Assembly: GCF_000382205.1 (NCBI RefSeq)
Contig: NZ_KB907789.1
Coordinates: 496,001 to 560,000 of the forward strand
DNA from: Dyadobacter beijingensis DSM 21582
GTDB taxonomy: Bacteria > Bacteroidota > Bacteroidia > Cytophagales > Spirosomataceae
Length of the DNA: 64,000 nt
Direction of reading: 5' to 3'
In this document: one piece after another, positions 1 through 64,000 of the stretch
How the letters are laid out: each line of letters starts with the position of its first letter
How positions within the stretch are numbered: the stretch's first letter is position 1
The notes under the pieces: model-generated
Seen by the model: the letters and a program-made list of their open reading frames with translations, nothing else
What the model was told of the DNA's origin: nothing
The model's database searches: none
Translations under genes and position numbers: made by a program

Positions 1-1339
1 TGAACGTGCTGCCTGTATCGTAGAAGTTTTTGATATTGTTTTTCTGGGCAGAATAGGGTCTTTCGACACCGTCGGGCTGCATGACCATCGAGCCGTCGAG
101 CTTCGCACCCCATGAGGTGCGGCCGTAGGAAATAGCCTCCGCCTGCGAGGTAGGTGCCACGCCGCGCGAACCGGCGCCGTATTGATATTGCCAGTCCGAG
201 AATGTCAGCGGGCGTTCGAATGTGAAGTTGGAATTAAACTCTACGCCCAGTCCTTTCTGCCCCTTACCGGACTTCGTCGTGATCAGAATAACGCCATTTG
301 AAGCGCGCGAGCCGTAAAGCGCCGCCGCCGTGCCGCCTTTGAGGACGGAAATGCTTTCGATATCGTCGGGGTTGATGCTCAGCAAGCCGTCGCCGTTGTC
401 GGTCCCGCCCCACGTGCCGGGCGAACCCTGATTAGCATTATTAATAGGAATTCCGTTCACGACGTACAGCGGCTGGTTATCCCCGCTGAGCGAACCGTTG
501 CCGCGAATAATCACGCGGCTCGAACCTGCTGCGCCGTTGGCTGTGCTGGTGGCATTCACGCCCGCGATCTTACCGGATAATGCGTTGCCCAGATTGGCTT
601 CGCGCGCCTGGGTGAACTCGCTGCCTTTCACCTCGGTCACCGCGTAGGTCAATGCCTTTTTGTCTTTGGCAATACCCAAAGCCGTCACCACCACCTCGTT
701 GAGCGACTTCGCTTCGGGCGCCATTTTAATGCTGATCTCGCTCTGGCTGCCCACCGGTACTTCCTGCGCAATGTAGCCTACAAAGCTGAAAATCAGCACC
801 GCATTGTCACTTATCACGTCCAGGGTGAACTTACCATCCGCATTGGTGGTGGTACCCGTTTGGGTGCCTTTCACGAGAATACTCACGCCGGGCAATGGGT
901 CGCCTCTTTCGTCGGCCACCGAGCCGGTCAGCTTGCGGATCACCGATTTTATGTCGGGTGCCTGCACGGGTTCCGCTGGCTTGCGGTGCAGCAAAATGTG
1001 TGAATCCACGACCTCATAGCTCACGCTGAGGGGTGTCAGGAGCTCATCGAGCACCTTGGAAAGCCGGCTGTTCACGGCATTTACCGACACCCGCTGGCGC
1101 GCGTTGATGCTGTTGCCGCTGTAAATGAATTTGATGCTGGTTTGCTTTTCAAGCCGGGCAAGGACGGTTTTGACCTCCGCCGACTGCACCGTGAGCGACA
1201 CTTCCTGCCGCAGGATTTCCTGCGCCCGCGTTTCAGCCGCAAACGATAACCCGCAGAAAATCACCGAACAAAGCAGCTGTACGACAGTTATTTGCATAGC
1301 ACGAATCAATAACCGTTTGACGGATATGGTTTTTTGCAT
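1..1339 (-). CDS. SusC/RagA-family TonB-linked outer membrane receptor, N-terminal part
   Basis: This is the first ~446 codons of a TonB-dependent outer membrane transporter; the rest lies beyond the left edge. Reading from the ATG at 1339, the protein has a signal peptide, then an STN domain at about residues 50-113. A carboxypeptidase-D-like domain follows from about residue 137 (DERGDPLPGVSILVKG). A TonB-box-like stretch LNEVVVTALG comes at about 213, and then the plug, which contains LKGGTAAALYGSRASNG. In this family a SusD-type lipoprotein caps the barrel to bind a glycan or other large ligand, and its gene normally follows susC, which here would be outside the window. The STN domain is the part that signals to a FecR-type anti-sigma factor, and exactly such a gene lies immediately upstream, so this receptor is probably autoregulated by its substrate. 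An ATG at codon 15 is an alternative start. The substrate cannot be told. Confidence 0.93.
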   Translation of the reverse strand, partial: MQKTISVKRLLIRAMQITVVQLLCSVIFCGLSFAAETRAQEILRQEVSLTVQSAEVKTVLARLEKQTSIKFIYSGNSINARQRVSVNAVNSRLSKVLDELLTPLSVSYEVVDSHILLHRKPAEPVQAPDIKSVIRKLTGSVADERGDPLPGVSILVKGTQTGTTTNADGKFTLDVISDNAVLIFSFVGYIAQEVPVGSQSEISIKMAPEAKSLNEVVVTALGIAKDKKALTYAVTEVKGSEFTQAREANLGNALSGKIAGVNATSTANGAAGSSRVIIRGNGSLSGDNQPLYVVNGIPINNANQGSPGTWGGTDNGDGLLSINPDDIESISVLKGGTAAALYGSRASNGVILITTKSGKGQKGLGVEFNSNFTFERPLTFSDWQYQYGAGSRGVAPTSQAEAISYGRTSWGAKLDGSMVMQPDGVERPYSAQKNNIKNFYDTGSTF

Positions 1340-1490
1340 AATTTTAAAATGTTTTTGATTTGTAAGAGACTCAGAAACAAGAGCATCCGTTCCGGGATTG
1401 GCGTTTCGGGCGGATGTTGTCAGGCCAGTAATGTTCGCAGCATTATTGGCTTTTTTTGTAGATCAGGGTTTTGGCATAGGCGCTCGTTAG

Positions 1491-1630
1491 GGTCAGGTGT
1501 GGTCAGGTTTTGTCAGGTGTGGTCAGGTGTGGTCAGGGTTTGTCAGGTGTGGTCAGGTGTGGTCAGGTTTTGTCAGGTGTGGTCAGGTGTGGTCAGGGTT
1601 TGTCAGGTGTGGTCACGGGGGGTCAGGGTT
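1491..1630. repeat. nested 10/30/60-base tandem repeat between fecR and susC
   Basis: Fourteen 10-base units follow one another without spacers. They are variants of ggtcaggtgt, such as ggtcaggttt, tgtcaggtgt and ggtcagggtt. They group into 30-base units that alternate between two forms differing by one base. Bases 1491-1550 and 1551-1610 are two exact copies of a 60-base unit, after which the pattern decays up to the fecR stop codon at 1634-1636. The plus strand holds almost only G and T with regular C and A, so the transcribed minus strand is rich in CTGACC and cannot fold on itself. The array fills about half of the fecR-susC gap. Its function is unknown; a copy-number-variable spacer or a cluster of protein-binding sites is possible. 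Confidence 0.95.
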
Positions 1631-1633
1631 TGG

Positions 1634-2665
1634 TTATTTCGGGCAGCCTTCGCCGTTTACGAAAAAGCTTGTTCCGCGGAGTTCGTAGTCCGCATTCACC
1701 GATTTACAAATGAAACGGAGCTGGGTATGCAGCGGCAGTCCGGTAATGTCGCCCGTAAATGTGCAGTTGTTCAGGGCCGGGTTCTCGACCACTATTTCAA
1801 TATCGTATGCCTTTTGCAAAGCGTTTAGTACCGTTTGCAAAGGCGATTCCTCAAATGCCAGTTCCCGCTTCTGTACCGGCGGTTCCACCATCACCGGCGC
1901 AGGTACCAGTTCCGGGACCAGCTTTTTGGCTTCCTTATCGAATGTAACCTTCTGGTTAGGCCTGAGAACGACGCCATTGCGGCTTTGGGATGATTTTTCC
2001 TGGTTTTCATACACCGAAACCTTCCCGCTCAGCACCTGCACCTCGATCGTCCGCGCATTCCCGAACGACGTCACCTTGAAACTCGTCCCCAGCACCTGCG
2101 TTACCAGCTCGCCGGAATACACGAAAAATGGCCGGGAAGTATCGCGTTTAATATTGAAAACGGCCTCGCCTTCCAGCTCCACCTGTCTGTTTTTGGGGTC
2201 GAAATGCCTGGGGTAGCGCAGGGTACTTTCCTTTGCCAGCACGATTACCGACCCGTCTTCCAGCGTCAGCGAACGTTCAGAACCGCTCGTGTTTTTGACT
2301 ATCAAAAAGCCGCTTTTAGCGGAGGTCACATCCTTTACCGGTATATTTTGGCTAGCCACCGGCTCAGTTGAGCTTCCGAAAATTCCCGGCCTGAACACAT
2401 AAAGGGCCATTGTCAGCAGCACTGCCGCCGCAATCCCCATCCCCATCCGCACGACGGGCATGTCCCAGCGGCGTGCCGGCAAAGCATTCTGCCGGATTTT
2501 TTTCCAGATTTTTTGCTCCATGGCCCGTGCTTCCGTACCGGCGAGCGGTTCCGGAGCCAGCGAGTGCACCCGCTCCGACCATTCGAGCACCTGCCGCTCC
2601 TCCTCGGAGCTGCATGTTCCGGCCAGGTATTTTTGCAATAATATGTCGAACTCGTGTTGATTCAT
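1634..2665 (-). CDS. FecR-family anti-sigma factor with DUF4974 domain
   Basis: A 343-residue inner membrane protein that relays the state of an outer membrane receptor to an ECF sigma factor. The N-terminal ~75 residues form the cytoplasmic sigma-binding part (LLQKYLAGTCSSEEERQVL). One membrane span follows near residues 72-95. The periplasmic FecR domain lies at about 120-215 (LEDGSVIVLAKESTLRYP, VELEGEAVFNIKRD). The C-terminal DUF4974 domain, which contacts the receptor STN domain, starts near 265 (LAFEESPLQTVLNALQKAY). Length and order are standard for Bacteroidota. The gene starts 18 bases after the sigma factor and is followed by the tandem repeat and susC, so the three genes form one regulatory unit. 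The ATG at 2665 is the natural start. Confidence 0.93.
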   Translation of the reverse strand: MNQHEFDILLQKYLAGTCSSEEERQVLEWSERVHSLAPEPLAGTEARAMEQKIWKKIRQNALPARRWDMPVVRMGMGIAAAVLLTMALYVFRPGIFGSSTEPVASQNIPVKDVTSAKSGFLIVKNTSGSERSLTLEDGSVIVLAKESTLRYPRHFDPKNRQVELEGEAVFNIKRDTSRPFFVYSGELVTQVLGTSFKVTSFGNARTIEVQVLSGKVSVYENQEKSSQSRNGVVLRPNQKVTFDKEAKKLVPELVPAPVMVEPPVQKRELAFEESPLQTVLNALQKAYDIEIVVENPALNNCTFTGDITGLPLHTQLRFICKSVNADYELRGTSFFVNGEGCPK

Positions 2666-2683
2666 GTTGATGTGGTTTCCAGG

Positions 2684-3262
2684 CTAATGATCTGAATTAT
2701 AAACCCTGAGCTGATCTTTCAGGACTTTTAGCGACTGCGTGATGTGGTATTCGACGCCCTTTTCGGACAAGCTCAGCCGCTCGGCAATGTCCTTCACCGA
2801 CTGGTTTTCGAACCGGCTGAGCCGGAACACCTCGCACGTTTTTTCGGGTAGCTTTTTCATTACCTCATCCACGGCGCGGGAAAGGTCCTCGAAGCGGACA
2901 ATCTCCTCGGTGCCATAAGACTGCCGTATCTCGTTCAGGATCAGATACTCCTGGTATTTTCGCTGGGTAATGCAGGACTTGATGTAGTTGGTAATGCGGT
3001 GTTTCATGGAAACCACCAGGTAGGCCTTCAAATGGCGGATGAGCGAATCCTCTCGTTTGTGCCAGAGGTTTTCGAACACATCCTGCACCAGTTCTTCGGC
3101 TTCTTCTCGCGTGCCGGTTTCCTGAAACGCGATACCGAACAGCCGGTACCAATACCGGGCATAGATCTCCTCGAATGCGCGGGCGTTGCTTTGTTGGAGC
3201 AGGTCCACGAGCTGTTCGTCGGTAAAGCGTTGGTACATAGGTTTAGGAATATCGTTGCGCAT
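2684..3262 (-). CDS. ECF RNA polymerase sigma factor (FecI/RagA-associated type)
   Basis: A 192-residue sigma-70-family factor with only regions 2 and 4. Region 2 is at about residues 30-95 (ARAFEEIYARYWYRLF, AEELVQDVFENLWHKRE). Region 4 is at about 130-182 (KLPEKTCEVFRLSRFENQS, IAERLSLSEKGVEYH). The Bacteroidota-type basic linker lies between them (YIKSCITQRKYQEYL). It should direct polymerase to the susC promoter when released by the downstream FecR protein. The ATG at 3262 is used; a second ATG eight codons later is possible. The upstream DNA is very AT-rich. A stretch near 3272-3300 reads ctagggtttttac on the minus strand and may be part of its own promoter, but I could not match it to a consensus. 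Confidence 0.93.
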   Translation of the reverse strand: MRNDIPKPMYQRFTDEQLVDLLQQSNARAFEEIYARYWYRLFGIAFQETGTREEAEELVQDVFENLWHKREDSLIRHLKAYLVVSMKHRITNYIKSCITQRKYQEYLILNEIRQSYGTEEIVRFEDLSRAVDEVMKKLPEKTCEVFRLSRFENQSVKDIAERLSLSEKGVEYHITQSLKVLKDQLRVYNSDH

Positions 3263-3370
3263 ATATAGGCAACTAACCCCGTAAAAACCCTAGACGATTT
3301 TGTAAAAAATTTTGAGAAAATTTTTAATAGTAGAATTTTATTTTGCGTTTTGACTATTTAAAGAAGAATA

Positions 3371-3532
3371 CTAGACCCTGATATGCGGATTTTTCAGAAT
3401 TCCGTAATCTAGTGCAGAAATTTCTTCAAAAAGCCGGTCCATTTCTTCCCAATAAGCTTTTTTGTCCGTCGCCGGCACTTTCTGTTCGGAAACCCTATGA
3501 AGACTCATCCTGGAATGGATTTTGAACGCCAT
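3371..3532 (-). CDS. small hypothetical protein (53 aa)
   Basis: I do not recognise this gene. From the ATG at 3532 it encodes 53 residues ending in a helical, acidic segment (KKAYWEEMDRLFEEISAL) and a short tail (KNPHIRV). A purine-rich GAGGAGG stands about nine bases before that ATG on the minus strand, which is the main support for the start. The same frame stays open 23 codons further upstream, but that part looks non-coding. It lies between the sigma factor and a divergent small gene at 3630, and no partner or function can be inferred. It could be a chance ORF. Confidence 0.35.
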   Translation of the reverse strand: MAFKIHSRMSLHRVSEQKVPATDKKAYWEEMDRLFEEISALDYGILKNPHIRV

Positions 3533-3629
3533 CTTTGAGACCCTCCTCGTGGCGGAAACTTTCCGGCGTATCGATACCGTTACAAACCATACTATCCGCA
3601 TTTATTCGACGAAACAATCTGAAAATACC

Positions 3630-3860
3630 ATGTCCGCCCCGCAACTCACCGGCTTGCAAAAACGCGCTTCGAAATACATTAACAAAGCCATCTCCTATCA
3701 ACTCCGCCCCGGAGAAGTGATCGAGGGGTATTTCTCAGGCTTTGACCCCAATTCCATTGACCGGGCAGTGATCCAAATGTCCAACGCCGCCGACAAGACC
3801 ACCCTACCGCTGATGACGGTGTTGAATTATTTTGAGGGGGTTGAGGAGGAAGAGGATTGA
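3630..3860 (+). CDS. small hypothetical protein (76 aa)
   Basis: I do not recognise this family. The frame is open from 3522, but the ATG at 3630 is preferred because the residues upstream of it look unstructured. The 76-residue product has a basic N-terminal helix (GLQKRASKYINKAIS), a central GYFSGFDPNS segment, and a strongly acidic tail (FEGVEEEED). There is no signal peptide or membrane span, so it is probably cytosolic. It is divergent from the small gene at 3371-3532. It is followed by the promoter of the HicB-like gene, so it is likely transcribed alone. Confidence 0.5.
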   Translation: MSAPQLTGLQKRASKYINKAISYQLRPGEVIEGYFSGFDPNSIDRAVIQMSNAADKTTLPLMTVLNYFEGVEEEED

Positions 3861-3888
3861 ATCATAAAAATTTTGGAACGTCACAAGA

Positions 3889-3922
3889 TTGCAAACATTT
3901 GGAAATTCGTTACGTTTGTAAC
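3889..3922 (+). promoter_or_regulatory. Bacteroidota-type promoter with overlapping palindrome, upstream of hicB-like gene
   Basis: TACGTTTG at 3911-3918 fits the -7 consensus TAnnTTTG exactly. A TTG at 3889-3891 stands 19 bases upstream, as expected for the -33 element. The inverted repeat GTTAC-N4-GTAAC at 3909-3922 overlaps the -7 element and would suit a repressor. The next gene encodes a ribbon-helix-helix protein, so autorepression is plausible but inferred. Confidence 0.5.
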
Positions 3923-4009
3923 TTAATATCAGTTACACACTATCGCCTCATCCTACTCCTATCGTGAAATCATATGTGATTGAACAGATCATTACAACGC
4001 TCAAAGACA

Positions 4010-4393
4010 ATGGAAAAATCAAAAATGATTAACTCGCTAGCATACGAAGGTTATACAGCCAATATCCATTATAGCTCGGCCGATGAAGTGTTTTTCGGGA
4101 AGTTGATCGGAGTTAATGACCTTGTCACTTTTGAAGGGACTTCGGTGGAAGAACTTAAACAGGGGATGAAAGAGGCTGTTGACGATTACGTTGAAACCTG
4201 TAAAACGCTTGGAAAGGCGCCGGAGAAGTCTTACAAGGGCGTTTTTAACGTTCGGGTTTCTTCCGATCTGCATAAAAAGATTGCGTTGCTGGCTTCGCAA
4301 TATGATGTTACCTTAAATGATTTTGTCAAATCGGTTTTACAATATGCTTCGGCGCATCAGGAATTGGGTGACGAGATGTTTGGGTTGCGTTAG
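4010..4393 (+). CDS. HicB-like protein with C-terminal ribbon-helix-helix, no HicA partner
   Basis: The ATG at 4010 gives a 127-residue protein; an upstream TTG at 3980 would add ten unlikely residues. The first ~75 residues form the HicB partial RNase-H-like fold (YEGYTANIHYSSADEVFFGK, DLVTFEGTSVEELKQGM). The last ~45 form a ribbon-helix-helix DNA-binding domain (GVFNVRVSSDLHKKIALLA, LNDFVKSVLQYA). HicB proteins are antitoxins that block the HicA mRNA interferase and repress their own promoter. No HicA-like ORF (a ~60-80 residue double-stranded-RNA-binding fold) is visible on either side. It is therefore an orphan, perhaps acting only as a regulator. Its stop codon directly abuts the stop codon of the convergent gene at 4394. 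Confidence 0.8.
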   Translation: MEKSKMINSLAYEGYTANIHYSSADEVFFGKLIGVNDLVTFEGTSVEELKQGMKEAVDDYVETCKTLGKAPEKSYKGVFNVRVSSDLHKKIALLASQYDVTLNDFVKSVLQYASAHQELGDEMFGLR

Positions 4394-7300
4394 TTACTTC
4401 GTCAACGGCACCTGTGCCGTCGTCCGCAAATACGCAATCAATTCCGTCACTTCTTTTTCCGAAAGATTATCCAGCAGCCCGGTCGGCATCATCGAGGAAG
4501 GGGTTACTTCCCTGGTTTGAATGTCTGATTTGTTGATATTGACTGCATCCTGCCCCACGATCCGTAATGTGAGCTGGCGGTCGGTTTCTTTGGCTACGTT
4601 GCCTACGTAGGTACGGCCGTCGCGGGTGGCGATGACGACCATCTTGTAGTCGTCCTGGATCTCGCCGCTGGGGTCTAGGATGTTGCCAAGCAGGTAATCG
4701 AGGTTGGCGCGATTGGATCCGGTGAGCTCAGGGCCGATGCTGCCGCCTTCACCGTACAATTTGTGACAAGGCGCGCAGGTGCGCTGGAATACAAGGCGGC
4801 CACGGGTTTTGCTGGCATCGGCTACGGCCTTGTCGGTGAGCAGGGTCCGGTATTTCTTGTAGGCTTTCTCGTCAAATGCGACGTGGTCTATCGGGCCCCA
4901 TACCTCCACAAAGCCGCTGCCGACCACGCGGCGTAGCTGGCGGGCGACGTAGGTCGGGACGTCCTTTTTAGGGATCACATTCTTCGAAATGGCCTGTGTC
5001 AGGAGCCAGCCCGATTTTGGGCGCGAGGCCAGGGTTTGCACGGCTTCGGATTTTTCCTGCGCATTGAACTTCGGATAGGCATCGATGAGCTGCTTCGCCA
5101 ACGGCTCGCTGTCGTAACCGGCCACCGCGCGGATCGCGTCGAGGCGTAACGCATTGTCGTTCAGCAATGCGGGCAACTCGGCAGCAAGTTCGGGGCGCTG
5201 CCGGGCGGCCAGGGATTGCAGGGCTTTTGTTCGCTCGGTTAATGCGGCGGATTTGTTTTTCAATGCCGCCAATGCGGTTTTCGCGGATTCGGTATCGCCG
5301 AAATGCCTGCCCAGGTCTGCGGCTAGCTGCGCGGTAGGTTTATCGGCCTGTTTGAGTTTGGCATAAACGGCATTCCAGTTTTCGGGGGTTTTAATGTCGG
5401 TACGACCTTCCAGGCCGTCGCGCATGCCGGTCAGAATGTCGACGCGGTTGGCCGTTGATTTCCCGAGGTTTGCGACAAGTATGTTAGTTTGATCCGCATC
5501 AACCAACCGGCGTGCGATGAACTGGGTCACCATCGGAATTTTGCTTCCTGCGGCCAATTCCAATGCTTTTGGAGCATTGTCTTTCATCAGCGGCTCTATA
5601 CCGAACCAGATCATTTTAGGTAAATTATGGTCCCCCGCATCCTCCGCGTGCGCGAGCAGACCTTTTCCAATGCTCCATTTCGCATTGGCATCCAGTCGTT
5701 GCACGGCTGAAGCCAGGTACAGCCGCACCACGGGCGACGGGTCATTCATAGCCATTTGCGCAAACTGAATAATGACTTCCGCAGCAGGCTGCGCATCCTC
5801 GCACAGAAACTGGATCGCCCAGGCGCGTACGTGCGCATCCGCGTCCGACAATGCTTGCTTTAATGCCGCATTATCCAGATTATCCGTCACTTTCAGTGCC
5901 CACATCGCACGGAGGCGGTTGTCGGCATTGTCCTTGGCTTGATATAATGCATTCAATTTCGCGATAGCATCCTGGGAAATTTTGCCGTTCGCCGCCCTGC
6001 TTTGGAGGATTACCCGCGCGCGTCGGGCATGCCATTCGCTTTTGGTGGTTTGGAGTGCGGCCAGGTCGGCGTCGCTGAATTTGGTAAGATCATCATAACG
6101 TCCTTTCCAGTTTTCGGCGAGGGAGTTTTTGGGCATTACCCTGAAAATCCGGCCGGTTTCGGAATTGAGCACGTCGGAGCCGCAGATGTCGGCGTCGTGC
6201 CAGTCGAGGATATACATGCCTCCCTCCGGCCCTATTTCCATGCTGAAACCGACCCATTGGGCATTGTTGGCCATCAGGAAATCGTCGCTATGCTTGCCGG
6301 AGAAGCCGGAGCCTTTGGCAATCAGTTGGTCAGAAAGAATGCCGTGCTCGTGGATATTGGCCATGAATATTTTCCCACGCTCGGATGCCGGAAATGCATC
6401 GGAAAGGTAAATGCGCGCCCCGCCATGCGCCGAGCGGTGGCTGTGATCGGCGATGGTCTTAATATCATTATACACATACGGGTTGAAATGCTGGCCGCCC
6501 TGCCGGTGGTAAATGCCGCCGGGTACCACATGCCACAAATGCGGGATCACGCAGGCCGTGATGAACAGCTGGCCCTTGGCATCGTAGTCGACACCCCATG
6601 GATTGCTGAAACCGTGCGCCACCACTTCGAATTTGCGTTTGGTAGGATGGTACCGCCACACGCCGCCATTAATATCCACACCATCTTCCACTTCGATGTT
6701 CTCGGGAAATGTGTCGTTATGTTTGTACAATTTACCTTTTCCAACCGGCTTGCCTACTTTGGAGGGCGTCGCAAAACCCTGTAAACCGTATAACCAGCCG
6801 TCCGGCCCCCAATGGAAGCTGTTGAGCGTTTCGTGGCGGTCGCGGATACCCCAGCCCGTGAGCCGGACTTCGATATCGTCCATATCCGCCTTGTCGTCGC
6901 CGTTTTTATCGGGGACAAAAAGGAGGTTAGGCGGCGCGCCCACAAATACGCCCCCGAACCCCACCGCCAATGCAGCCGGGAACGCGATGCCTTCCATGAA
7001 TACCTTCTTGCTATCGGCCACGCCGTCGTGGTCGGTATCTTCGAGGATGAGTATGCGACTGGTGCCGGCATTGGAAAAACCTTTTCCACGCGATTCGTAG
7101 TCCTTGTTCTCGGCGATCCACATCCGACCGCGGTCGTCCCAGCAGAAGGCCATCGGCTGCGTCATCATCGGTTCGGAGGCGAATGCATTCACTTGGTAGC
7201 CTTCCTTAACGGTCATCGCTGCCACCGCTTCTTGTGCGCTGAGGAATTTGGCCTCCCTACCCTCTTTTTGCGCCAATGCCCAAAGCGCTGTCGTATTATA

Positions 7301-8236
7301 CTGACCGGTGTTACCGATAAACTCGCCGAATGTCTTATTCAATTCAACATCCTTAAAATCACCCGTATAAACCACCAGCTCATGCCTGATGATTTCCGTT
7401 TCGCCCTTTTTGATATGCCAGTCGCCCTTGCGTGCACGGGCGGGCCCGGCGCCCAGCTGCCCGTCGACGCGCCACGTCTGCGGGTAGCCCTTATTGGATG
7501 GGTGGTCCAGAATGGCAATGTGCGCCAGGTCGTTGCGGCCGGGTACCTGCATACCGATATCCACCCACATCGCAGCCTGGCCCTCCGCCTTTTCGTTCTT
7601 CTGGCGTGCCGCATTCACGACCTCGCCTTTAATGCCCTCTTTCCACGGCATGCGTACAAACAGGCCGCCGTAGTCATATTTGCCGATCGTCACGTCGGTT
7701 TTCGCCTCGCCGTTCCATTCCAGGTCGAGGAGGTATTTGCCATCCTTCACACGCATCGACCAGTTTTGTGTTTCGGTCAAAACAGCCGCCCCGGTGGAGT
7801 CCAGCAGGTGGTAGACGGTCTGCCATTTCACTTCCGCACCTTTCGCTTCGATCACGCTTGCGGATACTTTTTTCCAATAACCATCTGTCGGATGATGGAA
7901 ATAGTCGCGTCCGTTCACACGGGTATAGCCCCAGTAAATGCCCGTCTGATGCTTGTGGTGGCCAGGGCTGTATTCGGTGAGGACACCTTTGCCGTCCGGC
8001 GCCACAATGGGGTGCAGATAGGGCCGGAAGTCCGCCTTGGCATTTTGAGTAAGAATCGGTTTCGTTTCATTACCCCGGAAAATGCTGATAGTCTGCTCTT
8101 TATCATTCTGCACAGCCCGCAAGGCAACTTCGGCCGGCGGCTCGGCAATATACCCCAGCCTATCGCTATCAGCAGGGCCGACGAATTGGAATAACACAAA
8201 AACAAATAGCAGCGGCAGCAACCTGAGCAAGTTCAT
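4394..8236 (-). CDS. secreted DUF6807 / PVC-type dehydrogenase / HEAT-like / cytochrome c fusion protein
   Basis: A 1280-residue exported protein beginning with a hydrophobic signal peptide. Residues ~30-305 resemble DUF6807 (PmoA-like; SPGHHKHQTGIYWGY, DYFHHPTDGYW). Residues ~340-730 match the membrane-bound-dehydrogenase propeller of PVC-type proteins (NAFASEPMMTQPMAFCWDD, GRMWIAENKDY, NSFHWGPDGWLYGLQG). Residues ~740-1100 are helical and HEAT-like. A cytochrome c domain follows, with the haem site CAPCH near residue 1153 and a candidate distal methionine in SSMMPTGL near 1250. Family members are thought to oxidise sugars or similar compounds in the periplasm and pass electrons to the haem, but no substrate is established. 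The gene stands alone, and its stop abuts that of the HicB-like gene. DUF6807 and PVC domains occur separately in many genomes, so their fusion here is notable. Confidence 0.88.
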   Translation of the reverse strand: MNLLRLLPLLFVFVLFQFVGPADSDRLGYIAEPPAEVALRAVQNDKEQTISIFRGNETKPILTQNAKADFRPYLHPIVAPDGKGVLTEYSPGHHKHQTGIYWGYTRVNGRDYFHHPTDGYWKKVSASVIEAKGAEVKWQTVYHLLDSTGAAVLTETQNWSMRVKDGKYLLDLEWNGEAKTDVTIGKYDYGGLFVRMPWKEGIKGEVVNAARQKNEKAEGQAAMWVDIGMQVPGRNDLAHIAILDHPSNKGYPQTWRVDGQLGAGPARARKGDWHIKKGETEIIRHELVVYTGDFKDVELNKTFGEFIGNTGQYNTTALWALAQKEGREAKFLSAQEAVAAMTVKEGYQVNAFASEPMMTQPMAFCWDDRGRMWIAENKDYESRGKGFSNAGTSRILILEDTDHDGVADSKKVFMEGIAFPAALAVGFGGVFVGAPPNLLFVPDKNGDDKADMDDIEVRLTGWGIRDRHETLNSFHWGPDGWLYGLQGFATPSKVGKPVGKGKLYKHNDTFPENIEVEDGVDINGGVWRYHPTKRKFEVVAHGFSNPWGVDYDAKGQLFITACVIPHLWHVVPGGIYHRQGGQHFNPYVYNDIKTIADHSHRSAHGGARIYLSDAFPASERGKIFMANIHEHGILSDQLIAKGSGFSGKHSDDFLMANNAQWVGFSMEIGPEGGMYILDWHDADICGSDVLNSETGRIFRVMPKNSLAENWKGRYDDLTKFSDADLAALQTTKSEWHARRARVILQSRAANGKISQDAIAKLNALYQAKDNADNRLRAMWALKVTDNLDNAALKQALSDADAHVRAWAIQFLCEDAQPAAEVIIQFAQMAMNDPSPVVRLYLASAVQRLDANAKWSIGKGLLAHAEDAGDHNLPKMIWFGIEPLMKDNAPKALELAAGSKIPMVTQFIARRLVDADQTNILVANLGKSTANRVDILTGMRDGLEGRTDIKTPENWNAVYAKLKQADKPTAQLAADLGRHFGDTESAKTALAALKNKSAALTERTKALQSLAARQRPELAAELPALLNDNALRLDAIRAVAGYDSEPLAKQLIDAYPKFNAQEKSEAVQTLASRPKSGWLLTQAISKNVIPKKDVPTYVARQLRRVVGSGFVEVWGPIDHVAFDEKAYKKYRTLLTDKAVADASKTRGRLVFQRTCAPCHKLYGEGGSIGPELTGSNRANLDYLLGNILDPSGEIQDDYKMVVIATRDGRTYVGNVAKETDRQLTLRIVGQDAVNINKSDIQTREVTPSSMMPTGLLDNLSEKEVTELIAYLRTTAQVPLTK

Positions 8237-8417
8237 AGGCAGTATTCCTGGGTTTTAGGATTAAATGCGGATGCGATATGATCATCCCGATACCCGGAAA
8301 TAAGCAAAAAGAGGTCGATAATTACTCAATTTTTCAGGTAGCCTGTGGTTTACGCCATTTGTATTTAAACAGAATTATCTAACTTGAGGGTTAACAGAAT
8401 GCATCAACAGCCGCGCC

Positions 8418-9302
8418 ATGACATCCCTTAAACTATTCATCCTCTTTGTGATGATCACGATGATGCAGCATCACGGGATCATTTACCGCACCGGCTCGAA
8501 ACGACCGGCCGGCCCTACGCGCGACGCCCTCGACGAACTCCGTAAGCCGAAACCGAAGCATATGCTGGGTACCTGGCGGATTTCAGGCGTGAGCACCACC
8601 GCCGACGGCGTCGTACAGCCCGACGGCCAGCCCGTGAGGCAGTACAATCCCGGCGAAAAGCATAACATGCTCATTTCCTTCTTCCCCGACAGCACTTTCA
8701 CCCGCGTGGGTACCGACGGCGAGTATACTTCCGGCCAATGGGATTTCGACACCGCCGCGCATACCGTTTTTCTCACTTCCAACCGCAGGACAGAGGAAAT
8801 AGGCGTGTTTTTTTCGTTTGCAGGCAATGGTTTGCGGCTGATCAATTTCGAGTTTTCTCCCAATGAAAGTGTTTCCCTCGTGGAGTACGGCAGCAAACTG
8901 CTGCGCTACCAGGACGATCCGTACTTTGGGGCCAACAACTGGTGGCGCGTCAAGCCCGCCAGCTCCGAAAACGAGGCGCAAATCCGTGCGCGGCTGCTGA
9001 ACTACCTCGCGCACACGGCCCACATACTGAAAAGCGCGCAGATCCGCGAGCAGGACTACATTTCAATGGAATTTTCGCCGGGGATCGTGAAGCTGTACAA
9101 TGTAGGGGTAGGTGTTGTAAAAAAAGACAAAATCCCTGCTACCTGGCTGGCGGCATTCTACTCTCCAGAGGAGGCGCATAAGGCGTATGACATGTTCGAG
9201 GATTACCTTTTTAAGGCTACACACAAGAAATACCAGAGTGGTAACTGGGTGCAGGACGACCATCATATCCTGGTCGATATCCAGAAAGGAATGAGGAAGT
9301 AA
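8418..9302 (+). CDS. secreted lipocalin-like hypothetical protein
   Basis: A 294-residue protein with an N-terminal hydrophobic signal sequence (LKLFILFVMITMM). Residues ~50-165 open with HMLGTWRISG and run through alternating strands (FFPDSTFTRVG, YTSGQWDFD, TVFLTSN). That is the usual look of lipocalin-like proteins in Bacteroidota, where a GxW motif starts the barrel. The second half (residues ~175-290) is more helical (IRARLLNYLAHTAHILKSA) and unfamiliar to me. No catalytic motif is seen and the function is unknown. It is transcribed alone and ends at a perfect hairpin shared with the convergent bestrophin gene. Confidence 0.6.
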   Translation: MTSLKLFILFVMITMMQHHGIIYRTGSKRPAGPTRDALDELRKPKPKHMLGTWRISGVSTTADGVVQPDGQPVRQYNPGEKHNMLISFFPDSTFTRVGTDGEYTSGQWDFDTAAHTVFLTSNRRTEEIGVFFSFAGNGLRLINFEFSPNESVSLVEYGSKLLRYQDDPYFGANNWWRVKPASSENEAQIRARLLNYLAHTAHILKSAQIREQDYISMEFSPGIVKLYNVGVGVVKKDKIPATWLAAFYSPEEAHKAYDMFEDYLFKATHKKYQSGNWVQDDHHILVDIQKGMRK

Positions 9303-9330
9303 ATGGCGCGAAACACTGGTTTCGCGCCAT
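9303..9330. terminator. perfect 12-bp hairpin between convergent genes
   Basis: ATGGCGCGAAAC at 9303-9314 is exactly complementary to GTTTCGCGCCAT at 9319-9330, with a 4-base ACTG loop. It begins one base after the stop codon of the upstream gene and lies 8 bases from the end of the convergent bestrophin gene. It probably ends transcripts from both sides, although there is no long T-run. Confidence 0.75.
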
Positions 9331-9338
9331 CGGAGGAT

Positions 9339-10247
9339 TTACAAAATATAGAAGGTTTCCGGTTGAAATGCCTGGGGCACGTGCTTGTCCTTCATCATCT
9401 GTTTCAGGTCGCGCTCGATGTTCCGCGAGATCGACAGCACAGGCGTGTCGGTTGGCTTGTTTTCGAAAGGGTCCTGCAAATGGATCGCCATTTTTTCGAT
9501 CAGGAAGAAGCAGGCAGTGATCACAATCAGCACCGGAACCATCAGAAAACCAAATAATTGCACCAAACCGAACGGCAGCAGCAGGATAAAGAAGTGCAAT
9601 GCCAGATGAATGTACAGGCTGTAAGTAGCCGGGAAAACGGTGTTTTTGATCCGCTCGGATTTACCCATATGGTCGCACAGGCGCGTCAACGTCTGGTCTA
9701 GCTCCACCTGCTGGTACGGATTAACCCAGCCCTGTTTCAATGCATTGTTCAGGTCGCGGGCATGCAATTGAATGATACCCACGTGCTTGTTGTCGAAATC
9801 TTTGAGATACTCCACCTCGTCTTCCGACACAAACTTGCTGATCATCGGCATCGGATCGTCCCGGCGCAGGCCTTTGCCCAATGCATAACACCAGGCGATC
9901 TGCCGTTTGATCATCCGCTTTTTGAAACCGTCGATGCGCTCAGGTTCCAGCGGGTCTTCCATGAGCGACAAAATCTGCCGCGCAAACGTGCGCGAATCGT
10001 TCACAATGGCGCCCCAGATGATGCGGGCCTCCCACCAGCGGTCGTACGCCTGGTTGGAGCGAAAAGCGAGCAGCAGCGAGATGATCGTCCCGAGCACGCT
10101 GTGTACCGTCATCGGGATTGAAATGTTCGTGATGTGGTAATTTTGGTAGATCACCTCGATGGCGATGCCATAGATCGTCACGAACAGGATTTCATATTTG
10201 ATCTTACCGAAAATATATCGGATCGGAATGTTCTTTTTGAGAAGCAT
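9339..10247 (-). CDS. bestrophin-family (YneE/UPF0187) ion channel
   Basis: A 302-residue inner membrane protein of the bacterial bestrophin family, which forms pentameric ion channels. The conserved segment SLLLAFRSNQAYDRWWEARI lies at about residues 55-75 after the first membrane spans. Two more hydrophobic stretches occur near residues 207-255 (ALHFFILLLPFGLVQLFGF, MVPVLIVITACFFLIEKMA). The C-terminal tail contains DPFENKPTDTPV, which resembles the conserved tail of the family. Length is normal. A universal-stress-like gene lies 48 bases upstream on the same strand, and a two-component pair further upstream. Co-transcription is possible, and so is a role in ion or osmotic stress. Confidence 0.88.
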   Translation of the reverse strand: MLLKKNIPIRYIFGKIKYEILFVTIYGIAIEVIYQNYHITNISIPMTVHSVLGTIISLLLAFRSNQAYDRWWEARIIWGAIVNDSRTFARQILSLMEDPLEPERIDGFKKRMIKRQIAWCYALGKGLRRDDPMPMISKFVSEDEVEYLKDFDNKHVGIIQLHARDLNNALKQGWVNPYQQVELDQTLTRLCDHMGKSERIKNTVFPATYSLYIHLALHFFILLLPFGLVQLFGFLMVPVLIVITACFFLIEKMAIHLQDPFENKPTDTPVLSISRNIERDLKQMMKDKHVPQAFQPETFYIL

Positions 10248-10295
10248 ATGGGGAGATCTTTACCTTTTTTCATAATTGGTGACAAGTGTGCCGGG

Positions 10296-10757
10296 TTACC
10301 GCAGACTGCCCATATCGGCCAGCGACGACACCCGGATCATATCGGCGTTGATCATCGTCACGCCTGTTTTTTTCAGCACCGGCAGCGCGTCCAGGCTGCT
10401 TTTGGTGAGTTTCGGGATACCGTATTGCTCCGAATAAGCAATGAAATCCGTTTCGTAGTAGTCGAGGAAGTTCCGCAGGAGCGCCAGTTTGTTTCCGTAA
10501 AAAAAGTCGATCTTAATGCTCGTCAGTTTGTCGGAATAGCTATCTTTCAGCATCCTGCATTCCTGCCAGAAGCTTTCCGAAACGAGTTCGTATTCCTTTT
10601 CGCGGTAGGTCGAAAAAAGCAGGTCCTGGATATCGTCGGCTACGTGGAACAGGTGTGTAAAAATAATCCGCACCTCATCCTGAACGTCCCTGACAATGGC
10701 CTCGGCGATCTGGATGCCCTCATTTGTAAAGTCCGTAGGTATCACCACTGTTCTCAT
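10296..10757 (-). CDS. universal-stress-protein-like small cytosolic protein
   Basis: A 153-residue protein starting MRTVVIPTDFTNEG, the typical first strand and nucleotide-binding loop of the UspA fold. It continues with IRIIFTHLFHVADD-like strand-helix alternation. The second half is shorter and less conserved than usual. The ATP-binding G-x2-G-x9-G signature near the end of many UspA proteins is not evident, so nucleotide binding is uncertain. It precedes the bestrophin gene on the same strand and follows a 141-base gap after the two-component pair. The gap contains the palindrome GTCAATTGAC at 10793-10802. The role is probably a stress response, inferred only from the fold. Confidence 0.6.
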   Translation of the reverse strand: MRTVVIPTDFTNEGIQIAEAIVRDVQDEVRIIFTHLFHVADDIQDLLFSTYREKEYELVSESFWQECRMLKDSYSDKLTSIKIDFFYGNKLALLRNFLDYYETDFIAYSEQYGIPKLTKSSLDALPVLKKTGVTMINADMIRVSSLADMGSLR

Positions 10758-10898
10758 ATAATGCTGTCGTTTTAGTTAACAAAGCGTTGATAGTCAATTG
10801 ACAATACAATGTTACAGCAACGATATTAGCCCTGAATAAGAGCTACATTATAATACGGTGAGAGACTTATTAAAACGGAATGAGAATATTAAAATGAA

Positions 10899-12269
10899 TT
10901 AAGAAAACACGGAATACTTGAATGGCAGGAAGGTAATGAACTGCGTCCCTTCCTCCACGCGGCTGTGCACCTCCACCTTGCCCTGGTGCATGCGTATGAT
11001 GTTGTGCGTGAGAGGCAAACCAATCCCGTAGCCCTTGTACCGCGCCGTGTTGGAGGCCCGGAAAAACGGCACGAAAATCTGCCCGATCTCGCGATCGGGG
11101 ATACCGATACCCTGGTCGGCGACCTCCACGATCACGTATTTGGCGTCCGCGCTGATCCGCACGCGCACCGGCTTGTTGTCGGAGTATTTGCAGCTGTTGA
11201 GCACGATATTAGAAAAAGCCGCTTTCAGCAATGCGAGGTTACCCAGCACCACCAGTTTCGACTCATCGTCAGGCAGCTGGTCAAAATCGATTGTCACGTG
11301 GTTATCAGGCATAATGCGGTCTGCCGCTTCCTTCACGGACAAGATCAGCTCGTCGATCCGCACCTCTTCCCAGTTCTCTTTTTTACCATCGAATCCCGTT
11401 TGCGCGAGGCTGAGCATACTGGTAGTGAGGTGTTCCAGCTTTTCTACCTCCTTGTAGATATTGAGAAACGACTCTTTCGCCCCTTCCGGCAGCCCAGGCA
11501 TGGTCATCCCGAGTTCTGCCTCCCCGCTCACGACAGTCAGCGGCGTCCGGAATTCGTGTGAGGCATTGCTCACAAAGTTGTTTTGCATTTCAAATGTCAC
11601 TTCCAGGCGGTCGAGCATATCGTTGAAAGTCCTCGAAAGCGCCTCCACGTCGTCGTCGGTAGGTTCCACCACGAGCCGCTGGTGCAGGTTATGGGCGTTA
11701 ATTCCCTTCACATTGCGGATAATGCGGCGGATCGGTTTGAAGATTTCATTGGAAAACAGCTTGCCCAATGTAAACACGAACACCATCGCGATAATAAAAC
11801 CAATGATCAGCAGGTTTTTCAGGTTGGTCATTTCCTGCATGCCATATGTATCCAGCGCCGACGATACGACCATGATTTTGCGCTTGTCGCGCGCGATCCG
11901 CAACACCACATAGGAAGTGTCATGATTAAAAAACCGGGCAGGAATATCCCCCTGGGGCGCTTCGAAGAACGACGAAGGCAATGCCAGCCGCTTCCGCGTG
12001 GCCTCGTCGGTCGGGTCGGGCAGGATGCGGTGCTTCTCGTAAGGCAAACTGCCCAAATGCCGCTCCTTGATATCGTAATAAATGGAGGTCAGCGATTTGT
12101 TTTCCTGCAATCCCGCATGGCCTACAATGTCCGACCGGACTTCCAGGCGGTGGAAAAAGCCCGAGGAAATGCTTTCCGAGGCAAAAAAATACACGAAAAT
12201 GCTCAGCGCCAGGATAATCCCCGCCGACAATGCCGTGAAAATAAGCGCGATCTTATTTTGTATCCTCAT
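10899..12269 (-). CDS. membrane sensor histidine kinase (HAMP type)
   Basis: From the ATG at 12269 this is a 456-residue two-component sensor. It has one membrane span at residues ~8-30, a periplasmic sensing region of ~120 residues, and a second span near 150-172. A HAMP domain follows at ~173-228. The phosphorylation site SNASHEFRTPL has its histidine near 237. The ATPase has an N box (FSNIVLNSCKYSD), G1 (VADQGIGIPD) and G2 (GYGIGLPLTHN). It overlaps the 3' end of the response-regulator gene by about 17 bases, so the two are translationally coupled and act together. An upstream start at 12287 would lengthen the overlap. The stimulus is unknown. Confidence 0.92.
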   Translation of the reverse strand: MRIQNKIALIFTALSAGIILALSIFVYFFASESISSGFFHRLEVRSDIVGHAGLQENKSLTSIYYDIKERHLGSLPYEKHRILPDPTDEATRKRLALPSSFFEAPQGDIPARFFNHDTSYVVLRIARDKRKIMVVSSALDTYGMQEMTNLKNLLIIGFIIAMVFVFTLGKLFSNEIFKPIRRIIRNVKGINAHNLHQRLVVEPTDDDVEALSRTFNDMLDRLEVTFEMQNNFVSNASHEFRTPLTVVSGEAELGMTMPGLPEGAKESFLNIYKEVEKLEHLTTSMLSLAQTGFDGKKENWEEVRIDELILSVKEAADRIMPDNHVTIDFDQLPDDESKLVVLGNLALLKAAFSNIVLNSCKYSDNKPVRVRISADAKYVIVEVADQGIGIPDREIGQIFVPFFRASNTARYKGYGIGLPLTHNIIRMHQGKVEVHSRVEEGTQFITFLPFKYSVFS

Positions 12270-12951
12270 ACGACTGACGGACCACATACCCCATTCCGAA
12301 AACAGTGTGTATCAGCTTGATATCGTAATTTTTATCGATCTTTTTGCGGAGATAGTTAATGTACACGTCCACCACGTTGGTACCCAGGTTGAAGTTGATA
12401 TCCCACACATTTTCAAGGATTTCCATCCGGTTCAGCACGCGGTTGGTGTTGGATAGCAGGTATTCCAAAAGACGAAATTCGGTAGCCGTGAGCTCGATAG
12501 GCTGCCCCCCGCGTTTAACGGTCTTCGTAACTTTGTCGAGAATCAGGTCGCCGAGCGTAAGTACCTTATCGTTTTTCTCTTTTTCGGGCTCCTTGCCGCG
12601 GCGGATAAGCGACCGCAGCCGCGCCTCGAGTTCAGCGAGTTTGAAGGGCTTGGTCATGTAATCGTCCGCGCCCGCGTCGAGGCCGGAGACGATATTTTCC
12701 GTCGTGCCGAGGGCTGTAAGCATTAATATCGGCGTCGTCACCTGCGCATTCCGCGCGCGGCGGCAGACCTCCATCCCGTTGATGATCGGGATCATCAGGT
12801 CGAGGATAACCACGTCGAACTGGTGTTGCAAAACCATTTGCAAGCCCGACTGGCCGTCCATGGCGATCGTAATTTCGTGGCCGTTGGCGGCCAGGCTTCG
12901 CTGGATGAGGGATATGACATTCGGCTCATCTTCGATGAGCAGGATCTTCAT
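12253..12951 (-). CDS. OmpR/PhoB-family response regulator
   Basis: A 232-residue transcription regulator when started at the ATG at 12951 (MKILLIEDEPN); an ATG at 12972 would add seven residues. The receiver domain shows the acidic pair (EDE), the phospho-acceptor aspartate in VVILDLMIPI near residue 50, the conserved threonine (LTALG) and lysine (TKPF). The C-terminal winged helix (ELTATEFRLLEYLLSN, VVDVYINYLRKKID) binds DNA. It is the partner of the sensor kinase that overlaps its 3' end. It is divergent from the large outer-membrane-protein gene at 13114 across ~160 bases, so it might control that gene as well as its own operon; this is inference. Confidence 0.93.
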   Translation of the reverse strand: MKILLIEDEPNVISLIQRSLAANGHEITIAMDGQSGLQMVLQHQFDVVILDLMIPIINGMEVCRRARNAQVTTPILMLTALGTTENIVSGLDAGADDYMTKPFKLAELEARLRSLIRRGKEPEKEKNDKVLTLGDLILDKVTKTVKRGGQPIELTATEFRLLEYLLSNTNRVLNRMEILENVWDINFNLGTNVVDVYINYLRKKIDKNYDIKLIHTVFGMGYVVRQSYEDTK

Positions 12952-13113
12952 GGGTAGCTTGGAAAATGGCATTGCAATCTCTTTTTGATCCTGTAAGGTA
13001 TAAAAAAACCGGTTGGCAATATATTTTTCCAACATTTACGTTGGTTCCTCCATTCCAACGGGCGCGCATAACTGCTAAATTGTAAATGTTTTTACACGCA
13101 ACGTCCCGAAACC

Positions 13114-16100
13114 TTGGATACACTTCTACCTGGTACCCCTAACGACCTCAAAATCCGCGTCCAACGCATTGTCGCATCGCTCATATTGCTGCTGACAGCC
13201 GCTTGCAGCATGTACGCCGCCGATTTCAAGGTCATCCTCACCGGCAACACGGCAGACCTCGAAAATGCGGCCGAAATTTTCCCCGTGATCGAAAACTACC
13301 TCGCCTCCAAACCCGGCCCGCTGCTCTGGGTTTTCAATGGTGACGCTTTTCCTGCGCATATGTCCGTTGAGCAAGTGGCCGACTGGAAAAGGAAAGCCAA
13401 TGCATTGCTCGACCAAAATCCAGACCTGCACATGCTCATGAACCAGGGCGACCGCGAATGGCACGACTCGGGTAAGGATGGCTGGAAGCGCGTACTGGCT
13501 TTGGAGAAAGCATTGGAGCAGGAAAAACACCCGCGATTCCAGCTATTTTTCAGCCACGGCTGCCCCGGCCCGTGGACGGTTTCTTTCCCCATGCTGGAAG
13601 TTGTCGTGATCAACTCGCAATGGTGGAACCACCCTTATGATAAGCCTAAACCGTCGTCCGATGCCTGTACCATTGCCGATACGGACAATTTCATGGAAGA
13701 ACTCGAAGGCATTCTCGACGAGACCACCGATAAAAACGTGCTGCTGCTCTCCCATTTCCCCATCGAATCACTTGGCAAGTATGGCGGCCGCTTCCCGGCA
13801 GGCGCTTACCTGGCCCCGCCGCTCGTGGGCAGCGCCATTGTCGGTTACCGGCAGAATATCGGTACCAGCCTCGACATTGTGAATGCCAATCTGGGGCTTT
13901 TCCGGTATAAACTGAATGGCGTTTTGCAAGATTACGGGTCGATGATCCTCGCCTCCGCCCACGAGCGCAACCAGTCGATCGTCCGCCGGGACAACAACTA
14001 TTTCATCAACAGCGGCAGCATCGGCGGCGGCAGCTACGTCGCTCACAGCAAAAAAGCCTCATTAGCCTCATCATCAACGGGTTTAATTGAAATAACATAC
14101 TCCCAAAACGGTGGGATCCGCTACCAGCAATGGGATGTTTCGGGAAAAGAACTTACCAAAACCAGGGCCGGCCAGCTGTTCGCATCCGCCTGCGAAACCG
14201 GGGCAGATGGGCTTACCAATGCGCTTTTCCAGCCCTGTAATCCGTCAGTCAAGCCGTCCGACAAGATGGAAACGCCCCACCCTGGCCTTGCCACCGTGGC
14301 GGCCGGAAGCGAGTATGCGAGCAAGCGGTTCAAGGAAACCTGGTTCGGAAAGCATTACCGCGACTCTTGGACCATACCCGTGAAAGTGCCTTACCTGAAT
14401 TTGGACACTACATTCAACGGTCTCGTCATTGCCGGCAAAGGAGGCGGGCGGCAAACGACTTCGCTCAAACTCGTGGCGGGCAATGGCAAGGAATATGTGT
14501 TCCGTTCGGTGGACAAGGACCCATTCCGCGCGCTGGCGTACGAGCTGCGCGGGACGGTGGTTTCGCAGGTATTGAAAGACCAAACGTCTACACAGCAGCC
14601 GTACGGCGCCATGGCCGTAGCCCCGCTGCTCGACAAGATCGGCATTCTCCACGCCACGCCTGCGCTTTATGTTTTACCCAAAGACAATAAACTGGGCGCA
14701 TTCCGGGACAAGTACGGTAACCTTTTCGGGATGCTCGAAGAACGCCCGACCGATAAACTGGAAAAGGGAAAGGTGTTCGCCGGCGCCAAAGACATCGAAA
14801 AAAGCTTCAAACTTTTTAACAAACTCTACCACGACCATGATAACCGGGTAGACAAGCCGGAATTCGCCCGCGCCCGGATGTTCGACCTCTGGATCGGCGA
14901 TTGGAGCAAGCACGAAGACAACTGGAAATGGGCAGGCTTCAAAACCGGTGACGGCGAGGTGTACCGCCCCATCCCCCGCGACCGCGACCACGCATTCTCG
15001 CGCTGGGACGGCATTATCCCCTGGCTTGCCGACCGCGAATGGGGCGTACCCAACGGCGAAAACTTCGGGGAACGCATTCACGGCCTCCGTAGCCTCATGT
15101 GGCAGGCCCGCCACCTCGACCGGTTCGTAGGCAGCGAGCTCACCAAAGCCGACTGGGTGAAAGCCGCCAAAGAGATCCAGGATGCGGTGACCGAAAGCGA
15201 TATTGCCGCGGCCGTGCACAATATGCCGCAGGAGATTTATGACAAAGACGGCCGGATCATCGAGCGGAAATTGAAAGCGCGTATCGGTGACCTGCAAAAA
15301 TATGCCGCTGAATATTATATGCTGCTGGCAAAAGAAGTGGACGTCGTCGGCTCCAATAAAGCGGAGTATTTCAAAGTCACGCGGGGGCCGGACGGACGGG
15401 TGACAGTGGGAATATATAATGTATCCAAACAAAACCGCCAGCCCGATTCCTCCAAAATTTACTATCAGCGTACATTCGACCCCTCCGACACGAAGGAAAT
15501 ACGGCTGAATGGCCTTGGCGGCGACGATGTATTCGATATCCAGGGCAAGGCGGAGCGCTCCATTCTTGTGCGCATCATCAGCGGCGGTGGCAACGACCGT
15601 GTGACCGACGGCTCCGAAGTGGCCAAAGGCGGCAGGCAAACGCTCATCTACGAAAAAGACCCGAACCCCGACCACCAGCTCGGCACGGAAGCCCGGGAAG
15701 TGAAGCCACTCGACGAGCGTTTTTATGAATACGACCGCAATGCATTCAAATACAACACCTACCTGCCCATCGCGCTTTTCACCTACAACCCGTTTATCGG
15801 TTTTGCCGTGCACGGCGGCGTTTCGTTTACACGCCAGCATTTCGGTAAGCCCGATTTCTCTTCGAAGCATTCGCTCAGCGCATCGGTCAGTGTGAAGGGT
15901 AATTATGATTTCACCTATTCCAACCAGTTCAGACATCTGGTGGGCAGATGGGACGGCATCTCGAAAATCAGCCTCTCTCGGCCGCTTGAATACAATTTCT
16001 TCTTCGGTGTCGGTAATGACACGCCCAAAAACAACGAGCTGCCTTCTAACTATTACCGGACGCAATACAACTCATTCCTGGTCTCGGCCGGGCTGCTCCG

Positions 16101-16797
16101 CCAGTTCTGGAAGCAAAGCAAAATCGAGGTGACTGCCACTTACGAGCTCGACGAAGGCATTAAGCGAAACAACAGCTACCTTGCTGACCATCCCGATGTT
16201 TTCGGCGTGGAGCACCTGCACCTGATCTTCGCCAAAGGCATCCTCAACCTCGATTTCCGGGACCGCATCGCATTGCCTGAACGCGGCTTCCGCTTCCAGC
16301 TCACACAGCAGGTGGGCCACGTCTCGCAATCCCGCAACGACCTCGCCTCCATTTCGGAGCTCGACATCGAGCAATATCTCTCGACCCACAGCAAAAACCC
16401 GCTTACGCTGGGCCTGCGCCTGGGAGGCGGCATTGCCAAAGGACAATTACCATTTTATAAGCTCTTCTCGCTCGGCCAGCTCAACGACCTGCGCGGTTTC
16501 AAGCGCAACCGCTTCACCGGTGAATCCAAAGGTTTCCTGAATACCGAGCTGAGATGGCAGCTCACGCAAACCCAAAACACATTCGTCCCACTCAAAATGG
16601 GCGTTCGGGCATTTTACGACGTAGGAAGAGTGTGGGCCAAAAACGACCCCGACGGCGCCGGATACTGGCACCAGGGCTACGGCGGCGGGTTCTATATTAC
16701 CCCATTCCGCGAACAATTCGCATTCAACATCAGCGCCGGCACCTCGAAGGAAGAGTCGCTGCTGCTAATGATTTCAATCGGAAGCTTTTTCAGGTAA
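13114..16797 (+). CDS. outer membrane protein: degenerate metallophosphoesterase, kinase-like middle domain and BamA-like barrel
   Basis: A 1227-residue exported protein. No ATG precedes the signal sequence (VASLILLLTAACSMYA), so the TTG at 13114 is the best start. Residues ~38-350 follow a calcineurin-like phosphoesterase pattern, but with motif changes: TGN where GD is usual, NGDAFP, GDREW in place of GNHDW, LSHFP, and SAHERN. Residues ~440-780 hold GGGRQTTSLKL, EYVFRSVDKDP, GMLEERP, IGDWSKHEDNWKW near 594 and PRDRDHAF near 622. Their order recalls the N-lobe, hinge, catalytic loop and metal site of atypical kinases such as HipA or FAM20C. The last ~320 residues form an Omp85/BamA-type beta-barrel ending in ISIGSFFR, with a terminal aromatic residue. 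Residues 37 and 1227 bound the mature protein. It stands alone and ends at a hairpin. Catalytic activity of either soluble domain is uncertain. Confidence 0.8.
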   Translation: MDTLLPGTPNDLKIRVQRIVASLILLLTAACSMYAADFKVILTGNTADLENAAEIFPVIENYLASKPGPLLWVFNGDAFPAHMSVEQVADWKRKANALLDQNPDLHMLMNQGDREWHDSGKDGWKRVLALEKALEQEKHPRFQLFFSHGCPGPWTVSFPMLEVVVINSQWWNHPYDKPKPSSDACTIADTDNFMEELEGILDETTDKNVLLLSHFPIESLGKYGGRFPAGAYLAPPLVGSAIVGYRQNIGTSLDIVNANLGLFRYKLNGVLQDYGSMILASAHERNQSIVRRDNNYFINSGSIGGGSYVAHSKKASLASSSTGLIEITYSQNGGIRYQQWDVSGKELTKTRAGQLFASACETGADGLTNALFQPCNPSVKPSDKMETPHPGLATVAAGSEYASKRFKETWFGKHYRDSWTIPVKVPYLNLDTTFNGLVIAGKGGGRQTTSLKLVAGNGKEYVFRSVDKDPFRALAYELRGTVVSQVLKDQTSTQQPYGAMAVAPLLDKIGILHATPALYVLPKDNKLGAFRDKYGNLFGMLEERPTDKLEKGKVFAGAKDIEKSFKLFNKLYHDHDNRVDKPEFARARMFDLWIGDWSKHEDNWKWAGFKTGDGEVYRPIPRDRDHAFSRWDGIIPWLADREWGVPNGENFGERIHGLRSLMWQARHLDRFVGSELTKADWVKAAKEIQDAVTESDIAAAVHNMPQEIYDKDGRIIERKLKARIGDLQKYAAEYYMLLAKEVDVVGSNKAEYFKVTRGPDGRVTVGIYNVSKQNRQPDSSKIYYQRTFDPSDTKEIRLNGLGGDDVFDIQGKAERSILVRIISGGGNDRVTDGSEVAKGGRQTLIYEKDPNPDHQLGTEAREVKPLDERFYEYDRNAFKYNTYLPIALFTYNPFIGFAVHGGVSFTRQHFGKPDFSSKHSLSASVSVKGNYDFTYSNQFRHLVGRWDGISKISLSRPLEYNFFFGVGNDTPKNNELPSNYYRTQYNSFLVSAGLLRQFWKQSKIEVTATYELDEGIKRNNSYLADHPDVFGVEHLHLIFAKGILNLDFRDRIALPERGFRFQLTQQVGHVSQSRNDLASISELDIEQYLSTHSKNPLTLGLRLGGGIAKGQLPFYKLFSLGQLNDLRGFKRNRFTGESKGFLNTELRWQLTQTQNTFVPLKMGVRAFYDVGRVWAKNDPDGAGYWHQGYGGGFYITPFREQFAFNISAGTSKEESLLLMISIGSFFR

Positions 16798-16846
16798 GGT
16801 GGCGCGAAATAGCGCGGAGCTCCGATATTAAGCGATAACCCACAAA

Positions 16847-16874
16847 AAAAAGGGAGAAAAGCTTCTCCCTTTTT
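16847..16874. terminator. hairpin with A/T flanks between convergent genes
   Basis: AAAAAGGGAGAA at 16847-16858 pairs exactly with TTCTCCCTTTTT at 16863-16874 around an AAGC loop. The T-rich right arm serves the plus-strand outer-membrane-protein gene. The A-rich left arm reads as a T-run for the minus-strand gene that ends at 16920. This is a classic bidirectional intrinsic terminator. Confidence 0.9.
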
Positions 16875-16919
16875 AAAACCATCAATCAATCTTAACCGAA
16901 CCTATTCAGGTTCAATTAC

Positions 16920-17177
16920 TTACTTCGTAGTTACACTTTTCAATTGGAGGTCCACGATGGCCGCTTTTTGAGCAGCGCTGTGTTTGTTGGTGTCAGTTGC
17001 CAGTTTCTCTTTTTGCGGAGCAGGTGTTTCCAATACAGGAGCCGATACCGGCAATGCGTTCGTTACAACCGCAACTTTGATTTTTTCTTCAACTGTATAT
17101 GTAGAATTAACATTGGCATAAGCTGCGCTAGTCACGGCCACCAGGGCGAGAGCTAGCAGGTTTTTTGCATTTTTCAT
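16920..17177 (-). CDS. small secreted hypothetical protein (85 aa)
   Basis: The ATG at 17177 starts a clean signal peptide (NLLALALVAVTSAAYA), so the longer open frame up to 17255 is not coding. The mature ~66 residues are rich in Val, Ala, Lys and Thr (KIKVAVVTNALPVSAPVL, HSAAQKAAIVDLQLK), with no cysteine and no recognised domain. The function is unknown; it is probably periplasmic. It has its own good promoter about 50 bases upstream and a shared terminator downstream, so it is a monocistronic gene that may be well expressed. Confidence 0.7.
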   Translation of the reverse strand: MKNAKNLLALALVAVTSAAYANVNSTYTVEEKIKVAVVTNALPVSAPVLETPAPQKEKLATDTNKHSAAQKAAIVDLQLKSVTTK

Positions 17178-17227
17178 TGGTAATAGTGTTTTGTGTTTTT
17201 CTTTTGTTCTCATTCGTATTTCGAGTA

Positions 17228-17256
17228 CAAATATACTACAATATTCTGAAAACAAA
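17228..17256 (-). promoter_or_regulatory. Bacteroidota-type promoter for the small secreted protein
   Basis: On the minus strand TATATTTG (17228-17235) matches TAnnTTTG exactly, and TTTG (17253-17256) stands 17 bases upstream as the -33 element. The start codon is at 17177, leaving a leader of about 45 bases. This is one of the best promoter matches in the window. Confidence 0.6.
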
Positions 17257-17772
17257 CGTTCAATACATTTAATAACAAAACATTATAGAACTCGCAAACC
17301 CCTTAAATCTCTATTTCATACCCTTTCCAGTCGTGTAAATAATAGTACTATTCGAAGAACATAATTTTAAAAGTCACTGATTTTTCAAAAAAGTCGCCTC
17401 ATAAGATTTCGTTGCGGAAGTTCGTAGTGTTACCTTATTGTTAAGTGATATTAAACACTTTAATTTTATTTCAAATCATCCTCGCAAATCCAAATAATAT
17501 TTGGAGTGTATTATACCAATAGCCAAAATCACGGAAGAATCGATCCGTAAAAACCGAAAAGGCCGAAATTTTTTTGAAAAATTTTCTAAAAATTTTTTCA
17601 CAGATTGATTATCCGGTCGGAATACGGCCGTTCCGGGACCGCTTGCGGACATTTTCCTTGCCGCTACCCAACCCCTGCGGGCAGCAATTCTGGGTAAAAT
17701 TGCCCATCTTTGCAGCCCTCGAATCGGATTGAAACGGACAACGCGGCAACGCGGCGACCACCAGCGGAGATT
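17257..17772. other. AT-rich intergenic region upstream of topB
   Basis: About 515 bases lie between the promoter of the small secreted gene and topB. I see no convincing gene or structured RNA. The part up to ~17600 is strongly AT-rich. CCAAATA-A-TATTTGG at 17490-17504 is a perfect palindrome with one central base and could be an operator. CATCTTTGCAG around 17705-17715 is one base from the local promoter word TAnnTTTGCAG and may be the -7 element of topB. Confidence 0.5.
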
Positions 17773-19899
17773 ATGAAAGTTTGCATTGCGGAAAAACCCA
17801 GCGTAGCCAAAGACATTGCGGCGGTGATCGGAGCCGGCCAGCGCCGGGACGGTTATTACGAAGGCAACGGCTATCAGGTTACCTGGACGTTCGGCCACTT
17901 CTGTACATTGAAAGAGCCGCACGACTACACCGATCGCTGGAAATCGTGGCGGCTGGAAGACCTGCCGATGATCCCGTCGAGCTTCGGGATCAAGCTCATC
18001 GACAATGCGGGCGCTTTAAAGCAATTTGGCGTGATCGAAACGCTCGTGCGCAATTGCGAAGAGGTGATCAACTGCGGCGATGCCGGCCAGGAGGGCGAGC
18101 TCATCCAGCGCTGGGTGCTGCTCAAAGCCAAATGCACCGTGCCCGTGAAGCGACTGTGGATTTCCTCCCTCACCGAACAGGCCATCCGCGAAGGTTTCGA
18201 TAAACTCCGCGAGGCCGGGCAATACGACAATTTGTACGCCGCGGGCAGCGCGCGCGCCATCGGCGACTGGCTGCTGGGCATGAATGCGACCCGGCTATTC
18301 ACGAAAAAATTCGGCGGCGGTAAGGCGGTACTTTCCATCGGGCGGGTACAAACCCCTACCCTCGCGCTCATCGTGCAGCGGCAGAAGGAGATCGATGCGT
18401 TCGTGTCGGAAGAATATTGGGAGCTTAGAACCGTTTACCGCGACACTGAGTTTACCGCTACGATCGACCGCATCCGGAATGTAGAAAAAGCCAACAAAGG
18501 CCTCGCGTACCTGCAACAGCACGATTTCGAAATAACCGCATTCGAAAAAAAGGAAGGCAAAGAGGGCAATCCGCGGCTTTTTGACCTCACTTCGCTGCAA
18601 GTGGAGGCCAACAAAAAGTACGGCTACTCGGCAGAGGATACTTTGAAACACATTCAAAATCTCTACGAAAAGAAATTTGTCACTTATCCGCGTGTCGATA
18701 CCACTTATTTGTCGGAAGATTTACATCCGAAAGTAGAGGGTATTTTGCGTGAGCTCACCTATTATAGCCAATACACGGCGCCGCTGCTGGCCAACCTGCC
18801 TATCCCGAAATCCAAAAACGTTTTCGACGACAAAAAGGTAACCGACCACCATGCCATTATCCCGACGGGCGTACTGCCCGGGCATATCAGCCAGGACGAA
18901 AAGCGCATTTACGACCTGATCACCCGCCGATTCATCGCAGTTTTCTATCCGGAATGCAAGGTTTCGAATACGACTGTTCTTGGAGTGGTCGGACAAGTTG
19001 AGTTTAAAGCAACCGGCAAGCAAATCCTCGAACCCGGCTGGCGGGAATTGTACGTCAATGAAAAGGACGCCAAAAAGGAAGGAGAGGAAGAAAAGGTAAT
19101 GCCGATTTTCGAGGTGGGCGAACGCGGCCCGCACGAGCCGCGCGTGCATCAGGGTAAGACCACGCCGCCGAAAGCTTACACCGAAGCCACATTGCTGCGG
19201 GCGATGGAAACGGCAGGCAAGCAGGTCGAGGACGAGGAAATGCGCGAGTTAATGAAGGACAACGGCATCGGCCGCCCTTCCACCCGCGCGAACATTATCG
19301 AAACGCTTTTCAAGCGGAAATACATCGAAAAGAAGAAAAAGAACGTCCACGCCACACAAACGGGCATAGACCTCATCGATACCATTCAGAACGAACTCCT
19401 GAAAAGTGCCGAGCTGACCGGCAACTGGGAGCGCAAGCTGCGCCTGATCGAAAAAGGCGAATACGCGATGGATACCTTCAAGCAGGAGCTGATCGAAATG
19501 GTGGTGCAGCTTACGCACGAGGTTAAAAACGAGCGCACGCGGTCTATTACGATCGCCGAGGAAGCGCCTGCTGTCCCGGAAAAAGAGGAAAAGCCCAAAA
19601 AGGAGCGCAAGCCGCGCGAGCCGAAGGAGGAAATTTCCATCGAGGCGCTGCATTGCCCTAAATGCAAAGACCAGCTCCTGAAAAAGGGGAAAACGGCCTA
19701 CGGATGCAGCAATTTCCAGGTTTGCGGGTTTAAAATACCCTTCGAATTCCTGGGCAAAACACTGACTGAAAAGCACATTTTCGACCTACTCAGCAAAGGC
19801 AAGACGGCCAAAATCAAGGGCTTGCAAATCCCCGGCAGCCCCGACCCTATCGACGCGCGACTGGTGATGAACGGCGACTTCAATTTCGAAGTCGGCTGA
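17773..19899 (+). CDS. topB: DNA topoisomerase III (type IA)
   Basis: From the ATG at 17773 the protein has 708 residues; the upstream frame extension is not coding. It begins with the Toprim domain (MKVCIAEKPSVAKDIA, with the acidic motif NCGDAGQEGELIQRW). It has the core signatures SIGRVQTPTLALIVQRQ and the active-site region FVTYPRVDTTYLSEDLH, whose tyrosine forms the DNA link, then the type IA motif KDNGIGRPSTRANI. A lysine/glutamate-rich linker leads to a C-terminal four-cysteine zinc ribbon (CPKCKDQLL and GCSNFQVCGF). The enzyme passes single DNA strands and resolves recombination or replication intermediates. Its stop codon is two bases from the end of the convergent small HTH gene. 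Confidence 0.96.
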   Translation: MKVCIAEKPSVAKDIAAVIGAGQRRDGYYEGNGYQVTWTFGHFCTLKEPHDYTDRWKSWRLEDLPMIPSSFGIKLIDNAGALKQFGVIETLVRNCEEVINCGDAGQEGELIQRWVLLKAKCTVPVKRLWISSLTEQAIREGFDKLREAGQYDNLYAAGSARAIGDWLLGMNATRLFTKKFGGGKAVLSIGRVQTPTLALIVQRQKEIDAFVSEEYWELRTVYRDTEFTATIDRIRNVEKANKGLAYLQQHDFEITAFEKKEGKEGNPRLFDLTSLQVEANKKYGYSAEDTLKHIQNLYEKKFVTYPRVDTTYLSEDLHPKVEGILRELTYYSQYTAPLLANLPIPKSKNVFDDKKVTDHHAIIPTGVLPGHISQDEKRIYDLITRRFIAVFYPECKVSNTTVLGVVGQVEFKATGKQILEPGWRELYVNEKDAKKEGEEEKVMPIFEVGERGPHEPRVHQGKTTPPKAYTEATLLRAMETAGKQVEDEEMRELMKDNGIGRPSTRANIIETLFKRKYIEKKKKNVHATQTGIDLIDTIQNELLKSAELTGNWERKLRLIEKGEYAMDTFKQELIEMVVQLTHEVKNERTRSITIAEEAPAVPEKEEKPKKERKPREPKEEISIEALHCPKCKDQLLKKGKTAYGCSNFQVCGFKIPFEFLGKTLTEKHIFDLLSKGKTAKIKGLQIPGSPDPIDARLVMNGDFNFEVG

Positions 19900-19901
19900 C
19901 G

Positions 19902-20144
19902 CTACATGGGCGTATTGGCGGTCTCTACGTAAGGTAAATGAAAGGTAATGCCCGAAATCTGGCATAACGCCAGGAATTCAGAGAGATTAGGCATTCCGCC
20001 CTGTCGAAGGATTTTTTCATAAGATTTCTTCTGAATACCCGCCTTTTCAAGTTCTTCTTCCAGGTTAAGGCCTTTAACCTTCACTATTTCCTTGATATCC
20101 TCGACCAATTCTTTGGCCCGGGTTTCAAATACTGTCGTTTCCAT
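19902..20144 (-). CDS. small XRE/Cro-like helix-turn-helix protein
   Basis: An 80-residue protein from the ATG at 20144. After an N-terminal helix, residues ~26-72 (GLNLEEELEKAGIQKKSYEK, then PNLSEFLALCQISGITF) follow the spacing of a Cro/XRE helix-turn-helix as seen in plasmid-maintenance antitoxins and small repressors. The similarity is by pattern only and I cannot name a family. There is no toxin-like neighbour: topB converges on it with a two-base gap, and an aldo/keto reductase starts 186 bases away in the opposite direction. A DNA-binding regulator is the likeliest role. Confidence 0.55.
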   Translation of the reverse strand: METTVFETRAKELVEDIKEIVKVKGLNLEEELEKAGIQKKSYEKILRQGGMPNLSEFLALCQISGITFHLPYVETANTPM

Positions 20145-20330
20145 TTGTTGATGATGTATGGTTTGGCTTCAAAAAGAACAAAACCGTGCCAACTGCCGCC
20201 GCCCCATTCCCGCCCCCAAAGCTGGTGGCCTGACATTTGCTTCGCGAAAAGTGAGTACGGGCACGCCTATTTCAGTGAATGAAAAATGCCTTCCCAAAGT
20301 TTTATCCGAACAACCTTTAACGTCATTCCA

Positions 20331-21176
20331 ATGAGCAACTATCATCAACACGACGGCACATTCAAAATCGGTGGCGACATCGAAATCAAACGGCTCGGCT
20401 ACGGCGGCATGCAGCTGACCGGCCCCGGCGTATGGGGCGAAGCGCCCGATCGCGAGAATGCCAAAAATGTACTTCGTGCGGCACTCAAAGCGGGTGTCAA
20501 CTTCATCGATACGGCCGACTCCTACGGTCCGCACACCAACGAAACGCTCATCGCCGACGCGCTCCATCCCTACCCGCTCGACCTGCTGATCGCGACCAAA
20601 GGCGGTTTCGAACGTACCGGACCGAATCAATGGCGTGTGAACGGCCATCCCGACCATATCCGGCAGGCTATCGACGGCAGTTTGAAAAGATTAAAAAAAG
20701 AAGTGATCGACCTGTGGCAGCTGCACCGTGTCGACTCTCGTTACCCGGTGGAGGAGACGCTGGGGCCAGTGGTGGATGCCGTAAAAGCGGGTAAAATCCG
20801 GTACGTGGGACTGTCGGAAGTGGATGTGGAGCAGGTCAAAAGGGCGGAGAAAACAGTCCCGATCGTGTCGGTGCAAAACCTGTACAACCTGGGCAACCGG
20901 CAATGGGAAAGCGTGCTCGACTATACGGCGGAGCGCGGGCTGGCCTTCATTCCGTGGTACCCGCTGGCATCCGGGCCGGATAAGTTGAAAAGCAAGATTT
21001 CGGGCATCGCGGAGAAACACCATGCCACCACTGCGCAAATTGCACTGGCCTGGCTGCTCAAACGGTCGCCGAATATCCTGCTCATACCCGGTACCAGTTC
21101 GCTCACCCACCTGGAAGAGAACATGCAGGGAGGCAATATCGCATTGTCCGACGAGGATTTCGCCGCATTATCCTGA
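20331..21176 (+). CDS. aldo/keto reductase
   Basis: A 281-residue cytosolic NADPH-dependent oxidoreductase; the ATG at 20331 (MSNYHQHDGTF) is preferred to an upstream start at 20286. The AKR catalytic tetrad is visible: Asp and Tyr in FIDTADSYGPHTNE, Lys in IATKGGFERTG, and His in WQLHRVD. The barrel continues through VGLSEVDVEQ and VQNLYNLGNR. The coenzyme-binding end includes ALAWLLKRSPNILLIPGTSS. An SDR gene follows 18 bases downstream on the same strand, so the two probably act on related carbonyl compounds. The substrate is unknown. Confidence 0.9.
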   Translation: MSNYHQHDGTFKIGGDIEIKRLGYGGMQLTGPGVWGEAPDRENAKNVLRAALKAGVNFIDTADSYGPHTNETLIADALHPYPLDLLIATKGGFERTGPNQWRVNGHPDHIRQAIDGSLKRLKKEVIDLWQLHRVDSRYPVEETLGPVVDAVKAGKIRYVGLSEVDVEQVKRAEKTVPIVSVQNLYNLGNRQWESVLDYTAERGLAFIPWYPLASGPDKLKSKISGIAEKHHATTAQIALAWLLKRSPNILLIPGTSSLTHLEENMQGGNIALSDEDFAALS

Positions 21177-21194
21177 CCTAAAAACGAAGGCCTT

Positions 21195-21944
21195 ATGCCC
21201 AAATACGACAACAAAGCCGTGATCGTCACCGGTGCCGGAAACGGCATCGGGCGCGTCGTGGCGAGCTACTATGCCCGCGAAGGCGCATTGGTGGCGCTTT
21301 GGGACCGCGATCCCAAAGGCTTAAAAAACATCCGGGATGCATTGGAACGGGAAGGTTTCAAAACCATCACGCGGACTATCGACCTCACCAACCCCGACGA
21401 AATCGTCACCGCATTCGAAGAGGACAGCAAGACGCTGGGACGCATGGATGTGCTGATCAACAATGCAGGGCTTGGACGCACAAAATCTCCCTACGAACTA
21501 CCCGTCGACGACTGGGATTATGTACTGAATACCAACCTCCGCGGTTCGTTCCTGTGCGCACGCGAGGCTGCCAGGTACATGCGTACGCAAGGCAAGGGCG
21601 CTATCGTAAACATCGCGTCCACCCGCGCGCTGATGTCCGAACCAAATACCGAAGCCTACGCGGCATCGAAAGGAGGCATTCTCGCATTGACGCACGCATT
21701 GGCCATTTCCCTTGGCCCCGACCATATTACCGTCAATGCGATCAGTCCCGGATGGATCGAAACTGGCGATTACAGCCAGCTGAAAGCATCCGATCATGCC
21801 CAGCACCCGGCCGGCCGCGTTGGCAAGCCCGATGACATCGCACGCGCCTGCCTGTACCTGACCGACCCTGAGAATGATTTCATTACCGGCGCCAATTTCA
21901 TCATCGACGGCGGTATGACGCGAAAGATGATTTACGAAGAATGA
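21195..21944 (+). CDS. short-chain dehydrogenase/reductase (SDR)
   Basis: A 249-residue classical SDR. The cofactor loop TGAGNGIGRV is near residue 12, and the structural NNAG motif is in VLINNAGLGR. The catalytic serine lies in VNIASTRA, and the Tyr/Lys pair is in YAASKGG. DRD after the second strand suggests a preference for NAD(H). The C-terminus (NFIIDGGMTRKM) is typical. It forms a two-gene unit with the aldo/keto reductase 18 bases upstream. Its stop codon at 21942-21944 directly abuts the stop of the convergent amidohydrolase gene, with no terminator between them. Confidence 0.92.
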   Translation: MPKYDNKAVIVTGAGNGIGRVVASYYAREGALVALWDRDPKGLKNIRDALEREGFKTITRTIDLTNPDEIVTAFEEDSKTLGRMDVLINNAGLGRTKSPYELPVDDWDYVLNTNLRGSFLCAREAARYMRTQGKGAIVNIASTRALMSEPNTEAYAASKGGILALTHALAISLGPDHITVNAISPGWIETGDYSQLKASDHAQHPAGRVGKPDDIARACLYLTDPENDFITGANFIIDGGMTRKMIYEE

Positions 21945-23303
21945 TCAATGTTTCTCAATCTTCTTAAGCTCGGCATCGAGAAACGGTTTGGGAAGCCATC
22001 GGGTACCGATCATCACACCTTCAATGGTTTTGGTATTGCCGATATTTTCCAGCGGATTCGCCGTCAGCAGTACCAGGTCGGATACATTACCGGCTTTGAT
22101 GGCGCCGGAATTGGGTTTATTCAAATAGCCGGCCACATTTACCGTGCCGGTTTTCAATGCCTCGTAGGGCGTCAGACCGGCGTCTACGAGGTATTTTAGT
22201 TCATGGTGCGTAGCGAAACCCGGTACATTGAGCACCTGCGGTGCATCGCAGCCGAGCATAAGCTGCACGCCGCCTTTCTGGCAGGCCAGGATCAGCTTGC
22301 GGCGAATGTTTACGAATGCCTCCGCGCGTTCTTTGCTGAACTTCGGGTTGTTGACATAACTGTTCTTTGCATTCAGCCAGTTCTTCTTCTCGTCCGCTTT
22401 CATATACTTCCATTCCGGGTCGTTTTCGTAAGCCGATGCCGGTAACGGCGACAGCCAGCGTTCTGCGATCGCCTGCGTCGGGACCACGCGGATGTTTTTG
22501 TCTTTCAAACCCCTGATAAGCTTCGGAATGCGGGTTGTATCGGCCGCATAGGCGATCCACGTGCCGAAAAGGCCGGTTTCCTGCTCGGCGAGCGTGTCGG
22601 TACCGGGCACGATCGCTTCCACGAAGCCGTCGAGGTGATCGATCGACGAGTAACCCGCGTCGATGGCCGCCCACACGCCCACGGCGAACGAAACGTGGCC
22701 AACCATGCCGATGCCAAGCTCTTTGGAAGTTTTGGCAATGCCCGGAAAAGTCTCCTTCGTAAGTCCGGGCAGTAATTTCAGGTAATCGTATCCGGCCGCT
22801 TTTTCCTCTTTCACCATTTCAATGCCCCGAGCGGCGGTCTTTACCGTCTGCCCGCTGAATGCCGGGCCGGTCGTGTAGAAATTCGGTCCCAGCACTTCGC
22901 CGCTGCGCACTTTTTCGCGGAGTTCGAGGTGCTTCGCATTGCCGAGCATGCCGCGGATCGTCGTGATTCCATTGGCCAGGTAGAGCGTCAGCACATCCTT
23001 CATCGGCCCGAAATCTTCGATAGCCGGCACATGCGCATGCATTTCCGACCAGCCGGGCATGAGGTACTTGCCCTTCGCATCCACCACGAGGGCGTTAGCG
23101 GCAGGTTTTGTATTGGTATTAATGGAAACAATCTTACCGTTCCTGACCACGACCGTCTGATCTTTCAGCACCGTTTCGCGGTCCATCGGGATCACATTCA
23201 CCGATAGGAACACAATATCACGATCGACATTGCTCACAGGCGCCTGCGCGAAGCCCGCCTGGGCACTCATGAACCCGAAAATCAAAATCAGTCTGCGTAC
23301 CAT
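21945..23303 (-). CDS. secreted amidohydrolase (imidazolonepropionase-like)
   Basis: A 452-residue metal-dependent hydrolase with a signal peptide (ILIFGFMSAQAGFAQ). The first metal motif HAH is in MPGWSEMHAHVPA. Further likely ligands are His in GMVGHVSFAVG, His in SSIDHLDGF and Asp in LMLGCDAPQV. The C-terminal small domain (KAGNVSDLVLLTANPLENI) is the usual cap of this superfamily. Relatives in Bacteroidota hydrolyse imide, amide or peptide bonds in the periplasm, but the substrate here is unknown. The Gfo/Idh/MocA gene ends 42 bases upstream on the same strand. A second enzyme of the same type is at 38882-40219. Confidence 0.88.
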   Translation of the reverse strand: MVRRLILIFGFMSAQAGFAQAPVSNVDRDIVFLSVNVIPMDRETVLKDQTVVVRNGKIVSINTNTKPAANALVVDAKGKYLMPGWSEMHAHVPAIEDFGPMKDVLTLYLANGITTIRGMLGNAKHLELREKVRSGEVLGPNFYTTGPAFSGQTVKTAARGIEMVKEEKAAGYDYLKLLPGLTKETFPGIAKTSKELGIGMVGHVSFAVGVWAAIDAGYSSIDHLDGFVEAIVPGTDTLAEQETGLFGTWIAYAADTTRIPKLIRGLKDKNIRVVPTQAIAERWLSPLPASAYENDPEWKYMKADEKKNWLNAKNSYVNNPKFSKERAEAFVNIRRKLILACQKGGVQLMLGCDAPQVLNVPGFATHHELKYLVDAGLTPYEALKTGTVNVAGYLNKPNSGAIKAGNVSDLVLLTANPLENIGNTKTIEGVMIGTRWLPKPFLDAELKKIEKH

Positions 23304-23345
23304 AGTTGTGAAGTGTTGGAAGTGATCAGGAACAGGGCAATCGTA

Positions 23346-24512
23346 TTAGCTCACCACCGAAACATTCTGCGCATTCTTCTGCGCTTTCAGGCACAGCTCC
23401 GTCGCCAGGAAACAATGCTCCTGCGACATCGCCGTTTCGGTGCGGTTCAGCACGTCGTCCACCAGCTGGCGGCCGTAAGGCAGCTCCACCTTGCTGCAAT
23501 CGACGTAGGTCGTTTCTTTGTTATTCACGACAAAAAGGTGGTTGCCGCCATCGCGCCCGCCGATATCGATATTCTTGCGGATCTCGATAAACCCTTCGGT
23601 GCCGAGCACGGTCAGACGTCCGTCGCCCCAGGTTTTCAGGCCGTCGGGCGTAAACCAGTCGACGCGGATGTATCCCGAGCCGCCATTTCCGCGGAGCATG
23701 GCATCACCAAAATCTTCGAATTTGGGATATTGCGGGTGATTTACATTGCCTACCTGCGAGGCTACCACCTGCGCTTTGGTAGAGTTTGTGAAAAACAAAT
23801 ATTGGTCGAACTGGTGGGAAGCAATGTCGCAGATAATACCGCCGAACCGTTTTTTATCGAAAAACCATTCAGGCCGCGTGTTCGCATTCATGCGGTGCGG
23901 GCCGAGACCGATCGTTTGCACCACCTTACCGATAATACCTTCCTTGATGAGCTCGCCCGCCTTCACCGTGGCGCGGTTTTCGAGGCGCTCGCTGTACATG
24001 ATGGAGTAAATCCGCTTCGTTTCCTTCTGCACTTTACGCACTTCCGCGAGCTGTTCGAGCGTGGTGAGGCCCGGCTTGTCTACCATATAATCCTTGCCCG
24101 CCTTCATGACGCGCACACCCAGCGGCCCGCGTTCGTCGGGGATGCCGGAGCTGAGGATGAGCTGAATGGATTTGTCTTCCAGGATTTCCGCCTCGGATTT
24201 GGCCTGCTTGGCGTTCGGGTAGCGCTTGGCAAATGCCGCGGTAAGGTCCGCCTCTTTGGCATAAAACGAAACCAGCTCGCCGCCGCCCCGCGTCACGGCC
24301 TCCACCTGCCCGTAAATATGGCTGTGGTTCATCCCGATCACCGCGAATTTAATGCGCGACTCCACCGCAGGCGCGAAAGCAGGGCCATCGGCCACGACGG
24401 TTTTGACCGATCCGTAGGCATCAGGCGTCAGTTGCGGAAACATGGCCAGCCCGGCGGCCGAATAAAGCGAATTGCGCAGGAAGTCACGGCGATTGTCCTG
24501 TTGGTCTCTCAT
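23346..24512 (-). CDS. Tat-exported Gfo/Idh/MocA-family oxidoreductase
   Basis: From the ATG at 24512 the protein has 388 residues and starts with a twin-arginine signal (RRDFLRNSLYSAAGLAM), so it is probably folded with its cofactor before export. The Rossmann start is IKFAVIGMNHSHIYG, where the usual GxGxxG is altered. The conserved lysine motif is YMVDKPGLTT. The C-terminal part shows CDIASHQFDQYLFF. Tat-exported members usually act on sugars or cyclitols with bound NAD(P). It lies just upstream of the secreted amidohydrolase, and the two may process one nutrient. The altered dinucleotide motif leaves cofactor use open. Confidence 0.85.
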   Translation of the reverse strand: MRDQQDNRRDFLRNSLYSAAGLAMFPQLTPDAYGSVKTVVADGPAFAPAVESRIKFAVIGMNHSHIYGQVEAVTRGGGELVSFYAKEADLTAAFAKRYPNAKQAKSEAEILEDKSIQLILSSGIPDERGPLGVRVMKAGKDYMVDKPGLTTLEQLAEVRKVQKETKRIYSIMYSERLENRATVKAGELIKEGIIGKVVQTIGLGPHRMNANTRPEWFFDKKRFGGIICDIASHQFDQYLFFTNSTKAQVVASQVGNVNHPQYPKFEDFGDAMLRGNGGSGYIRVDWFTPDGLKTWGDGRLTVLGTEGFIEIRKNIDIGGRDGGNHLFVVNNKETTYVDCSKVELPYGRQLVDDVLNRTETAMSQEHCFLATELCLKAQKNAQNVSVVS

Positions 24513-24628
24513 TGCTCGATTTAATTGTAGTGAATACTTAGTAAAGCACATTTTCGGCAGATATAATGTGCTGTTACAATGGACAGTATTCTCCGCCTTT
24601 TTCCCTGACAATCCGTTCCCGGAATCGT

Positions 24629-25462
24629 CTATTTATTTCCTATTGAAATCCCAAAAGTGATGCGCGAGTCGTTGCGCTTACGGCCCGTTTCGACTACACT
24701 TTCATAGGAGTTCTCGAAACTTGTCCGGAGTGTCACCCATTTGTTCAGCGGCAGTTCGGCAGAGAGAATCGTGTTCCAGCGCACGTTCGACAGGTCGTTC
24801 AATGCGGGCTGGATGAATGTGAGGTGGTTGAACCGGAATTTATCCGACAAGAACGAATGCTTTCCCTTGATTCGGAACGAGTTACGGATCGTCGTTACCG
24901 TGGCCTTTTCGAAAAAGTTGGTCGATTCGTACAGCATTGCGTCGGTGAGGCTGAGGTCGTGGGATTTGCTGCGCAGCACGCGGTAGCCTATGCCCGCACC
25001 GGCCATTTGCCGGAGGTCGATCCGCCGTAAATTGCTCGTCTCCAACGCCGCGAGGCCGAAAACGTAGGTCCGCCTCTTTTTAAAAACATCCACAAACAGA
25101 TCGAGATAACTATCGCGCTCGGCGAGGATGCCATTCTGTTTTCCGTAGGTAAATCGCGGATTGGTGGCAATGTTGATCACGGGCCCGCTGAATATGAGCT
25201 CGGCGCGGAGCACCATCAGGCTGCGGTTCACGTTGCCGCGGGTGAAGTTACCGTCGCCGATGAAGCGGTAACGGACGGTGTCGATCAGCACGCGGGGCGG
25301 CGCCAGGGCCGTGTCGGGCTTCGGGGCGACGAGCGAGTCGGCCGGGACCAGTTTCAGGCCCGTCGTATCGGGTTGGGCATCCTGGGCCATCGCAGAGGCC
25401 GAAATAAGCGCAATTAAAAAAGCGGCAAGCGGGAAGAAACGGTAGCAGTTTAGTTTTTTCAT
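24629..25462 (-). CDS. DUF481-family outer membrane beta-barrel protein
   Basis: A 277-residue protein with a signal peptide (FFPLAAFLIALISASAMAQ) when started at the ATG at 25462. The mature region is made of alternating strands with polar/aromatic periodicity (NRSLMVLRAELIFSGPV, SYLDLFVDVFKKRRTYVFG, NHLTFIQPALNDLSN) and ends ESVVETGRKRNDSRITFGIS. This is the look of the DUF481 family of salt-induced outer membrane proteins. The function is unknown. The gene is divergent from the SNF2 helicase across 57 bases that include the 12-base palindrome ATTTTGCAAAAT at 25470-25481. Confidence 0.75.
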   Translation of the reverse strand: MKKLNCYRFFPLAAFLIALISASAMAQDAQPDTTGLKLVPADSLVAPKPDTALAPPRVLIDTVRYRFIGDGNFTRGNVNRSLMVLRAELIFSGPVINIATNPRFTYGKQNGILAERDSYLDLFVDVFKKRRTYVFGLAALETSNLRRIDLRQMAGAGIGYRVLRSKSHDLSLTDAMLYESTNFFEKATVTTIRNSFRIKGKHSFLSDKFRFNHLTFIQPALNDLSNVRWNTILSAELPLNKWVTLRTSFENSYESVVETGRKRNDSRITFGISIGNK

Positions 25463-25519
25463 CACGGCAATTTTGCAAAATAATGGTGCCAAAATAGCAT
25501 CAGTTGGTTAATTTGCCCT

Positions 25520-28500
25520 ATGAACCAGAATGATCCCGCCGGAACGCCAGCAGCCGGAATGCACAACTTTATTTTCCTCGACTTCAACATTTCCGACCTG
25601 TCCGTTTCGCATATCCTGAACAACAGCGCCGAAATGCCGGCGACCGAGAAACGGGGCTTTTTCGACATTCAGCCTTACGAGATCGACATCGATTATGCCG
25701 CATTCCGCGTGCCGGTGTCGCTTACGGAGACGTTCAAGGTGGTGATGAAGCAGGACCACCGGGCGGTAAACCTTTACTGCGAATGCACCCGCCCGAAGCG
25801 TAAACTATGCCCGCACCAGAGCCAGGTTTTGTATAACTTCCTCAACCGCCGCGACCTCCGTGCATTCTTTGATAAAAAGCTCCGGCACGAAAAGATCCGC
25901 GAGGAAGCGGTATTCTACGGCCTGGAAAACGAAGCCGACCTCGACCCCTATTTCCAGCTGGAATATGCTAACCGCGAATTACGCATCAAACCGAAACTGA
26001 AAGAGCTGATCCCGCTCGACACCCTCTCGCTCGAAGCGATGCAGGAGCAGCTCGGCGCGGGTACCACACCCACGCTGCCAGGCCCGAAACCGCAATCGCC
26101 CGATACTAAGCCCATTGTCGCGATCGGCCTGAACAAGTACTATGATCATTTCTTTATGGAAATGTATGAAGCGCCGGTGACGCGCCAGGGTAAGCTAAAA
26201 AACCCGTTCACGGCGCTCAACCCCCTGGAACAGATCTGGAAAACGCAGGAAACCGACGTGATCAAATTTTACACGGCAGTGGCCTCGTTCCTGAATAATT
26301 ACCGTAAAAAGAACCCCGAAACCGACCTGCCCGGCCTGCATTCGGTGGCGCAAAACCCGCTGAACCTCGATTTCTACTACCATAACCCGTCGGTTTCCGA
26401 CAATATCAATGCCGCTTCGCTCCTGCCCGTGAAGCTGGCGTCCACGCCAACCGACCTCGTGCTGACGATCGATAAGAAGGACCCTTTCTTCCAGGTCCGC
26501 GGCGAGCTCGTACTGGACAATGTGCACCTTGACCTCGAAAGCGTGCAGTTCCGTTACGACTATTTCGTGTTGTACAAAGATTCGCTGCACCTGATCGAAA
26601 GCCAGGACATTCTGCGCACGCTGCAGTTTTTTAGGCAGCATAACCAGCGCATTTACATTCACACGTCCAAATTCGAGACATTCCGGGTCAATCTGCTATC
26701 GAAGCTGGGGAGCAGCATCCGCATCAACTATACCTACGTGAAGCCCGCCACACCCGCGCAGCGCGAAGAACAGGGTTTCGATATGAATGTGCAGAAGCTC
26801 ATTTACCTGGAAGACGTGGGCAACTACATAACCATTACGCCTGTGCTAAAATATGGCAAGGTGGAAGTGCCGCTGTTTTCCCCGAACGACATTTACGCGC
26901 TCGACAACCACGGCAACCCGTTCATGGTCAAGCGCGACGAGGAGGCCGAGCTCCGTTTCGGCAGCGCCGTCATGCGGCAGCACCCAGATTTCGAAGAGCA
27001 GCTGGGCCGGCCGTTTTTTTACCTGCACCGCGCCCGTTTCCTGAGCGAAGACTGGTTCCCGAATGCATTTGAGGAGTGGCAAAACCAGGGCGCGACGATA
27101 TTAGGTTTCAACAAACTGACCAAAAACCGACTGAACCAGCACAAGGCGCGCATTTCGGTGCACGTGGAGAGTGGTATCAACTGGTTCAATACGACGGCCA
27201 ATGTAGAGTTCGGAAAGCAGAAGGTCACCCTGAAACATTTGCACAAGGCCGCGAAGAACCGCAGCAAATATGTGGAACTCGGCGACGGCACGCTCGGCAT
27301 CCTGCCGGAACAATGGGTCGAAAAATTCGCCCGGTATTTCGAAGCGGGCAGCATTGCCGGCGAGGTGATCCAGACCCCGAAGATCCGTTTCGCTTCCGTC
27401 GAGGAGATGTACGAAGGCGCAATGCTGGACCGCGCCGTGCAAGAGCAGATTGCATTTTACCAGACGCGGTTCGATGATTTCGATAAAATCCAGCCGGTAC
27501 CTGTGCCGCGGACGCTCAAAGCGAGCCTGCGCAACTATCAAAAACAGGGGCTGAACTGGCTCAACTTCCTCGACGATTTCAATTTCGGCGGCTGCCTGGC
27601 CGATGATATGGGCTTAGGTAAAACCCTGCAAATCATCGCGTTCATATTGTTGCAAAGAAAGAAACAGGTACGGAATACCAACCTCATTATCGTCCCTACA
27701 TCCCTTATTTTCAACTGGCAGGCGGAGATCGGGAAGTTTGCGCCGGGCTTGAAGCTGCTAACTATCTACGGCGCCGACCGCGTGAAGGACGTCACCGGTT
27801 TCGACCGGTACGAGATCGTGCTTACGTCCTACGGCACATTGCTTTCGGACGTGCAGTTTTTGAAAAAATACCAGTTCAACTACATTATCCTCGACGAATC
27901 GCAGGCCATCAAAAACCCCGAATCGCAGCGGTACAAGGCCGTGCGCCTGCTGCAATCGCGGAACCGGCTGGTCATGACCGGTACACCGGTTGAAAACAAT
28001 ACCTTCGATCTGTACGGGCAGCTGTCGTTTGCCTGCCCCGGCCTGCTGGGCAGCCAGACGCAGTTCCGCAACCATTTTTCAATCCCGATAGATCGGTTCA
28101 AGGACAGCGAACGGGCTGCGGAGCTGCAAAGGCGGATCAATCCGTTCATTTTGCGGCGTACCAAGCAGCAGGTCGCTTCCGAGCTGCCCGAGAAAACGGA
28201 AATGGTGATCTACTGTGAAATGGGCGAAGAGCAGCGCAAGGTGTATAATGCGTACGAACTTGAATTTTTCAATTTCCTCAATACCAAAAAGGAAGGCGAT
28301 ATCGAACGCAGCCGCCTGCACGTGTTGCAGGGCCTTACCAAGCTCCGCCAGATCTGCAACTCGCCCGCGTTGCTCCGCGACGACCTCTATTACGGTGATT
28401 CATCGGCAAAAATCGATGTGCTCATGGAGCAGATCGAGGACACGGCGCCGTGGCATAAAATACTGGTATTCTCGCAGTTCACCTCCATGCTCGACCTCAT

Positions 28501-28909
28501 CCGGCCGAAGCTCGAAGAACGCGGCATCGGCTACGAATACCTCACTGGCAAGACCCGCGACCGTGCCGCGCGCGTGGAGAACTTTCAGACCAATGAGCAG
28601 GTACGGGTGTTCCTCATCAGCCTCAAAGCCGGCGGAACGGGCCTCAACCTCACCGGGGCCGATTACGTGTACCTGATCGATCCGTGGTGGAACCCGGCCG
28701 TCGAAAACCAGGCCATCGACCGCAGCCACCGGATTGGCCAGCAGAAAAATGTGATCGCCGTGCGGCTCATATGCCCCGGCACGATCGAGGAGAAGGTGAT
28801 GGAATTGCAGGAAACAAAAAAAGACCTGGCCAATGACCTCATCAAAACCGATACGGACGTGCTGAAATCACTGACCAGGGCCGATTTGCTCGCGCTCGTG
28901 TCGCGCTAG
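25520..28909 (+). CDS. SNF2-family helicase/ATPase with N-terminal SWIM zinc finger
   Basis: A 1129-residue cytosolic DNA translocase. Near residue 90 the cluster CECTRPKRKLCPH fits the SWIM zinc-finger pattern CxC-xn-CxH. After a long middle region the ATPase begins near residue 680: Walker A LADDMGLGKTLQ near 693, motif II LDESQAIKN, motif III MTGTPVENN, motif V SLKAGGTGLNLT and motif VI QAIDRSHRIGQ. The protein ends in the usual C-terminal helix. Bacterial SWIM/SNF2 proteins are linked to transcription recycling or repair, but the exact role is not known. Its TAG stop shares the CTAG at 28906-28909 with the stop of the convergent chitinase gene. The ATG at 25520 is the first in frame. Confidence 0.92.
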   Translation: MNQNDPAGTPAAGMHNFIFLDFNISDLSVSHILNNSAEMPATEKRGFFDIQPYEIDIDYAAFRVPVSLTETFKVVMKQDHRAVNLYCECTRPKRKLCPHQSQVLYNFLNRRDLRAFFDKKLRHEKIREEAVFYGLENEADLDPYFQLEYANRELRIKPKLKELIPLDTLSLEAMQEQLGAGTTPTLPGPKPQSPDTKPIVAIGLNKYYDHFFMEMYEAPVTRQGKLKNPFTALNPLEQIWKTQETDVIKFYTAVASFLNNYRKKNPETDLPGLHSVAQNPLNLDFYYHNPSVSDNINAASLLPVKLASTPTDLVLTIDKKDPFFQVRGELVLDNVHLDLESVQFRYDYFVLYKDSLHLIESQDILRTLQFFRQHNQRIYIHTSKFETFRVNLLSKLGSSIRINYTYVKPATPAQREEQGFDMNVQKLIYLEDVGNYITITPVLKYGKVEVPLFSPNDIYALDNHGNPFMVKRDEEAELRFGSAVMRQHPDFEEQLGRPFFYLHRARFLSEDWFPNAFEEWQNQGATILGFNKLTKNRLNQHKARISVHVESGINWFNTTANVEFGKQKVTLKHLHKAAKNRSKYVELGDGTLGILPEQWVEKFARYFEAGSIAGEVIQTPKIRFASVEEMYEGAMLDRAVQEQIAFYQTRFDDFDKIQPVPVPRTLKASLRNYQKQGLNWLNFLDDFNFGGCLADDMGLGKTLQIIAFILLQRKKQVRNTNLIIVPTSLIFNWQAEIGKFAPGLKLLTIYGADRVKDVTGFDRYEIVLTSYGTLLSDVQFLKKYQFNYIILDESQAIKNPESQRYKAVRLLQSRNRLVMTGTPVENNTFDLYGQLSFACPGLLGSQTQFRNHFSIPIDRFKDSERAAELQRRINPFILRRTKQQVASELPEKTEMVIYCEMGEEQRKVYNAYELEFFNFLNTKKEGDIERSRLHVLQGLTKLRQICNSPALLRDDLYYGDSSAKIDVLMEQIEDTAPWHKILVFSQFTSMLDLIRPKLEERGIGYEYLTGKTRDRAARVENFQTNEQVRVFLISLKAGGTGLNLTGADYVYLIDPWWNPAVENQAIDRSHRIGQQKNVIAVRLICPGTIEEKVMELQETKKDLANDLIKTDTDVLKSLTRADLLALVSR

Positions 28910-30048
28910 TCGAGGTTTTTGTGGATCTCGTTGATCAGGTATTCTTTCGGGTCATTGAAATACTCCCAGAAAAATATCCCGGCCAGTTTGTTCTTTTTCA
29001 CGTATTTACATTTGGCCTTGATCGATTTTTCGTCGTCGTACGTGATGAGCACTTTCGTGGAATCGTTGAACAGGTAAGGTGCCCTGGCTTTTTTGTCGTA
29101 ATACTTTTTGTAGCCGTTCTGATCGATCATGGTGTCTTTCAGCTTGGTATAGCCGCCGCCCTGCACCGATTTGACGCGTTTGGCACCCAGGCCGTGATTT
29201 TCCGTCGTTTCTGCTTCCCAGCCTTTGCCATAGAATGCCGCGCCCAGCCCGATTTTGCTCGCTGGAACGCCCGCCGCAATGAAATTCTTCACCGAACGGT
29301 CGGCTGAGGAACCCTCACCGGAAGGATCGTAATCATGGAGGTTGGTATGGTGCCCCACGGTGCCGTTGCGGCCGCCGTAGTCGTAGGTCATAATCAGCAC
29401 ATAGTCGAGGTACGCCTGCGCCAGGCCCATTTCCGTATGCTCGATAAAGGATTTCGAGCCTCCTACCGCTGTGGTGAGCAGGTATTTCTTCCCTTTTTCT
29501 TTTTCCAGAATATTCAATTCATCGCGTATCGCCTTGAACATCAGGGTAAAATTCTGCTTGTCTTCGGGCCGGAAAATGTTGCCTTCCTCGCCGCGCATAC
29601 CGGGGTATTCCCAGTCGATATCCACGCCGTCGAGGTCGTACTGGCGCACGATGTCCACACTCGATTTCGCGAATTTCAGCCGTGAGGATTCCGTCAGCAC
29701 GGCATCGGAAAAGTTTTCGCTCCACGCCCAGCCGCCGATCGAAATCACGATTTTGAGATCGGGGTTGATCTTTTTCAATGCATTCAGTTTACGGAAGTTC
29801 GTCGAATCGGTGGCCAGGTTGGTGAGCACGGCCATACTGTCCTGCACATTCACGAATGCGTAGTTAATGTGCGTCAGCTTTTCCGCATCGATTTCCTCAA
29901 CGTTGGCCAGCCCCCGGAAGCCGCCGACGTAGCCATTTACAATGTACTTTTTCTTCTTTTGGGCCAATGTGGCGCCGGACATCAGCAGGCACAGCAAGAG
30001 CGCCGCGAGTGGGAAGCTGCGGGAGCAGTTTGAGCGTGAGATTCTCAT
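28906..30048 (-). CDS. glycoside hydrolase family 18 chitinase-like enzyme
   Basis: A 380-residue exported enzyme with a signal peptide (FPLAALLLCLLMSGATLAQ). The family 18 signature LDGVDIDWEYPG is complete, with the catalytic glutamate near residue 146. Other supporting motifs are KIVISIGGWAWSENF and LIMTYDYGG. GH18 enzymes cut beta-1,4-linked N-acetylglucosamine polymers such as chitin. The length corresponds to a single catalytic domain without binding modules or a T9SS tail. The gene just upstream encodes a fibronectin-III protein with a T9SS sorting tail, probably co-transcribed across 30 bases, so the two may share a surface or polysaccharide-handling job. Confidence 0.92.
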   Translation of the reverse strand: MRISRSNCSRSFPLAALLLCLLMSGATLAQKKKKYIVNGYVGGFRGLANVEEIDAEKLTHINYAFVNVQDSMAVLTNLATDSTNFRKLNALKKINPDLKIVISIGGWAWSENFSDAVLTESSRLKFAKSSVDIVRQYDLDGVDIDWEYPGMRGEEGNIFRPEDKQNFTLMFKAIRDELNILEKEKGKKYLLTTAVGGSKSFIEHTEMGLAQAYLDYVLIMTYDYGGRNGTVGHHTNLHDYDPSGEGSSADRSVKNFIAAGVPASKIGLGAAFYGKGWEAETTENHGLGAKRVKSVQGGGYTKLKDTMIDQNGYKKYYDKKARAPYLFNDSTKVLITYDDEKSIKAKCKYVKKNKLAGIFFWEYFNDPKEYLINEIHKNLD

Positions 30049-30078
30049 AGGGTCAGGAAAATTTAGGTTTAGGATATA

Positions 30079-31251
30079 TTAAAAAAGCAATATACGCTTA
30101 GATGTTACTTCTTTCCCTGTATCGGACACTATAATATAAATTCCCGCCGGCAGCAATGCGAGGTCCATGCTGCCCCGCTGCCTGATCTTCCGCGAACGAT
30201 GCGCTTTCCCGGCCATGTCATAAACGGTCACCAGCGCGTCGGCAATGCGGTTCAGCTCGACTACCAATATACGGCCCGCAGCGTAAATCCGATGCGGATT
30301 ACCCGCCGGTTCCAAGGCGGTGATAACGGACGCCGCGCGCACGATCGCCAGCAGGCTGTACGGAGAGTCGCCGCCTGCATTACGGGCTTTGATGCGGTAA
30401 AAATAATCCGCCGGTTCCAGTTCCGACCGGTCTTCGTACTGCAATGTGGCAGCCGGCAATTTGGCAATTTGTGCAAAGCTCCCCTCTCCTTTCGCCCGTT
30501 CGATCACCACTTCCACGGCATTGTCGGCCGGCTTGGCCCAGCGAAGCTGAATGAGGTCCGGCGCCGTCGGTACGGCTGTAAAATTCGTCGGTGCGGGCGG
30601 CACCGGTATGTTTTGCGTTTGGGCTGAACCTGCATTACTATATGCCGACGGCCCGATCGCATTCACGGCGCGCACGCGGTAGTAGTAAGTCGTGGCGGTT
30701 GTGAGGCCTGTGCTTTGGTAGGTTGTCGCATTGGCGGCGAGGTCGGCAATTTTGGTAAATGATGTTCCGTTTGGCGAGCGCTCTACCTGGTAACCAGTCT
30801 CGTTGTTCGCATTATCCGTCCATTTCAGGTCGATCTGTGAAATGGAAACCGCCGTTGCCGTCAGGTTCGAGGGCGCAGCGGGCGCCACTTGCAGCGTGGT
30901 GGCATTGGCAATATTGGAATAGGCTGATTTGCCCGATGCATTCTTTGCGAGTACACGGTAGAAGTAGCGTGTGGCTGGTGCGAGACCGGTATGCTGGTAG
31001 GTTTTTACATTCGGACCGAGGTCTGTGAGTTTGGTAAATGTTTGCCCGTCGGCAGATCTTTCCAGCTCAAAACCTGTTTCGTCCGTCGCATTATCGGTCC
31101 ACGCCAGGTTGATCTGCGTCGCCGAAGCGGCGGTTGCCGTGAGCGCCGTCGGTGCCTTGGGAATGGCCGCCCAAGCGGGTGCGGGAAGCAGCTGGACGAG
31201 ACAATGCAACAGAAACAGCGAAAACAGGCGTCGGGTAAGGGTTTGCTTCAT
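30079..31251 (-). CDS. three-domain fibronectin type III protein with T9SS sorting tail
   Basis: From the ATG at 31251 the protein has 390 residues. A signal peptide is followed by three fibronectin type III repeats. The first two are close copies of each other (INLAWTDNATDETGFELERS and IDLKWTDNANNETGYQVERS). The last ~75 residues form a type-A T9SS sorting domain (LVTVYDMAGKAHRSRKI, LLPAGIYIIVSDTGKEV) that should lead to export and surface attachment. There is no catalytic domain, so it is a binding or scaffold protein. It sits 30 bases upstream of the GH18 gene, and a chitin- or glycan-binding partner role is a reasonable guess. Confidence 0.85.
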   Translation of the reverse strand: MKQTLTRRLFSLFLLHCLVQLLPAPAWAAIPKAPTALTATAASATQINLAWTDNATDETGFELERSADGQTFTKLTDLGPNVKTYQHTGLAPATRYFYRVLAKNASGKSAYSNIANATTLQVAPAAPSNLTATAVSISQIDLKWTDNANNETGYQVERSPNGTSFTKIADLAANATTYQSTGLTTATTYYYRVRAVNAIGPSAYSNAGSAQTQNIPVPPAPTNFTAVPTAPDLIQLRWAKPADNAVEVVIERAKGEGSFAQIAKLPAATLQYEDRSELEPADYFYRIKARNAGGDSPYSLLAIVRAASVITALEPAGNPHRIYAAGRILVVELNRIADALVTVYDMAGKAHRSRKIRQRGSMDLALLPAGIYIIVSDTGKEVTSKRILLF

Positions 31252-31306
31252 AGATTCGGGACGATAGGGAGGCAAAAATAGGGGTTAAATGCATTGATGC
31301 CACGCA

Positions 31307-32209
31307 TTACAGCCATCCCCGCCTTTTAAACCACACATAAATACCGAAAGTGATGGCACCCATGAGGATCATTACGCCGGGATAACCCCATTTCAGGCGC
31401 AGCTCGGGCATAAAATCGAAGTTCATCCCGTAAATGCCGACGATGAATGTAAGCGGCATGAAAAACACGGAAAATACCGTAAGCACCCGCACGATCTCAT
31501 TGGTCCGCTGGGAAGAAATCGAGAAATAGACCATTACCAGATGGTTCATATTCTCGAAAAGCGTGTCGTAAATGTTGTGAAGCTTCACGTACAGGTCACG
31601 CGTGTCGCGCGTGTAGGTGTTCGAATGGCCGGGCTTATCCATCTTGTCCACGATGTCGTGCGAGAGCATGAGAATGCGGCGCGTCACTTCCACCCTTCTT
31701 CTCAAATAGTAAAGTCCTTTCAGCAGCGATGCTTTCCGGTTTTTGAGAAACATATTTTCCTCGTAGTACTCAATATCCTTCGTCAGCTTCTGTGACGGCG
31801 CCTCATAGGTGGCAATGCAGCTTTTGATGATCTCGTTCACTAAATGTAATGTATCCTCGCAATCGTGCTGGTCCACCTGGTTTTTCAGGATCGCTTCGGG
31901 GCCGTCCCACTGCCGCTTGTGCATGGTAATGACGACGTCCTTGGTGATGAAAATGGCCAGCTTATCGGTCAGCTCGGCCACGGTATCGGCCTCCGCGCCC
32001 ACGGTTTCGCAATGCATCCTGAAAATAATGAAGACATATTTGCCGACATCCTCGTATTTGGGCAGGTGATCGGGTTGCAGCCAGTCCTTGATGGACGATT
32101 CGTGCAGCGCATACTTTTGCCTGATCTGTTTGAGTTCGTCGTCGTCCGGGTTCGTCACGTCGATCCATTCGAACGGGTAATGTGACGAATCTGCAATGGT
32201 CTGGATCAT
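31307..32209 (-). CDS. corA: CorA-family magnesium/cobalt transporter
   Basis: A 300-residue inner membrane transporter when started at the ATG at 32209. The large N-terminal cytoplasmic domain forms the funnel. Two membrane spans close the protein, with the family signature GMN in VGIYGMNFDFMPEL between them. The second span (YPGVMILMGAITFGIYVWF) is followed by the usual basic tail KRRG. CorA pentamers import Mg2+ and sometimes Co2+ or Ni2+ down their gradient. It follows the NDH-2 gene on the same strand by ~49 bases, but no functional link between them is evident. Confidence 0.93.
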   Translation of the reverse strand: MIQTIADSSHYPFEWIDVTNPDDDELKQIRQKYALHESSIKDWLQPDHLPKYEDVGKYVFIIFRMHCETVGAEADTVAELTDKLAIFITKDVVITMHKRQWDGPEAILKNQVDQHDCEDTLHLVNEIIKSCIATYEAPSQKLTKDIEYYEENMFLKNRKASLLKGLYYLRRRVEVTRRILMLSHDIVDKMDKPGHSNTYTRDTRDLYVKLHNIYDTLFENMNHLVMVYFSISSQRTNEIVRVLTVFSVFFMPLTFIVGIYGMNFDFMPELRLKWGYPGVMILMGAITFGIYVWFKRRGWL

Positions 32210-32258
32210 AGGGCAATACAACTAAATTTTACAGTGTTAAATTAAATACGACCGGTCG

Positions 32259-33527
32259 TTAAGCCGGCTTTTCCGGCTTGGCGTCCATGATGAACCGCAG
32301 CGATTGGTCACGCGTGAAGAATGCCACCATCCAGTTGTAAAGCGTCTTGACCTGGTTCCGGTAGCGGATCAGCGAGAACAAATGCACAACGAGCCAGAGA
32401 AAGAAAGCGATAAACCCCTTGAAATGCAAGCGCGGCAGGTCGGCCACAGCTTTGTTGATCCCGATAATGGCCATCGTCCCCTTATCGACATACCTGAATG
32501 GCCTCGGTGAGCGTCCTTCCAGCCATATCGGCAGATTGTGCGCCAGGTTGCGGCCTTGCTGGATTGCCACCTGCGCCAACTGCGGATGGCCGTTCGGGAA
32601 GTTTTCGTCGGCGTCCATGTAACAAATATCGCCAATGGCAAAAATGTCGGAGAAGCCTTTCACGCGGTTATACGCATCTACCAGCACCCGCTTACCCTTG
32701 CCCAGCACGTCCGCGGGCAGGCCGGGCAATGCCGTGGCCGTCACCCCCGACGTCCAGATAAGCGTTTCCGTTTCGATGGTTTTGCCATTGGCGAATGTTA
32801 CAACCCCATGCTGGTAATCTTTCACGGCATGGTCGAGGAGTACCTCGATGCCCAGGCCGCGCAGTTCTGCCAGCGTTTCTTCCTGTGACTTTTTACTCAT
32901 GGGGTTCAACACCACGGGCAATGCGTCCACGAGGTATATCTGCACTTCTTCCCTTTTTAATTCGGGGTAATCTTTTTTGAAAATACCCCTGTGCATTTCG
33001 GCCAGCATACCCGAGACCTCCACACCCGTGGGTCCCGCACCGGCCACTACGATCGACAACAGTCGCTTACGCGTCGCCAGGTCGCGCTCTTTCACGGCCT
33101 CTTCTTTGAGCCGGAGCACGTGGTTCCGCAGCGCCAGCGCATCCTGGACGGTTTTCATGGGAACGGCATTCTGACGGACATTCTCCATGCCGAAATAATT
33201 GGTTTCGGTGCCCGTAGCAAACACCAGGTAATCGTAATGAATGTCACCGCTGTCTGTGGAAATCCTTTTTTCTTCGGGAAAAACTTCCCGGAACGCCCCG
33301 AAACTAAACCGCAGGTTGTCTTTCTCCTGAAAAAACTTGCGGAACGGGTAGCTGATATTCGAGGCTTCGAGAAAGCCCGTGGCTACCTGGTAGAGCAGCG
33401 GCGGAAAAAAATTGTAATTGTTCTTATCCACCAATACAATCCGAAATGCCTTGTTGCGGGACAGTTTCTGGGCCAGATTAATGCCCGCGAAACCGCCTCC
33501 GACGATTACTACTTGCTTTTGATCCAT
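32259..33527 (-). CDS. type II NADH:quinone oxidoreductase (NDH-2-like)
   Basis: A 422-residue FAD enzyme from the ATG at 33527 (12 bases downstream of another ATG). The FAD Rossmann motif VVIVGGGFAGINLAQ starts at residue 6. The NAD-binding motif IVVAGAGPTGVEVSG lies near 160. IFAIGDICYMD near 300 is the second FAD-contact motif. The C-terminal ~90 residues carry a hydrophobic stretch (FKGFIAFFLWLVVHLFSL) typical of membrane attachment in NDH-2. It would oxidise cytosolic NADH and reduce menaquinone without pumping protons. The length matches the family. The upstream 200 bases separate it from a divergent SDR gene. Confidence 0.9.
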   Translation of the reverse strand: MDQKQVVIVGGGFAGINLAQKLSRNKAFRIVLVDKNNYNFFPPLLYQVATGFLEASNISYPFRKFFQEKDNLRFSFGAFREVFPEEKRISTDSGDIHYDYLVFATGTETNYFGMENVRQNAVPMKTVQDALALRNHVLRLKEEAVKERDLATRKRLLSIVVAGAGPTGVEVSGMLAEMHRGIFKKDYPELKREEVQIYLVDALPVVLNPMSKKSQEETLAELRGLGIEVLLDHAVKDYQHGVVTFANGKTIETETLIWTSGVTATALPGLPADVLGKGKRVLVDAYNRVKGFSDIFAIGDICYMDADENFPNGHPQLAQVAIQQGRNLAHNLPIWLEGRSPRPFRYVDKGTMAIIGINKAVADLPRLHFKGFIAFFLWLVVHLFSLIRYRNQVKTLYNWMVAFFTRDQSLRFIMDAKPEKPA

Positions 33528-33731
33528 AGCGCTATGCATTTGCCGGCCATTGTCGGCCGCACCGGCACGCTAGCATTAATAACCATGCCGAACGCATCCG
33601 GCTACGCAAAAGCAAGGATCGGGAGCCCTGCCGGCCACGCTGCGGTGTGCAAATCTTTACTCATTTGCGCCACCCGGGCCGCTGGCACTGGTTTTGGGCA
33701 ATGCGCCGCACTCACAAACCATTTGACAAAT

Positions 33732-34589
33732 ATGAATTTCGATATCGACACCCGTGGCCAGACACAAGATGTGCAGCCCGGTATAGAAGAAATGATGGAC
33801 CCGGCACCGGTGGTGATCCGGGACAACTACCGCGGCAGCGGCAAGCTTCAAGGCAAAACGGCGCTCATTACCGGCGGCGACAGCGGCATAGGCCGGTCCG
33901 TGGCCGTGCATTTCGCACGGGAAGGCGCCGACGTCGCCATTGTGTACCTCGATGAAGGCCAGGACGCGGCGGATACGAAAACTATGGTGGAAGCGGAAGG
34001 CAAATCCTGCCTGCTCATCCAGGGCGACATCCGCAGCGAGGCATTTTGCAAAGAAGCAGTAAGCCGCGCGATCAGTGAATTCGGTAAGCTGAATATCCTC
34101 GTCAACAATGCCGCCGAGCAGCACCCGAAGGATAATATCGACGACATTTCGGCCGGGCAGCTGGGCGACACGTTCGCGACGAATATCTTTTCTTTCTTTT
34201 ACTTCACGCAGGCCGCATTACCGCACCTGGACCACGGCGATACCATCATCAACACCACGTCGGTAACAGCCTACCACGGCAGCCCGTCGCTGCTCGACTA
34301 TTCTTCAACGAAAGGGGCGATTGTGGCATACACACGCTCGCTGGCTGGTAACCTGGCCGATAAGGGCATCCGCGTGAATGCGGTAGCGCCGGGGCCGATC
34401 TGGACGCCGCTCATTCCTTCGACATTCGATTCCGAACGGGTGAAGAAGTTTGGTAAGGACACCCCTTTCAAAAGGCCGGGACAGCCTTGCGAAGTGGCTA
34501 CGTGCTATGTGTTCCTCGCGAGCGAGGACGCCTCGTACATGAGCGGGCAGGTACTTCACCCGAATGGCGGACAGGTGGTGAATGGCTAA
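33732..34589 (+). CDS. SDR-family oxidoreductase (YhxC/GsiB-neighbour type)
   Basis: The start is the ATG at 33732. The open frame runs far upstream, but that part is antisense to NDH-2. The 285-residue protein has the long N-terminal arm of the stress-associated SDR group (QPGIEEMMDPAP). The cofactor loop TGGDSGIGRS comes next, with NNAAEQHP in place of NNAG, then serine in NTTSVTAYHG, the YSSTKGA Tyr/Lys pair and the end LHPNGGQVVNG. Such enzymes reduce small carbonyl compounds and are often stress-induced; the substrate is unknown. Its TAA stop overlaps the stop of the convergent hybrid kinase gene by three bases. Confidence 0.92.
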   Translation: MNFDIDTRGQTQDVQPGIEEMMDPAPVVIRDNYRGSGKLQGKTALITGGDSGIGRSVAVHFAREGADVAIVYLDEGQDAADTKTMVEAEGKSCLLIQGDIRSEAFCKEAVSRAISEFGKLNILVNNAAEQHPKDNIDDISAGQLGDTFATNIFSFFYFTQAALPHLDHGDTIINTTSVTAYHGSPSLLDYSSTKGAIVAYTRSLAGNLADKGIRVNAVAPGPIWTPLIPSTFDSERVKKFGKDTPFKRPGQPCEVATCYVFLASEDASYMSGQVLHPNGGQVVNG

Positions 34590-37500
34590 TTCTTGTAAAG
34601 CCATTTGCGGATCGCCGCTTCCAATGTGTCTTTAAGTACCGGCTTGGTGAGGTAGTCGTCCATCCCGGCCTCCATGCATTTCTCGCGCTCGCCGACGACC
34701 GTACCGGCGGTGAGCGCGATAATGGGTACGCGCGTACGACCTTCCGCATGCCTGATCTCGCGTGTGGCCTCATAGCCGTTCATTTCAGGCATCTGAATGT
34801 CCATAAACACGATATCCGGGCTGGTTTCGCGGAATGCCGTAATGGCCTCCTTCCCATTCGCCGCCTCGATCAGCTGGCTGTTGGGCAATATCTTGCCTAA
34901 CATCGATTTCACGAGCAGCATATTGATCTTGTGATCCTCCGCGATGAGCACTTTCACTTCCCCGCTTTGCGCCGACTCGCCCGAAGGCTCTTCGGCAGCG
35001 ACCGGCGCGGCCTGCTCATGGGTGCTCCGGGCTTTGAGGCCGAAGTCGGATAAGGCGTGGAACAGCTGCTGTATCTTGACAGGTTTTACCAAAAAATGCT
35101 TGATATCCAATTCGTTACCGAACGAGCGCAATGCTTCCTCGTCGAAGGCATCGTTCAGGAGAAAGATGGGCTGCCTTACGCCGCCGTTTTCCAGCTTGCG
35201 CAGCCTCCTGATTGTTTCGATCCCGTCCCATCCCGGCATCTGGGAATCCATGAGCACCACATCGTATTGCTTACCCGCTTCGAGTAGTGCGAGCGCCTCC
35301 TGCCCGCTGCGGATATAGTCGGATGCAATGCGCTTGTTGCCCAGCATATCCTGTAAAATCCGGCCATTGTGGGCATTATCGTCCACGATGAGTACTTTTT
35401 CGATCTGCGCTGCATTCACCCATTCGAACCGGTCCTCGCCTTCCACGGCCCGGAAGGTGACGTCGAAAAAGAAGGTGCTGCCTTTTTCCGGCTCGCTGAT
35501 CAGCTGCAAACGGCTGTCCATCAACCCAAGCAGGCTGTTTGAAATGGTTAGCCCCAATCCCGTGCCGCCGAAACGCTTCGTGGTAGATGAATCTTCCTGC
35601 GAGAATGCCTCGAAAATGCGGCGCTGATTCTGCGGGTCAATGCCGATACCGGTGTCGCGTACGGAGAAACGGAAGGTGTAATCCATGCCGCTTACTTTGT
35701 TCAAAAGCTCGATTTTCAGCTCGATTTCGCCCTCGCTGGTGAATTTAACGGCATTACTGAGCAGGTTTACGAGGATTTGCCGAAGCCTGACGGAGTCGCA
35801 CCATACCACTTTCGGAATGTCGGCCGGGATGTTCAGCAGCATTTCCAGGTGCTTTTGCTGTGCCTGATAGGTAACCATATCGGCTACCTGTCCGCAGATT
35901 TCCAGCATATCGGCCTTCTCGGGCGTGAGTTCCAGCTTTCCGGCTTCGATTTTCGAGAAATCGAGAATATCGTTGATAATGTCCATCAGCGAGTTGGCCG
36001 ATTGGAATACCATCGACATATACTGCTGCTGGGTTTCGTCGAGATTGGTTTTCATGAGCAAATCCGTAAACCCGACCACGCCATTCAGCGGCGTGCGGAT
36101 TTCATGGCTCATGTTGGCCAGGAACTCGGATTTCAGTTTACTGGCCGCCTCGGCATGTTCGCGGGCTTCGAGCAGTTCGAGCTCCGCCCGTTTCCGCAGC
36201 GTAATGTCGCGGATCACCGCCTGTATGATCTCCGTATCGTTGATTTTGATCAGGTTCAACAGCACCTCGGCGATAAACGATTCCTTCGATTCGCCAAAGC
36301 GCTTGTATTTCCACTCAAAACTGTGGGTGCCTTTCTCGTATACCTCGCGGATGTGCCGGTTGCCATCGCTTTTGTTCTCTTCCATCCCGAAGTCGTTCAG
36401 GCCCGAAAGATCGCCCATCGGCATGCTCAGCAATGTTTCCGCGGAATCGATGCCGAACATTTTCAATGCAGCCCCATTGCAATCGAGGTAGCCGGTATGG
36501 TCGAACAGGATCACGGCGTCGCTCGTGGAGTCGTAAAGGCTGCGGAATTTGGCTTCGGAGTTCATGATGTCCACCTCTGCCTGCTTCCGATGGGTAATGT
36601 CCTGGAAAGCGCCGTACAGCCGCACGCACAAGCCATCGACCATTTCGGCATTACCTATTGTCCTTACCCACAGCTCCTTGCCTTTGGCCGTTACCAGTTG
36701 CAGTTCGCTGTCCCAGGATGTTCCGTGCGCAAGCCCTTCTGCCAACGCTGCGGAGATCATATCACGGCTAGGGCCTTCCTTGTAAAAATAAATGGCCGTT
36801 TCGGTGTCAGGGACGTAGTCGGGCTCCACTTCATGGATTTCCTTCGTCGTCGATGACCAGTACAGCTGCCCCGTGCGCGTATACAGCTCCCACCCGCCTA
36901 CGCGGGCGACGCTGTTCGTCTGCTCCTGAATGTCCTTGATGCGGCGCAGTTCCTGGTCGGCCTCCTTGCGGGCGGTAATGTTCCTTTCCACGGCCACATA
37001 ATGCGTACAGTGACCGTAATCGTCGAATACCGGCGTAATTTTGAGATCGACCCAATACTTCTCCCCCGATTTGGTATAACAAAGCAACTCCTCCCGCACT
37101 ACTTTTTTCTCCTTGCAATACAGAAAGATGCGGTCGAGCGTATCAGGGTCGGTTTCGGGGCCCCGGAGCATGAGCAGCGGATTTTTCCCCTTCACTGACT
37201 TGCGGTCATAGCCCGTGTGTGTTTCGTACGCTTTATTTACCCAGGTGATGTAGCCCTGGTTGTTGGTAATAACAATGTAGTCCGTCGTGTTGGAGGCCAC
37301 CACAGCCAGCTCCTTGAGCCGCTCACGGGAGTTGCGGAGCTCGGTAATGTCGTGGCTGGTGAGGATAATTTCCTTGCTCACCGGGTCGATATTCGCCGAC
37401 GTGTTGCTCCAAGACCAGGTCCCGTCACGGTGCTTGATACGGTGTTCGACACCGCCGGGCACGGGAACACCCGTTTCTGCCGTAATGCGCAATGCCTCGA

Positions 37501-38464
37501 AGCACACGTGGAAGTCCTCGGGGTGGATAAATTCCGTAAACGACCGGCCCACGGTTTCTTCGACCGAATGCCCGTACATGCCCGTCCAGCTGGGCGACAC
37601 GTAGGTAAAAATGCCCTCCGCGGAGATGGTGAACAGCACGTCCTGCATATTGGAAACGAGTACCGAAAGGTCTTCTTCCACTTTGAGCTGCTGGGTAATA
37701 TCGAAGCCGAGGCAGAGGATCTCGGTCACTACGCCCTGCTCGTCGGCAATGCCGGTAAACTCCCATTGCGTGGTTTTGACGCCGTCGCGGAGCGAGTATT
37801 TGCGCAGGACCACGGCGTTGGGCGTACCGGGGTTGATGAAGCATTGCTCCCCCGCTTGCAGGCATTTTTCGATGTCCTCCGGCACCACGCCGCTCAGCGA
37901 CGACCGGCCGATGATCTCGCTCCGGTCGAGCCCGTAAAATTCACAGAAATGGTCGTTTACATACTTGTAGTTTCCTTCCAGGTCGATGCCGGTCACATAA
38001 ATAAAATTGCTGTTCAGGAAAGGCTTACTCAGATCGGTATTCCGGATCAGCTCCGGCAGCTCGGGCACGAGGCCGTCGCGGTGGAAGCCGGATAATATGA
38101 GCCAGCCCTCCGTTTCACTGAACGCACTTATGGAAGTAATGGCCAGCCGGAGAAATTGCAGGTCTTTGCGCGGAAGCCGCAGAATGCCTCCGCGCGGCTC
38201 TTCATGGTCGGGAAACCATTCACGGGCCTTGTCGATATGGAATACAAATGAACGATTGGCAAAGAGCGCCGGGACCGGATCGGCACCGGAACGGAAGTCG
38301 GGCGTCACTTCGAGCGTCTGCCGCAATCTGGCATCGGCCCAATATGTGTGCGGGTCGGAATGCTTCCAAATCAGTAATCCGTCGGTCGCTGAATCCTGGA
38401 TAAAGTCAAAAATAGGCTCATCCTGTTGCAGCAGCTTCAACAGCTCCTTCCTTAGATCATTCAT
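34586..38464 (-). CDS. cytosolic multi-PAS hybrid sensor histidine kinase with two receiver domains
   Basis: From the ATG at 38464 the protein has 1292 residues and no membrane span or signal peptide, so it senses inside the cell. Five or six PAS domains fill residues ~10-770; clear ones begin with NSNFIYVTGIDLEGNYKYVN, FTISAEGIFTYVSPSWTG and SDAVILFDHTGYLDCNG. The kinase core has the phospho-histidine in ANMSHEIRTPLNG near residue 787, G1 RDTGIGIDPQN and G2 GGTGLGLTIS. Two receiver domains follow, with aspartates in VLMDSQMPGWDG (near 1075) and VFMDIQMPEMNG (near 1220). There is no output or HPt domain, so phosphate must move to a partner elsewhere. It overlaps the convergent SDR gene by a few bases. 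Confidence 0.92.
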   Translation of the reverse strand: MNDLRKELLKLLQQDEPIFDFIQDSATDGLLIWKHSDPHTYWADARLRQTLEVTPDFRSGADPVPALFANRSFVFHIDKAREWFPDHEEPRGGILRLPRKDLQFLRLAITSISAFSETEGWLILSGFHRDGLVPELPELIRNTDLSKPFLNSNFIYVTGIDLEGNYKYVNDHFCEFYGLDRSEIIGRSSLSGVVPEDIEKCLQAGEQCFINPGTPNAVVLRKYSLRDGVKTTQWEFTGIADEQGVVTEILCLGFDITQQLKVEEDLSVLVSNMQDVLFTISAEGIFTYVSPSWTGMYGHSVEETVGRSFTEFIHPEDFHVCFEALRITAETGVPVPGGVEHRIKHRDGTWSWSNTSANIDPVSKEIILTSHDITELRNSRERLKELAVVASNTTDYIVITNNQGYITWVNKAYETHTGYDRKSVKGKNPLLMLRGPETDPDTLDRIFLYCKEKKVVREELLCYTKSGEKYWVDLKITPVFDDYGHCTHYVAVERNITARKEADQELRRIKDIQEQTNSVARVGGWELYTRTGQLYWSSTTKEIHEVEPDYVPDTETAIYFYKEGPSRDMISAALAEGLAHGTSWDSELQLVTAKGKELWVRTIGNAEMVDGLCVRLYGAFQDITHRKQAEVDIMNSEAKFRSLYDSTSDAVILFDHTGYLDCNGAALKMFGIDSAETLLSMPMGDLSGLNDFGMEENKSDGNRHIREVYEKGTHSFEWKYKRFGESKESFIAEVLLNLIKINDTEIIQAVIRDITLRKRAELELLEAREHAEAASKLKSEFLANMSHEIRTPLNGVVGFTDLLMKTNLDETQQQYMSMVFQSANSLMDIINDILDFSKIEAGKLELTPEKADMLEICGQVADMVTYQAQQKHLEMLLNIPADIPKVVWCDSVRLRQILVNLLSNAVKFTSEGEIELKIELLNKVSGMDYTFRFSVRDTGIGIDPQNQRRIFEAFSQEDSSTTKRFGGTGLGLTISNSLLGLMDSRLQLISEPEKGSTFFFDVTFRAVEGEDRFEWVNAAQIEKVLIVDDNAHNGRILQDMLGNKRIASDYIRSGQEALALLEAGKQYDVVLMDSQMPGWDGIETIRRLRKLENGGVRQPIFLLNDAFDEEALRSFGNELDIKHFLVKPVKIQQLFHALSDFGLKARSTHEQAAPVAAEEPSGESAQSGEVKVLIAEDHKINMLLVKSMLGKILPNSQLIEAANGKEAITAFRETSPDIVFMDIQMPEMNGYEATREIRHAEGRTRVPIIALTAGTVVGEREKCMEAGMDDYLTKPVLKDTLEAAIRKWLYKN

Positions 38465-38608
38465 TTTCAAAAAAACTTACAATTAGAAACGTCGGTGGTA
38501 GCTTCATTAACCCGTACAATATAGCCCTATTCAACGAATTCGGGAAGCGCAACCGCTTTCAAGAGGTAATTTTATCATATTCCAAAACAAATTCTACATT
38601 TATGCCAT

Positions 38609-38779
38609 TCACTTTTTGGGGACTTTGGCACCTTCCTTACGCGCCTCGGAAAGACCGATCGCGATCGCCTGCTTCCTGGAAGTCACCTTCTTACCGGACC
38701 CTGATTTGAGCTTTCCTTCCTTCTGCTCATGTAAGGCTTCCTCCACCTTTTCGCCGGCTTTTTTCGAATATTTGGCCAT
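38609..38779 (-). CDS. DUF6496 small basic protein (56 aa)
   Basis: Translating the minus strand from the ATG at 38779 gives 56 residues starting MAKYSKKAGEKVEEALHEQK and ending EARKEGAKVPKK, with KKVTSRKQAIAIGLSEA in between. This matches my memory of the DUF6496 family of small, lysine-rich proteins that are widespread in bacteria and have no known function. The length is typical. The high lysine content suggests nucleic-acid binding, which is inference only. It lies alone between the hybrid kinase and an amidohydrolase and is easy to miss because of its size. Confidence 0.85.
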   Translation of the reverse strand: MAKYSKKAGEKVEEALHEQKEGKLKSGSGKKVTSRKQAIAIGLSEARKEGAKVPKK

Positions 38780-38881
38780 GTTATTAGTTTTTACGTGTTG
38801 ATGTTTTATTTTTCGCGCCGCTATTCCGCGGTGCGTTTTTCAAACAAAATGCATACCAACATTCCTGAACTCACCTTATTC

Positions 38882-40219
38882 ATGAAAAACACAGCATTAT
38901 TGTTTGCAATCCTGGGCTCGCTGTTTTGTACCCGCATTTCCGCCCAAACTGCTGCCGTCCTGTTGAAAAACGCGACCATCATAGACGGGACCGGCTCCCC
39001 AGCGAAGACGAACACCGACATTCTGATCACCGGCGACCAGGTTACCGACATCCGGAAAGGCATTAAGGCCAAGGGCGCGCGGGAGATAGACCTCACCGGA
39101 AAGACCGTCATGCCCTCGCTCGTGTGCGCGCATGCCCACGTGGGTACGCTCAAGGGAACCACGTCATCGGCCGACAACTATACCCGCGAAAACCTGCTCC
39201 GGCATCTCCAAAAATACCAGGACTATGGCGTGAGCGCCGTGCTATCGATGGGTACGGACCGTCCGCTGATCTTCAACGGCTTCATCGATTCCACGCAGCA
39301 CGGGCAGTTGCCGGGTGCGCGCCTTTACTCTGCCGGGTATGGTTTCAACACGCCCGATCCGAACCCCGGATCGTGGATGAACCTGCTGCTACGCCCGAAT
39401 ACCCCGGAAGATGTGCCCGGATTGATGGAAAAACTGGCCGCGGTGAAGCCCACGGTAGTCAAAATATGGGTGGACGATCACGGCGGCAATGGGCAGAAAA
39501 TGAAGCCGGAAATCTACCAGGCGATCATCCGAGAAGCGCACATGCGCAATATCCGCGTCGCGGCGCACCTTTTTTACGTGGAAGATGCCCGGAAGCTGAC
39601 CGAAGCCGGCATCGACATTATCGCCCACAGCATTCGCGACAAGGAGGTGGACGCGGATTTGCTGACGAAAATGAAGCAGAAAAACGTGACCTACATCCCC
39701 ACGCTCTCGCTCGACGAGTACCAGTTTGTATACGCCGGCAATCCCGACTGGATCAACGACGCATTTTTCAAAGCCTCCCTCGAACCGGGCGTTTTTGAAA
39801 TGATTACGGATAAAGGCTATGCCGAAAAAATCCGTAGCTCGCCGGATTACCAGCGCAACATGTCGGCTTTCAAAACGGCGCTCATCAACCTGAAAAAGAT
39901 CTACGACGCGGGCATCAAGGTGGCGCTCGGCACGGATTCGGGCGCATTTCCGGTACGCACGCAGGGCTTCACCGAACACCTGGAAATGGAACTGATGGTA
40001 CAAGCCGGCCTCACGCCCGCACAAGCCCTGACGATCGGTACCCGCAACGCCGCCGAGGCATTGCGGATCTCACAGGAAAAAGGCACGCTCGAAAAAGGCA
40101 AAAAAGCCGACCTGCTCATCCTCTCCGCCAACCCGCTCGACAACATCCGGAACACACGGCAGATCGAAGGTGTTTGGAAGGATGGGAAGGAGGTCAGTAA
40201 AGGGCCGCTGGCCAAATAA
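38882..40219 (+). CDS. secreted amidohydrolase (imidazolonepropionase-like)
   Basis: A 445-residue exported hydrolase; the ATG at 38882 begins a clear signal peptide (ALLFAILGSLFCTRISAQ), while the upstream frame is not coding. Metal-binding residues follow the superfamily order: HAH in LVCAHAHVG, His in VAAHLFYVED, His in DIIAHSIRDK and Asp in LGTDSGAFP. The C-terminal cap reads KGKKADLLILSANPLDNI. It is related to the enzyme at 21945-23303 but is not a recent copy. The substrate is unknown; peptides, imides or cyclic compounds are possible. A VOC protein gene follows after ~43 bases on the same strand. Confidence 0.9.
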   Translation: MKNTALLFAILGSLFCTRISAQTAAVLLKNATIIDGTGSPAKTNTDILITGDQVTDIRKGIKAKGAREIDLTGKTVMPSLVCAHAHVGTLKGTTSSADNYTRENLLRHLQKYQDYGVSAVLSMGTDRPLIFNGFIDSTQHGQLPGARLYSAGYGFNTPDPNPGSWMNLLLRPNTPEDVPGLMEKLAAVKPTVVKIWVDDHGGNGQKMKPEIYQAIIREAHMRNIRVAAHLFYVEDARKLTEAGIDIIAHSIRDKEVDADLLTKMKQKNVTYIPTLSLDEYQFVYAGNPDWINDAFFKASLEPGVFEMITDKGYAEKIRSSPDYQRNMSAFKTALINLKKIYDAGIKVALGTDSGAFPVRTQGFTEHLEMELMVQAGLTPAQALTIGTRNAAEALRISQEKGTLEKGKKADLLILSANPLDNIRNTRQIEGVWKDGKEVSKGPLAK

Positions 40220-40262
40220 ATATGGAAAACGTAGTTTTGACACCCGAAAATCACTCCTGATC

Positions 40263-40631
40263 ATGAAAATTACATTCAAACGACTCGATCATATTATGCT
40301 TTGCATCCCGCCGGGGACGGAGCAGCAGGCCAGGGAATTTTATGGCGGTGTGCTGGGGCTGGAAGAACTGAATGACCTGGGGTATCCCCTACCCAACGGC
40401 GCTATCTGGTTCCAGATGGGCGATATTCAGCTGCACATACGCGCGGAGGCGGTGCACGACATGTCGCAGCGCCACCCCGCCTTCGAGGTGGCCGACCTGG
40501 AAGCGGCCCGCGCAGTGATGGAACAGCATGGTATTCCCGTTAAAAACGAGAGCAAAATCCCCGACCGCAACCGCTTCTCGTTCCGCGACCCGTTCGGTAA
40601 CCGCATCGAACTCATTGAAATGATCGGATAA
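40263..40631 (+). CDS. VOC-family (glyoxalase/dioxygenase superfamily) protein
   Basis: A 122-residue single-domain protein from the ATG at 40263. It has the two beta-alpha-beta-beta-beta halves of the vicinal oxygen chelate fold: the first opens KRLDHIMLCIPPG and includes REFYGGVLGLEEL, and the second ends RFSFRDPFGNRIELIEMIG. Metal-ligand candidates are the His in LDHIML, His in IQLHIRAE and Glu in RIELIE. Members include glyoxalases, ring-cleaving dioxygenases and resistance proteins, so the exact activity cannot be told. It follows the amidohydrolase on the same strand. Confidence 0.85.
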   Translation: MKITFKRLDHIMLCIPPGTEQQAREFYGGVLGLEELNDLGYPLPNGAIWFQMGDIQLHIRAEAVHDMSQRHPAFEVADLEAARAVMEQHGIPVKNESKIPDRNRFSFRDPFGNRIELIEMIG

Positions 40632-40635
40632 AAAA

Positions 40636-40665
40636 GCGGGGACTACACCTGAGTGCATTCCCCGC
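40636..40665. terminator. hairpin between VOC gene and convergent hydrolase
   Basis: GCGGGGA at 40636-40642 pairs with TCCCCGC at 40659-40665. On the minus strand the stem is followed by a T-run (AAAAAA at 40630-40635 on the plus strand). It therefore best serves the minus-strand hydrolase gene ending at 40697, but may also slow transcripts from the VOC gene. Confidence 0.7.
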
Positions 40666-40696
40666 GGGCCGGTAAACTGCCATTAGTCCGCCGACT

Positions 40697-41581
40697 TTAA
40701 GTCGCAATGTCGGTATACGGGTTGCTGATCGTCACCACTTCCTGGTTGATAAACTGAACGAGGTTTTCGTTCAACCGCTCCTTGTGCGTCACGAACAGGC
40801 CGTGCGGCGCACTTTCGTACACGATGTATTCGGCGCCGGGCAGCATGGCCGACGTACGGTTACTGCTGGCATCGATCGGCACCGTTTTATCGTCTTCCCC
40901 ATGGATGATCAGCACAGGAATGTCCAGCAGCGATATTTCGTTCCTGAAATCGGTGGCGCTGAAACTCCGGATGCATTGGGTAGTTGCCCGGCCCGATCCC
41001 TGCAATGCAAGCATGCCGTGCCATTGCAGTATTTCATCGCTTACGGCGTTGTTCATAAATCCGTTTCCGTAAAAGTCCTTCGCGAACCCGGCGAGGAACT
41101 TGGGACGGTCGTCCTCGATATCCTTCACAAACCCGTCGAACATTTCCTGCGGCAGGCCTTCGGGATTATCGTCGGTGTGCAGCATATAGGGAAGCACAGT
41201 GCTGACGAGCACCGCCTTCGCGATCTTCCCGCTTCCGTATTTACTCAGATAGCGCACCACTTCGCCGCCGCCCATCGAAAAACCCACGAGCGTGACGTCG
41301 TGGAGGTCGAGCCCGTCGATCACCGATTTGAGGTCGCCGGCGAGCGTATCGTAGTCGTACCCGTTCCACGGTTTATCGGATTTACCAAAACCGCGGCGGT
41401 CGTATGCAATGCAGCGGATGCCGTGTTTGGGCAGCACATTGAACTGGTACTCCCACATTTCGTGGCTTAGCGGCCAACCGGAGATAAATACGACGGGCTT
41501 ACCTTGCCCTACCTCGTGTACCAGAAGCTTCACGGGCTCGCCGCCATCGGCAACCCCCGCATTTGATTCTATCCATCTCAT
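40697..41581 (-). CDS. alpha/beta hydrolase (chloroperoxidase-like)
   Basis: A 294-residue hydrolase. The nucleophile elbow is GFSMGGG, the acidic residue lies in LIIHGEDDKTVP, and the catalytic histidine is in ESAPHGLFVTHKERL. The oxyanion region reads FISGWPLSHEMWEYQ. This pattern is typical of the cofactor-free haloperoxidase/esterase branch. It has no signal peptide, so it is cytosolic. Length is slightly above usual because of a C-terminal extension (VVTISNPYTDIAT). It stands alone, with the exopolysaccharide block in the opposite direction across 287 bases. Confidence 0.88.
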   Translation of the reverse strand: MRWIESNAGVADGGEPVKLLVHEVGQGKPVVFISGWPLSHEMWEYQFNVLPKHGIRCIAYDRRGFGKSDKPWNGYDYDTLAGDLKSVIDGLDLHDVTLVGFSMGGGEVVRYLSKYGSGKIAKAVLVSTVLPYMLHTDDNPEGLPQEMFDGFVKDIEDDRPKFLAGFAKDFYGNGFMNNAVSDEILQWHGMLALQGSGRATTQCIRSFSATDFRNEISLLDIPVLIIHGEDDKTVPIDASSNRTSAMLPGAEYIVYESAPHGLFVTHKERLNENLVQFINQEVVTISNPYTDIAT

Positions 41582-41828
41582 GACTTTGCGTTTTTAGTTT
41601 GTATTGATGTATTAATTTGAAGGGCGCATTTAAAAACACCCGTGCCAGACGCCGTTAAACGCTGTAAATCAATTGAGAACCATACCGCAGTAGTATCGGC
41701 GACGTTCCCGGATTGGGGAGAGCCGGAAACAGCGGGGCGGAAGGTCGCCAGCATCCCGTAACGGGACGCAATTGCCGCTATATTTAGTTAACGACAGCCG
41801 AAAAGGCCGTAATTGGAAAAAGTAATCC

Positions 41829-41836
41829 TAAATTTG
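41829..41836 (+). promoter_or_regulatory. candidate -7 element of the exopolysaccharide block
   Basis: TAAATTTG, followed by CAG, matches TAnnTTTG exactly and stands ~32 bases before the first gene of the block. A -33 element at the normal distance is not clear. The remaining bases 41582-41828 show no gene; CCCGTAACGGG at about 41756-41766 is a small palindrome. Confidence 0.4.
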
Positions 41837-41868
41837 CAGTCATATTCGATGCAGACGACGTTCACTTG

Positions 41869-42912
41869 ATGTTAAAGTTTGTTTACAGGTTTTTAATTGC
41901 TATTGTCATTCTTGCGGGGATCACCGAGGTGGTATTGAGGGTAAAATACGGCTTTTGTAACTCGCCTCTTTACGTTTCAGACCCTGATTTTGAATATATC
42001 TACGCGCCCAATCAGGATGTAAAACGGTTCGGGCAGGTGCTGCGCACCAACAGCTTTTCCATGCGGAACGAGGAAGTACTGCCTACCGACAGCCTCGTGA
42101 TATTGCTCATCGGCGACTCGGTGGTAAATGGCGGCAGCCTCACCGATCAGGACAGCATTGCGTCGACGCTGCTTGAAAAACGGTTTTTGAAAGATTTCAA
42201 CAAACGTGTCCGGGTATTGAATATCTCGGCCGGATCGTGGGGGCCGGACAACATTGCCGCTTACCTCAAAAAATACGGCACATTCAAGGCGAAACTGATT
42301 TGCCTCGTCACGAGCAGTCACGACGCGCACGATATCATGTCGCACCAAAGCCCGGTCGGCGTCGATCCGGGCTGGCCCAACAAGCAGTACAAAGTAGCCC
42401 TTTACGAACTCTGGGACCGCTACCGCTGGATTTTCTTCTACTACCTGGATACCCTTTTCCTCACGCCCGAACCGGATAAAAAAGAGGAAAAAATTGCCAT
42501 CGTCAAACCTGACGTGACGGACAGCGCACACGTGGAGGCGGATGCGAAAGCGGTAGCGGATACCGTGGAGGCCAAAAAGCTGAACGAAGCCGGTATTCGC
42601 AAACCCGGACTCGTCTTTAACCCCGGCTACGAGCAGATTTACGACATTGCGCAGCAGCAACATATCCCGATGTTCATTTACCTGCATCCCGAAATCTCGG
42701 AAATCGACCTCGGGCATTTCAACGACCAGGGCCAGGAGATCATCGCATTTGCCAGGGAAAAGAATATCCGGCTGATCGACGAGTTTCAGTTCGGTGCCTC
42801 GAAAGCGCGTTACCGCAAGATGGATGTCGTGCATTTCAATAGCGGCGGCCAGGTTTTTTTGGCCGATAACCTGTATCCATTGTTCCAGGAATATCTTAAC
42901 CTTCGTAAATGA
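41869..42912 (+). CDS. membrane-anchored SGNH/GDSL-hydrolase-like protein
   Basis: From the ATG at 41869 this is a 347-residue protein with one N-terminal membrane span (FVYRFLIAIVILAGITEVVL). The SGNH blocks are recognisable: ILLIGDSVVNGG with the nucleophile serine, NISAGSWGPDN, and the C-terminal DVVHFNSGG carrying the Asp/His pair. A charged linker (residues ~205-235) interrupts the fold. SGNH proteins in exopolysaccharide loci add or remove acetyl or other acyl groups from the polymer, so such a role is likely here. Its TGA overlaps the ATG of the next glycosyltransferase (ATGA). It opens the co-directional block that continues to 48844. Confidence 0.75.
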   Translation: MLKFVYRFLIAIVILAGITEVVLRVKYGFCNSPLYVSDPDFEYIYAPNQDVKRFGQVLRTNSFSMRNEEVLPTDSLVILLIGDSVVNGGSLTDQDSIASTLLEKRFLKDFNKRVRVLNISAGSWGPDNIAAYLKKYGTFKAKLICLVTSSHDAHDIMSHQSPVGVDPGWPNKQYKVALYELWDRYRWIFFYYLDTLFLTPEPDKKEEKIAIVKPDVTDSAHVEADAKAVADTVEAKKLNEAGIRKPGLVFNPGYEQIYDIAQQQHIPMFIYLHPEISEIDLGHFNDQGQEIIAFAREKNIRLIDEFQFGASKARYRKMDVVHFNSGGQVFLADNLYPLFQEYLNLRK

Positions 42913-44066
42913 TGCGCGTACTGATTGTCCACAACCAATTATGGGCGCATTACAAATCGAAATTGTTCAGCGAGATCGATCGGGCCATCCAACAGGCCAG
43001 TGCCTCCGATGAATTGCTCGTGGCGCAGATCGCATTGTACGAAGCGAGCCGCAAGGGCATGCAAACCGGCGGCACTGTCCGCTACGAATATCCCTACCGC
43101 GTTCTTTTTGACCGCGCACTCGACGAGGTGAATTTCAGCGAACGGCGCGCGGCATTGTTCCGGACCTTCGACGAATACCGCCCCGATGTGCTGAATATCA
43201 CCGGCTATTTCGACTGGGCCCAGGTGCTGCTGATGTTTTACGCACGCTGGAAGGGCGTTCCGGTTGTGATTTCGTCGGAATCGTCTTCGGCCGACCATAA
43301 CCGGTCTTCCTGGAAAGAATTGGTCAAAAAAATGATAGTGAACCGTGCCAATGCGTTTTTCTGCTTTGGCAAAACCTCGGCCGATTACCTGGAAACGCTG
43401 GGCGTGGCCAAGCGCGCGATCAAAGTCCGCAATGCGGCCGTGATTGACGAGCAGGTGATACGGGAGCGGTTCGACGAGGCGAAAAATACATCGCAAGCAC
43501 CAGTTACGCGCAAGTTTGTATACGTGGGCAGGCTCGCGCCCGAGAAAAACCTGCCGACATTACTGCGGGCATTTGCCCATGCGGCGAAACGGCCGGCATC
43601 GGATTGGGAGCTGCTGCTGGTAGGCGACGGGCCTGAACGTGCCGCGCTGGAAAAGCTGGCGGCTGAACTGGGAATCGGCGATCAGGTCATTTTCGCAGGC
43701 GGTTTCCCCTGGTACGAGGTGCCACGCTGGCTGGCGCAGAGCGACGTGCTCGTACTCCCGAGCCAATCGGAGCCCTGGGGGCTGGTGGTGAACGAGGCAA
43801 TGGTATGCGGCATGCCGGTTATCGTTTCAAAAACCTGCGGCTGCGCGCCCGATCTCGTGCGCGACGGCGTGAACGGCTTCACATTCGACTACGCGCACCT
43901 GGCCGGGCTCGAAACCCATCTCCGCTTTTTTATCCAAAATCTCGACCGGATAATCGGAATGGGAACGGAATCTCTGAAATTAATCGCACCTTTTGCCTCC
44001 CGACCGGTGGCCACGCAAATGGCCGAAACCTACCGCGCACTCGCGGCCGGACGAAAAGGCGCATAA
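42909..44066 (+). CDS. glycosyltransferase family 4
   Basis: A 385-residue retaining glycosyltransferase with the GT-B fold. The C-terminal domain begins FVYVGRLAPEKNLPTLLRAF. The sugar-nucleotide motif E-x7-E is in SEPWGLVVNEAMVCGMPVI. The N-terminal acceptor half starts MRVLIVHNQLWAHYKSK; two ATG codons are adjacent at 42909 and 42912. It overlaps the preceding SGNH gene by four bases, so they are translationally coupled. It should add one sugar to the growing lipid-linked repeat unit on the cytoplasmic face; the sugar is unknown. Confidence 0.9.
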   Translation: MMRVLIVHNQLWAHYKSKLFSEIDRAIQQASASDELLVAQIALYEASRKGMQTGGTVRYEYPYRVLFDRALDEVNFSERRAALFRTFDEYRPDVLNITGYFDWAQVLLMFYARWKGVPVVISSESSSADHNRSSWKELVKKMIVNRANAFFCFGKTSADYLETLGVAKRAIKVRNAAVIDEQVIRERFDEAKNTSQAPVTRKFVYVGRLAPEKNLPTLLRAFAHAAKRPASDWELLLVGDGPERAALEKLAAELGIGDQVIFAGGFPWYEVPRWLAQSDVLVLPSQSEPWGLVVNEAMVCGMPVIVSKTCGCAPDLVRDGVNGFTFDYAHLAGLETHLRFFIQNLDRIIGMGTESLKLIAPFASRPVATQMAETYRALAAGRKGA

Positions 44067-44087
44067 CACAACTATATTGAACGAAGC

Positions 44088-45242
44088 ATGCGAATACTGA
44101 ATATTTGTGCATATACATGGGCAATCGGCGGCCCGGCCCGCATTATCTACGACCACACCACGGAGGTCGTGAAGCGCGGCCACCAGGTCGATATCCTGAG
44201 CCCGATGACCCCCGGCGAGAAAATGTACCCCGTGCCCGAAGGTGCGCGGCTGATCAGCGTGGCGCGCACGACGCCCGTCAGCAATTTCTACCGGGAGTTC
44301 TCCATTGATTTGTACAAATATTTGAAACAACATATCCATGAATACGACGTCGTGCATATGCATGGCATCTGGCATTTCGGCAGCCTCGCGCCGTTCCTGA
44401 TCCCTTCCAAAGCCGTCAAAGTGATCACGATCCACGGCTTGCTGGATAAATGGGCCGTAGCGCACAGCAAATGGAAGAAAGACCTCGTCACGTTTTTATA
44501 CCAAAAGCGGCTGTTGGGTAAGGCCGACCTCATTCAAATCAACAATACGGACGAGGAAGAGGACGTGATCCGGTACCTGGGTTACCGGCCGAAAAACATG
44601 GTGATCGTGCCGAACGGCATGAAACTCGACGAGTACACCCGCTCGCATTTGCCTGAAAAAGGTACTTTCAGGGCGAAATACGGCATTTCTCCAGACCAGC
44701 AAATGGTGCTCTTCATGGCGCGCCTGAATATCAAAAAGGGCCTCGACCTGCTTTTGCCTGCATTTCAGAAAGTACACCGGCAGCTTCCGAACGCTCAGCT
44801 GATATTAGCAGGCCCCGACGATGGTTACCAGGCCGAAACGGAAGATTTTATCCGAAAACATAACCTGCAAGACCGCATCAAGCTGGTGGGCATGCTGACC
44901 GACACGATCAAAAAGGAAGCATTGGCCGACGCCGACCTGTTCGTGTCCCCCTCCTATTCCGAAGGATTTTCGATCGCCGTGCTCGAAGCGATGACCTCCG
45001 GCGTACCCGCGCTCGTCTCCGACCGCGTGGGTTTCGGTGATTACATTGCCCGGTATGAAGCGGCCTATCTCACCCCGCTCACGAGCGATGGCGTGGCCGA
45101 CGGGCTTCTTAAAATATTACAAGACAAGACCTACGCCGAAGCCATCTCAAATCGTGCCTACAAGATGGTAACCGAAAATTTTGACATTCGGGTGGTTGCC
45201 AATCAGTTATTGGAAGAATACAAGAAAGTTCAAAAAAAGTAA
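44088..45242 (+). CDS. glycosyltransferase family 4
   Basis: A 384-residue GT-B glycosyltransferase. It starts RILNICAYTWAIGGPARIIY, a common acceptor-side opening with a Gly-Gly loop. The donor domain has VLFMARLNIKKGLDLLLPAF and the E-x7-E motif in SEGFSIAVLEAMTSGVPAL. It follows the first GT4 gene after 21 bases and belongs to the same polysaccharide block. The two GT4 proteins are different enough to add different sugars. A candidate internal promoter lies just after its stop codon. Confidence 0.9.
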   Translation: MRILNICAYTWAIGGPARIIYDHTTEVVKRGHQVDILSPMTPGEKMYPVPEGARLISVARTTPVSNFYREFSIDLYKYLKQHIHEYDVVHMHGIWHFGSLAPFLIPSKAVKVITIHGLLDKWAVAHSKWKKDLVTFLYQKRLLGKADLIQINNTDEEEDVIRYLGYRPKNMVIVPNGMKLDEYTRSHLPEKGTFRAKYGISPDQQMVLFMARLNIKKGLDLLLPAFQKVHRQLPNAQLILAGPDDGYQAETEDFIRKHNLQDRIKLVGMLTDTIKKEALADADLFVSPSYSEGFSIAVLEAMTSGVPALVSDRVGFGDYIARYEAAYLTPLTSDGVADGLLKILQDKTYAEAISNRAYKMVTENFDIRVVANQLLEEYKKVQKK

Positions 45243-45243
45243 C

Positions 45244-45251
45244 TACATTTG
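45244..45251 (+). promoter_or_regulatory. candidate internal promoter (-7 element) in the exopolysaccharide block
   Basis: TACATTTG, followed by CAG, matches TAnnTTTG exactly. It begins two bases after the stop of the second GT4 gene and ~63 bases before the next start. A -33 element at a normal distance is not obvious. It repeats the extended word TAnnTTTGCAG seen at 41829 and 60745. Confidence 0.35.
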
Positions 45252-45313
45252 CAGCGAATGTAACTGCCGGCCGGCGTACGGTAAACGACACCCGGTCCTG
45301 TTCTCAAACCCGT

Positions 45314-46240
45314 ATGGTCGATTTATCCGTCATTATTTTAACACACAACGAATCCAAGCACATCGGCCGGTGCATTCAAAGCCTGTTACAGGTTACCGAT
45401 CAAATTTTCATTGTAGATTCCTTTTCCACGGACGATACCGTCGCCATTGCCGAAAGTCTCGGTGCCGTGGTTGTGCAGAATCCCTGGGTTTCATACGCAT
45501 TCCAGTTCAATTTCGGCATCCGCAACAGCCCGTTTCAAACGAAATGGCTCATGCGGATGGACGCCGACGAATACATTACGCCCGAGCTCGCCGCCGAACT
45601 CAATGCCTCGCTCACGCAGGTGCCCGAGACGGTGTCCGGCCTTTACGTAAAACGGCGGGTGATTTTCATGGAAAAATGGATTAAAAGGGGCGGGTACTAC
45701 CCCATCTGGCTCCTGCGCGTGTGGCGGCGGGGGCTGGGCATCTGCGAAGAGCTCTGGATGGATGAACACATCAAGCTCAGCAGCGGCACGACCGCACAGT
45801 TACAGCACGACATTGTCGATCACAACCTCAATAACCTCACCTGGTGGACGCAAAAGCATAACAATTACGCAATCCGGGAGGTCATCGACCTGTTGAACAT
45901 TAAATATAACTTTGATAGCAAGGAAACCGTCGAGCCGAGTTTCTGGGGAAGCCAGGAGCAGCGCACGCGTTTTCTCAAAATCAAATATGCGGGTATGCCC
46001 CTCTTTACGAGGCCGTTTATCTACTTTACATTCAGGTATTTCGTAAAACTCGGGTTCCTGGATGGAACAAAGGGGCTCATGTGGCACGTTCTGCAAGGGT
46101 TTTGGTACCGTTTCCTGGTGGATGCCAAAATCTTTGAAGTGTATCACCGGGTAGGCAAAGACAAGGAAGCTATTATTTCACATTTCAGGACAGAATATGG
46201 AAAAGACCTCAGGAGCCCAAACCAATCTGTCCGCATATAA
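45314..46240 (+). CDS. glycosyltransferase family 2
   Basis: A 308-residue GT-A glycosyltransferase. The nucleotide-binding start is LSVIILTHNESKHIGRCI, and the metal-binding DxD motif is in LMRMDADEYITPEL. The region after residue ~110 (GLYVKRRVIFMEKWIKRGG, DIVDHNLNNLTWWTQKHN) resembles the LPS-core and capsule-type GT2 group. Two weakly hydrophobic stretches near the C-terminus suggest membrane association. Its last 44 bases overlap the acetyltransferase gene, so these products are made together. Confidence 0.9.
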   Translation: MVDLSVIILTHNESKHIGRCIQSLLQVTDQIFIVDSFSTDDTVAIAESLGAVVVQNPWVSYAFQFNFGIRNSPFQTKWLMRMDADEYITPELAAELNASLTQVPETVSGLYVKRRVIFMEKWIKRGGYYPIWLLRVWRRGLGICEELWMDEHIKLSSGTTAQLQHDIVDHNLNNLTWWTQKHNNYAIREVIDLLNIKYNFDSKETVEPSFWGSQEQRTRFLKIKYAGMPLFTRPFIYFTFRYFVKLGFLDGTKGLMWHVLQGFWYRFLVDAKIFEVYHRVGKDKEAIISHFRTEYGKDLRSPNQSVRI

Positions 46241-46763
46241 CAACGACTGGTATAATCCGGGCAGCTATCCCAAGCTGGTAACCTGGTACTTGCTCAACCG
46301 CTTGTTCATTCACACACACATTCCCTATCCTTCGGCATTCAAGGTCGCGCTGCTCAGGCTGTTCGGTGCAAAGATCGGCCGGGGCGTAGTGATCAAACCC
46401 AAGGTGAACATCAAATATCCGTGGTTCCTGCAAATTGGCGACCACGTTTGGATCGGTGAAGAGGTGTGGATCGACAACCTCACTTTGGTGACTATTGAAT
46501 CAAATGCCTGCTTGTCGCAGGGCGCGATGTTACTTACGGGTAACCATAATTACCGGAAAAGTGCTTTCGACCTGATCGTGAAGCCGATCACGCTCGGGCC
46601 CGGCTCCTGGATCGGTGCCAAAGCGACGGTTTGCCCCGGCGTGCAGGTAGGCTCACATGCGCTGCTTACCGTGGGTTCGGTCGCGACGGGCCATTTGGAA
46701 GCTTACGGGATTTACCAGGGAAATCCCGCGAAATATCTCAAAACAAGAACTATAACCAGTTGA
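46197..46763 (+). CDS. WcaF-like hexapeptide-repeat acetyltransferase
   Basis: A 188-residue left-handed beta-helix acyltransferase. The N-terminal part (NDWYNPGSYPKLVTWYLLN, LLRLFGAKIGRGVVIKP) matches the colanic-acid WcaF group. Hexapeptide turns run from IGRGVVIKPKV to IGAKATVCPGV. The catalytic-type histidine lies in LLTGNHNYRKSAFDL. It should transfer an acetyl group from acetyl-CoA to a sugar of the repeat unit. It overlaps the upstream GT2 by 44 bases and the downstream GT2 by four, giving tight translational coupling. Confidence 0.88.
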   Translation: MEKTSGAQTNLSAYNNDWYNPGSYPKLVTWYLLNRLFIHTHIPYPSAFKVALLRLFGAKIGRGVVIKPKVNIKYPWFLQIGDHVWIGEEVWIDNLTLVTIESNACLSQGAMLLTGNHNYRKSAFDLIVKPITLGPGSWIGAKATVCPGVQVGSHALLTVGSVATGHLEAYGIYQGNPAKYLKTRTITS

Positions 46764-47503
46764 AAGTTAGCATTCTGACGGTTGTTTATAATGGTGCAGC
46801 GACGATCCGTCATTGCATCGAATCCGTGCTCGCGCAGGATTTCCCGGACATTGAATATATTGTCGTGGATGGAAATTCGAAGGACGGCACCCAGGAAATT
46901 GTCGGATCGTATGGCGGCAAAATCGCGCAATTCGTGAGCGAACCCGACGCCGGAATCTACGATGCCATGAACAAAGGCATACAATTGGCAACCGGTGATG
47001 TGATAGGAATATTGAATGCCGATGATTTTTATGCTTACCCATCGGTCATTTCGGATGTAGCAACGGTACTTTCCGCCAACGACATCGACGCTTCCTATGG
47101 CGATCTCGAATATATTGATGCAAATGATGCAACGGTTGTGAAAAGGAAATGGGTCTCAGGAGCATACAAGATCGGCGCTTTTCTAAATGGCTGGATGCCA
47201 CCTCACCCGACATTTTTTGTAAAAAAATCAGTATACGACACACACGGTAATTTTCGCCTGGACCTGGGCAGCGCGGCCGACTACGAGCTGATGCTGCGCT
47301 TTGTTCACCGGGGAAAAATAAGGCTGGCCTATGTGCCTAAAACCCTCGTGAAAATGCGGGCGGGCGGTGTCAGCAACAGTAACCTGAAAAATCGCATTGC
47401 AGCCAACCGGAACGACCGGCTGGCGTGGAAAATAAACAATCTGGAACCACGGTTTTACACGCTGTGGTTGAAACCGCTAAGAAAAATTATTCAATTTATC
47501 TAG
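46760..47503 (+). CDS. glycosyltransferase family 2 (WcaA/PGL-type)
   Basis: No ATG precedes the conserved start, so the TTG at 46760 is chosen. It overlaps the TGA of the acetyltransferase in TTGA and begins the protein as (M)KVSILTVVYNGAATIRHCI. The 247-residue GT-A enzyme has IEYIVVDGNSKDGTQEIV and a DxD-like motif in GILNADDFYAYP. The acceptor region includes WMPPHPTFFVKKSVYD and LGSAADYELMLRF. Such enzymes add the first or a branching sugar to a lipid-linked oligosaccharide. Length is normal for the group. An upstream start at 46631 would run through the acetyltransferase gene and is rejected. Confidence 0.88.
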   Translation: MKVSILTVVYNGAATIRHCIESVLAQDFPDIEYIVVDGNSKDGTQEIVGSYGGKIAQFVSEPDAGIYDAMNKGIQLATGDVIGILNADDFYAYPSVISDVATVLSANDIDASYGDLEYIDANDATVVKRKWVSGAYKIGAFLNGWMPPHPTFFVKKSVYDTHGNFRLDLGSAADYELMLRFVHRGKIRLAYVPKTLVKMRAGGVSNSNLKNRIAANRNDRLAWKINNLEPRFYTLWLKPLRKIIQFI

Positions 47504-47653
47504 GACCCGGAAGTGACCTCGAGTGCCTTAAACCACAGAGTAAATATTTTGATATTCAGCTATTTGCATTTTTCATTAATTGGTTTATATTTCGACATTT
47601 GAATCAGGATTTTTATCCTTCCTCGACGCACTTCCGCTAACTTGACAGACACT

Positions 47654-48844
47654 ATGGAACTACAACTACCTCTGCAAATTCTGACCGAGGGGAACGTTAA
47701 TACGCTCGTCCACCACGACGTCTATCAATGCCTCCTTTCGTTTCTGATTGCCTGTTTCCTGTCCATCATTTCGATCCCGATCATCATCAACCTTTCCAAC
47801 CTGCTGCATCTCACAGCGAAGCCGGGTTTCAGGAGTTCGCATGAAACGGAAACACCCACATTAGGTGGTATCGCCATTTTCGCTGCCACGCTGATCGCCT
47901 ATTTCCTGTGGCCGCATTCGGAAAACATCCTCGATTCGAACCTGATCAGTCTCGCGATGACCGGGGTGATCATCCTGTTTTTCCTGGGGATCAAAGACGA
48001 TATCCTGGCGGTAGATCCGACGAAAAAGCTTATTATCCAGATATTCGCTTCACTGATCCTCGTGGCGATGGGCAATTTCAAGGTCGATAACTTCTACGGC
48101 ATTTTCGGCATTCACGGCGTTTCGGACTTCATCAGCATTCCGCTGACGGTCTTCATATTTATCGCGATCATCAATGCGATCAACCTCATCGACGGTATCG
48201 ATGGTCTTGCGGGCGGTATCAGCCTCATTGCGGGTGTGGGTTTCGGGCTATGGTTCATCGCGAACGAGCATTTTTCATTCGGCTGCCTTGCATTCGCCAT
48301 GTCGGGTTCATTGCTGGGTTTTCTTCGTTTTAATTTTTCCAAAACGAGTAAAATTTTCATGGGCGACACCGGCTCGCTGATCGTCGGCTACCTGCTCTCG
48401 ATCTTCTCGGTGGAATTCCTCTCGCTGAACGTGAGCTACCTGCACGATCCGAATGCATATTTCAACGCACCGATCATCGTGATGGTGCTGCTCATCGTCC
48501 CTATTTTCGACACATTACGTGTGTTCATCGTCCGCATTTTCAAAGGCGGCTCACCATTCGTGGCCGACCGCAACCATATGCACCACATCCTGATCGACAA
48601 TGGCCTGAACCACTTCTGGGCGTCGTTCACGCTCTGGATGGTGACGATCATCAACACGGCGTTGTTCTTCGCATTCCACGGCAATATTACCAATACGGCT
48701 TCGATGTACATTTACATCGGCATGTTCGGTTTGTACATGGTATTTGCCTATTTTCTCAAAAAGCGCATTGTTACCGTCAAAGAGCGGAAAAAATTGGTCA
48801 AAAGCCCTTCCCTGGCCGACGACGACCTTTCTACATTCCAATAA
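47654..48844 (+). CDS. WecA/TagO-like undecaprenyl-phosphate sugar-1-phosphate transferase
   Basis: From the ATG at 47654 (a TTG at 47642 is an alternative) this is a 396-residue protein with about ten membrane spans. Family motifs are present: HETETPTLGGIAIF, LGIKDDILAVDPTKKL with the Asp pair, INLIDGIDGLAGG, FMGDTGSLIVG and the HxxH-type DRNHMHHILIDNGL. Enzymes of this kind move GlcNAc-1-phosphate or a similar sugar phosphate onto undecaprenyl phosphate and so start the repeat unit assembled by the glycosyltransferases upstream. The C-terminal ~40 residues are a cytoplasmic charged tail. It ends the co-directional block; a 150-base gap upstream may hold its own promoter. Confidence 0.9.
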   Translation: MELQLPLQILTEGNVNTLVHHDVYQCLLSFLIACFLSIISIPIIINLSNLLHLTAKPGFRSSHETETPTLGGIAIFAATLIAYFLWPHSENILDSNLISLAMTGVIILFFLGIKDDILAVDPTKKLIIQIFASLILVAMGNFKVDNFYGIFGIHGVSDFISIPLTVFIFIAIINAINLIDGIDGLAGGISLIAGVGFGLWFIANEHFSFGCLAFAMSGSLLGFLRFNFSKTSKIFMGDTGSLIVGYLLSIFSVEFLSLNVSYLHDPNAYFNAPIIVMVLLIVPIFDTLRVFIVRIFKGGSPFVADRNHMHHILIDNGLNHFWASFTLWMVTIINTALFFAFHGNITNTASMYIYIGMFGLYMVFAYFLKKRIVTVKERKKLVKSPSLADDDLSTFQ

Positions 48845-48861
48845 CCGCCGGCCGCGGCCGC

Positions 48862-48923
48862 ATTGGTTCACCCTCGTGAAATTCTTGCTAATACCCGCAC
48901 GGATTTCATGGCGGTGAACCGAT
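48862..48923. repeat. imperfect 20-bp inverted repeat between the EPS block and maeB
   Basis: The arms at 48865-48884 and 48901-48920 pair at 16 of 20 positions, and three more outer bases extend the stem. The loop is 16 bases. The outer eight bases, GGTTCACC and GGTGAACC, are perfect. It lies after the transferase gene and before maeB on the same strand. It may be a terminator for the block, an attenuator for maeB, or a palindromic repeat element. Confidence 0.55.
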
Positions 48924-48960
48924 TGTTTGTACCTTAGCGCGAAACATCGTCAACTCAGGT

Positions 48961-51234
48961 ATGAACAAAAAGATCAGAAAAGAAGACGCGCTATACTACC
49001 ATTCCAAGGGTAGACCAGGAAAAATACAGGTAATCCCCACCAAAGAAACGAGTACCCAACGCGACCTTTCGCTTGCCTATTCGCCCGGCGTGGCAGAGCC
49101 CTGTCTGGAAATAGCCGATAATGTAGAAAATGCCTATCAATACACTGCCAAGGGCAACCTGGTAGCGGTGATCAGCAATGGTACCGCCGTGCTCGGCCTG
49201 GGCGATATCGGTCCCGAAGCTTCCAAGCCCGTCATGGAAGGGAAAGGGCTTCTCTTCAAAATTTACGCGGATATCGACGTTTTTGATATAGAACTCAATA
49301 CCAAGGACGTCGACGAGTTTGTGAGGACCGTTAAGATCCTCGAACCCACTTTCGGGGGCGTGAACCTGGAAGACATCAAAGCGCCTGAATGCTTCGAAAT
49401 CGAGTCGCGGCTCAAAAAAGAGCTGAACATCCCCGTTATGCACGACGACCAGCACGGCACGGCGATCATCAGCGCCGCGGCGATGCTCAATGCATTGAAA
49501 CTCGTCAATAAGGACATTAACGACATTCGCGTCGTCGTTTCGGGCGCGGGCGCTTCGGCGGTATCGTGTACGAAACTGTATCTAGCGCTGGGCGCCAATC
49601 CGAAAAACATCGCCATGTTCGATACCAAAGGCCACATCCACAATGGCCGCACGGACCTGAGCGATATGAAAAAGCAGTTCGCGACCGACAAAGCTTACGA
49701 ATCGCTCGAAGAAGCGATGGTAGGTGCCGACCTGTTCCTGGGCCTTTCCACCGCCGACATCGTATCGAAGGATATGGTGAAATCGATGGCGAAAGACCCG
49801 ATCGTGCTCGCGATGGCCAACCCGAACCCGGAAATCCCCTATCCCGACGCTGTGGAAGCACGCGAAGACGTGATCATGGCCACCGGCCGTTCCGATTATC
49901 CCAACCAGGTGAACAACGTGCTCGGATTCCCGTACATATTCAGGGGCGCGCTCGACGTACGCGCGACGGAAATCAACGAGGAAATGAAGCTGGCGGCAGT
50001 ACACGCATTGGCCGACCTCGCTACCAAGCCGGTGCCCGATATCGTGAACCTCGCTTATAATGAGACGAATATTGTCTTTGGTAAAAACTACATTATTCCA
50101 AAACCGGTAGATCCCCGCCTGCTGACAACCGTGGCGCCCGCCGTGGCGAAAGCGGCTATCGAAACGGGCGTCGCGCGCAAGGTCATTACCGACTGGGATG
50201 CTTACGAACAGGAGCTTTCGAGCCGCCTGGGACGCAACGAACAGATTTCGCGCGTGATCCTGAACAAAGCGAAACTGTCGCCCAAGAAAGTCGTATTTGC
50301 GGATGCGGAGAATATCCAGGTGCTCCGCGCAGCCCAGCAGGTGCGCGACGAGGGCATTGCCACGCCGATCCTTTTGGGTAATAAGGAAACGATCCTGCAT
50401 TTGATCCGCGAAAGCAAGCTCGACCTCGCCGACGTTTCGATCATCGATCCGCGCGCCGAAGAAAGCGATCCGATGATCGAGAAATATGCCGCCAAACTGT
50501 ACGACAAACGCAAGCGCAAAGGCCTCACACCGATCGAAGCGCGCCGTACGATGTACTTTAAAAGCTATTTCGGCTCGATGATGGTCGAAAACGGCGAGGC
50601 GGACGCATTCATTTCCGGTTTAACGAGGACTTATCCCGATACCATTCGTCCCGCATTGCACGTAATTGGTAAGCAGGACAGCGTGAACAAGGTGGCAGGT
50701 ATGTATATTCTGCTCACCCCGAAAGGCCCGCTGTTCTTCTCGGATACGACGGTAAACCTCGACCCGAGCGTGGATGACATCGTAGAAATTACCGAGCTGA
50801 CGGCCAAGGCAGTGGAGCAATTCAATATCCAGCCGCGCATTGCATTGGTAACTTATGCCAATTACGGCTCTGCCAAAGGCGCCGACGCCGACAAAATGCG
50901 CGAAGCAACGGCGATCCTGAAAAAACGCAACCCGTCTATGATCGTGGAAGGCGAAATGCAGGCGCATTTGGCATTCAATACGACATTGTTGAAAGAAAAT
51001 CACCCGTTCAGCGACCTGGTGGACGGTGGTGCCAATACATTGATCTTCCCGAACCTTTCGGCTAGTAACATTGCCTACAACCTGTTGAAAGAAGCCGCGG
51101 AACTCGAAACCATCGGACCGATCCTGCTGGGCCTCAAAAAGCCCGTACACGTGCTGCAATTAGGTAGCTCCGTGCGCGAGATCGTTAACATGGTCGCGAT
51201 CGCCGTCGTGGAAGCGCAGATGAAAGGGAAGTGA
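48961..51234 (+). CDS. maeB: NADP-dependent malic enzyme with phosphotransacetylase-like domain
   Basis: A 757-residue two-part protein. Residues ~1-425 are malic enzyme: [15 protein letters not shown], the NAD(P) region [18 protein letters not shown], and the metal/substrate motif [11 protein letters not shown]. Residues ~430-757 resemble phosphate acetyltransferase ([50 protein letters not shown]). It turns malate into pyruvate and CO2 while making NADPH. The C-terminal domain in MaeB proteins is thought to bind acetyl-CoA as a regulator rather than act as an enzyme. It is transcribed alone and ends at a strong hairpin. Confidence 0.96.
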
Positions 51235-51257
51235 CGGGGGACCGATGAGTTGGTGAA

Positions 51258-51295
51258 AAAACGACCGCCGACGGCTGACCGTTGGCGGTCGTTTT
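51258..51295. terminator. long hairpin between maeB and the convergent GH2 gene
   Basis: AAAACGACCGCC at 51258-51269 pairs exactly with GGCGGTCGTTTT at 51284-51295. Inner bases extend the stem to ~17 pairs with one G-T, leaving a 4-base loop. The flanking A and T runs make it an intrinsic terminator for both strands. It shares 17 of 18 bases with the hairpin at 61854-61905. Confidence 0.9.
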
Positions 51296-51302
51296 CAGCC
51301 CG

Positions 51303-53168
51303 TCACTTCCCCCCAAGCTTCACGAACGACGGATCGTAGAGCTTCGAATGGATCTGTTTCAATTTCGCTTCCGGGAATTTGATCACCTTACGGTCGTAGG
51401 TCATTAATCCGTTGGTTTCCACCTCAACATCAGTGGTCTGTGTGTAAACCGCGGCGGAAAGTCCCTTCTTGATCAATGGCTCAAAGCGGTCGATGAACGT
51501 CGCGTAGCGGTTGTAGAGCTCCTCCTGGTTTTTGAAGCTCTGATAACCCCAGTTGTCCTTCTGCTGCCAAACGTGCTGGTCCACCGGCAGGCCTAACCCA
51601 CCGAATTCGCCCAGAACGATAATCTGTTTCTGACCGAACAAATCAGGACGCGGCATCACCGGCGCCGGATAGTTGTGCAAATCGATAATATGCCCTACCG
51701 GCTCGAAATTACCGCCGCTGGCGCTGTTCACGAGGCGCGAAGGATCATATTGCATCGTCCAGTTGGTGATTTCAGCTGTCTTGAACTGCCCCCAGGCCTC
51801 ATTGAAGGGCACCCACACGACGATCGACGGGAAGAAACGGTTGGCATCCATGATCGCTTTCCACTCCGTTTTGTAAATGTTCTCCGACTCCGGCGTGCGC
51901 TGCTTGTCGGTTTCGTTGCCGGTAATGCCCGGGCGCATTTCCCAGTTATTGCCCAGGTCGCCGCTCGGCATATCCTGCCACACGAGCATACCCAGCTCGT
52001 CGCAGTAGCGGTACCAGCGCGCAGGCTCCACTTTCACGTGCTTGCGGATCATATTGAAGCCCATTTCCTTCGTTTTCAGGATGTCGAACTTCAATGCCTC
52101 GTCGGTAGGCGCCGTGTAGAGGCCGTCGGGCCACCAGCCCTGGTCGAGCGGCCCATATTGGAAGAGGAATTTGTTGTTCAAAGTCATGCGCTGGATGCCG
52201 TTTTCATCCACCTGCACCCCTATTTTGCGCATGGCCGCATAGCTCTTCACCTCGTCCACCGCCTTGCCGTTGCGGGTAAGGCTCACGGTCAGGTTATACA
52301 GGTTGGGCGCATCCGGCGACCAGAGTTTCGCGTCGCTGATGGTCAATGTCGCAGGCTGGTTGGCGGCCACTTCCTGTTCGGCCACCTTATTTACGCCGTC
52401 CCACGCGGCGACTTTCACTTTGTCGGTTGCACTGGCGCCGGCCACCTCTGTGTTGACGGTCAATGTGCCTTTATCGATATCGGCCACCGGTGTCACTTTC
52501 GTAATGTGGCTGGTAGCGACCGTTTCGAGCCACACCGTCTGCCAGATGCCCGTCACCGGTGTGTACCAGATGCCGTGCGGGTTCTTGATCTGCTTGCCCC
52601 GCGGCTGAGGTCCGTCGCTGCTCGGGTCCCAGACTTTGACGGTGATTTCCTGCTGTTTTTTCTTCGCAAGCAGGTCGGTAATGTCGAATGAGAATGGATC
52701 GTAGCCGCCCTGGTGGCTTCCGGCCGGCTTGCCATTGACAAATACCTCCGCTTTCCAGTCTACCGCGCCGAAATGGATGAGCACACGCTGGTCTTTCAGT
52801 TTTGGTGCAAAATCGATGAAGCGCTGGTACCAGAGAACGCTGTCCTTGCCTACCGTTTTACCGACGCCGGACAGGGCGGATTCCACGGCGAACGGGACCA
52901 ATATCTTGCCATCGAATGTGGCCGGTTTGGCATCGGCTGCGCTTGCGGGCACAATGGCATAATTCCACAATCCATTGATATTCTGCCAATTTGGGCGCAC
53001 CATTTGCGGACGGGGATATTCCGGTAGCGGGTTTTGCGCGGTCACTTTTTCCGCCCACGGCGTAACGATCTTGCCTTGCACATACTTCCATTCAGCGGAT
53101 TGCTGCGCATAGGCCGGACCATACAGGCTGCCCAGAATCACTCCCAGGCTAAGCACTACTTTCTTCAT
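51303..53168 (-). CDS. glycoside hydrolase family 2 enzyme (beta-galactosidase/glucuronidase-like)
   Basis: A 621-residue exported enzyme with a signal peptide (VVLSLGVILGSLYGPAYA). A jelly-roll sugar-binding domain fills residues ~30-215 (INGLWNYAIVP, RVLIHFGAVDWKAEVFVNG). An immunoglobulin-like domain follows (~220-320). The catalytic barrel begins near 330 (RMTLNNKFLFQYGPLDQGWW). The acid/base glutamate is in VVWVPFNEAWG, and the nucleophile is in IIVLGEFGGLG. Substrate specificity in GH2 is broad, so a beta-galactosidase, glucuronidase or mannosidase role is open. It lacks a T9SS tail and is probably periplasmic. Confidence 0.9.
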   Translation of the reverse strand: MKKVVLSLGVILGSLYGPAYAQQSAEWKYVQGKIVTPWAEKVTAQNPLPEYPRPQMVRPNWQNINGLWNYAIVPASAADAKPATFDGKILVPFAVESALSGVGKTVGKDSVLWYQRFIDFAPKLKDQRVLIHFGAVDWKAEVFVNGKPAGSHQGGYDPFSFDITDLLAKKKQQEITVKVWDPSSDGPQPRGKQIKNPHGIWYTPVTGIWQTVWLETVATSHITKVTPVADIDKGTLTVNTEVAGASATDKVKVAAWDGVNKVAEQEVAANQPATLTISDAKLWSPDAPNLYNLTVSLTRNGKAVDEVKSYAAMRKIGVQVDENGIQRMTLNNKFLFQYGPLDQGWWPDGLYTAPTDEALKFDILKTKEMGFNMIRKHVKVEPARWYRYCDELGMLVWQDMPSGDLGNNWEMRPGITGNETDKQRTPESENIYKTEWKAIMDANRFFPSIVVWVPFNEAWGQFKTAEITNWTMQYDPSRLVNSASGGNFEPVGHIIDLHNYPAPVMPRPDLFGQKQIIVLGEFGGLGLPVDQHVWQQKDNWGYQSFKNQEELYNRYATFIDRFEPLIKKGLSAAVYTQTTDVEVETNGLMTYDRKVIKFPEAKLKQIHSKLYDPSFVKLGGK

Positions 53169-53208
53169 CAGAGTTTCGGTTTTTGGATAAATTTTGAGTT
53201 AGAACTAC

Positions 53209-53242
53209 CAAAAGTAACCACGGAATATGCTCTACTGCACAA
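53209..53242 (-). promoter_or_regulatory. Bacteroidota-type promoter for the GH2 gene
   Basis: On the minus strand TACTTTTG (53209-53216) fits TAnnTTTG, and a TTG (53240-53242) lies 23 bases upstream. The start codon is at 53168. Spacing is at the long end of the accepted range. Confidence 0.4.
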
Positions 53243-53316
53243 AAAAGGCCTTTTCCGTCATCAAAAATGCAAATCGCCCGGCTATCAGCCGAATAGGGAT
53301 ATCGACTTTTAGTTGT

Positions 53317-53324
53317 TAGATTTG
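53317..53324 (+). promoter_or_regulatory. candidate -7 element for the isoaspartyl peptidase gene
   Basis: TAGATTTG matches TAnnTTTG exactly and stands 25 bases before the ATG at 53350. No convincing -33 element is visible, so confidence is limited. Confidence 0.35.
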
Positions 53325-53349
53325 AGACATTCACTCAAATTACTTCTTC

Positions 53350-54447
53350 ATGAAAAAACTTTCCTTAACCCTGCTCGGCGCTTTCTGCTGCATTTCAGCA
53401 TTCGCGCAGGATTTTTCCGACAAAATCACCCTCGTCATACACGGGGGCGCAGGTACGATCACGCGTGCGAACATGAGCCCGGAACGCGAGAAAGCCTATC
53501 GCGACGCACTGAATATTGCATTGGAAAAAGGTTATGAAGTCCTCAAACAAGGCGGTACCAGTGTCCAGGCCGTTGAAGCGGCCATTCATGTCATGGAAGA
53601 TTCCCCGCTGTTCAATGCCGGGAAGGGCGCCGTTTTTACCCATGAAGGCAAAAATGAAATGGACGCAGCCATAATGGAAGGCAAAACTATGAAAGCCGGT
53701 GCCGTGGCTGGGGTTACCACGATCAAAAACCCCATATCGGCAGCCATTGCAGTCATGGACCAGTCGGTACATGTGATGATGGCCGGCAAGGGCGCCGAGC
53801 AGTTCGCAAAGGAAAAGGGCCTCGAAATCGTAGACCCCTCCTATTTCTACACCGAGGCGCGGTACAAGGCATTGCAGCGTGCTAAGGAGCAGGAAAAGAC
53901 CGAGCTCGACCATGATGCGAAGGACGATGGAGGAAAGGGAATAAAGGGAGGAGGGGCGGAAGGGGAATTGAAGAAGGGCGCTAAGACCGGGCAACGGTCC
54001 GCTGAGGAACTGATCTTCACGGAAGGCAAAAAGTTCGGGACGGTCGGCTGCGTCGCGCTGGATCGGTTCGGTAACCTGGCGGCGGGCACTTCTACCGGCG
54101 GGATGACCAACAAGCGCTACGGCCGCATCGGCGATGCGCCCATTATCGGCGCCGGCACCTATGCCAATAACGCCACATGCGCCGTATCGGCCACGGGCCA
54201 CGGCGAATACTTCATCCGCTCGGTAGTGGCACACGACATTTCTGCATTGATGGAATACAAAGGCATGTCGCTGAACAATGCCGCGAACGAAGTTGTCATG
54301 AAAAAACTCGTGGAAAGAGGCGGCGAGGGCGGCATTATCGCTGTCGACCGCGACGGCAACATCGCCATGCCTTTCAACAGCGAGGGCATGTACCGGGGCT
54401 ATATCAAGAGCGACGGTCGTCGCGAAATACTGATTTATAAGGACTAA
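53350..54447 (+). CDS. secreted isoaspartyl peptidase / plant-type L-asparaginase
   Basis: A 365-residue Ntn-hydrolase precursor with a signal peptide (LTLLGAFCCISAFAQ). The N-terminal (alpha) part begins ITLVIHGGAGTI. The precursor cuts itself before the catalytic threonine at about residue 231 in KFGTVGCVALD, and the beta part holds AAGTSTGGMTNKRYGRIGD. The linker just before the cleavage site (residues ~190-225) is an unusual run of Asp, Gly, Lys and Glu (DAKDDGGKGIKGGGAEGELK) encoded by purine-rich DNA. The enzyme hydrolyses isoaspartyl dipeptides and asparagine, here in the periplasm. The gene stands alone. Confidence 0.93.
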   Translation: MKKLSLTLLGAFCCISAFAQDFSDKITLVIHGGAGTITRANMSPEREKAYRDALNIALEKGYEVLKQGGTSVQAVEAAIHVMEDSPLFNAGKGAVFTHEGKNEMDAAIMEGKTMKAGAVAGVTTIKNPISAAIAVMDQSVHVMMAGKGAEQFAKEKGLEIVDPSYFYTEARYKALQRAKEQEKTELDHDAKDDGGKGIKGGGAEGELKKGAKTGQRSAEELIFTEGKKFGTVGCVALDRFGNLAAGTSTGGMTNKRYGRIGDAPIIGAGTYANNATCAVSATGHGEYFIRSVVAHDISALMEYKGMSLNNAANEVVMKKLVERGGEGGIIAVDRDGNIAMPFNSEGMYRGYIKSDGRREILIYKD

Positions 54448-54582
54448 GCCCGAGTGCCGCCGAGAACAGGATTTCCCCTCGGTATCTTTTGCATTTGTTT
54501 TGGAAAGAAGCCATACAAAATCAAACCGTTCCCACGTTTTGAACATATAGTTTGTAACCTCACGGCTTCTTTTCCTCTATAT

Positions 54583-55686
54583 ATGAAATCAGTTTACAGC
54601 TTCCTTTTACTGATCCTGCTTTCCGCGTCCGCATATGCGTCGCACCTGCGAGGCGGGGAAATTATAGCGACCCACGTTTCGGGCCTGACTTACAAGATCA
54701 ATGTGCGGCTTTATGTGGACCAGGCAATCGGCATGTCTGCTGAATCGGGCAGCAAGACTACGGTGTGTATGGGAGACGGCGGCATTATCGAACTCCCCCG
54801 CATTACGAGCAATTCGGGCGTACTTCCCGGCAATGTCGTGGCTTATGAATACGGCGGGAATTATACTTTCCGCTCGACGGGCATTTACCAGATCGCCGTC
54901 GCGACCGACAAGCGCAGCGGCGGCATCCTGAACCTGCCCAATTCCTTGGAAACGACGCAGTTTATCTGGACGGTACTCGATACGCAGCAGCCCAATTCCA
55001 CACCGGTTTTACCTTACCTTACATTCGAAGCCGGCGTTCGCCAGGTATTTTCGCTCGATCTCAAACCTACCGTCGCCGACAACGACAGCATTACCGTACG
55101 TGCCGCGCGTGTAAGCAGGCCTTCGCCCGGTACCTGTGGCGTACGAATGCTCGATCGGACCTATCTTTTCCCGAATGAAATCAGCGCTACCGGTACTTTC
55201 AGGGTAGATGCGGCGCAGCAAAAGCTCGTGTGGACGGCCCCGGAATTGGTCGGTAATTACCTCTTTGCGATGGTGGTGATCGAATGGCGCGACGGCGCGA
55301 AAATATCGGAAACCTACCGCGAAGGCGTCGTGACGGTCGTTGATAAGCCCGGCCAGACAGTTCAGGTACCCCCTTATGTATCAGCTGAATATGGGGATAT
55401 AGTTACCGCTACGCCGGATGTAAAATCTGCCGAAGTGACGATGGCAGTTCAGGCATACCCTGTTCCCGCAGAGAATTTTGTAACCGTGAAAGCATACAGC
55501 AAGCAGCGCGACATTATCCGCCTGCAGCTGATCGATATGAATGGCCGGGTACTGCGCGAGATCGCTAGCAAAACGCCGCAAATCGCCGTGCACGAAGAGT
55601 TTGACCTCCGGCAGCTTGCGAGCGGCATGTACCTCATCCGCGCCAGCAACACGAAAGATTCGGTGACGCAAAAAGTCGTGAAATAA
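54583..55686 (+). CDS. secreted protein with T9SS type-A sorting domain
   Basis: From the ATG at 54583 the protein has 367 residues and a signal peptide (FLLLILLSASAYA). It begins SHLRGGEIIATHVSGLTYKI, an opening I associate with cell-surface or gliding-related proteins of this phylum. The middle is beta-rich (VAYEYGGNYTFRSTGIYQI, RQVFSLDLKPTVADNDSIT) with no catalytic motif. The last ~80 residues form a T9SS sorting domain (YPVPAENFVTVKA, LQLIDMNGRVLREIAS, LASGMYLIRASN). It should be exported through T9SS and fixed at the surface or released. The function is unknown. A strong terminator follows. Confidence 0.85.
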   Translation: MKSVYSFLLLILLSASAYASHLRGGEIIATHVSGLTYKINVRLYVDQAIGMSAESGSKTTVCMGDGGIIELPRITSNSGVLPGNVVAYEYGGNYTFRSTGIYQIAVATDKRSGGILNLPNSLETTQFIWTVLDTQQPNSTPVLPYLTFEAGVRQVFSLDLKPTVADNDSITVRAARVSRPSPGTCGVRMLDRTYLFPNEISATGTFRVDAAQQKLVWTAPELVGNYLFAMVVIEWRDGAKISETYREGVVTVVDKPGQTVQVPPYVSAEYGDIVTATPDVKSAEVTMAVQAYPVPAENFVTVKAYSKQRDIIRLQLIDMNGRVLREIASKTPQIAVHEEFDLRQLASGMYLIRASNTKDSVTQKVVK

Positions 55687-55792
55687 TGTACTAAACCTGT
55701 AATGGTAACGTGCACGAATGTCGTCCTATGGATATAGTTGTTTTAGGTGAAATGCACTTTTCACGTAATACCATAGGTTAATTATTAATAGA

Positions 55793-55822
55793 AAAGCGGC
55801 AGGTCCTGTGATCTGCCGCTTT
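55793..55822. terminator. hairpin after the T9SS cargo gene
   Basis: AAAGCGGCAG at 55793-55802 pairs exactly with CTGCCGCTTT at 55813-55822, and inner pairs shorten the loop to four bases. A T-rich run follows on the plus strand. It lies ~107 bases after the plus-strand gene and ~25 bases from the end of the convergent hydrolase. Confidence 0.88.
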
Positions 55823-55846
55823 CTTTTTCCGGATATTTCAAAAATC

Positions 55847-56761
55847 TCAGTTACCGATTTCGCCGCCTTTGAGGTCCACCCCAATGGCCGTGATCTTATC
55901 CTGGAACAACCGGCTTTTCAGCAGCATTTCCTTGATCATCGCCGCGTGCGAGAATGTGATCATATGCCCTGCATTGTACAGGAATATGTATTGCGCCCGC
56001 TTGCTTTTGATATGTTTTTTGGCAAAATCGATGTTAGAGGGATCGGCGATCCAATCGTTACCGCCCTGGATGACGGTGGTAGGCACGTGGATTTTCTCCC
56101 AAACCGGGAGCAGCTTGCGTAATTCGTCGGCGTGGCTGTATTTCTCGGCGGTGGCCGCATTGAATGCCCTCGGCAGGAACAGCTGCACGAAACTCATCCT
56201 CCCCCATTTCGAAAACCAGAAGAACCGCTCCGTTTCAGGGTCGATCACGGGCGATACCATGATGAGTTCCTTGACCTGCTCGGGTGCCATGGAGGCCAGT
56301 TTGGCGGCAATGGGCGCACCATAAGAGCGGCCGAGCACAATCACCTTCTGGTCGCTTTTATTGAGGGAGAAAACGGGCAGCAATGCATTGGCCTGCGTTT
56401 CGATGGACGTGACGTAGCGGCGCTTTTTAAGGCGCGATTTACCATAGCCGACCCTATCAACGGACACAATGTGAAAATGCTTTTGCAGGTCCTCGTCATC
56501 CATCAGGTTCATGTAGCCCCAGAGCGAGCCGGGTGCTCCGTGAATGAGCAGCAGCATCGGCAGCGTGTCCGCGCCCATGCTCGCAAGCGAGAGGGAAAGT
56601 GTGTCGTTCCTGATGAAAATTTCCTTCGGTTTGACCTTTTTTTCCGCATAGTGACGCCGTACTTCCTTCGCTGAAATAATGTACCGGGAGAAGCAGGAAC
56701 TCAGCGATGCGGATAAGAAAAGGAACAGAATAACCGAACGAAGCAATTTAAAACTTAACAT
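55847..56761 (-). CDS. alpha/beta hydrolase lipoprotein
   Basis: A 304-residue hydrolase with a lipoprotein signal: a hydrophobic stretch ending in the lipobox LSSC near residue 23. The oxyanion region is LLLIHGAPGSLWGYM, and the nucleophile elbow is VLGRSYGAPIA. The acidic residue lies in VIQGGNDWIADP, and the catalytic histidine is in NAGHMITFSH. It should be anchored in the inner or outer membrane facing the periplasm. Substrate is unknown; esters or lipids are likely. It stands alone and ends at the shared hairpin. Confidence 0.87.
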   Translation of the reverse strand: MLSFKLLRSVILFLFLSASLSSCFSRYIISAKEVRRHYAEKKVKPKEIFIRNDTLSLSLASMGADTLPMLLLIHGAPGSLWGYMNLMDDEDLQKHFHIVSVDRVGYGKSRLKKRRYVTSIETQANALLPVFSLNKSDQKVIVLGRSYGAPIAAKLASMAPEQVKELIMVSPVIDPETERFFWFSKWGRMSFVQLFLPRAFNAATAEKYSHADELRKLLPVWEKIHVPTTVIQGGNDWIADPSNIDFAKKHIKSKRAQYIFLYNAGHMITFSHAAMIKEMLLKSRLFQDKITAIGVDLKGGEIGN

Positions 56762-56958
56762 ACGCCGTAAAGAATCTTGCCTTATTTCCTAAATTCACAG
56801 TATATTTCAATATACGATAATATCGGTAGAAAATGTGGGAATCTGGCCCATTTTAAAAAGAAAACAGATTCCCTCAAATTTTTCGGTGCATTTCGTTGTT
56901 GGATATTCAAAAGCAATACCAGTAATCGTTTAACGGCGTAGTTAAACCTCTATTTTTG

Positions 56959-57792
56959 ATGACAACCACCCAGCAAGCACTTTTTTTTGAGCGTCTTACG
57001 GCGCAGAACGACAAATACAGGTACAAGCTGCCGTCCCGGCAGGACGCGGGGAAATTTATCCAAAACCTGATTAATTTTCTCTTCCCGATCAGCAAGGATT
57101 GCCCCAGCTGCCCCGCCAAGGACCTCGAAATGAAATATGCCGATTTGCGAAACGACCTGCGCTGCATGCTGCAACCACTCCTGCCACAGCTCGAACGCGA
57201 CACGGAGGAAATCCTGGACGACGTTTTCGCGCAAATCCCGGACATCTATGAAGCGCTCCTGGCCGACGCCAAATCGATTACCGATAACGATCCGGCTTCC
57301 GTGAGCATCGAAGAGGTGATTTCCGTCTACCCCGGCTTTATGGCCATTGCTACCTACCGCTTCGCACATTCGTTCGCCAAAGCCGGTATTCCGCTTGTAC
57401 CCCGCATGCTCACGGAGTTTGCACATAGCCAGACGGGCATCGACATCCATCCGAATGCGACCATCGGCCATTCGTTTTTCATCGACCACGGCACGGGTGT
57501 CGTAATCGGTGAAACGACGCGGATCGGTAATAATGTGAAGTTGTATCAGGGGGTGACCCTCGGTGCGACCCACGTTTCGAAGTCGCTCGCATCGCATAAG
57601 CGCCATCCGACGATCGAGGATAATGTGGTGGTGTACGCCAATGCGACCATCCTGGGCGGCGAAACGGTGATCGGCCACGACTCGATCATCGGCGGGAATG
57701 CCTGGTTAACGAAAAGCGTACCCCCATTTTCGCTGGTTTACCACCAGAGCAAAATAGAGATACGCCAGCATTCAGCTCCTTCTGTTACATAA
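56959..57792 (+). CDS. cysE: serine O-acetyltransferase
   Basis: From the ATG at 56959 this is a 277-residue enzyme that acetylates L-serine with acetyl-CoA, the first step of cysteine synthesis. A helical N-terminal half is followed by hexapeptide repeats ([38 protein letters not shown]). The catalytic Asp/His pair is in [13 protein letters not shown], and the substrate loop is [19 protein letters not shown]. The length fits the longer EpsC-like form common in Bacteroidota. Its final eight bases overlap the 3' end of the convergent TetR gene. A feedback loop sensitive to cysteine is expected but not visible in sequence. Confidence 0.92.
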
Positions 57793-58378
57793 TGCTCCGG
57801 ATAAATCTCCGGATTCCTTCCATATAGACCGGCTCGGCCTGCGGAAATGCGTAACGGGGCTGGGTGGTCATGGTAATGCTGATAAACCCGAAGGTTAGGC
57901 ACCACCATTCATAATATGTTTTGGTAACAAGGTCGCCCGACTTCGGACGCAGCCCTGCGATCATTTCCCACACGGGGTTATTTTTAATGCTCATAGCCTG
58001 CGAATAGGCCTTTTTCGAATCGCAATAGGCGCCTTCCAGGTTGAACATTACCTGAAAAACCTCCGGGTTTTCGACCGCGAAATGCCAGATCGTCTGCGCA
58101 ACTTCCACCAGTTGCTTCTGGGGGTTGCTGAAATGGCCCTTTATCTTCACAAACTCCGTTTGCAAATAGTCGAATCCTTCCAAACGGATGGCTTCCAGAA
58201 GCTTGTCCTTGCTTTCGAAGTACTCATAGAGAATAGGCGGACTGTATTCAATCACATCTGCAATCTTGCGAATCGAAACAGCCGTCCAGCCATCTTCGCG
58301 GGCTATGTCCTTGGCTGTCTTGACGATGTCTGAGCGTACCTGTATTCTAAGCCGCTCTCGTCGCTCTACTATTCCCAT
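57785..58378 (-). CDS. TetR-family transcriptional regulator
   Basis: From the ATG at 58378 this is a 197-residue repressor; the open frame upstream to 58423 is not needed. The N-terminal helix-turn-helix is complete ([40 protein letters not shown]). The rest is the variable ligand-binding helical domain, including a C-terminal TetR_C-like stretch ([10 protein letters not shown]). It converges on cysE with an eight-base overlap, so it is unlikely to share its promoter. The target genes and ligand are unknown; the lone location suggests self-regulation plus a distant target. Confidence 0.88.
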
Positions 58379-58582
58379 GCTTAAAAAGTTTTTTAGGATT
58401 GATTCAGAATGATATGTTCTCAAATATAATGATATACCCCATACACTTCAAGCCCAGGCAATGGGTCGGAACGAAAAAGGGGGCGAAAATTTCTTTACCT
58501 TTTCTACAAACACCGTCAATTAAATCTTACAGGCGATTCAGAAATTTAATGCTGATAAAATTTTTTTAAGCCACCGGAAAGG

Positions 58583-60682
58583 TTATATTTCTGAACGTCG
58601 CGACAGTCCGTTGCGCTCGATTTTCTCCACCAGCCGGTAGTTTGCCTCCTGGGCGCGCACCTTCCCGCGCGAGTCGTCCGGGATGCGCAGATTGTTCTGA
58701 TAAAGGTCCAGCCGCACCGATTTCTGGTTGTCATTCACGTAATTCCGCAGCACCGTGCGCATCTGGTTTTTCAGTGTTTCGTCCAGAATAGGGAAGCAAA
58801 CGTCGATCCGCCGGTGCAGGTTCCGGTGCGTCCAGTCGCAGGAAGTGAGGTAAATCTCGTCGTTACCGCGGTTTCCGAAATGGAATATCCGCGTGTTTTC
58901 GATGTACCGGTCCACATGCCTGCTCACGACGATATTATCGCTGATCGACGGCAGGCCGGAGATCAAGCCGCAGCTCTCGCTCACGATCACATGTACGGGC
59001 ACGCCTGCCTGGCCGGCCTGGTACAATTTGTCGATCAGGATATGGTCCTGCAACTGGTTGATTTTAATTGTGATAAATGATTTCAAACCTGCATTGCAAT
59101 TGGCGATTTCCCGGTCCATAAGGTCGAGCAGCCGCTTTTGCAGGTTAAACTGTGTCACATATAAGTTATTGAAAGGCAAATATTTATATTTTTTCGGCTC
59201 GTCCTGCGTGGAAAGGTAGCCGAAGAGCAATTCCAGCTCGTTGGTTAGCTCGCGGTGCGAGGTCAGCAATGCGTGATCCACGATTTCGCGGCTCGTAAGC
59301 CGGTAAAAGCCGCCCGTTCCCAGGAATGCGTACCGCTCCCAGCCCTTTTGCACCTTGCGCTTCACCAATGCCATTTTCGCATGCACTTTGAGCCCCGGTA
59401 CGCTCAACAGTATTTTCACGCCCGCATCCCGCATCTTCTTCGACCATTGCAGGTTCTCCTGAATATCCAGCTTGGTGTTCAGCTCCACGTAGGTAGTCAC
59501 ACGCTTGCCGTTTTTGGAAGCACTGATCAACGAGTTGAGAATAAAAGAATTAGGGCTTATTTTATACAACGAAACGTGGATCTCCCGCACATGCGGGTCC
59601 ACGGCGGCCTCATTGAAAAACCGTACGATAGGTTCGTACGACTGATAAGGCAAATGCAGCATCTGGTCGCCCTGCTGGATCGACTCGAAAACGGATTCCG
59701 TATCGTCGAACTCCGGGTTCTGGACGGGGCGCTGGTGGGGATAATCGAGCCGTCGCGACAGTGCCGGGAACTTTGCCAGGTCCTGCATGAACAGGTATTC
59801 TCCCCGTTCGTGGAAATCGTGCATGGGTGCCGCCACTTTGCTCACGAGGTATTCCCGAAAGTACAGCGGCATACCCGATTCATAAAAATATTGCGAGGGC
59901 TGCACAAAATTGCGCTTTTCGAGCTGTTTGAGAATGCGCTGCGCCACCTGCATCGGGTATTCGTCTTCAATGGACAGCTCCGTCTCGCGCTCCACGCGTA
60001 AGGCGTAGCTTTCGAGGATCTGGTAACCCGGGAAAAGTACCGGCAGGTTTTCGCGGATCACATCTTCCATCAAGGCCACGTGCCGCCTTCCCTCCCACTC
60101 AGGCAGTTCCAGAAACCGGCCATGAGGCTCCGCTGGCACATTCACCGACGCATACCAGTCCTCTTCCGCGTCCTGCCGGTGCTGCATGCGTACGATCAGG
60201 TATAATTGTTTGGATTCGAATGCAGGCGTTTTCAGCGAACGCCGGCTGTCTAGAAAAACCGGTTGCAGGTAGCGAAAAAGGTGATCGATAAAAAAGCGCC
60301 GGGCAAATGCGGCATGCTCGGGCACGAATGCCTCGCGGTAGTAAAAATGCACGCCCTGTTCAAGCAATGCGGGCAGAATGCGGGTGGCAAGAATGTCGTT
60401 GAATTCACGAAGCTGGTTTTCAGCCGTTTCGTACACGTGTTCAAGCAGCGACTCGGGGAAAATGTTCAGCTTCGAGCGGATATCGTTGCTTACCTCGCCC
60501 ATCGCCAGCAGGTTCGGGATACGCACGCGGTAGAACTCCTCCGTTTGATAGGCATATATTCCCAAAAACCGTAAACGTTCCCTTACCGGTACCGTTTCGT
60601 CGTTTGCTTCCAGCAACAACCTGTAATTATTCGAAAGCCAGCTAAGATTGGTATCAAAATAAGGATAGGAAACGTCGATCAT
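58583..60682 (-). CDS. ppk1: polyphosphate kinase 1
   Basis: From the ATG at 60682 (MIDVSYPYFDTNLSWLSNNY) the protein has 699 residues, the usual PPK1 length. The N domain opens with the RELSWL-like start. The head domain includes FPGYQILESYALRVERETEL. The two phospholipase-D-like domains hold the expected His motifs: GLKVHAKMALVKRK, and the region FGNRGNDEIYLTSCDWTHRN. PPK1 polymerises the terminal phosphate of ATP into polyphosphate at the membrane. The gene stands alone and is divergent from an aldo/keto reductase across ~140 bases. It has no ppx neighbour. Confidence 0.95.
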   Translation of the reverse strand: MIDVSYPYFDTNLSWLSNNYRLLLEANDETVPVRERLRFLGIYAYQTEEFYRVRIPNLLAMGEVSNDIRSKLNIFPESLLEHVYETAENQLREFNDILATRILPALLEQGVHFYYREAFVPEHAAFARRFFIDHLFRYLQPVFLDSRRSLKTPAFESKQLYLIVRMQHRQDAEEDWYASVNVPAEPHGRFLELPEWEGRRHVALMEDVIRENLPVLFPGYQILESYALRVERETELSIEDEYPMQVAQRILKQLEKRNFVQPSQYFYESGMPLYFREYLVSKVAAPMHDFHERGEYLFMQDLAKFPALSRRLDYPHQRPVQNPEFDDTESVFESIQQGDQMLHLPYQSYEPIVRFFNEAAVDPHVREIHVSLYKISPNSFILNSLISASKNGKRVTTYVELNTKLDIQENLQWSKKMRDAGVKILLSVPGLKVHAKMALVKRKVQKGWERYAFLGTGGFYRLTSREIVDHALLTSHRELTNELELLFGYLSTQDEPKKYKYLPFNNLYVTQFNLQKRLLDLMDREIANCNAGLKSFITIKINQLQDHILIDKLYQAGQAGVPVHVIVSESCGLISGLPSISDNIVVSRHVDRYIENTRIFHFGNRGNDEIYLTSCDWTHRNLHRRIDVCFPILDETLKNQMRTVLRNYVNDNQKSVRLDLYQNNLRIPDDSRGKVRAQEANYRLVEKIERNGLSRRSEI

Positions 60683-60744
60683 TGAGTGTGGTGTAAAAGA
60701 TCCAAAATTTGTTACAATATAAATACATTTGGCGGGTAAGGATA

Positions 60745-60752
60745 TAACTTTG
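60745..60752 (+). promoter_or_regulatory. candidate -7 element for the aldo/keto reductase gene
   Basis: TAACTTTG, followed by CAG, matches TAnnTTTG exactly and lies 73 bases before the ATG at 60825. A TTTG 13 bases upstream is too close to be a normal -33 element. Confidence 0.35.
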
Positions 60753-60824
60753 CAGGACAAAAATCAACCTGGACAGGTAAGTTTCATGGGCTATATCTTC
60801 ACTCAAAATAATCAGTAAATTACT

Positions 60825-61847
60825 ATGCGTTATCAATTGTTAGGCCGCTCGGGATTGCGGGTATCGGAGGTTTGTCTGGGTGCCATGACGTTCGGGAAAG
60901 AATGGGGCTGGGGCGCTGACAAGCACGAGAGCTTCAAGATTTTCGAAGCATTCGCCAACGCGGGCGGCAACTTCATCGACACCGCGAACCGCTACACCGA
61001 GGGTACTTCCGAGAAATATGTGGGTGAGTTCATCGAAACCGACCGCGACCATTTCGTGCTGGCCACCAAGTTTACGCTCAAAGACCGCAACGACGACCTC
61101 AACTTCTCGGGCAACCACCGGAAAAATATGATGCGCTCGGTCACTTCCAGCCTCAAACGCCTCAATACCGAGTATATAGATCTGCTTTGGGTGCATATGT
61201 GGGACAATACGACGCCCGCGGAGGAAGTCATGCGTGGCCTCGACGACCTCGTAACCCGCGGCCTGGTGCATTACATCGGTATTTCCGATACACCCGCATG
61301 GATCGTTTCACAGGCCAACACCATCGCCGATTTCCGCGGCTGGAATGCATTCGCAGCCATTCAGTTTGAATACTCGCTCCTGCAACGCACACCTGAACGT
61401 GATCTGCTGCCCATGGCCAAGGCCCTCCACCTGGCCGTAACCCCTTGGGGTGCCATCGGCGGCGGTGCATTGACGGGCAAGTACCTGCGCGGCGAAAGCG
61501 GCCGCGTACCCGATAATAGCACGCGCAGAAGTGAAGAAAGCAGCATGATCGCGCAGACGGTCGTGGATGTGGCCGCAGAACTGGGGGTGACCCCGGCACA
61601 GGTCGCCATCAACTGGACGCGCCATCGCAACCAGGTGATGATCCCGATCATCGGCGCCTCGAAAGAAAGCCAGTTGAAGGATTCGCTCGGCTGCCTCGAC
61701 TTCCGCCTGCCTGCCGAAGCGCTGCAAAAACTGGATGAAGTGAGTAAAATCGAACTAGGCTTCCCCCACGAATTCCTGAAATCCGACGGCGTCAAGGAAG
61801 AAGCATTCGGCGGGCTTTACGAGAGTTTGGATAATCATAGGGAGTAG
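60825..61847 (+). CDS. aldo/keto reductase
   Basis: A 340-residue AKR of the YajO/AKR-like long group. The tetrad is visible: Asp and Tyr in FIDTANRYTEGTSE, Lys in VLATKFTLKDR, and His in LLWVHMWDN. The NADPH end shows INWTRHRNQVMIPIIGASKE. It starts RYQLLGRSGLRVSEVCLG, the typical opening of the group. It acts on small aldehydes or sugars in the cytosol; the substrate is unknown. It is only distantly like the shorter AKR at 20331. It is transcribed alone and ends at a very long hairpin. Confidence 0.93.
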   Translation: MRYQLLGRSGLRVSEVCLGAMTFGKEWGWGADKHESFKIFEAFANAGGNFIDTANRYTEGTSEKYVGEFIETDRDHFVLATKFTLKDRNDDLNFSGNHRKNMMRSVTSSLKRLNTEYIDLLWVHMWDNTTPAEEVMRGLDDLVTRGLVHYIGISDTPAWIVSQANTIADFRGWNAFAAIQFEYSLLQRTPERDLLPMAKALHLAVTPWGAIGGGALTGKYLRGESGRVPDNSTRRSEESSMIAQTVVDVAAELGVTPAQVAINWTRHRNQVMIPIIGASKESQLKDSLGCLDFRLPAEALQKLDEVSKIELGFPHEFLKSDGVKEEAFGGLYESLDNHRE

Positions 61848-61853
61848 TCACAC

Positions 61854-61905
61854 CGGCGGTCAGCGGTCGGCGGTCGGATACCTGACCGCCGACCGCTGAC
61901 CGCCG
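61854..61905. terminator. very long perfect hairpin between the aldo/keto reductase and pyrE
   Basis: Bases 61854-61875 and 61884-61905 are exact reverse complements, a 22-bp stem with an 8-base loop that can pair further. The arms are built from repeats of the word GCGGTC. It lies 6 bases after the reductase stop and 12 bases from the pyrE stop, so it ends both genes. It has no T-run. Near identity to the hairpin at 51258 suggests a dispersed palindromic element used as a terminator. Confidence 0.85.
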
Positions 61906-61917
61906 ACTCCTTGCCCT

Positions 61918-62559
61918 CTATTTCCCCCACCGCTCCGGCGCGACTCTCCATGCCGATAGACTCTCAAGTTGCGAGGCGTCGATATAATTGTGCTCCAAAG
62001 CCACTTCGATCAGCGCATTGTAGTTACTGATGGTGTGGAGCTCTACCTTCTTCTCGGTGAAATTGTCGGCCGCTACCTGGAAGCCGTAGGTGAAGATCGC
62101 TACCATTCCAGCTACCTCTATTCCCGCTTCACGGAGGGCATCTACCGTTTTCAACGAGCTCCCACCCGTCGAGATCAGGTCTTCCACGATCACAACCGAT
62201 TGTCCTTTTTCCAGGCGTCCTTCGATCTGGTTACCCATTCCGTGCTTTTTCGGCTCCGGACGAACGTAGGCGAAAGGCAATTCGAGCAGGTCGGCTACCA
62301 ATGCACCCTGGGCGATACCGCCGGTCGCCACGCCTACAATAGCCTGTGCATGGGGGTACTTTTCACGGATCAGCTCGGCAAGCGTTTTCTTGATGAACGT
62401 GCGGGTGTCGGGGTACGACAATGCGACGCGGTTGTCACAGTAAATCGGTGAAAACCAGCCGGAGCTCCATTGGAACGGCTTTGCAGGACTGAGCTTGATG
62501 GCCTGCGCTTCGAGCAGCAGCTCGGCGATTCGTTTGTTAATATCCAGATCGTTCGACAT
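61918..62559 (-). CDS. pyrE: orotate phosphoribosyltransferase
   Basis: A 213-residue enzyme of pyrimidine synthesis that joins orotate and PRPP to make OMP. The PRPP-binding motif is VVIVEDLISTGGSS. Further motifs are IVGVATGGIAQGALV and AYVRPEPKKHGMGNQIEGRL, the flexible catalytic loop. The length is standard. The start codon is two bases after the stop of the CNNM/CorC gene, so the two are co-transcribed and probably coupled, although their functions are unrelated. Confidence 0.96.
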   Translation of the reverse strand: MSNDLDINKRIAELLLEAQAIKLSPAKPFQWSSGWFSPIYCDNRVALSYPDTRTFIKKTLAELIREKYPHAQAIVGVATGGIAQGALVADLLELPFAYVRPEPKKHGMGNQIEGRLEKGQSVVIVEDLISTGGSSLKTVDALREAGIEVAGMVAIFTYGFQVAADNFTEKKVELHTISNYNALIEVALEHNYIDASQLESLSAWRVAPERWGK

Positions 62560-62561
62560 GG

Positions 62562-63866
62562 TTAATCTTCGGGTTCTTCCTGTTTGTTATAATTGGTTAC
62601 TAAGAGCTTGTCTATCCGGCTGCGGTCCATATCAATGACCTCGAACTCAAACTGTTTCCAGCTGAACTTCTCACCGGTTTGGGGGATGTTTTCAAGGATA
62701 TGCAGCACGAAACCACCGAGGGTATTGAAGCCCACGAGCTCCCGGCGCTCGCTATCGGGGATATTGAGATTGAAATACTGCACGAAGTCATCGAACGGCA
62801 GCTGCGCGTCGATGAGGTAAGAACCGTCGTCGCGACGGATGATTTCGGAGGCTTCCTCGATGTCTTCGGAAATGTCGCCCACAAGCGCATCCATAATATC
62901 GTGCATCGTCACCACGCCCAGCGTACCGCCGTATTCGTCGACGATAATGCCGAAATACACCCGCTGTTCCTTGAATTTTTCCAGCGCCTGGTAAGCGCGG
63001 TTGCTCTGGGGCAAATACACGGGATCGCGCATGATGGCATTCAAATGCGCCATTTGCACTTCCAGATCGGTGGCGATAAGGTCTTTGACATACACCAAAC
63101 CCACCACGTCGTCGACATTACCGCGGCACACCGGATAGATGGAATGCCGTGAGTCGAGGATCTTGGCCTTGTTCTCTTCGACGGTATCTTCCAGGTCGAG
63201 CCACATGATTTCCTGCCGGTTGGTCATCAGCGAAGTTACCTTGCGGTCGCCGAGCTGGAACACATTATGCACGATCTCCTGCTCGATTTCCTCAAAAACA
63301 CCGCCGGAAGTACCTTCCTGGATGAGGCTTTTGATTTCCTCTTCCGTGACGGAATTCTCGCTTTGTTTGATATTTAAAACCCTGATAATGAGATCACTTG
63401 AAAAACCCAGCAACGCAATGAACGGCGCCGTCACTTTGGATAGCAGGTTCATCGGTGTGGCCATTACCTTGGAAATAGCCTCCGGGTTCGACATGCCTAT
63501 ACGCTTGGGAACAAGCTCGCCCAAAACGAGCGAGAGATAAGTGATCACGACGAGCACGGTACCTACCGCCAGCGAGTGCGCATAAGGCACGAATGCAGGC
63601 ACGCGGGCAATAATTTGCTCAAAATCGGAAGTGATATTGTCGCCACTGTACATACCGGTCAGCAAACCGATGAGCGTAATGCCGATCTGGACGGTGGAGA
63701 GGAATTTGGTAGGAGAATTGGCGAGGTTTAATGCGGCTTTGGCGCTCGAATCGCCATTCTTTGCTGCTGCTTCGAGACGCGATTTTCGGGAGGAAACCAG
63801 TGCAATCTCTGACATGGAAAAAAGGCCATTGAGCAGCACCAGAAGTAGAATTATAAGGAGTTCCAA
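62562..63866 (-). CDS. CNNM/HlyC-CorC family membrane transporter with CBS domains
   Basis: A 434-residue inner membrane protein. Residues ~1-190 are the DUF21/CNNM transmembrane domain (GLFSMSEIALVSSRKSRLEA, then SLVLGELVPKRIGMS). Two CBS domains follow (~205-330; VTSLMTNRQEIMWLDLED, DRKV). The C-terminal CorC_HlyC domain begins near 345. Members are linked to Mg2+ or Co2+ efflux. The usual start of the family needs the TTG at 63866, because the first in-frame ATG (codon 18) would remove half of the first membrane span. pyrE follows two bases later. Confidence 0.9.
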   Translation of the reverse strand: MELLIILLLVLLNGLFSMSEIALVSSRKSRLEAAAKNGDSSAKAALNLANSPTKFLSTVQIGITLIGLLTGMYSGDNITSDFEQIIARVPAFVPYAHSLAVGTVLVVITYLSLVLGELVPKRIGMSNPEAISKVMATPMNLLSKVTAPFIALLGFSSDLIIRVLNIKQSENSVTEEEIKSLIQEGTSGGVFEEIEQEIVHNVFQLGDRKVTSLMTNRQEIMWLDLEDTVEENKAKILDSRHSIYPVCRGNVDDVVGLVYVKDLIATDLEVQMAHLNAIMRDPVYLPQSNRAYQALEKFKEQRVYFGIIVDEYGGTLGVVTMHDIMDALVGDISEDIEEASEIIRRDDGSYLIDAQLPFDDFVQYFNLNIPDSERRELVGFNTLGGFVLHILENIPQTGEKFSWKQFEFEVIDMDRSRIDKLLVTNYNKQEEPED

Positions 63867-63933
63867 GAACTGGTTAGTTGTTACAAGCGCAAATTTATCA
63901 ATAATAATCTCTGCCTAAACTAAACTCTTTACT

Positions 63934-63941
63934 TAATTTTG
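63934..63941 (+). promoter_or_regulatory. candidate -7 element for the gene starting at 63968
   Basis: TAATTTTG matches TAnnTTTG exactly and lies 26 bases before the ATG at 63968. No TTG is seen at the -33 position, so the call is weak. Confidence 0.35.
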
Positions 63942-63967
63942 CCATCCATTCACGTACCCATTCCAAA

Positions 63968-64000
63968 ATGATCATTTTTTTCGACGACCGTCCGGTCAGA
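63968..64000 (+). CDS. probable NUDIX hydrolase, first 11 codons only
   Basis: The ATG at 63968 opens MIIFFDDRPVR and the window ends after eleven codons. A start of the form M-I/K-I-F-F-x-D-R/K-P is one I associate with a NUDIX protein often found beside pyrE in Bacteroidota, so the call rests on eleven residues plus position. It is divergent from the CNNM/CorC gene and has a candidate -7 element 26 bases upstream. Confidence 0.45.
   Translation, partial: MIIFFDDRPVR

Follow-up and report, generated by a model that had tools for sequence, protein, structure and literature searches.

The window analysed here, a stretch of 64,000 nucleotides from the soil bacterium Dyadobacter beijingensis DSM 21582, encodes a large protein (hereafter the window protein) that combines a phosphoesterase-type domain, a predicted kinase fold and an Omp85 barrel, next to a two-component pair on the opposite strand. 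The stop-to-stop reading frame opens at 13072, and the start codon of the gene is uncertain. The features of the locus are the following:

13114..16797, + strand: whole gene, 1227 amino acids, TTG start, no internal stops
13147..13221, + strand: signal-peptide-like hydrophobic segment, about residues 12-36, read from the sequence without a predictor
13225..14184, + strand: calcineurin-like or purple-acid-phosphatase-like domain, most metal ligands gone (predicted fold, ligand columns)
14281..15336, + strand: predicted kinase-fold domain with no Pfam match, roughly residues 390-741 (AF2, Foldseek)
14440..14457, + strand: GGGRQT at the glycine-rich-loop position, between predicted strands
14503..14505, + strand: R464 at the beta-3 lysine position, invariant, assigned by order and strand
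14737..14748, + strand: EERP, hinge-position segment, E542 invariant
14896..14925, + strand: GDWSKHEDNW at the catalytic-loop position, Ser598 (14905-14907) in place of the catalytic Asp
14974..14991, + strand: PRDRDH at the metal-site (DFG) position, with D623 and D625 unchanged in all 81 sequences
15337..15753, + strand: beta-rich linker domain that joins the kinase fold to the barrel (predicted structure)
15757..16779, + strand: Omp85 beta-barrel, 16 strands (Pfam, full-length model, fold search)
10899..12287, - strand: neighbouring sensor histidine kinase (HAMP, HisKA, HATPase_c)
12253..13035, - strand: neighbouring response regulator, divergent, function read from sequence

The motifs listed in the initial annotation are all present in this frame and in the order claimed. 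Those of the phosphoesterase half are GNTAD at residue 44, NGDAFP at 75, QGDREW at 111, SHFP at 213 and SAHERN at 281, followed in the middle domain by GGGRQTTSLKL at 443, EYVFRSVDKDP (with R464 and K468), LEERP (with E542), GDWSKHEDNW at 595-604 and PRDRDH at 621-626. The full-length protein was modelled with a pLDDT of 86.8 and a pTM of 0.78. Its BamA-like barrel, also proposed in that annotation, is confirmed by a match to PF01103 (E 2.7e-13, 50.6 bits against a cut-off of 24) and by 16 predicted strands, two further strands of three residues being left out of the count; BamA and TamA head the full-length fold search, and the NCBIfam matches of the barrel fall below their cut-offs. No POTRA domain was matched in the window protein by the Pfam and NCBIfam searches, and the barrel is preceded instead by the kinase fold and the beta linker. 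The latter shows a weak RTX-like match in two of 81 family members (best E 0.024).

The N-terminal domain is phosphoesterase-type by predicted fold, although the Pfam search gave no match to Metallophos (PF00149) in the window protein at E<=1. In the full-length Foldseek search, the first phosphoesterase-fold match is GAP50 (3tgh), at rank 15 and with a TM-score of 0.62 by target. Three of seven metal-ligand letters are retained at the columns assumed to hold the ligands, and the set expected of a calcineurin-like metallophosphoesterase is incomplete. The phosphoesterase half is therefore degenerate, as first suggested. Among 121 aligned rows, near copies included, all seven ligands are found in 59, an incomplete set in 32, and in the remaining 30 the domain is absent from the frame.

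The middle domain is supported as a predicted protein-kinase fold. Its AF2 model (pLDDT 89.5, pTM 0.90) has the predicted strand and helix order of such a fold, and all 12 Foldseek matches in the PDB at E<=1e-3 are kinase-fold proteins, namely CtkA, PI4K-II-alpha, HipT, Rio2 and one more. CtkA (3akj) comes first, at E 1.9e-6 and with a TM-score, by target length, of 0.50, with PI4K-II-alpha (4hne, E 1.0e-4) and a HipA/HipT-type protein (8ezr, E 5.1e-4) further down, and a Fam20C1-Fam20A complex at rank 37 (E 0.016). The TM-scores of the kinase-fold matches are moderate, from 0.38 to 0.54 by target. The window protein matches no Pfam kinase family. Neither HipA_C (PF07804), CotH (PF08757) nor the Fam20C family matches it at E<=1, and none of the three appears among the 25 of 38 families listed for the 81 members, in which the middle domain gives scattered weak matches (best E 0.0081, in one member). 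PI4K-II-alpha, a eukaryotic lipid kinase, has the kinase fold that is predicted for the middle domain, but a PI3_PI4_kinase match is absent from the window protein; this family, sought in genomes of the phylum for profile building, matched in none of 99.

Membership in the HipA or CotH families was considered by profile comparison, and the alignments proved too weak to serve as family evidence. With hhalign, the middle domain scores 27.0 against HipA (E 0.012, probability 3.5) and 26.9 against CotH (E 0.022, probability 2.2), both very weak, and the beta linker used as a control scores 11.2 and 14.9. HipA against CotH, the second control, reaches 48.9 with a probability of 69.5 and so shows how far genuine distant kinship lies above the values of the middle domain. 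In both weak alignments Ser598 falls on the catalytic Asp. CtkA and HipA/HipT resemble the middle domain as its best fold matches, and a profile alignment, although very weak, brings the catalytic loops into register; they differ from the window protein, which has no HipA_C match and carries Ser for Asp, and they are not known as barrel-anchored envelope proteins. A sequence search of the PDB with the middle domain gave nothing credible (eS7 at E 1.8, YaaH at E 0.13).

The active-site positions were followed in an alignment of the window protein with 80 related loci. D596, H600, W606, P621, D623 and D625 are invariant in all 81 sequences, as are R464, K468, E542, G443 and G444, so that the motifs are not a product of chance. 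The GGG of the glycine-rich loop lies at 443-445, and Arg464 stands at the place assigned to the beta-3 lysine, where an Arg has a precedent in Lani_1194 according to the available part of PMC9758233, which treats other kinase families. D623 and D625 would by position be the metal-binding Asp residues after the catalytic loop. At the catalytic-Asp position, Asp is found in 66 of the 81 and Ser598 in the window protein; the commonest reading in the relatives is GDWDRH[ED]DQW...PRDRD, mostly with DRH, and in the window protein PRDRD follows GDWSKH by about 20 residues, past two predicted strands. The initial annotation, which had left the choice between kinase and pseudokinase open and had placed a Ser where a DRH-type loop carries its Asp, is thus supported on the predicted fold and on the substitution, and the window protein is to be read as a pseudokinase. 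In a quick tree, from which 29 rows judged redundant were removed without a threshold and to which one plasmid row was added, non-Asp residues at this position characterise entire branches and not isolated sequences; the tree is unrooted, and the direction of the Asp/non-Asp changes cannot be read from it.

The Ser form is fixed among close relatives. GDWSKHEDNW is present in all 13 Dyadobacter orthologues (L106-L118), in L025 and L026, and in three Lewinella-type relatives (L027-L029), which thus also carry Ser at the catalytic-Asp position; since the proteins of L025 and L026 are identical to those of L110 and L113, the Dyadobacter orthologues represent 13 genomes besides the window's own. 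As a strict DNA pattern, the signature was found in one of 395 genomes of the class, its own, in a sample without other members of the genus. Among 14 distinct Dyadobacter sequences, the median dN/dS is 0.075 for the phosphoesterase domain (36 of 78 pairs usable), 0.041 for the kinase fold (30 of 91), 0.070 for the linker (26 of 91) and 0.037, the lowest, for the barrel (37 of 91), with 0.159 as the highest single value. A pair was used when its dS lay between 0 and 2; with dS high and more than half of the pairs unusable, the values are rough. All domains are under purifying selection, with dN/dS far below 1.

Asp-type and Asp-less genes also differ in their surroundings, taken as neighbours by a longest-ORF rule in flanks that extend for at most 5 kb and less where a contig ends (on average 5.2 neighbours per Asp-type locus and 5.5 per other locus). 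An HD/PycTM gene accompanies 39 of 66 Asp-type loci, an SdiA-regulated propeller 19 and a polyphosphate kinase 13, and none of these genes was found at the 14 Asp-less loci. By Fisher tests that ignore kinship, the corresponding values are 3e-5, 0.03 and 0.11, and those for DUF6268, DUF2652 and a cyclase are 0.11, 0.20 and 0.35; only the HD/PycTM enrichment is strong. For 11 of the 14 Asp-less loci the genome was searched, and an Asp-type relative was found in all 11. This coexistence is weak evidence, since 47 of 48 genomes of the genus contain at least one family member.

The reading towards which we lean is that the window protein is a maintained double pseudoenzyme that binds a ligand and thereby acts on an envelope partner, by regulating or localising it; the retained site residues together with dN/dS values far below 1 argue for it. 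The 16-stranded barrel would anchor the protein in the outer membrane, with the purple-acid-phosphatase-like and kinase-fold domains probably on the periplasmic side. Both domains appear to have lost catalytic residues, the first its metal ligands and the second its Asp (replaced by Ser), and to have kept their folds, the predicted kinase fold still holding the glycine loop, R464, E542 and the putative metal-site Asp residues. The putative pseudoenzyme may bind a nucleotide or a phosphorylated ligand and, through it, regulate or localise a partner, perhaps an Asp-bearing relative such as L002, the paralogue in its own genome. Its role is best read as sensing or regulating rather than catalysing. 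This account draws on the predicted fold, the residue loss, the fixation in the clade, the purifying selection and the coexistence with Asp-type relatives, all computed here; the periplasmic side, placed there by analogy, the ligand binding and the partnership are what we infer for the window protein.

An active atypical kinase or transferase, relying on another residue (e.g. D596) or on other chemistry, seems rather unlikely. Some kinases without the usual residues are active, according to the available text of PMC5413348, and the invariance of D596, H600, D623 and D625 in 81 of 81 sequences would suit such an enzyme, as would a kinase fold constrained about as much as the barrel (0.041 against 0.037). 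That non-Asp residues mark whole branches also implies that the Asp may be dispensable. However, the Asp is kept in 66 of the 81, and the Asp-less loci are devoid of the Asp-type neighbourhood (HD/PycTM at 0 of 14 against 39 of 66), as expected on loss of the original activity.

We are similarly doubtful of a purely structural platform, that is, a periplasmic scaffold that binds no ligand and helps the Omp85 barrel in assembly or translocation. Omp85 barrels normally have periplasmic domains, and the barrel is the domain with the lowest median dN/dS. Plasmodium GAP50, a eukaryotic protein not known to be catalytic or to carry a kinase fold or a barrel, has a phosphoesterase fold akin to the one predicted for the window protein. 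The PDB title of 3tgh, the first phosphoesterase-fold match, describes it as an anchor. The residues at nucleotide-site positions are invariant, though, which goes beyond the needs of a scaffold.

Much less probable still is that the protein works as a sensor together with the divergent two-component pair, with its gene in their regulon. The divergent two-component neighbour pointed out in the initial annotation is real in the window, and the pair is also adjacent and divergent at L025, L026, L201, L202 and L207, but it is not a constant neighbour: this makes six of ten Dyadobacter loci (the window, L025, L026 and seven of the 13 genus orthologues). No match to the pair was found beside the orthologues L203-L206, the other four, nor beside the Lewinella-type loci L027-L029, despite their identical GDWSKHEDNW, and the two-component system was set aside as the partner. 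Among these seven loci and L169, L203 and L204 have a common neighbourhood. Two other genes alone turn up more than once, one of receptor type (L029, L203, L204) and one for an efflux transporter (L169, L206), and no neighbour accompanies the Ser-type gene at all of the loci examined. A decaying pseudogene of an active paralogue family, to which the many catalytic residues gone from two domains, one split orthologue (L118/L206) and two additional partial copies in genome G095 (77% and 74% identical) might point, is scarcely credible: 12 of the 13 orthologues have open frames of at least 1210 codons, and the median dN/dS of the four domains (0.037-0.075, rough values) contradicts it for the clade.

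Within the phylum, relatives whose active sites are intact occur commonly, which points to a so far undescribed family of kinase-like outer-envelope proteins. Of 296 Bacteroidota genomes sampled, 112 contain the kinase-like domain, as do 62 of 140 genera. L002, 29% identical to the window protein, has intact phosphoesterase motifs, passes the Metallophos cut-off (28.5 against 21.5 bits) and carries GDWDRHDDQW and PRDRDQ. Of the plasmid matches of the domain, four of five are annotated as hypothetical protein and the fifth has no annotation; a near-DNA search of plasmids found nothing.

The phosphoesterase-Omp85 architecture is already in print, whereas a search of the open-licence literature found no description of a kinase-like domain in Omp85 proteins or of this neighbourhood. 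The 'Metallo' subfamily of Omp85 proteins combines PF00149 with the barrel in the available part of PMC4104836 (Heinz and Lithgow 2014), which names PF00149 a metalloprotease and whose main text has no word starting with kinase; in the window protein the domain, phosphoesterase-type by predicted fold, is degenerate. The Asp-type relatives probably belong to this family. The available parts of PMC12045153 and PMC12611786 were searched for a phosphoesterase or a kinase, and neither was found. PlpD is a precedent in which an Omp85 barrel is joined to a domain of enzyme type that resides in the periplasm (PMC11116518, as far as available); unlike the window protein, it has a patatin-like domain in place of the phosphoesterase and kinase folds, and a POTRA domain (PMC4104836, in its available part).

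Should the domain be a kinase, outer-envelope phosphorylation could be put to the test in a large phylum of bacteria. One tentative picture, rather unlikely in our view, is that many Bacteroidota have an undescribed family of kinases in their envelope, in which fusion to a phosphatase and an outer-membrane barrel is frequent, functionally tied to polyphosphate kinase and an HD/PycTM protein and regulated by Ser-type pseudokinase relatives such as the window protein, as a counterpart of Fam20C/Fam20A. Their compartment is thought to lack ATP, and polyphosphate or an exported nucleotide would be a possible donor. Fam20A, itself a pseudokinase, binds ATP and activates Fam20C (available parts of PMC5413348; PMC4421793). 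These two kinase-fold proteins, Fam20C active and Fam20A the pseudo form, work outside the cytoplasm in the eukaryotic secretory pathway, and sequence kinship with the window protein is unsupported; Fam20A, moreover, retains the catalytic Asp lost in the window protein and lacks another residue (PMC4421793, in the text available).

Reminiscent of that pair are five Pontibacter loci with kinase-like genes in tandem, each of the five pairs found consisting of one Asp-type and one Ser-type gene. The tandem proteins are barrel-less, and L082, the only tandem Ser-type protein on the tree, lies outside the branch of the window protein, so that they speak for a partnership by analogy only. The natural contrast between Asp-type and Ser-type proteins, these pairs included, allows forms that are presumably active to be compared directly with pseudo forms.

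The ORF at 13114-16797 (+) runs uninterrupted through 1227 codons, in a genome of 7.4 Mb, and the nearest named relatives of its product are from Dyadobacter. The barrel is the only part of the protein with a Pfam match, and the NCBIfam matches on it fall under their cut-offs. The full-length model (residues 31-1227; 71 sequences; mean pLDDT 86.8, pTM 0.78) starts with a phosphoesterase-type part, continues through a kinase-like part and a beta-rich linker, and ends in a barrel of 16 strands, a count that excludes two strands just three residues long. BamA and TamA top its fold search, and GAP50, with a phosphoesterase fold, ranks 15th. The phosphoesterase-Omp85 architecture was previously described as the subfamily 'Metallo' in PMC4104836; for its kinase-like domain, no published description was found in the open-licence literature searched. 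This domain is present in 112 of the 296 sampled Bacteroidota genomes, in Chlorobiota and Rhodothermota records, and on five plasmids.

The initial annotation had read a kinase-like order of motifs in the middle domain, and the predicted structure bears this out. The model of the domain and linker (510 residues; 81 sequences) has a pLDDT of 89.5 and a pTM of 0.90. Its predicted N-lobe holds three strands, with GGG between the first and the second, followed by helices, a strand, and a strand ending at EERP, after which come helices, the GDWSKHEDNW loop, two strands, PRDRD, and more helices. Of the twelve PDB chains that Foldseek returned at E<=1e-3, seven are CtkA and two are PI4K-II-alpha; the others are one from the HipS-HipT complex (assigned to HipT from its length), one Rio2, and one whose title reads bacterial kinase complex. 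Because the TM-scores by target are 0.38-0.54, the match counts at the level of the superfamily, and by its predicted fold the domain belongs to the kinase-like superfamily. None of the tested Pfam families of kinase-like fold matched it.

The same annotation had noted a Ser (Ser598, in GDWSKHEDNW) in place of the expected catalytic-loop Asp. In the alignment of the window protein with 80 loci (L025-L104) this column holds Asp in 66 of the 81 rows, Ser in 8, Gly in 6, and Leu in 1, while D596, H600, W606, P621, D623, and D625 are invariant. Asp is likewise found in 21 further rows of the own genome and family, the paralogue L002 and L004-L023. The motif GDWSKHEDNW is kept in 13/13 orthologues from the genus search and in L025-L029, where L025 and L026 duplicate L110 and L113. 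A quick tree was made from 93 kinase-domain rows without the trait columns. With changes counted without inferred direction, the four residue states call for six or more, and three between Asp and non-Asp follow from the well-supported branches by themselves. The window's branch (support 98) joins 13 rows with Ser, all Dyadobacter-type or Lewinella-type, with a Hymenobacter plasmid protein carrying Gly. Support is also 98 for a Chitinophagaceae-type branch, whose eight members have Gly, Leu, or Ser, and one Pontibacter Ser-type is separate from both branches. The Chitinophagaceae-type members (L039, L040, L042, L043, L060, L085, L104, and L034) lack an in-frame phosphoesterase domain. The Hymenobacter radiodurans plasmid member (L169:4804-8562) reads ADFGKHEDNW, is 47% identical across the kinase-like part, and adjoins an undecaprenyl-diphosphate phosphatase gene.

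Among the 121 rows of the alignment, which include near copies, 59 keep all seven assumed ligand letters of the phosphoesterase; in 30 the frame contains no such domain, and 32, the truncated L069 among them, are incomplete. Where the domain is present in the window's branch, two to four letters are kept, in line with the degeneracy first proposed. A degenerate phosphoesterase with the kinase-loop Asp kept occurs in Rufibacter, Adhaeribacter, Marinifilaceae, and others (L045, L055, L066, L068, L071, L079, L084, L089, L091, and L100). Together with a non-Asp loop, a degenerate but present phosphoesterase is confined, in this sample, to the window's clade.

The fold, itself predicted, the residue losses, and the conservation of these losses are computed results. 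On balance, the protein probably regulates a partner and binds, in the periplasm, either a nucleotide or some phosphorylated ligand. This reading draws on the retained site residues and on analogy with PlpD for the periplasmic placement (PMC11116518) and with Fam20A for the regulation (PMC5413348 and PMC4421793). The main rival explanations are that it is an unconventional enzyme or a pure scaffold. Neutral decay of the Dyadobacter gene is incompatible with the median dN/dS among 14 distinct Dyadobacter sequences, namely 0.075 for the phosphoesterase, 0.041 for the kinase fold, 0.070 for the linker, and 0.037 for the barrel, although these values are rough because dS is high and the majority of pairs are unusable (dS under 2 in 36/78, 30/91, 26/91, and 37/91 pairs, respectively). 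Counter to maintenance, one orthologue is split and one genome has two partial extra copies. In the split orthologue (L118/L206, genome G081) the phosphoesterase part is a separate overlapping ORF; the partial copies lie on contigs C21 and C14 of G095.

The window gene is divergent from a response regulator and histidine kinase, beyond which lie a small protein that matches nothing in Pfam and a bestrophin. This adjacency, noted in the initial annotation, holds for the window and in all for six of the ten Dyadobacter loci examined (with L025, L026, L201, L202, and L207), but is absent in L203-L206, and no match to either protein was found beside the Lewinella-type L027-L029. The window also contains another polyphosphate kinase gene, at 58586-60763 (-), about 42 kb from the barrel-protein gene.

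Asp-type relatives have other neighbours. Within three genes, HD/PycTM proteins accompany 39/66 Asp loci, SdiA-regulated propellers 19/66, and polyphosphate kinases 13/66, whereas all three are found at 0/14 Asp-less loci (Fisher p of 3e-5, 0.03, and 0.11, respectively, relatedness not accounted for). Pfam confirmed PycTM in 39 and HD in 33 of the 42 proteins of the HD/PycTM cluster, the SdiA-regulated domain in 19/19, and the polyphosphate kinase domain in 13/13. The 39 HD/PycTM loci span five named orders, two phyla, and several orientations; a single family supplies 9 of the 13 polyphosphate kinase loci. Also recurrent near Asp-type members are DUF6268 (12/66), DUF2652 (10/66), and nucleotide-cyclase-type proteins (9/66), each typed by one representative. 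The own-genome paralogue combines the three main neighbours:

L171:950-11418 (own genome contig C1, ~920949-931417): L002 neighbourhood, apparent five-gene operon

The order is GAF protein (match at cut-off), HD-PycTM, polyphosphate kinase, SdiA-regulated propeller, and phosphoesterase-kinase-barrel. No second PycTM gene was found in the genome, where the polyphosphate kinases number three, this one included.

The search for an Asp-type member covered the genomes of 11 of the 14 Asp-less loci (all but L039, L040, and L043) and found one in 11/11. This coexistence is only compatible with partnership, since 47 of the 48 genomes of the genus have some family member. When 422 neighbour ORFs were searched for the motif, the barrel-less L077 had no kinase-like neighbour; all those found belong to five tandem pairs of barrel-less genes, one Asp-type and one Ser-type, all in Pontibacter (L058, L062, L082, L092, and L101). 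The genes of these pairs are separated by -16 to 47 bp, and the N-termini of their products, judged by eye, are lipoprotein-like.
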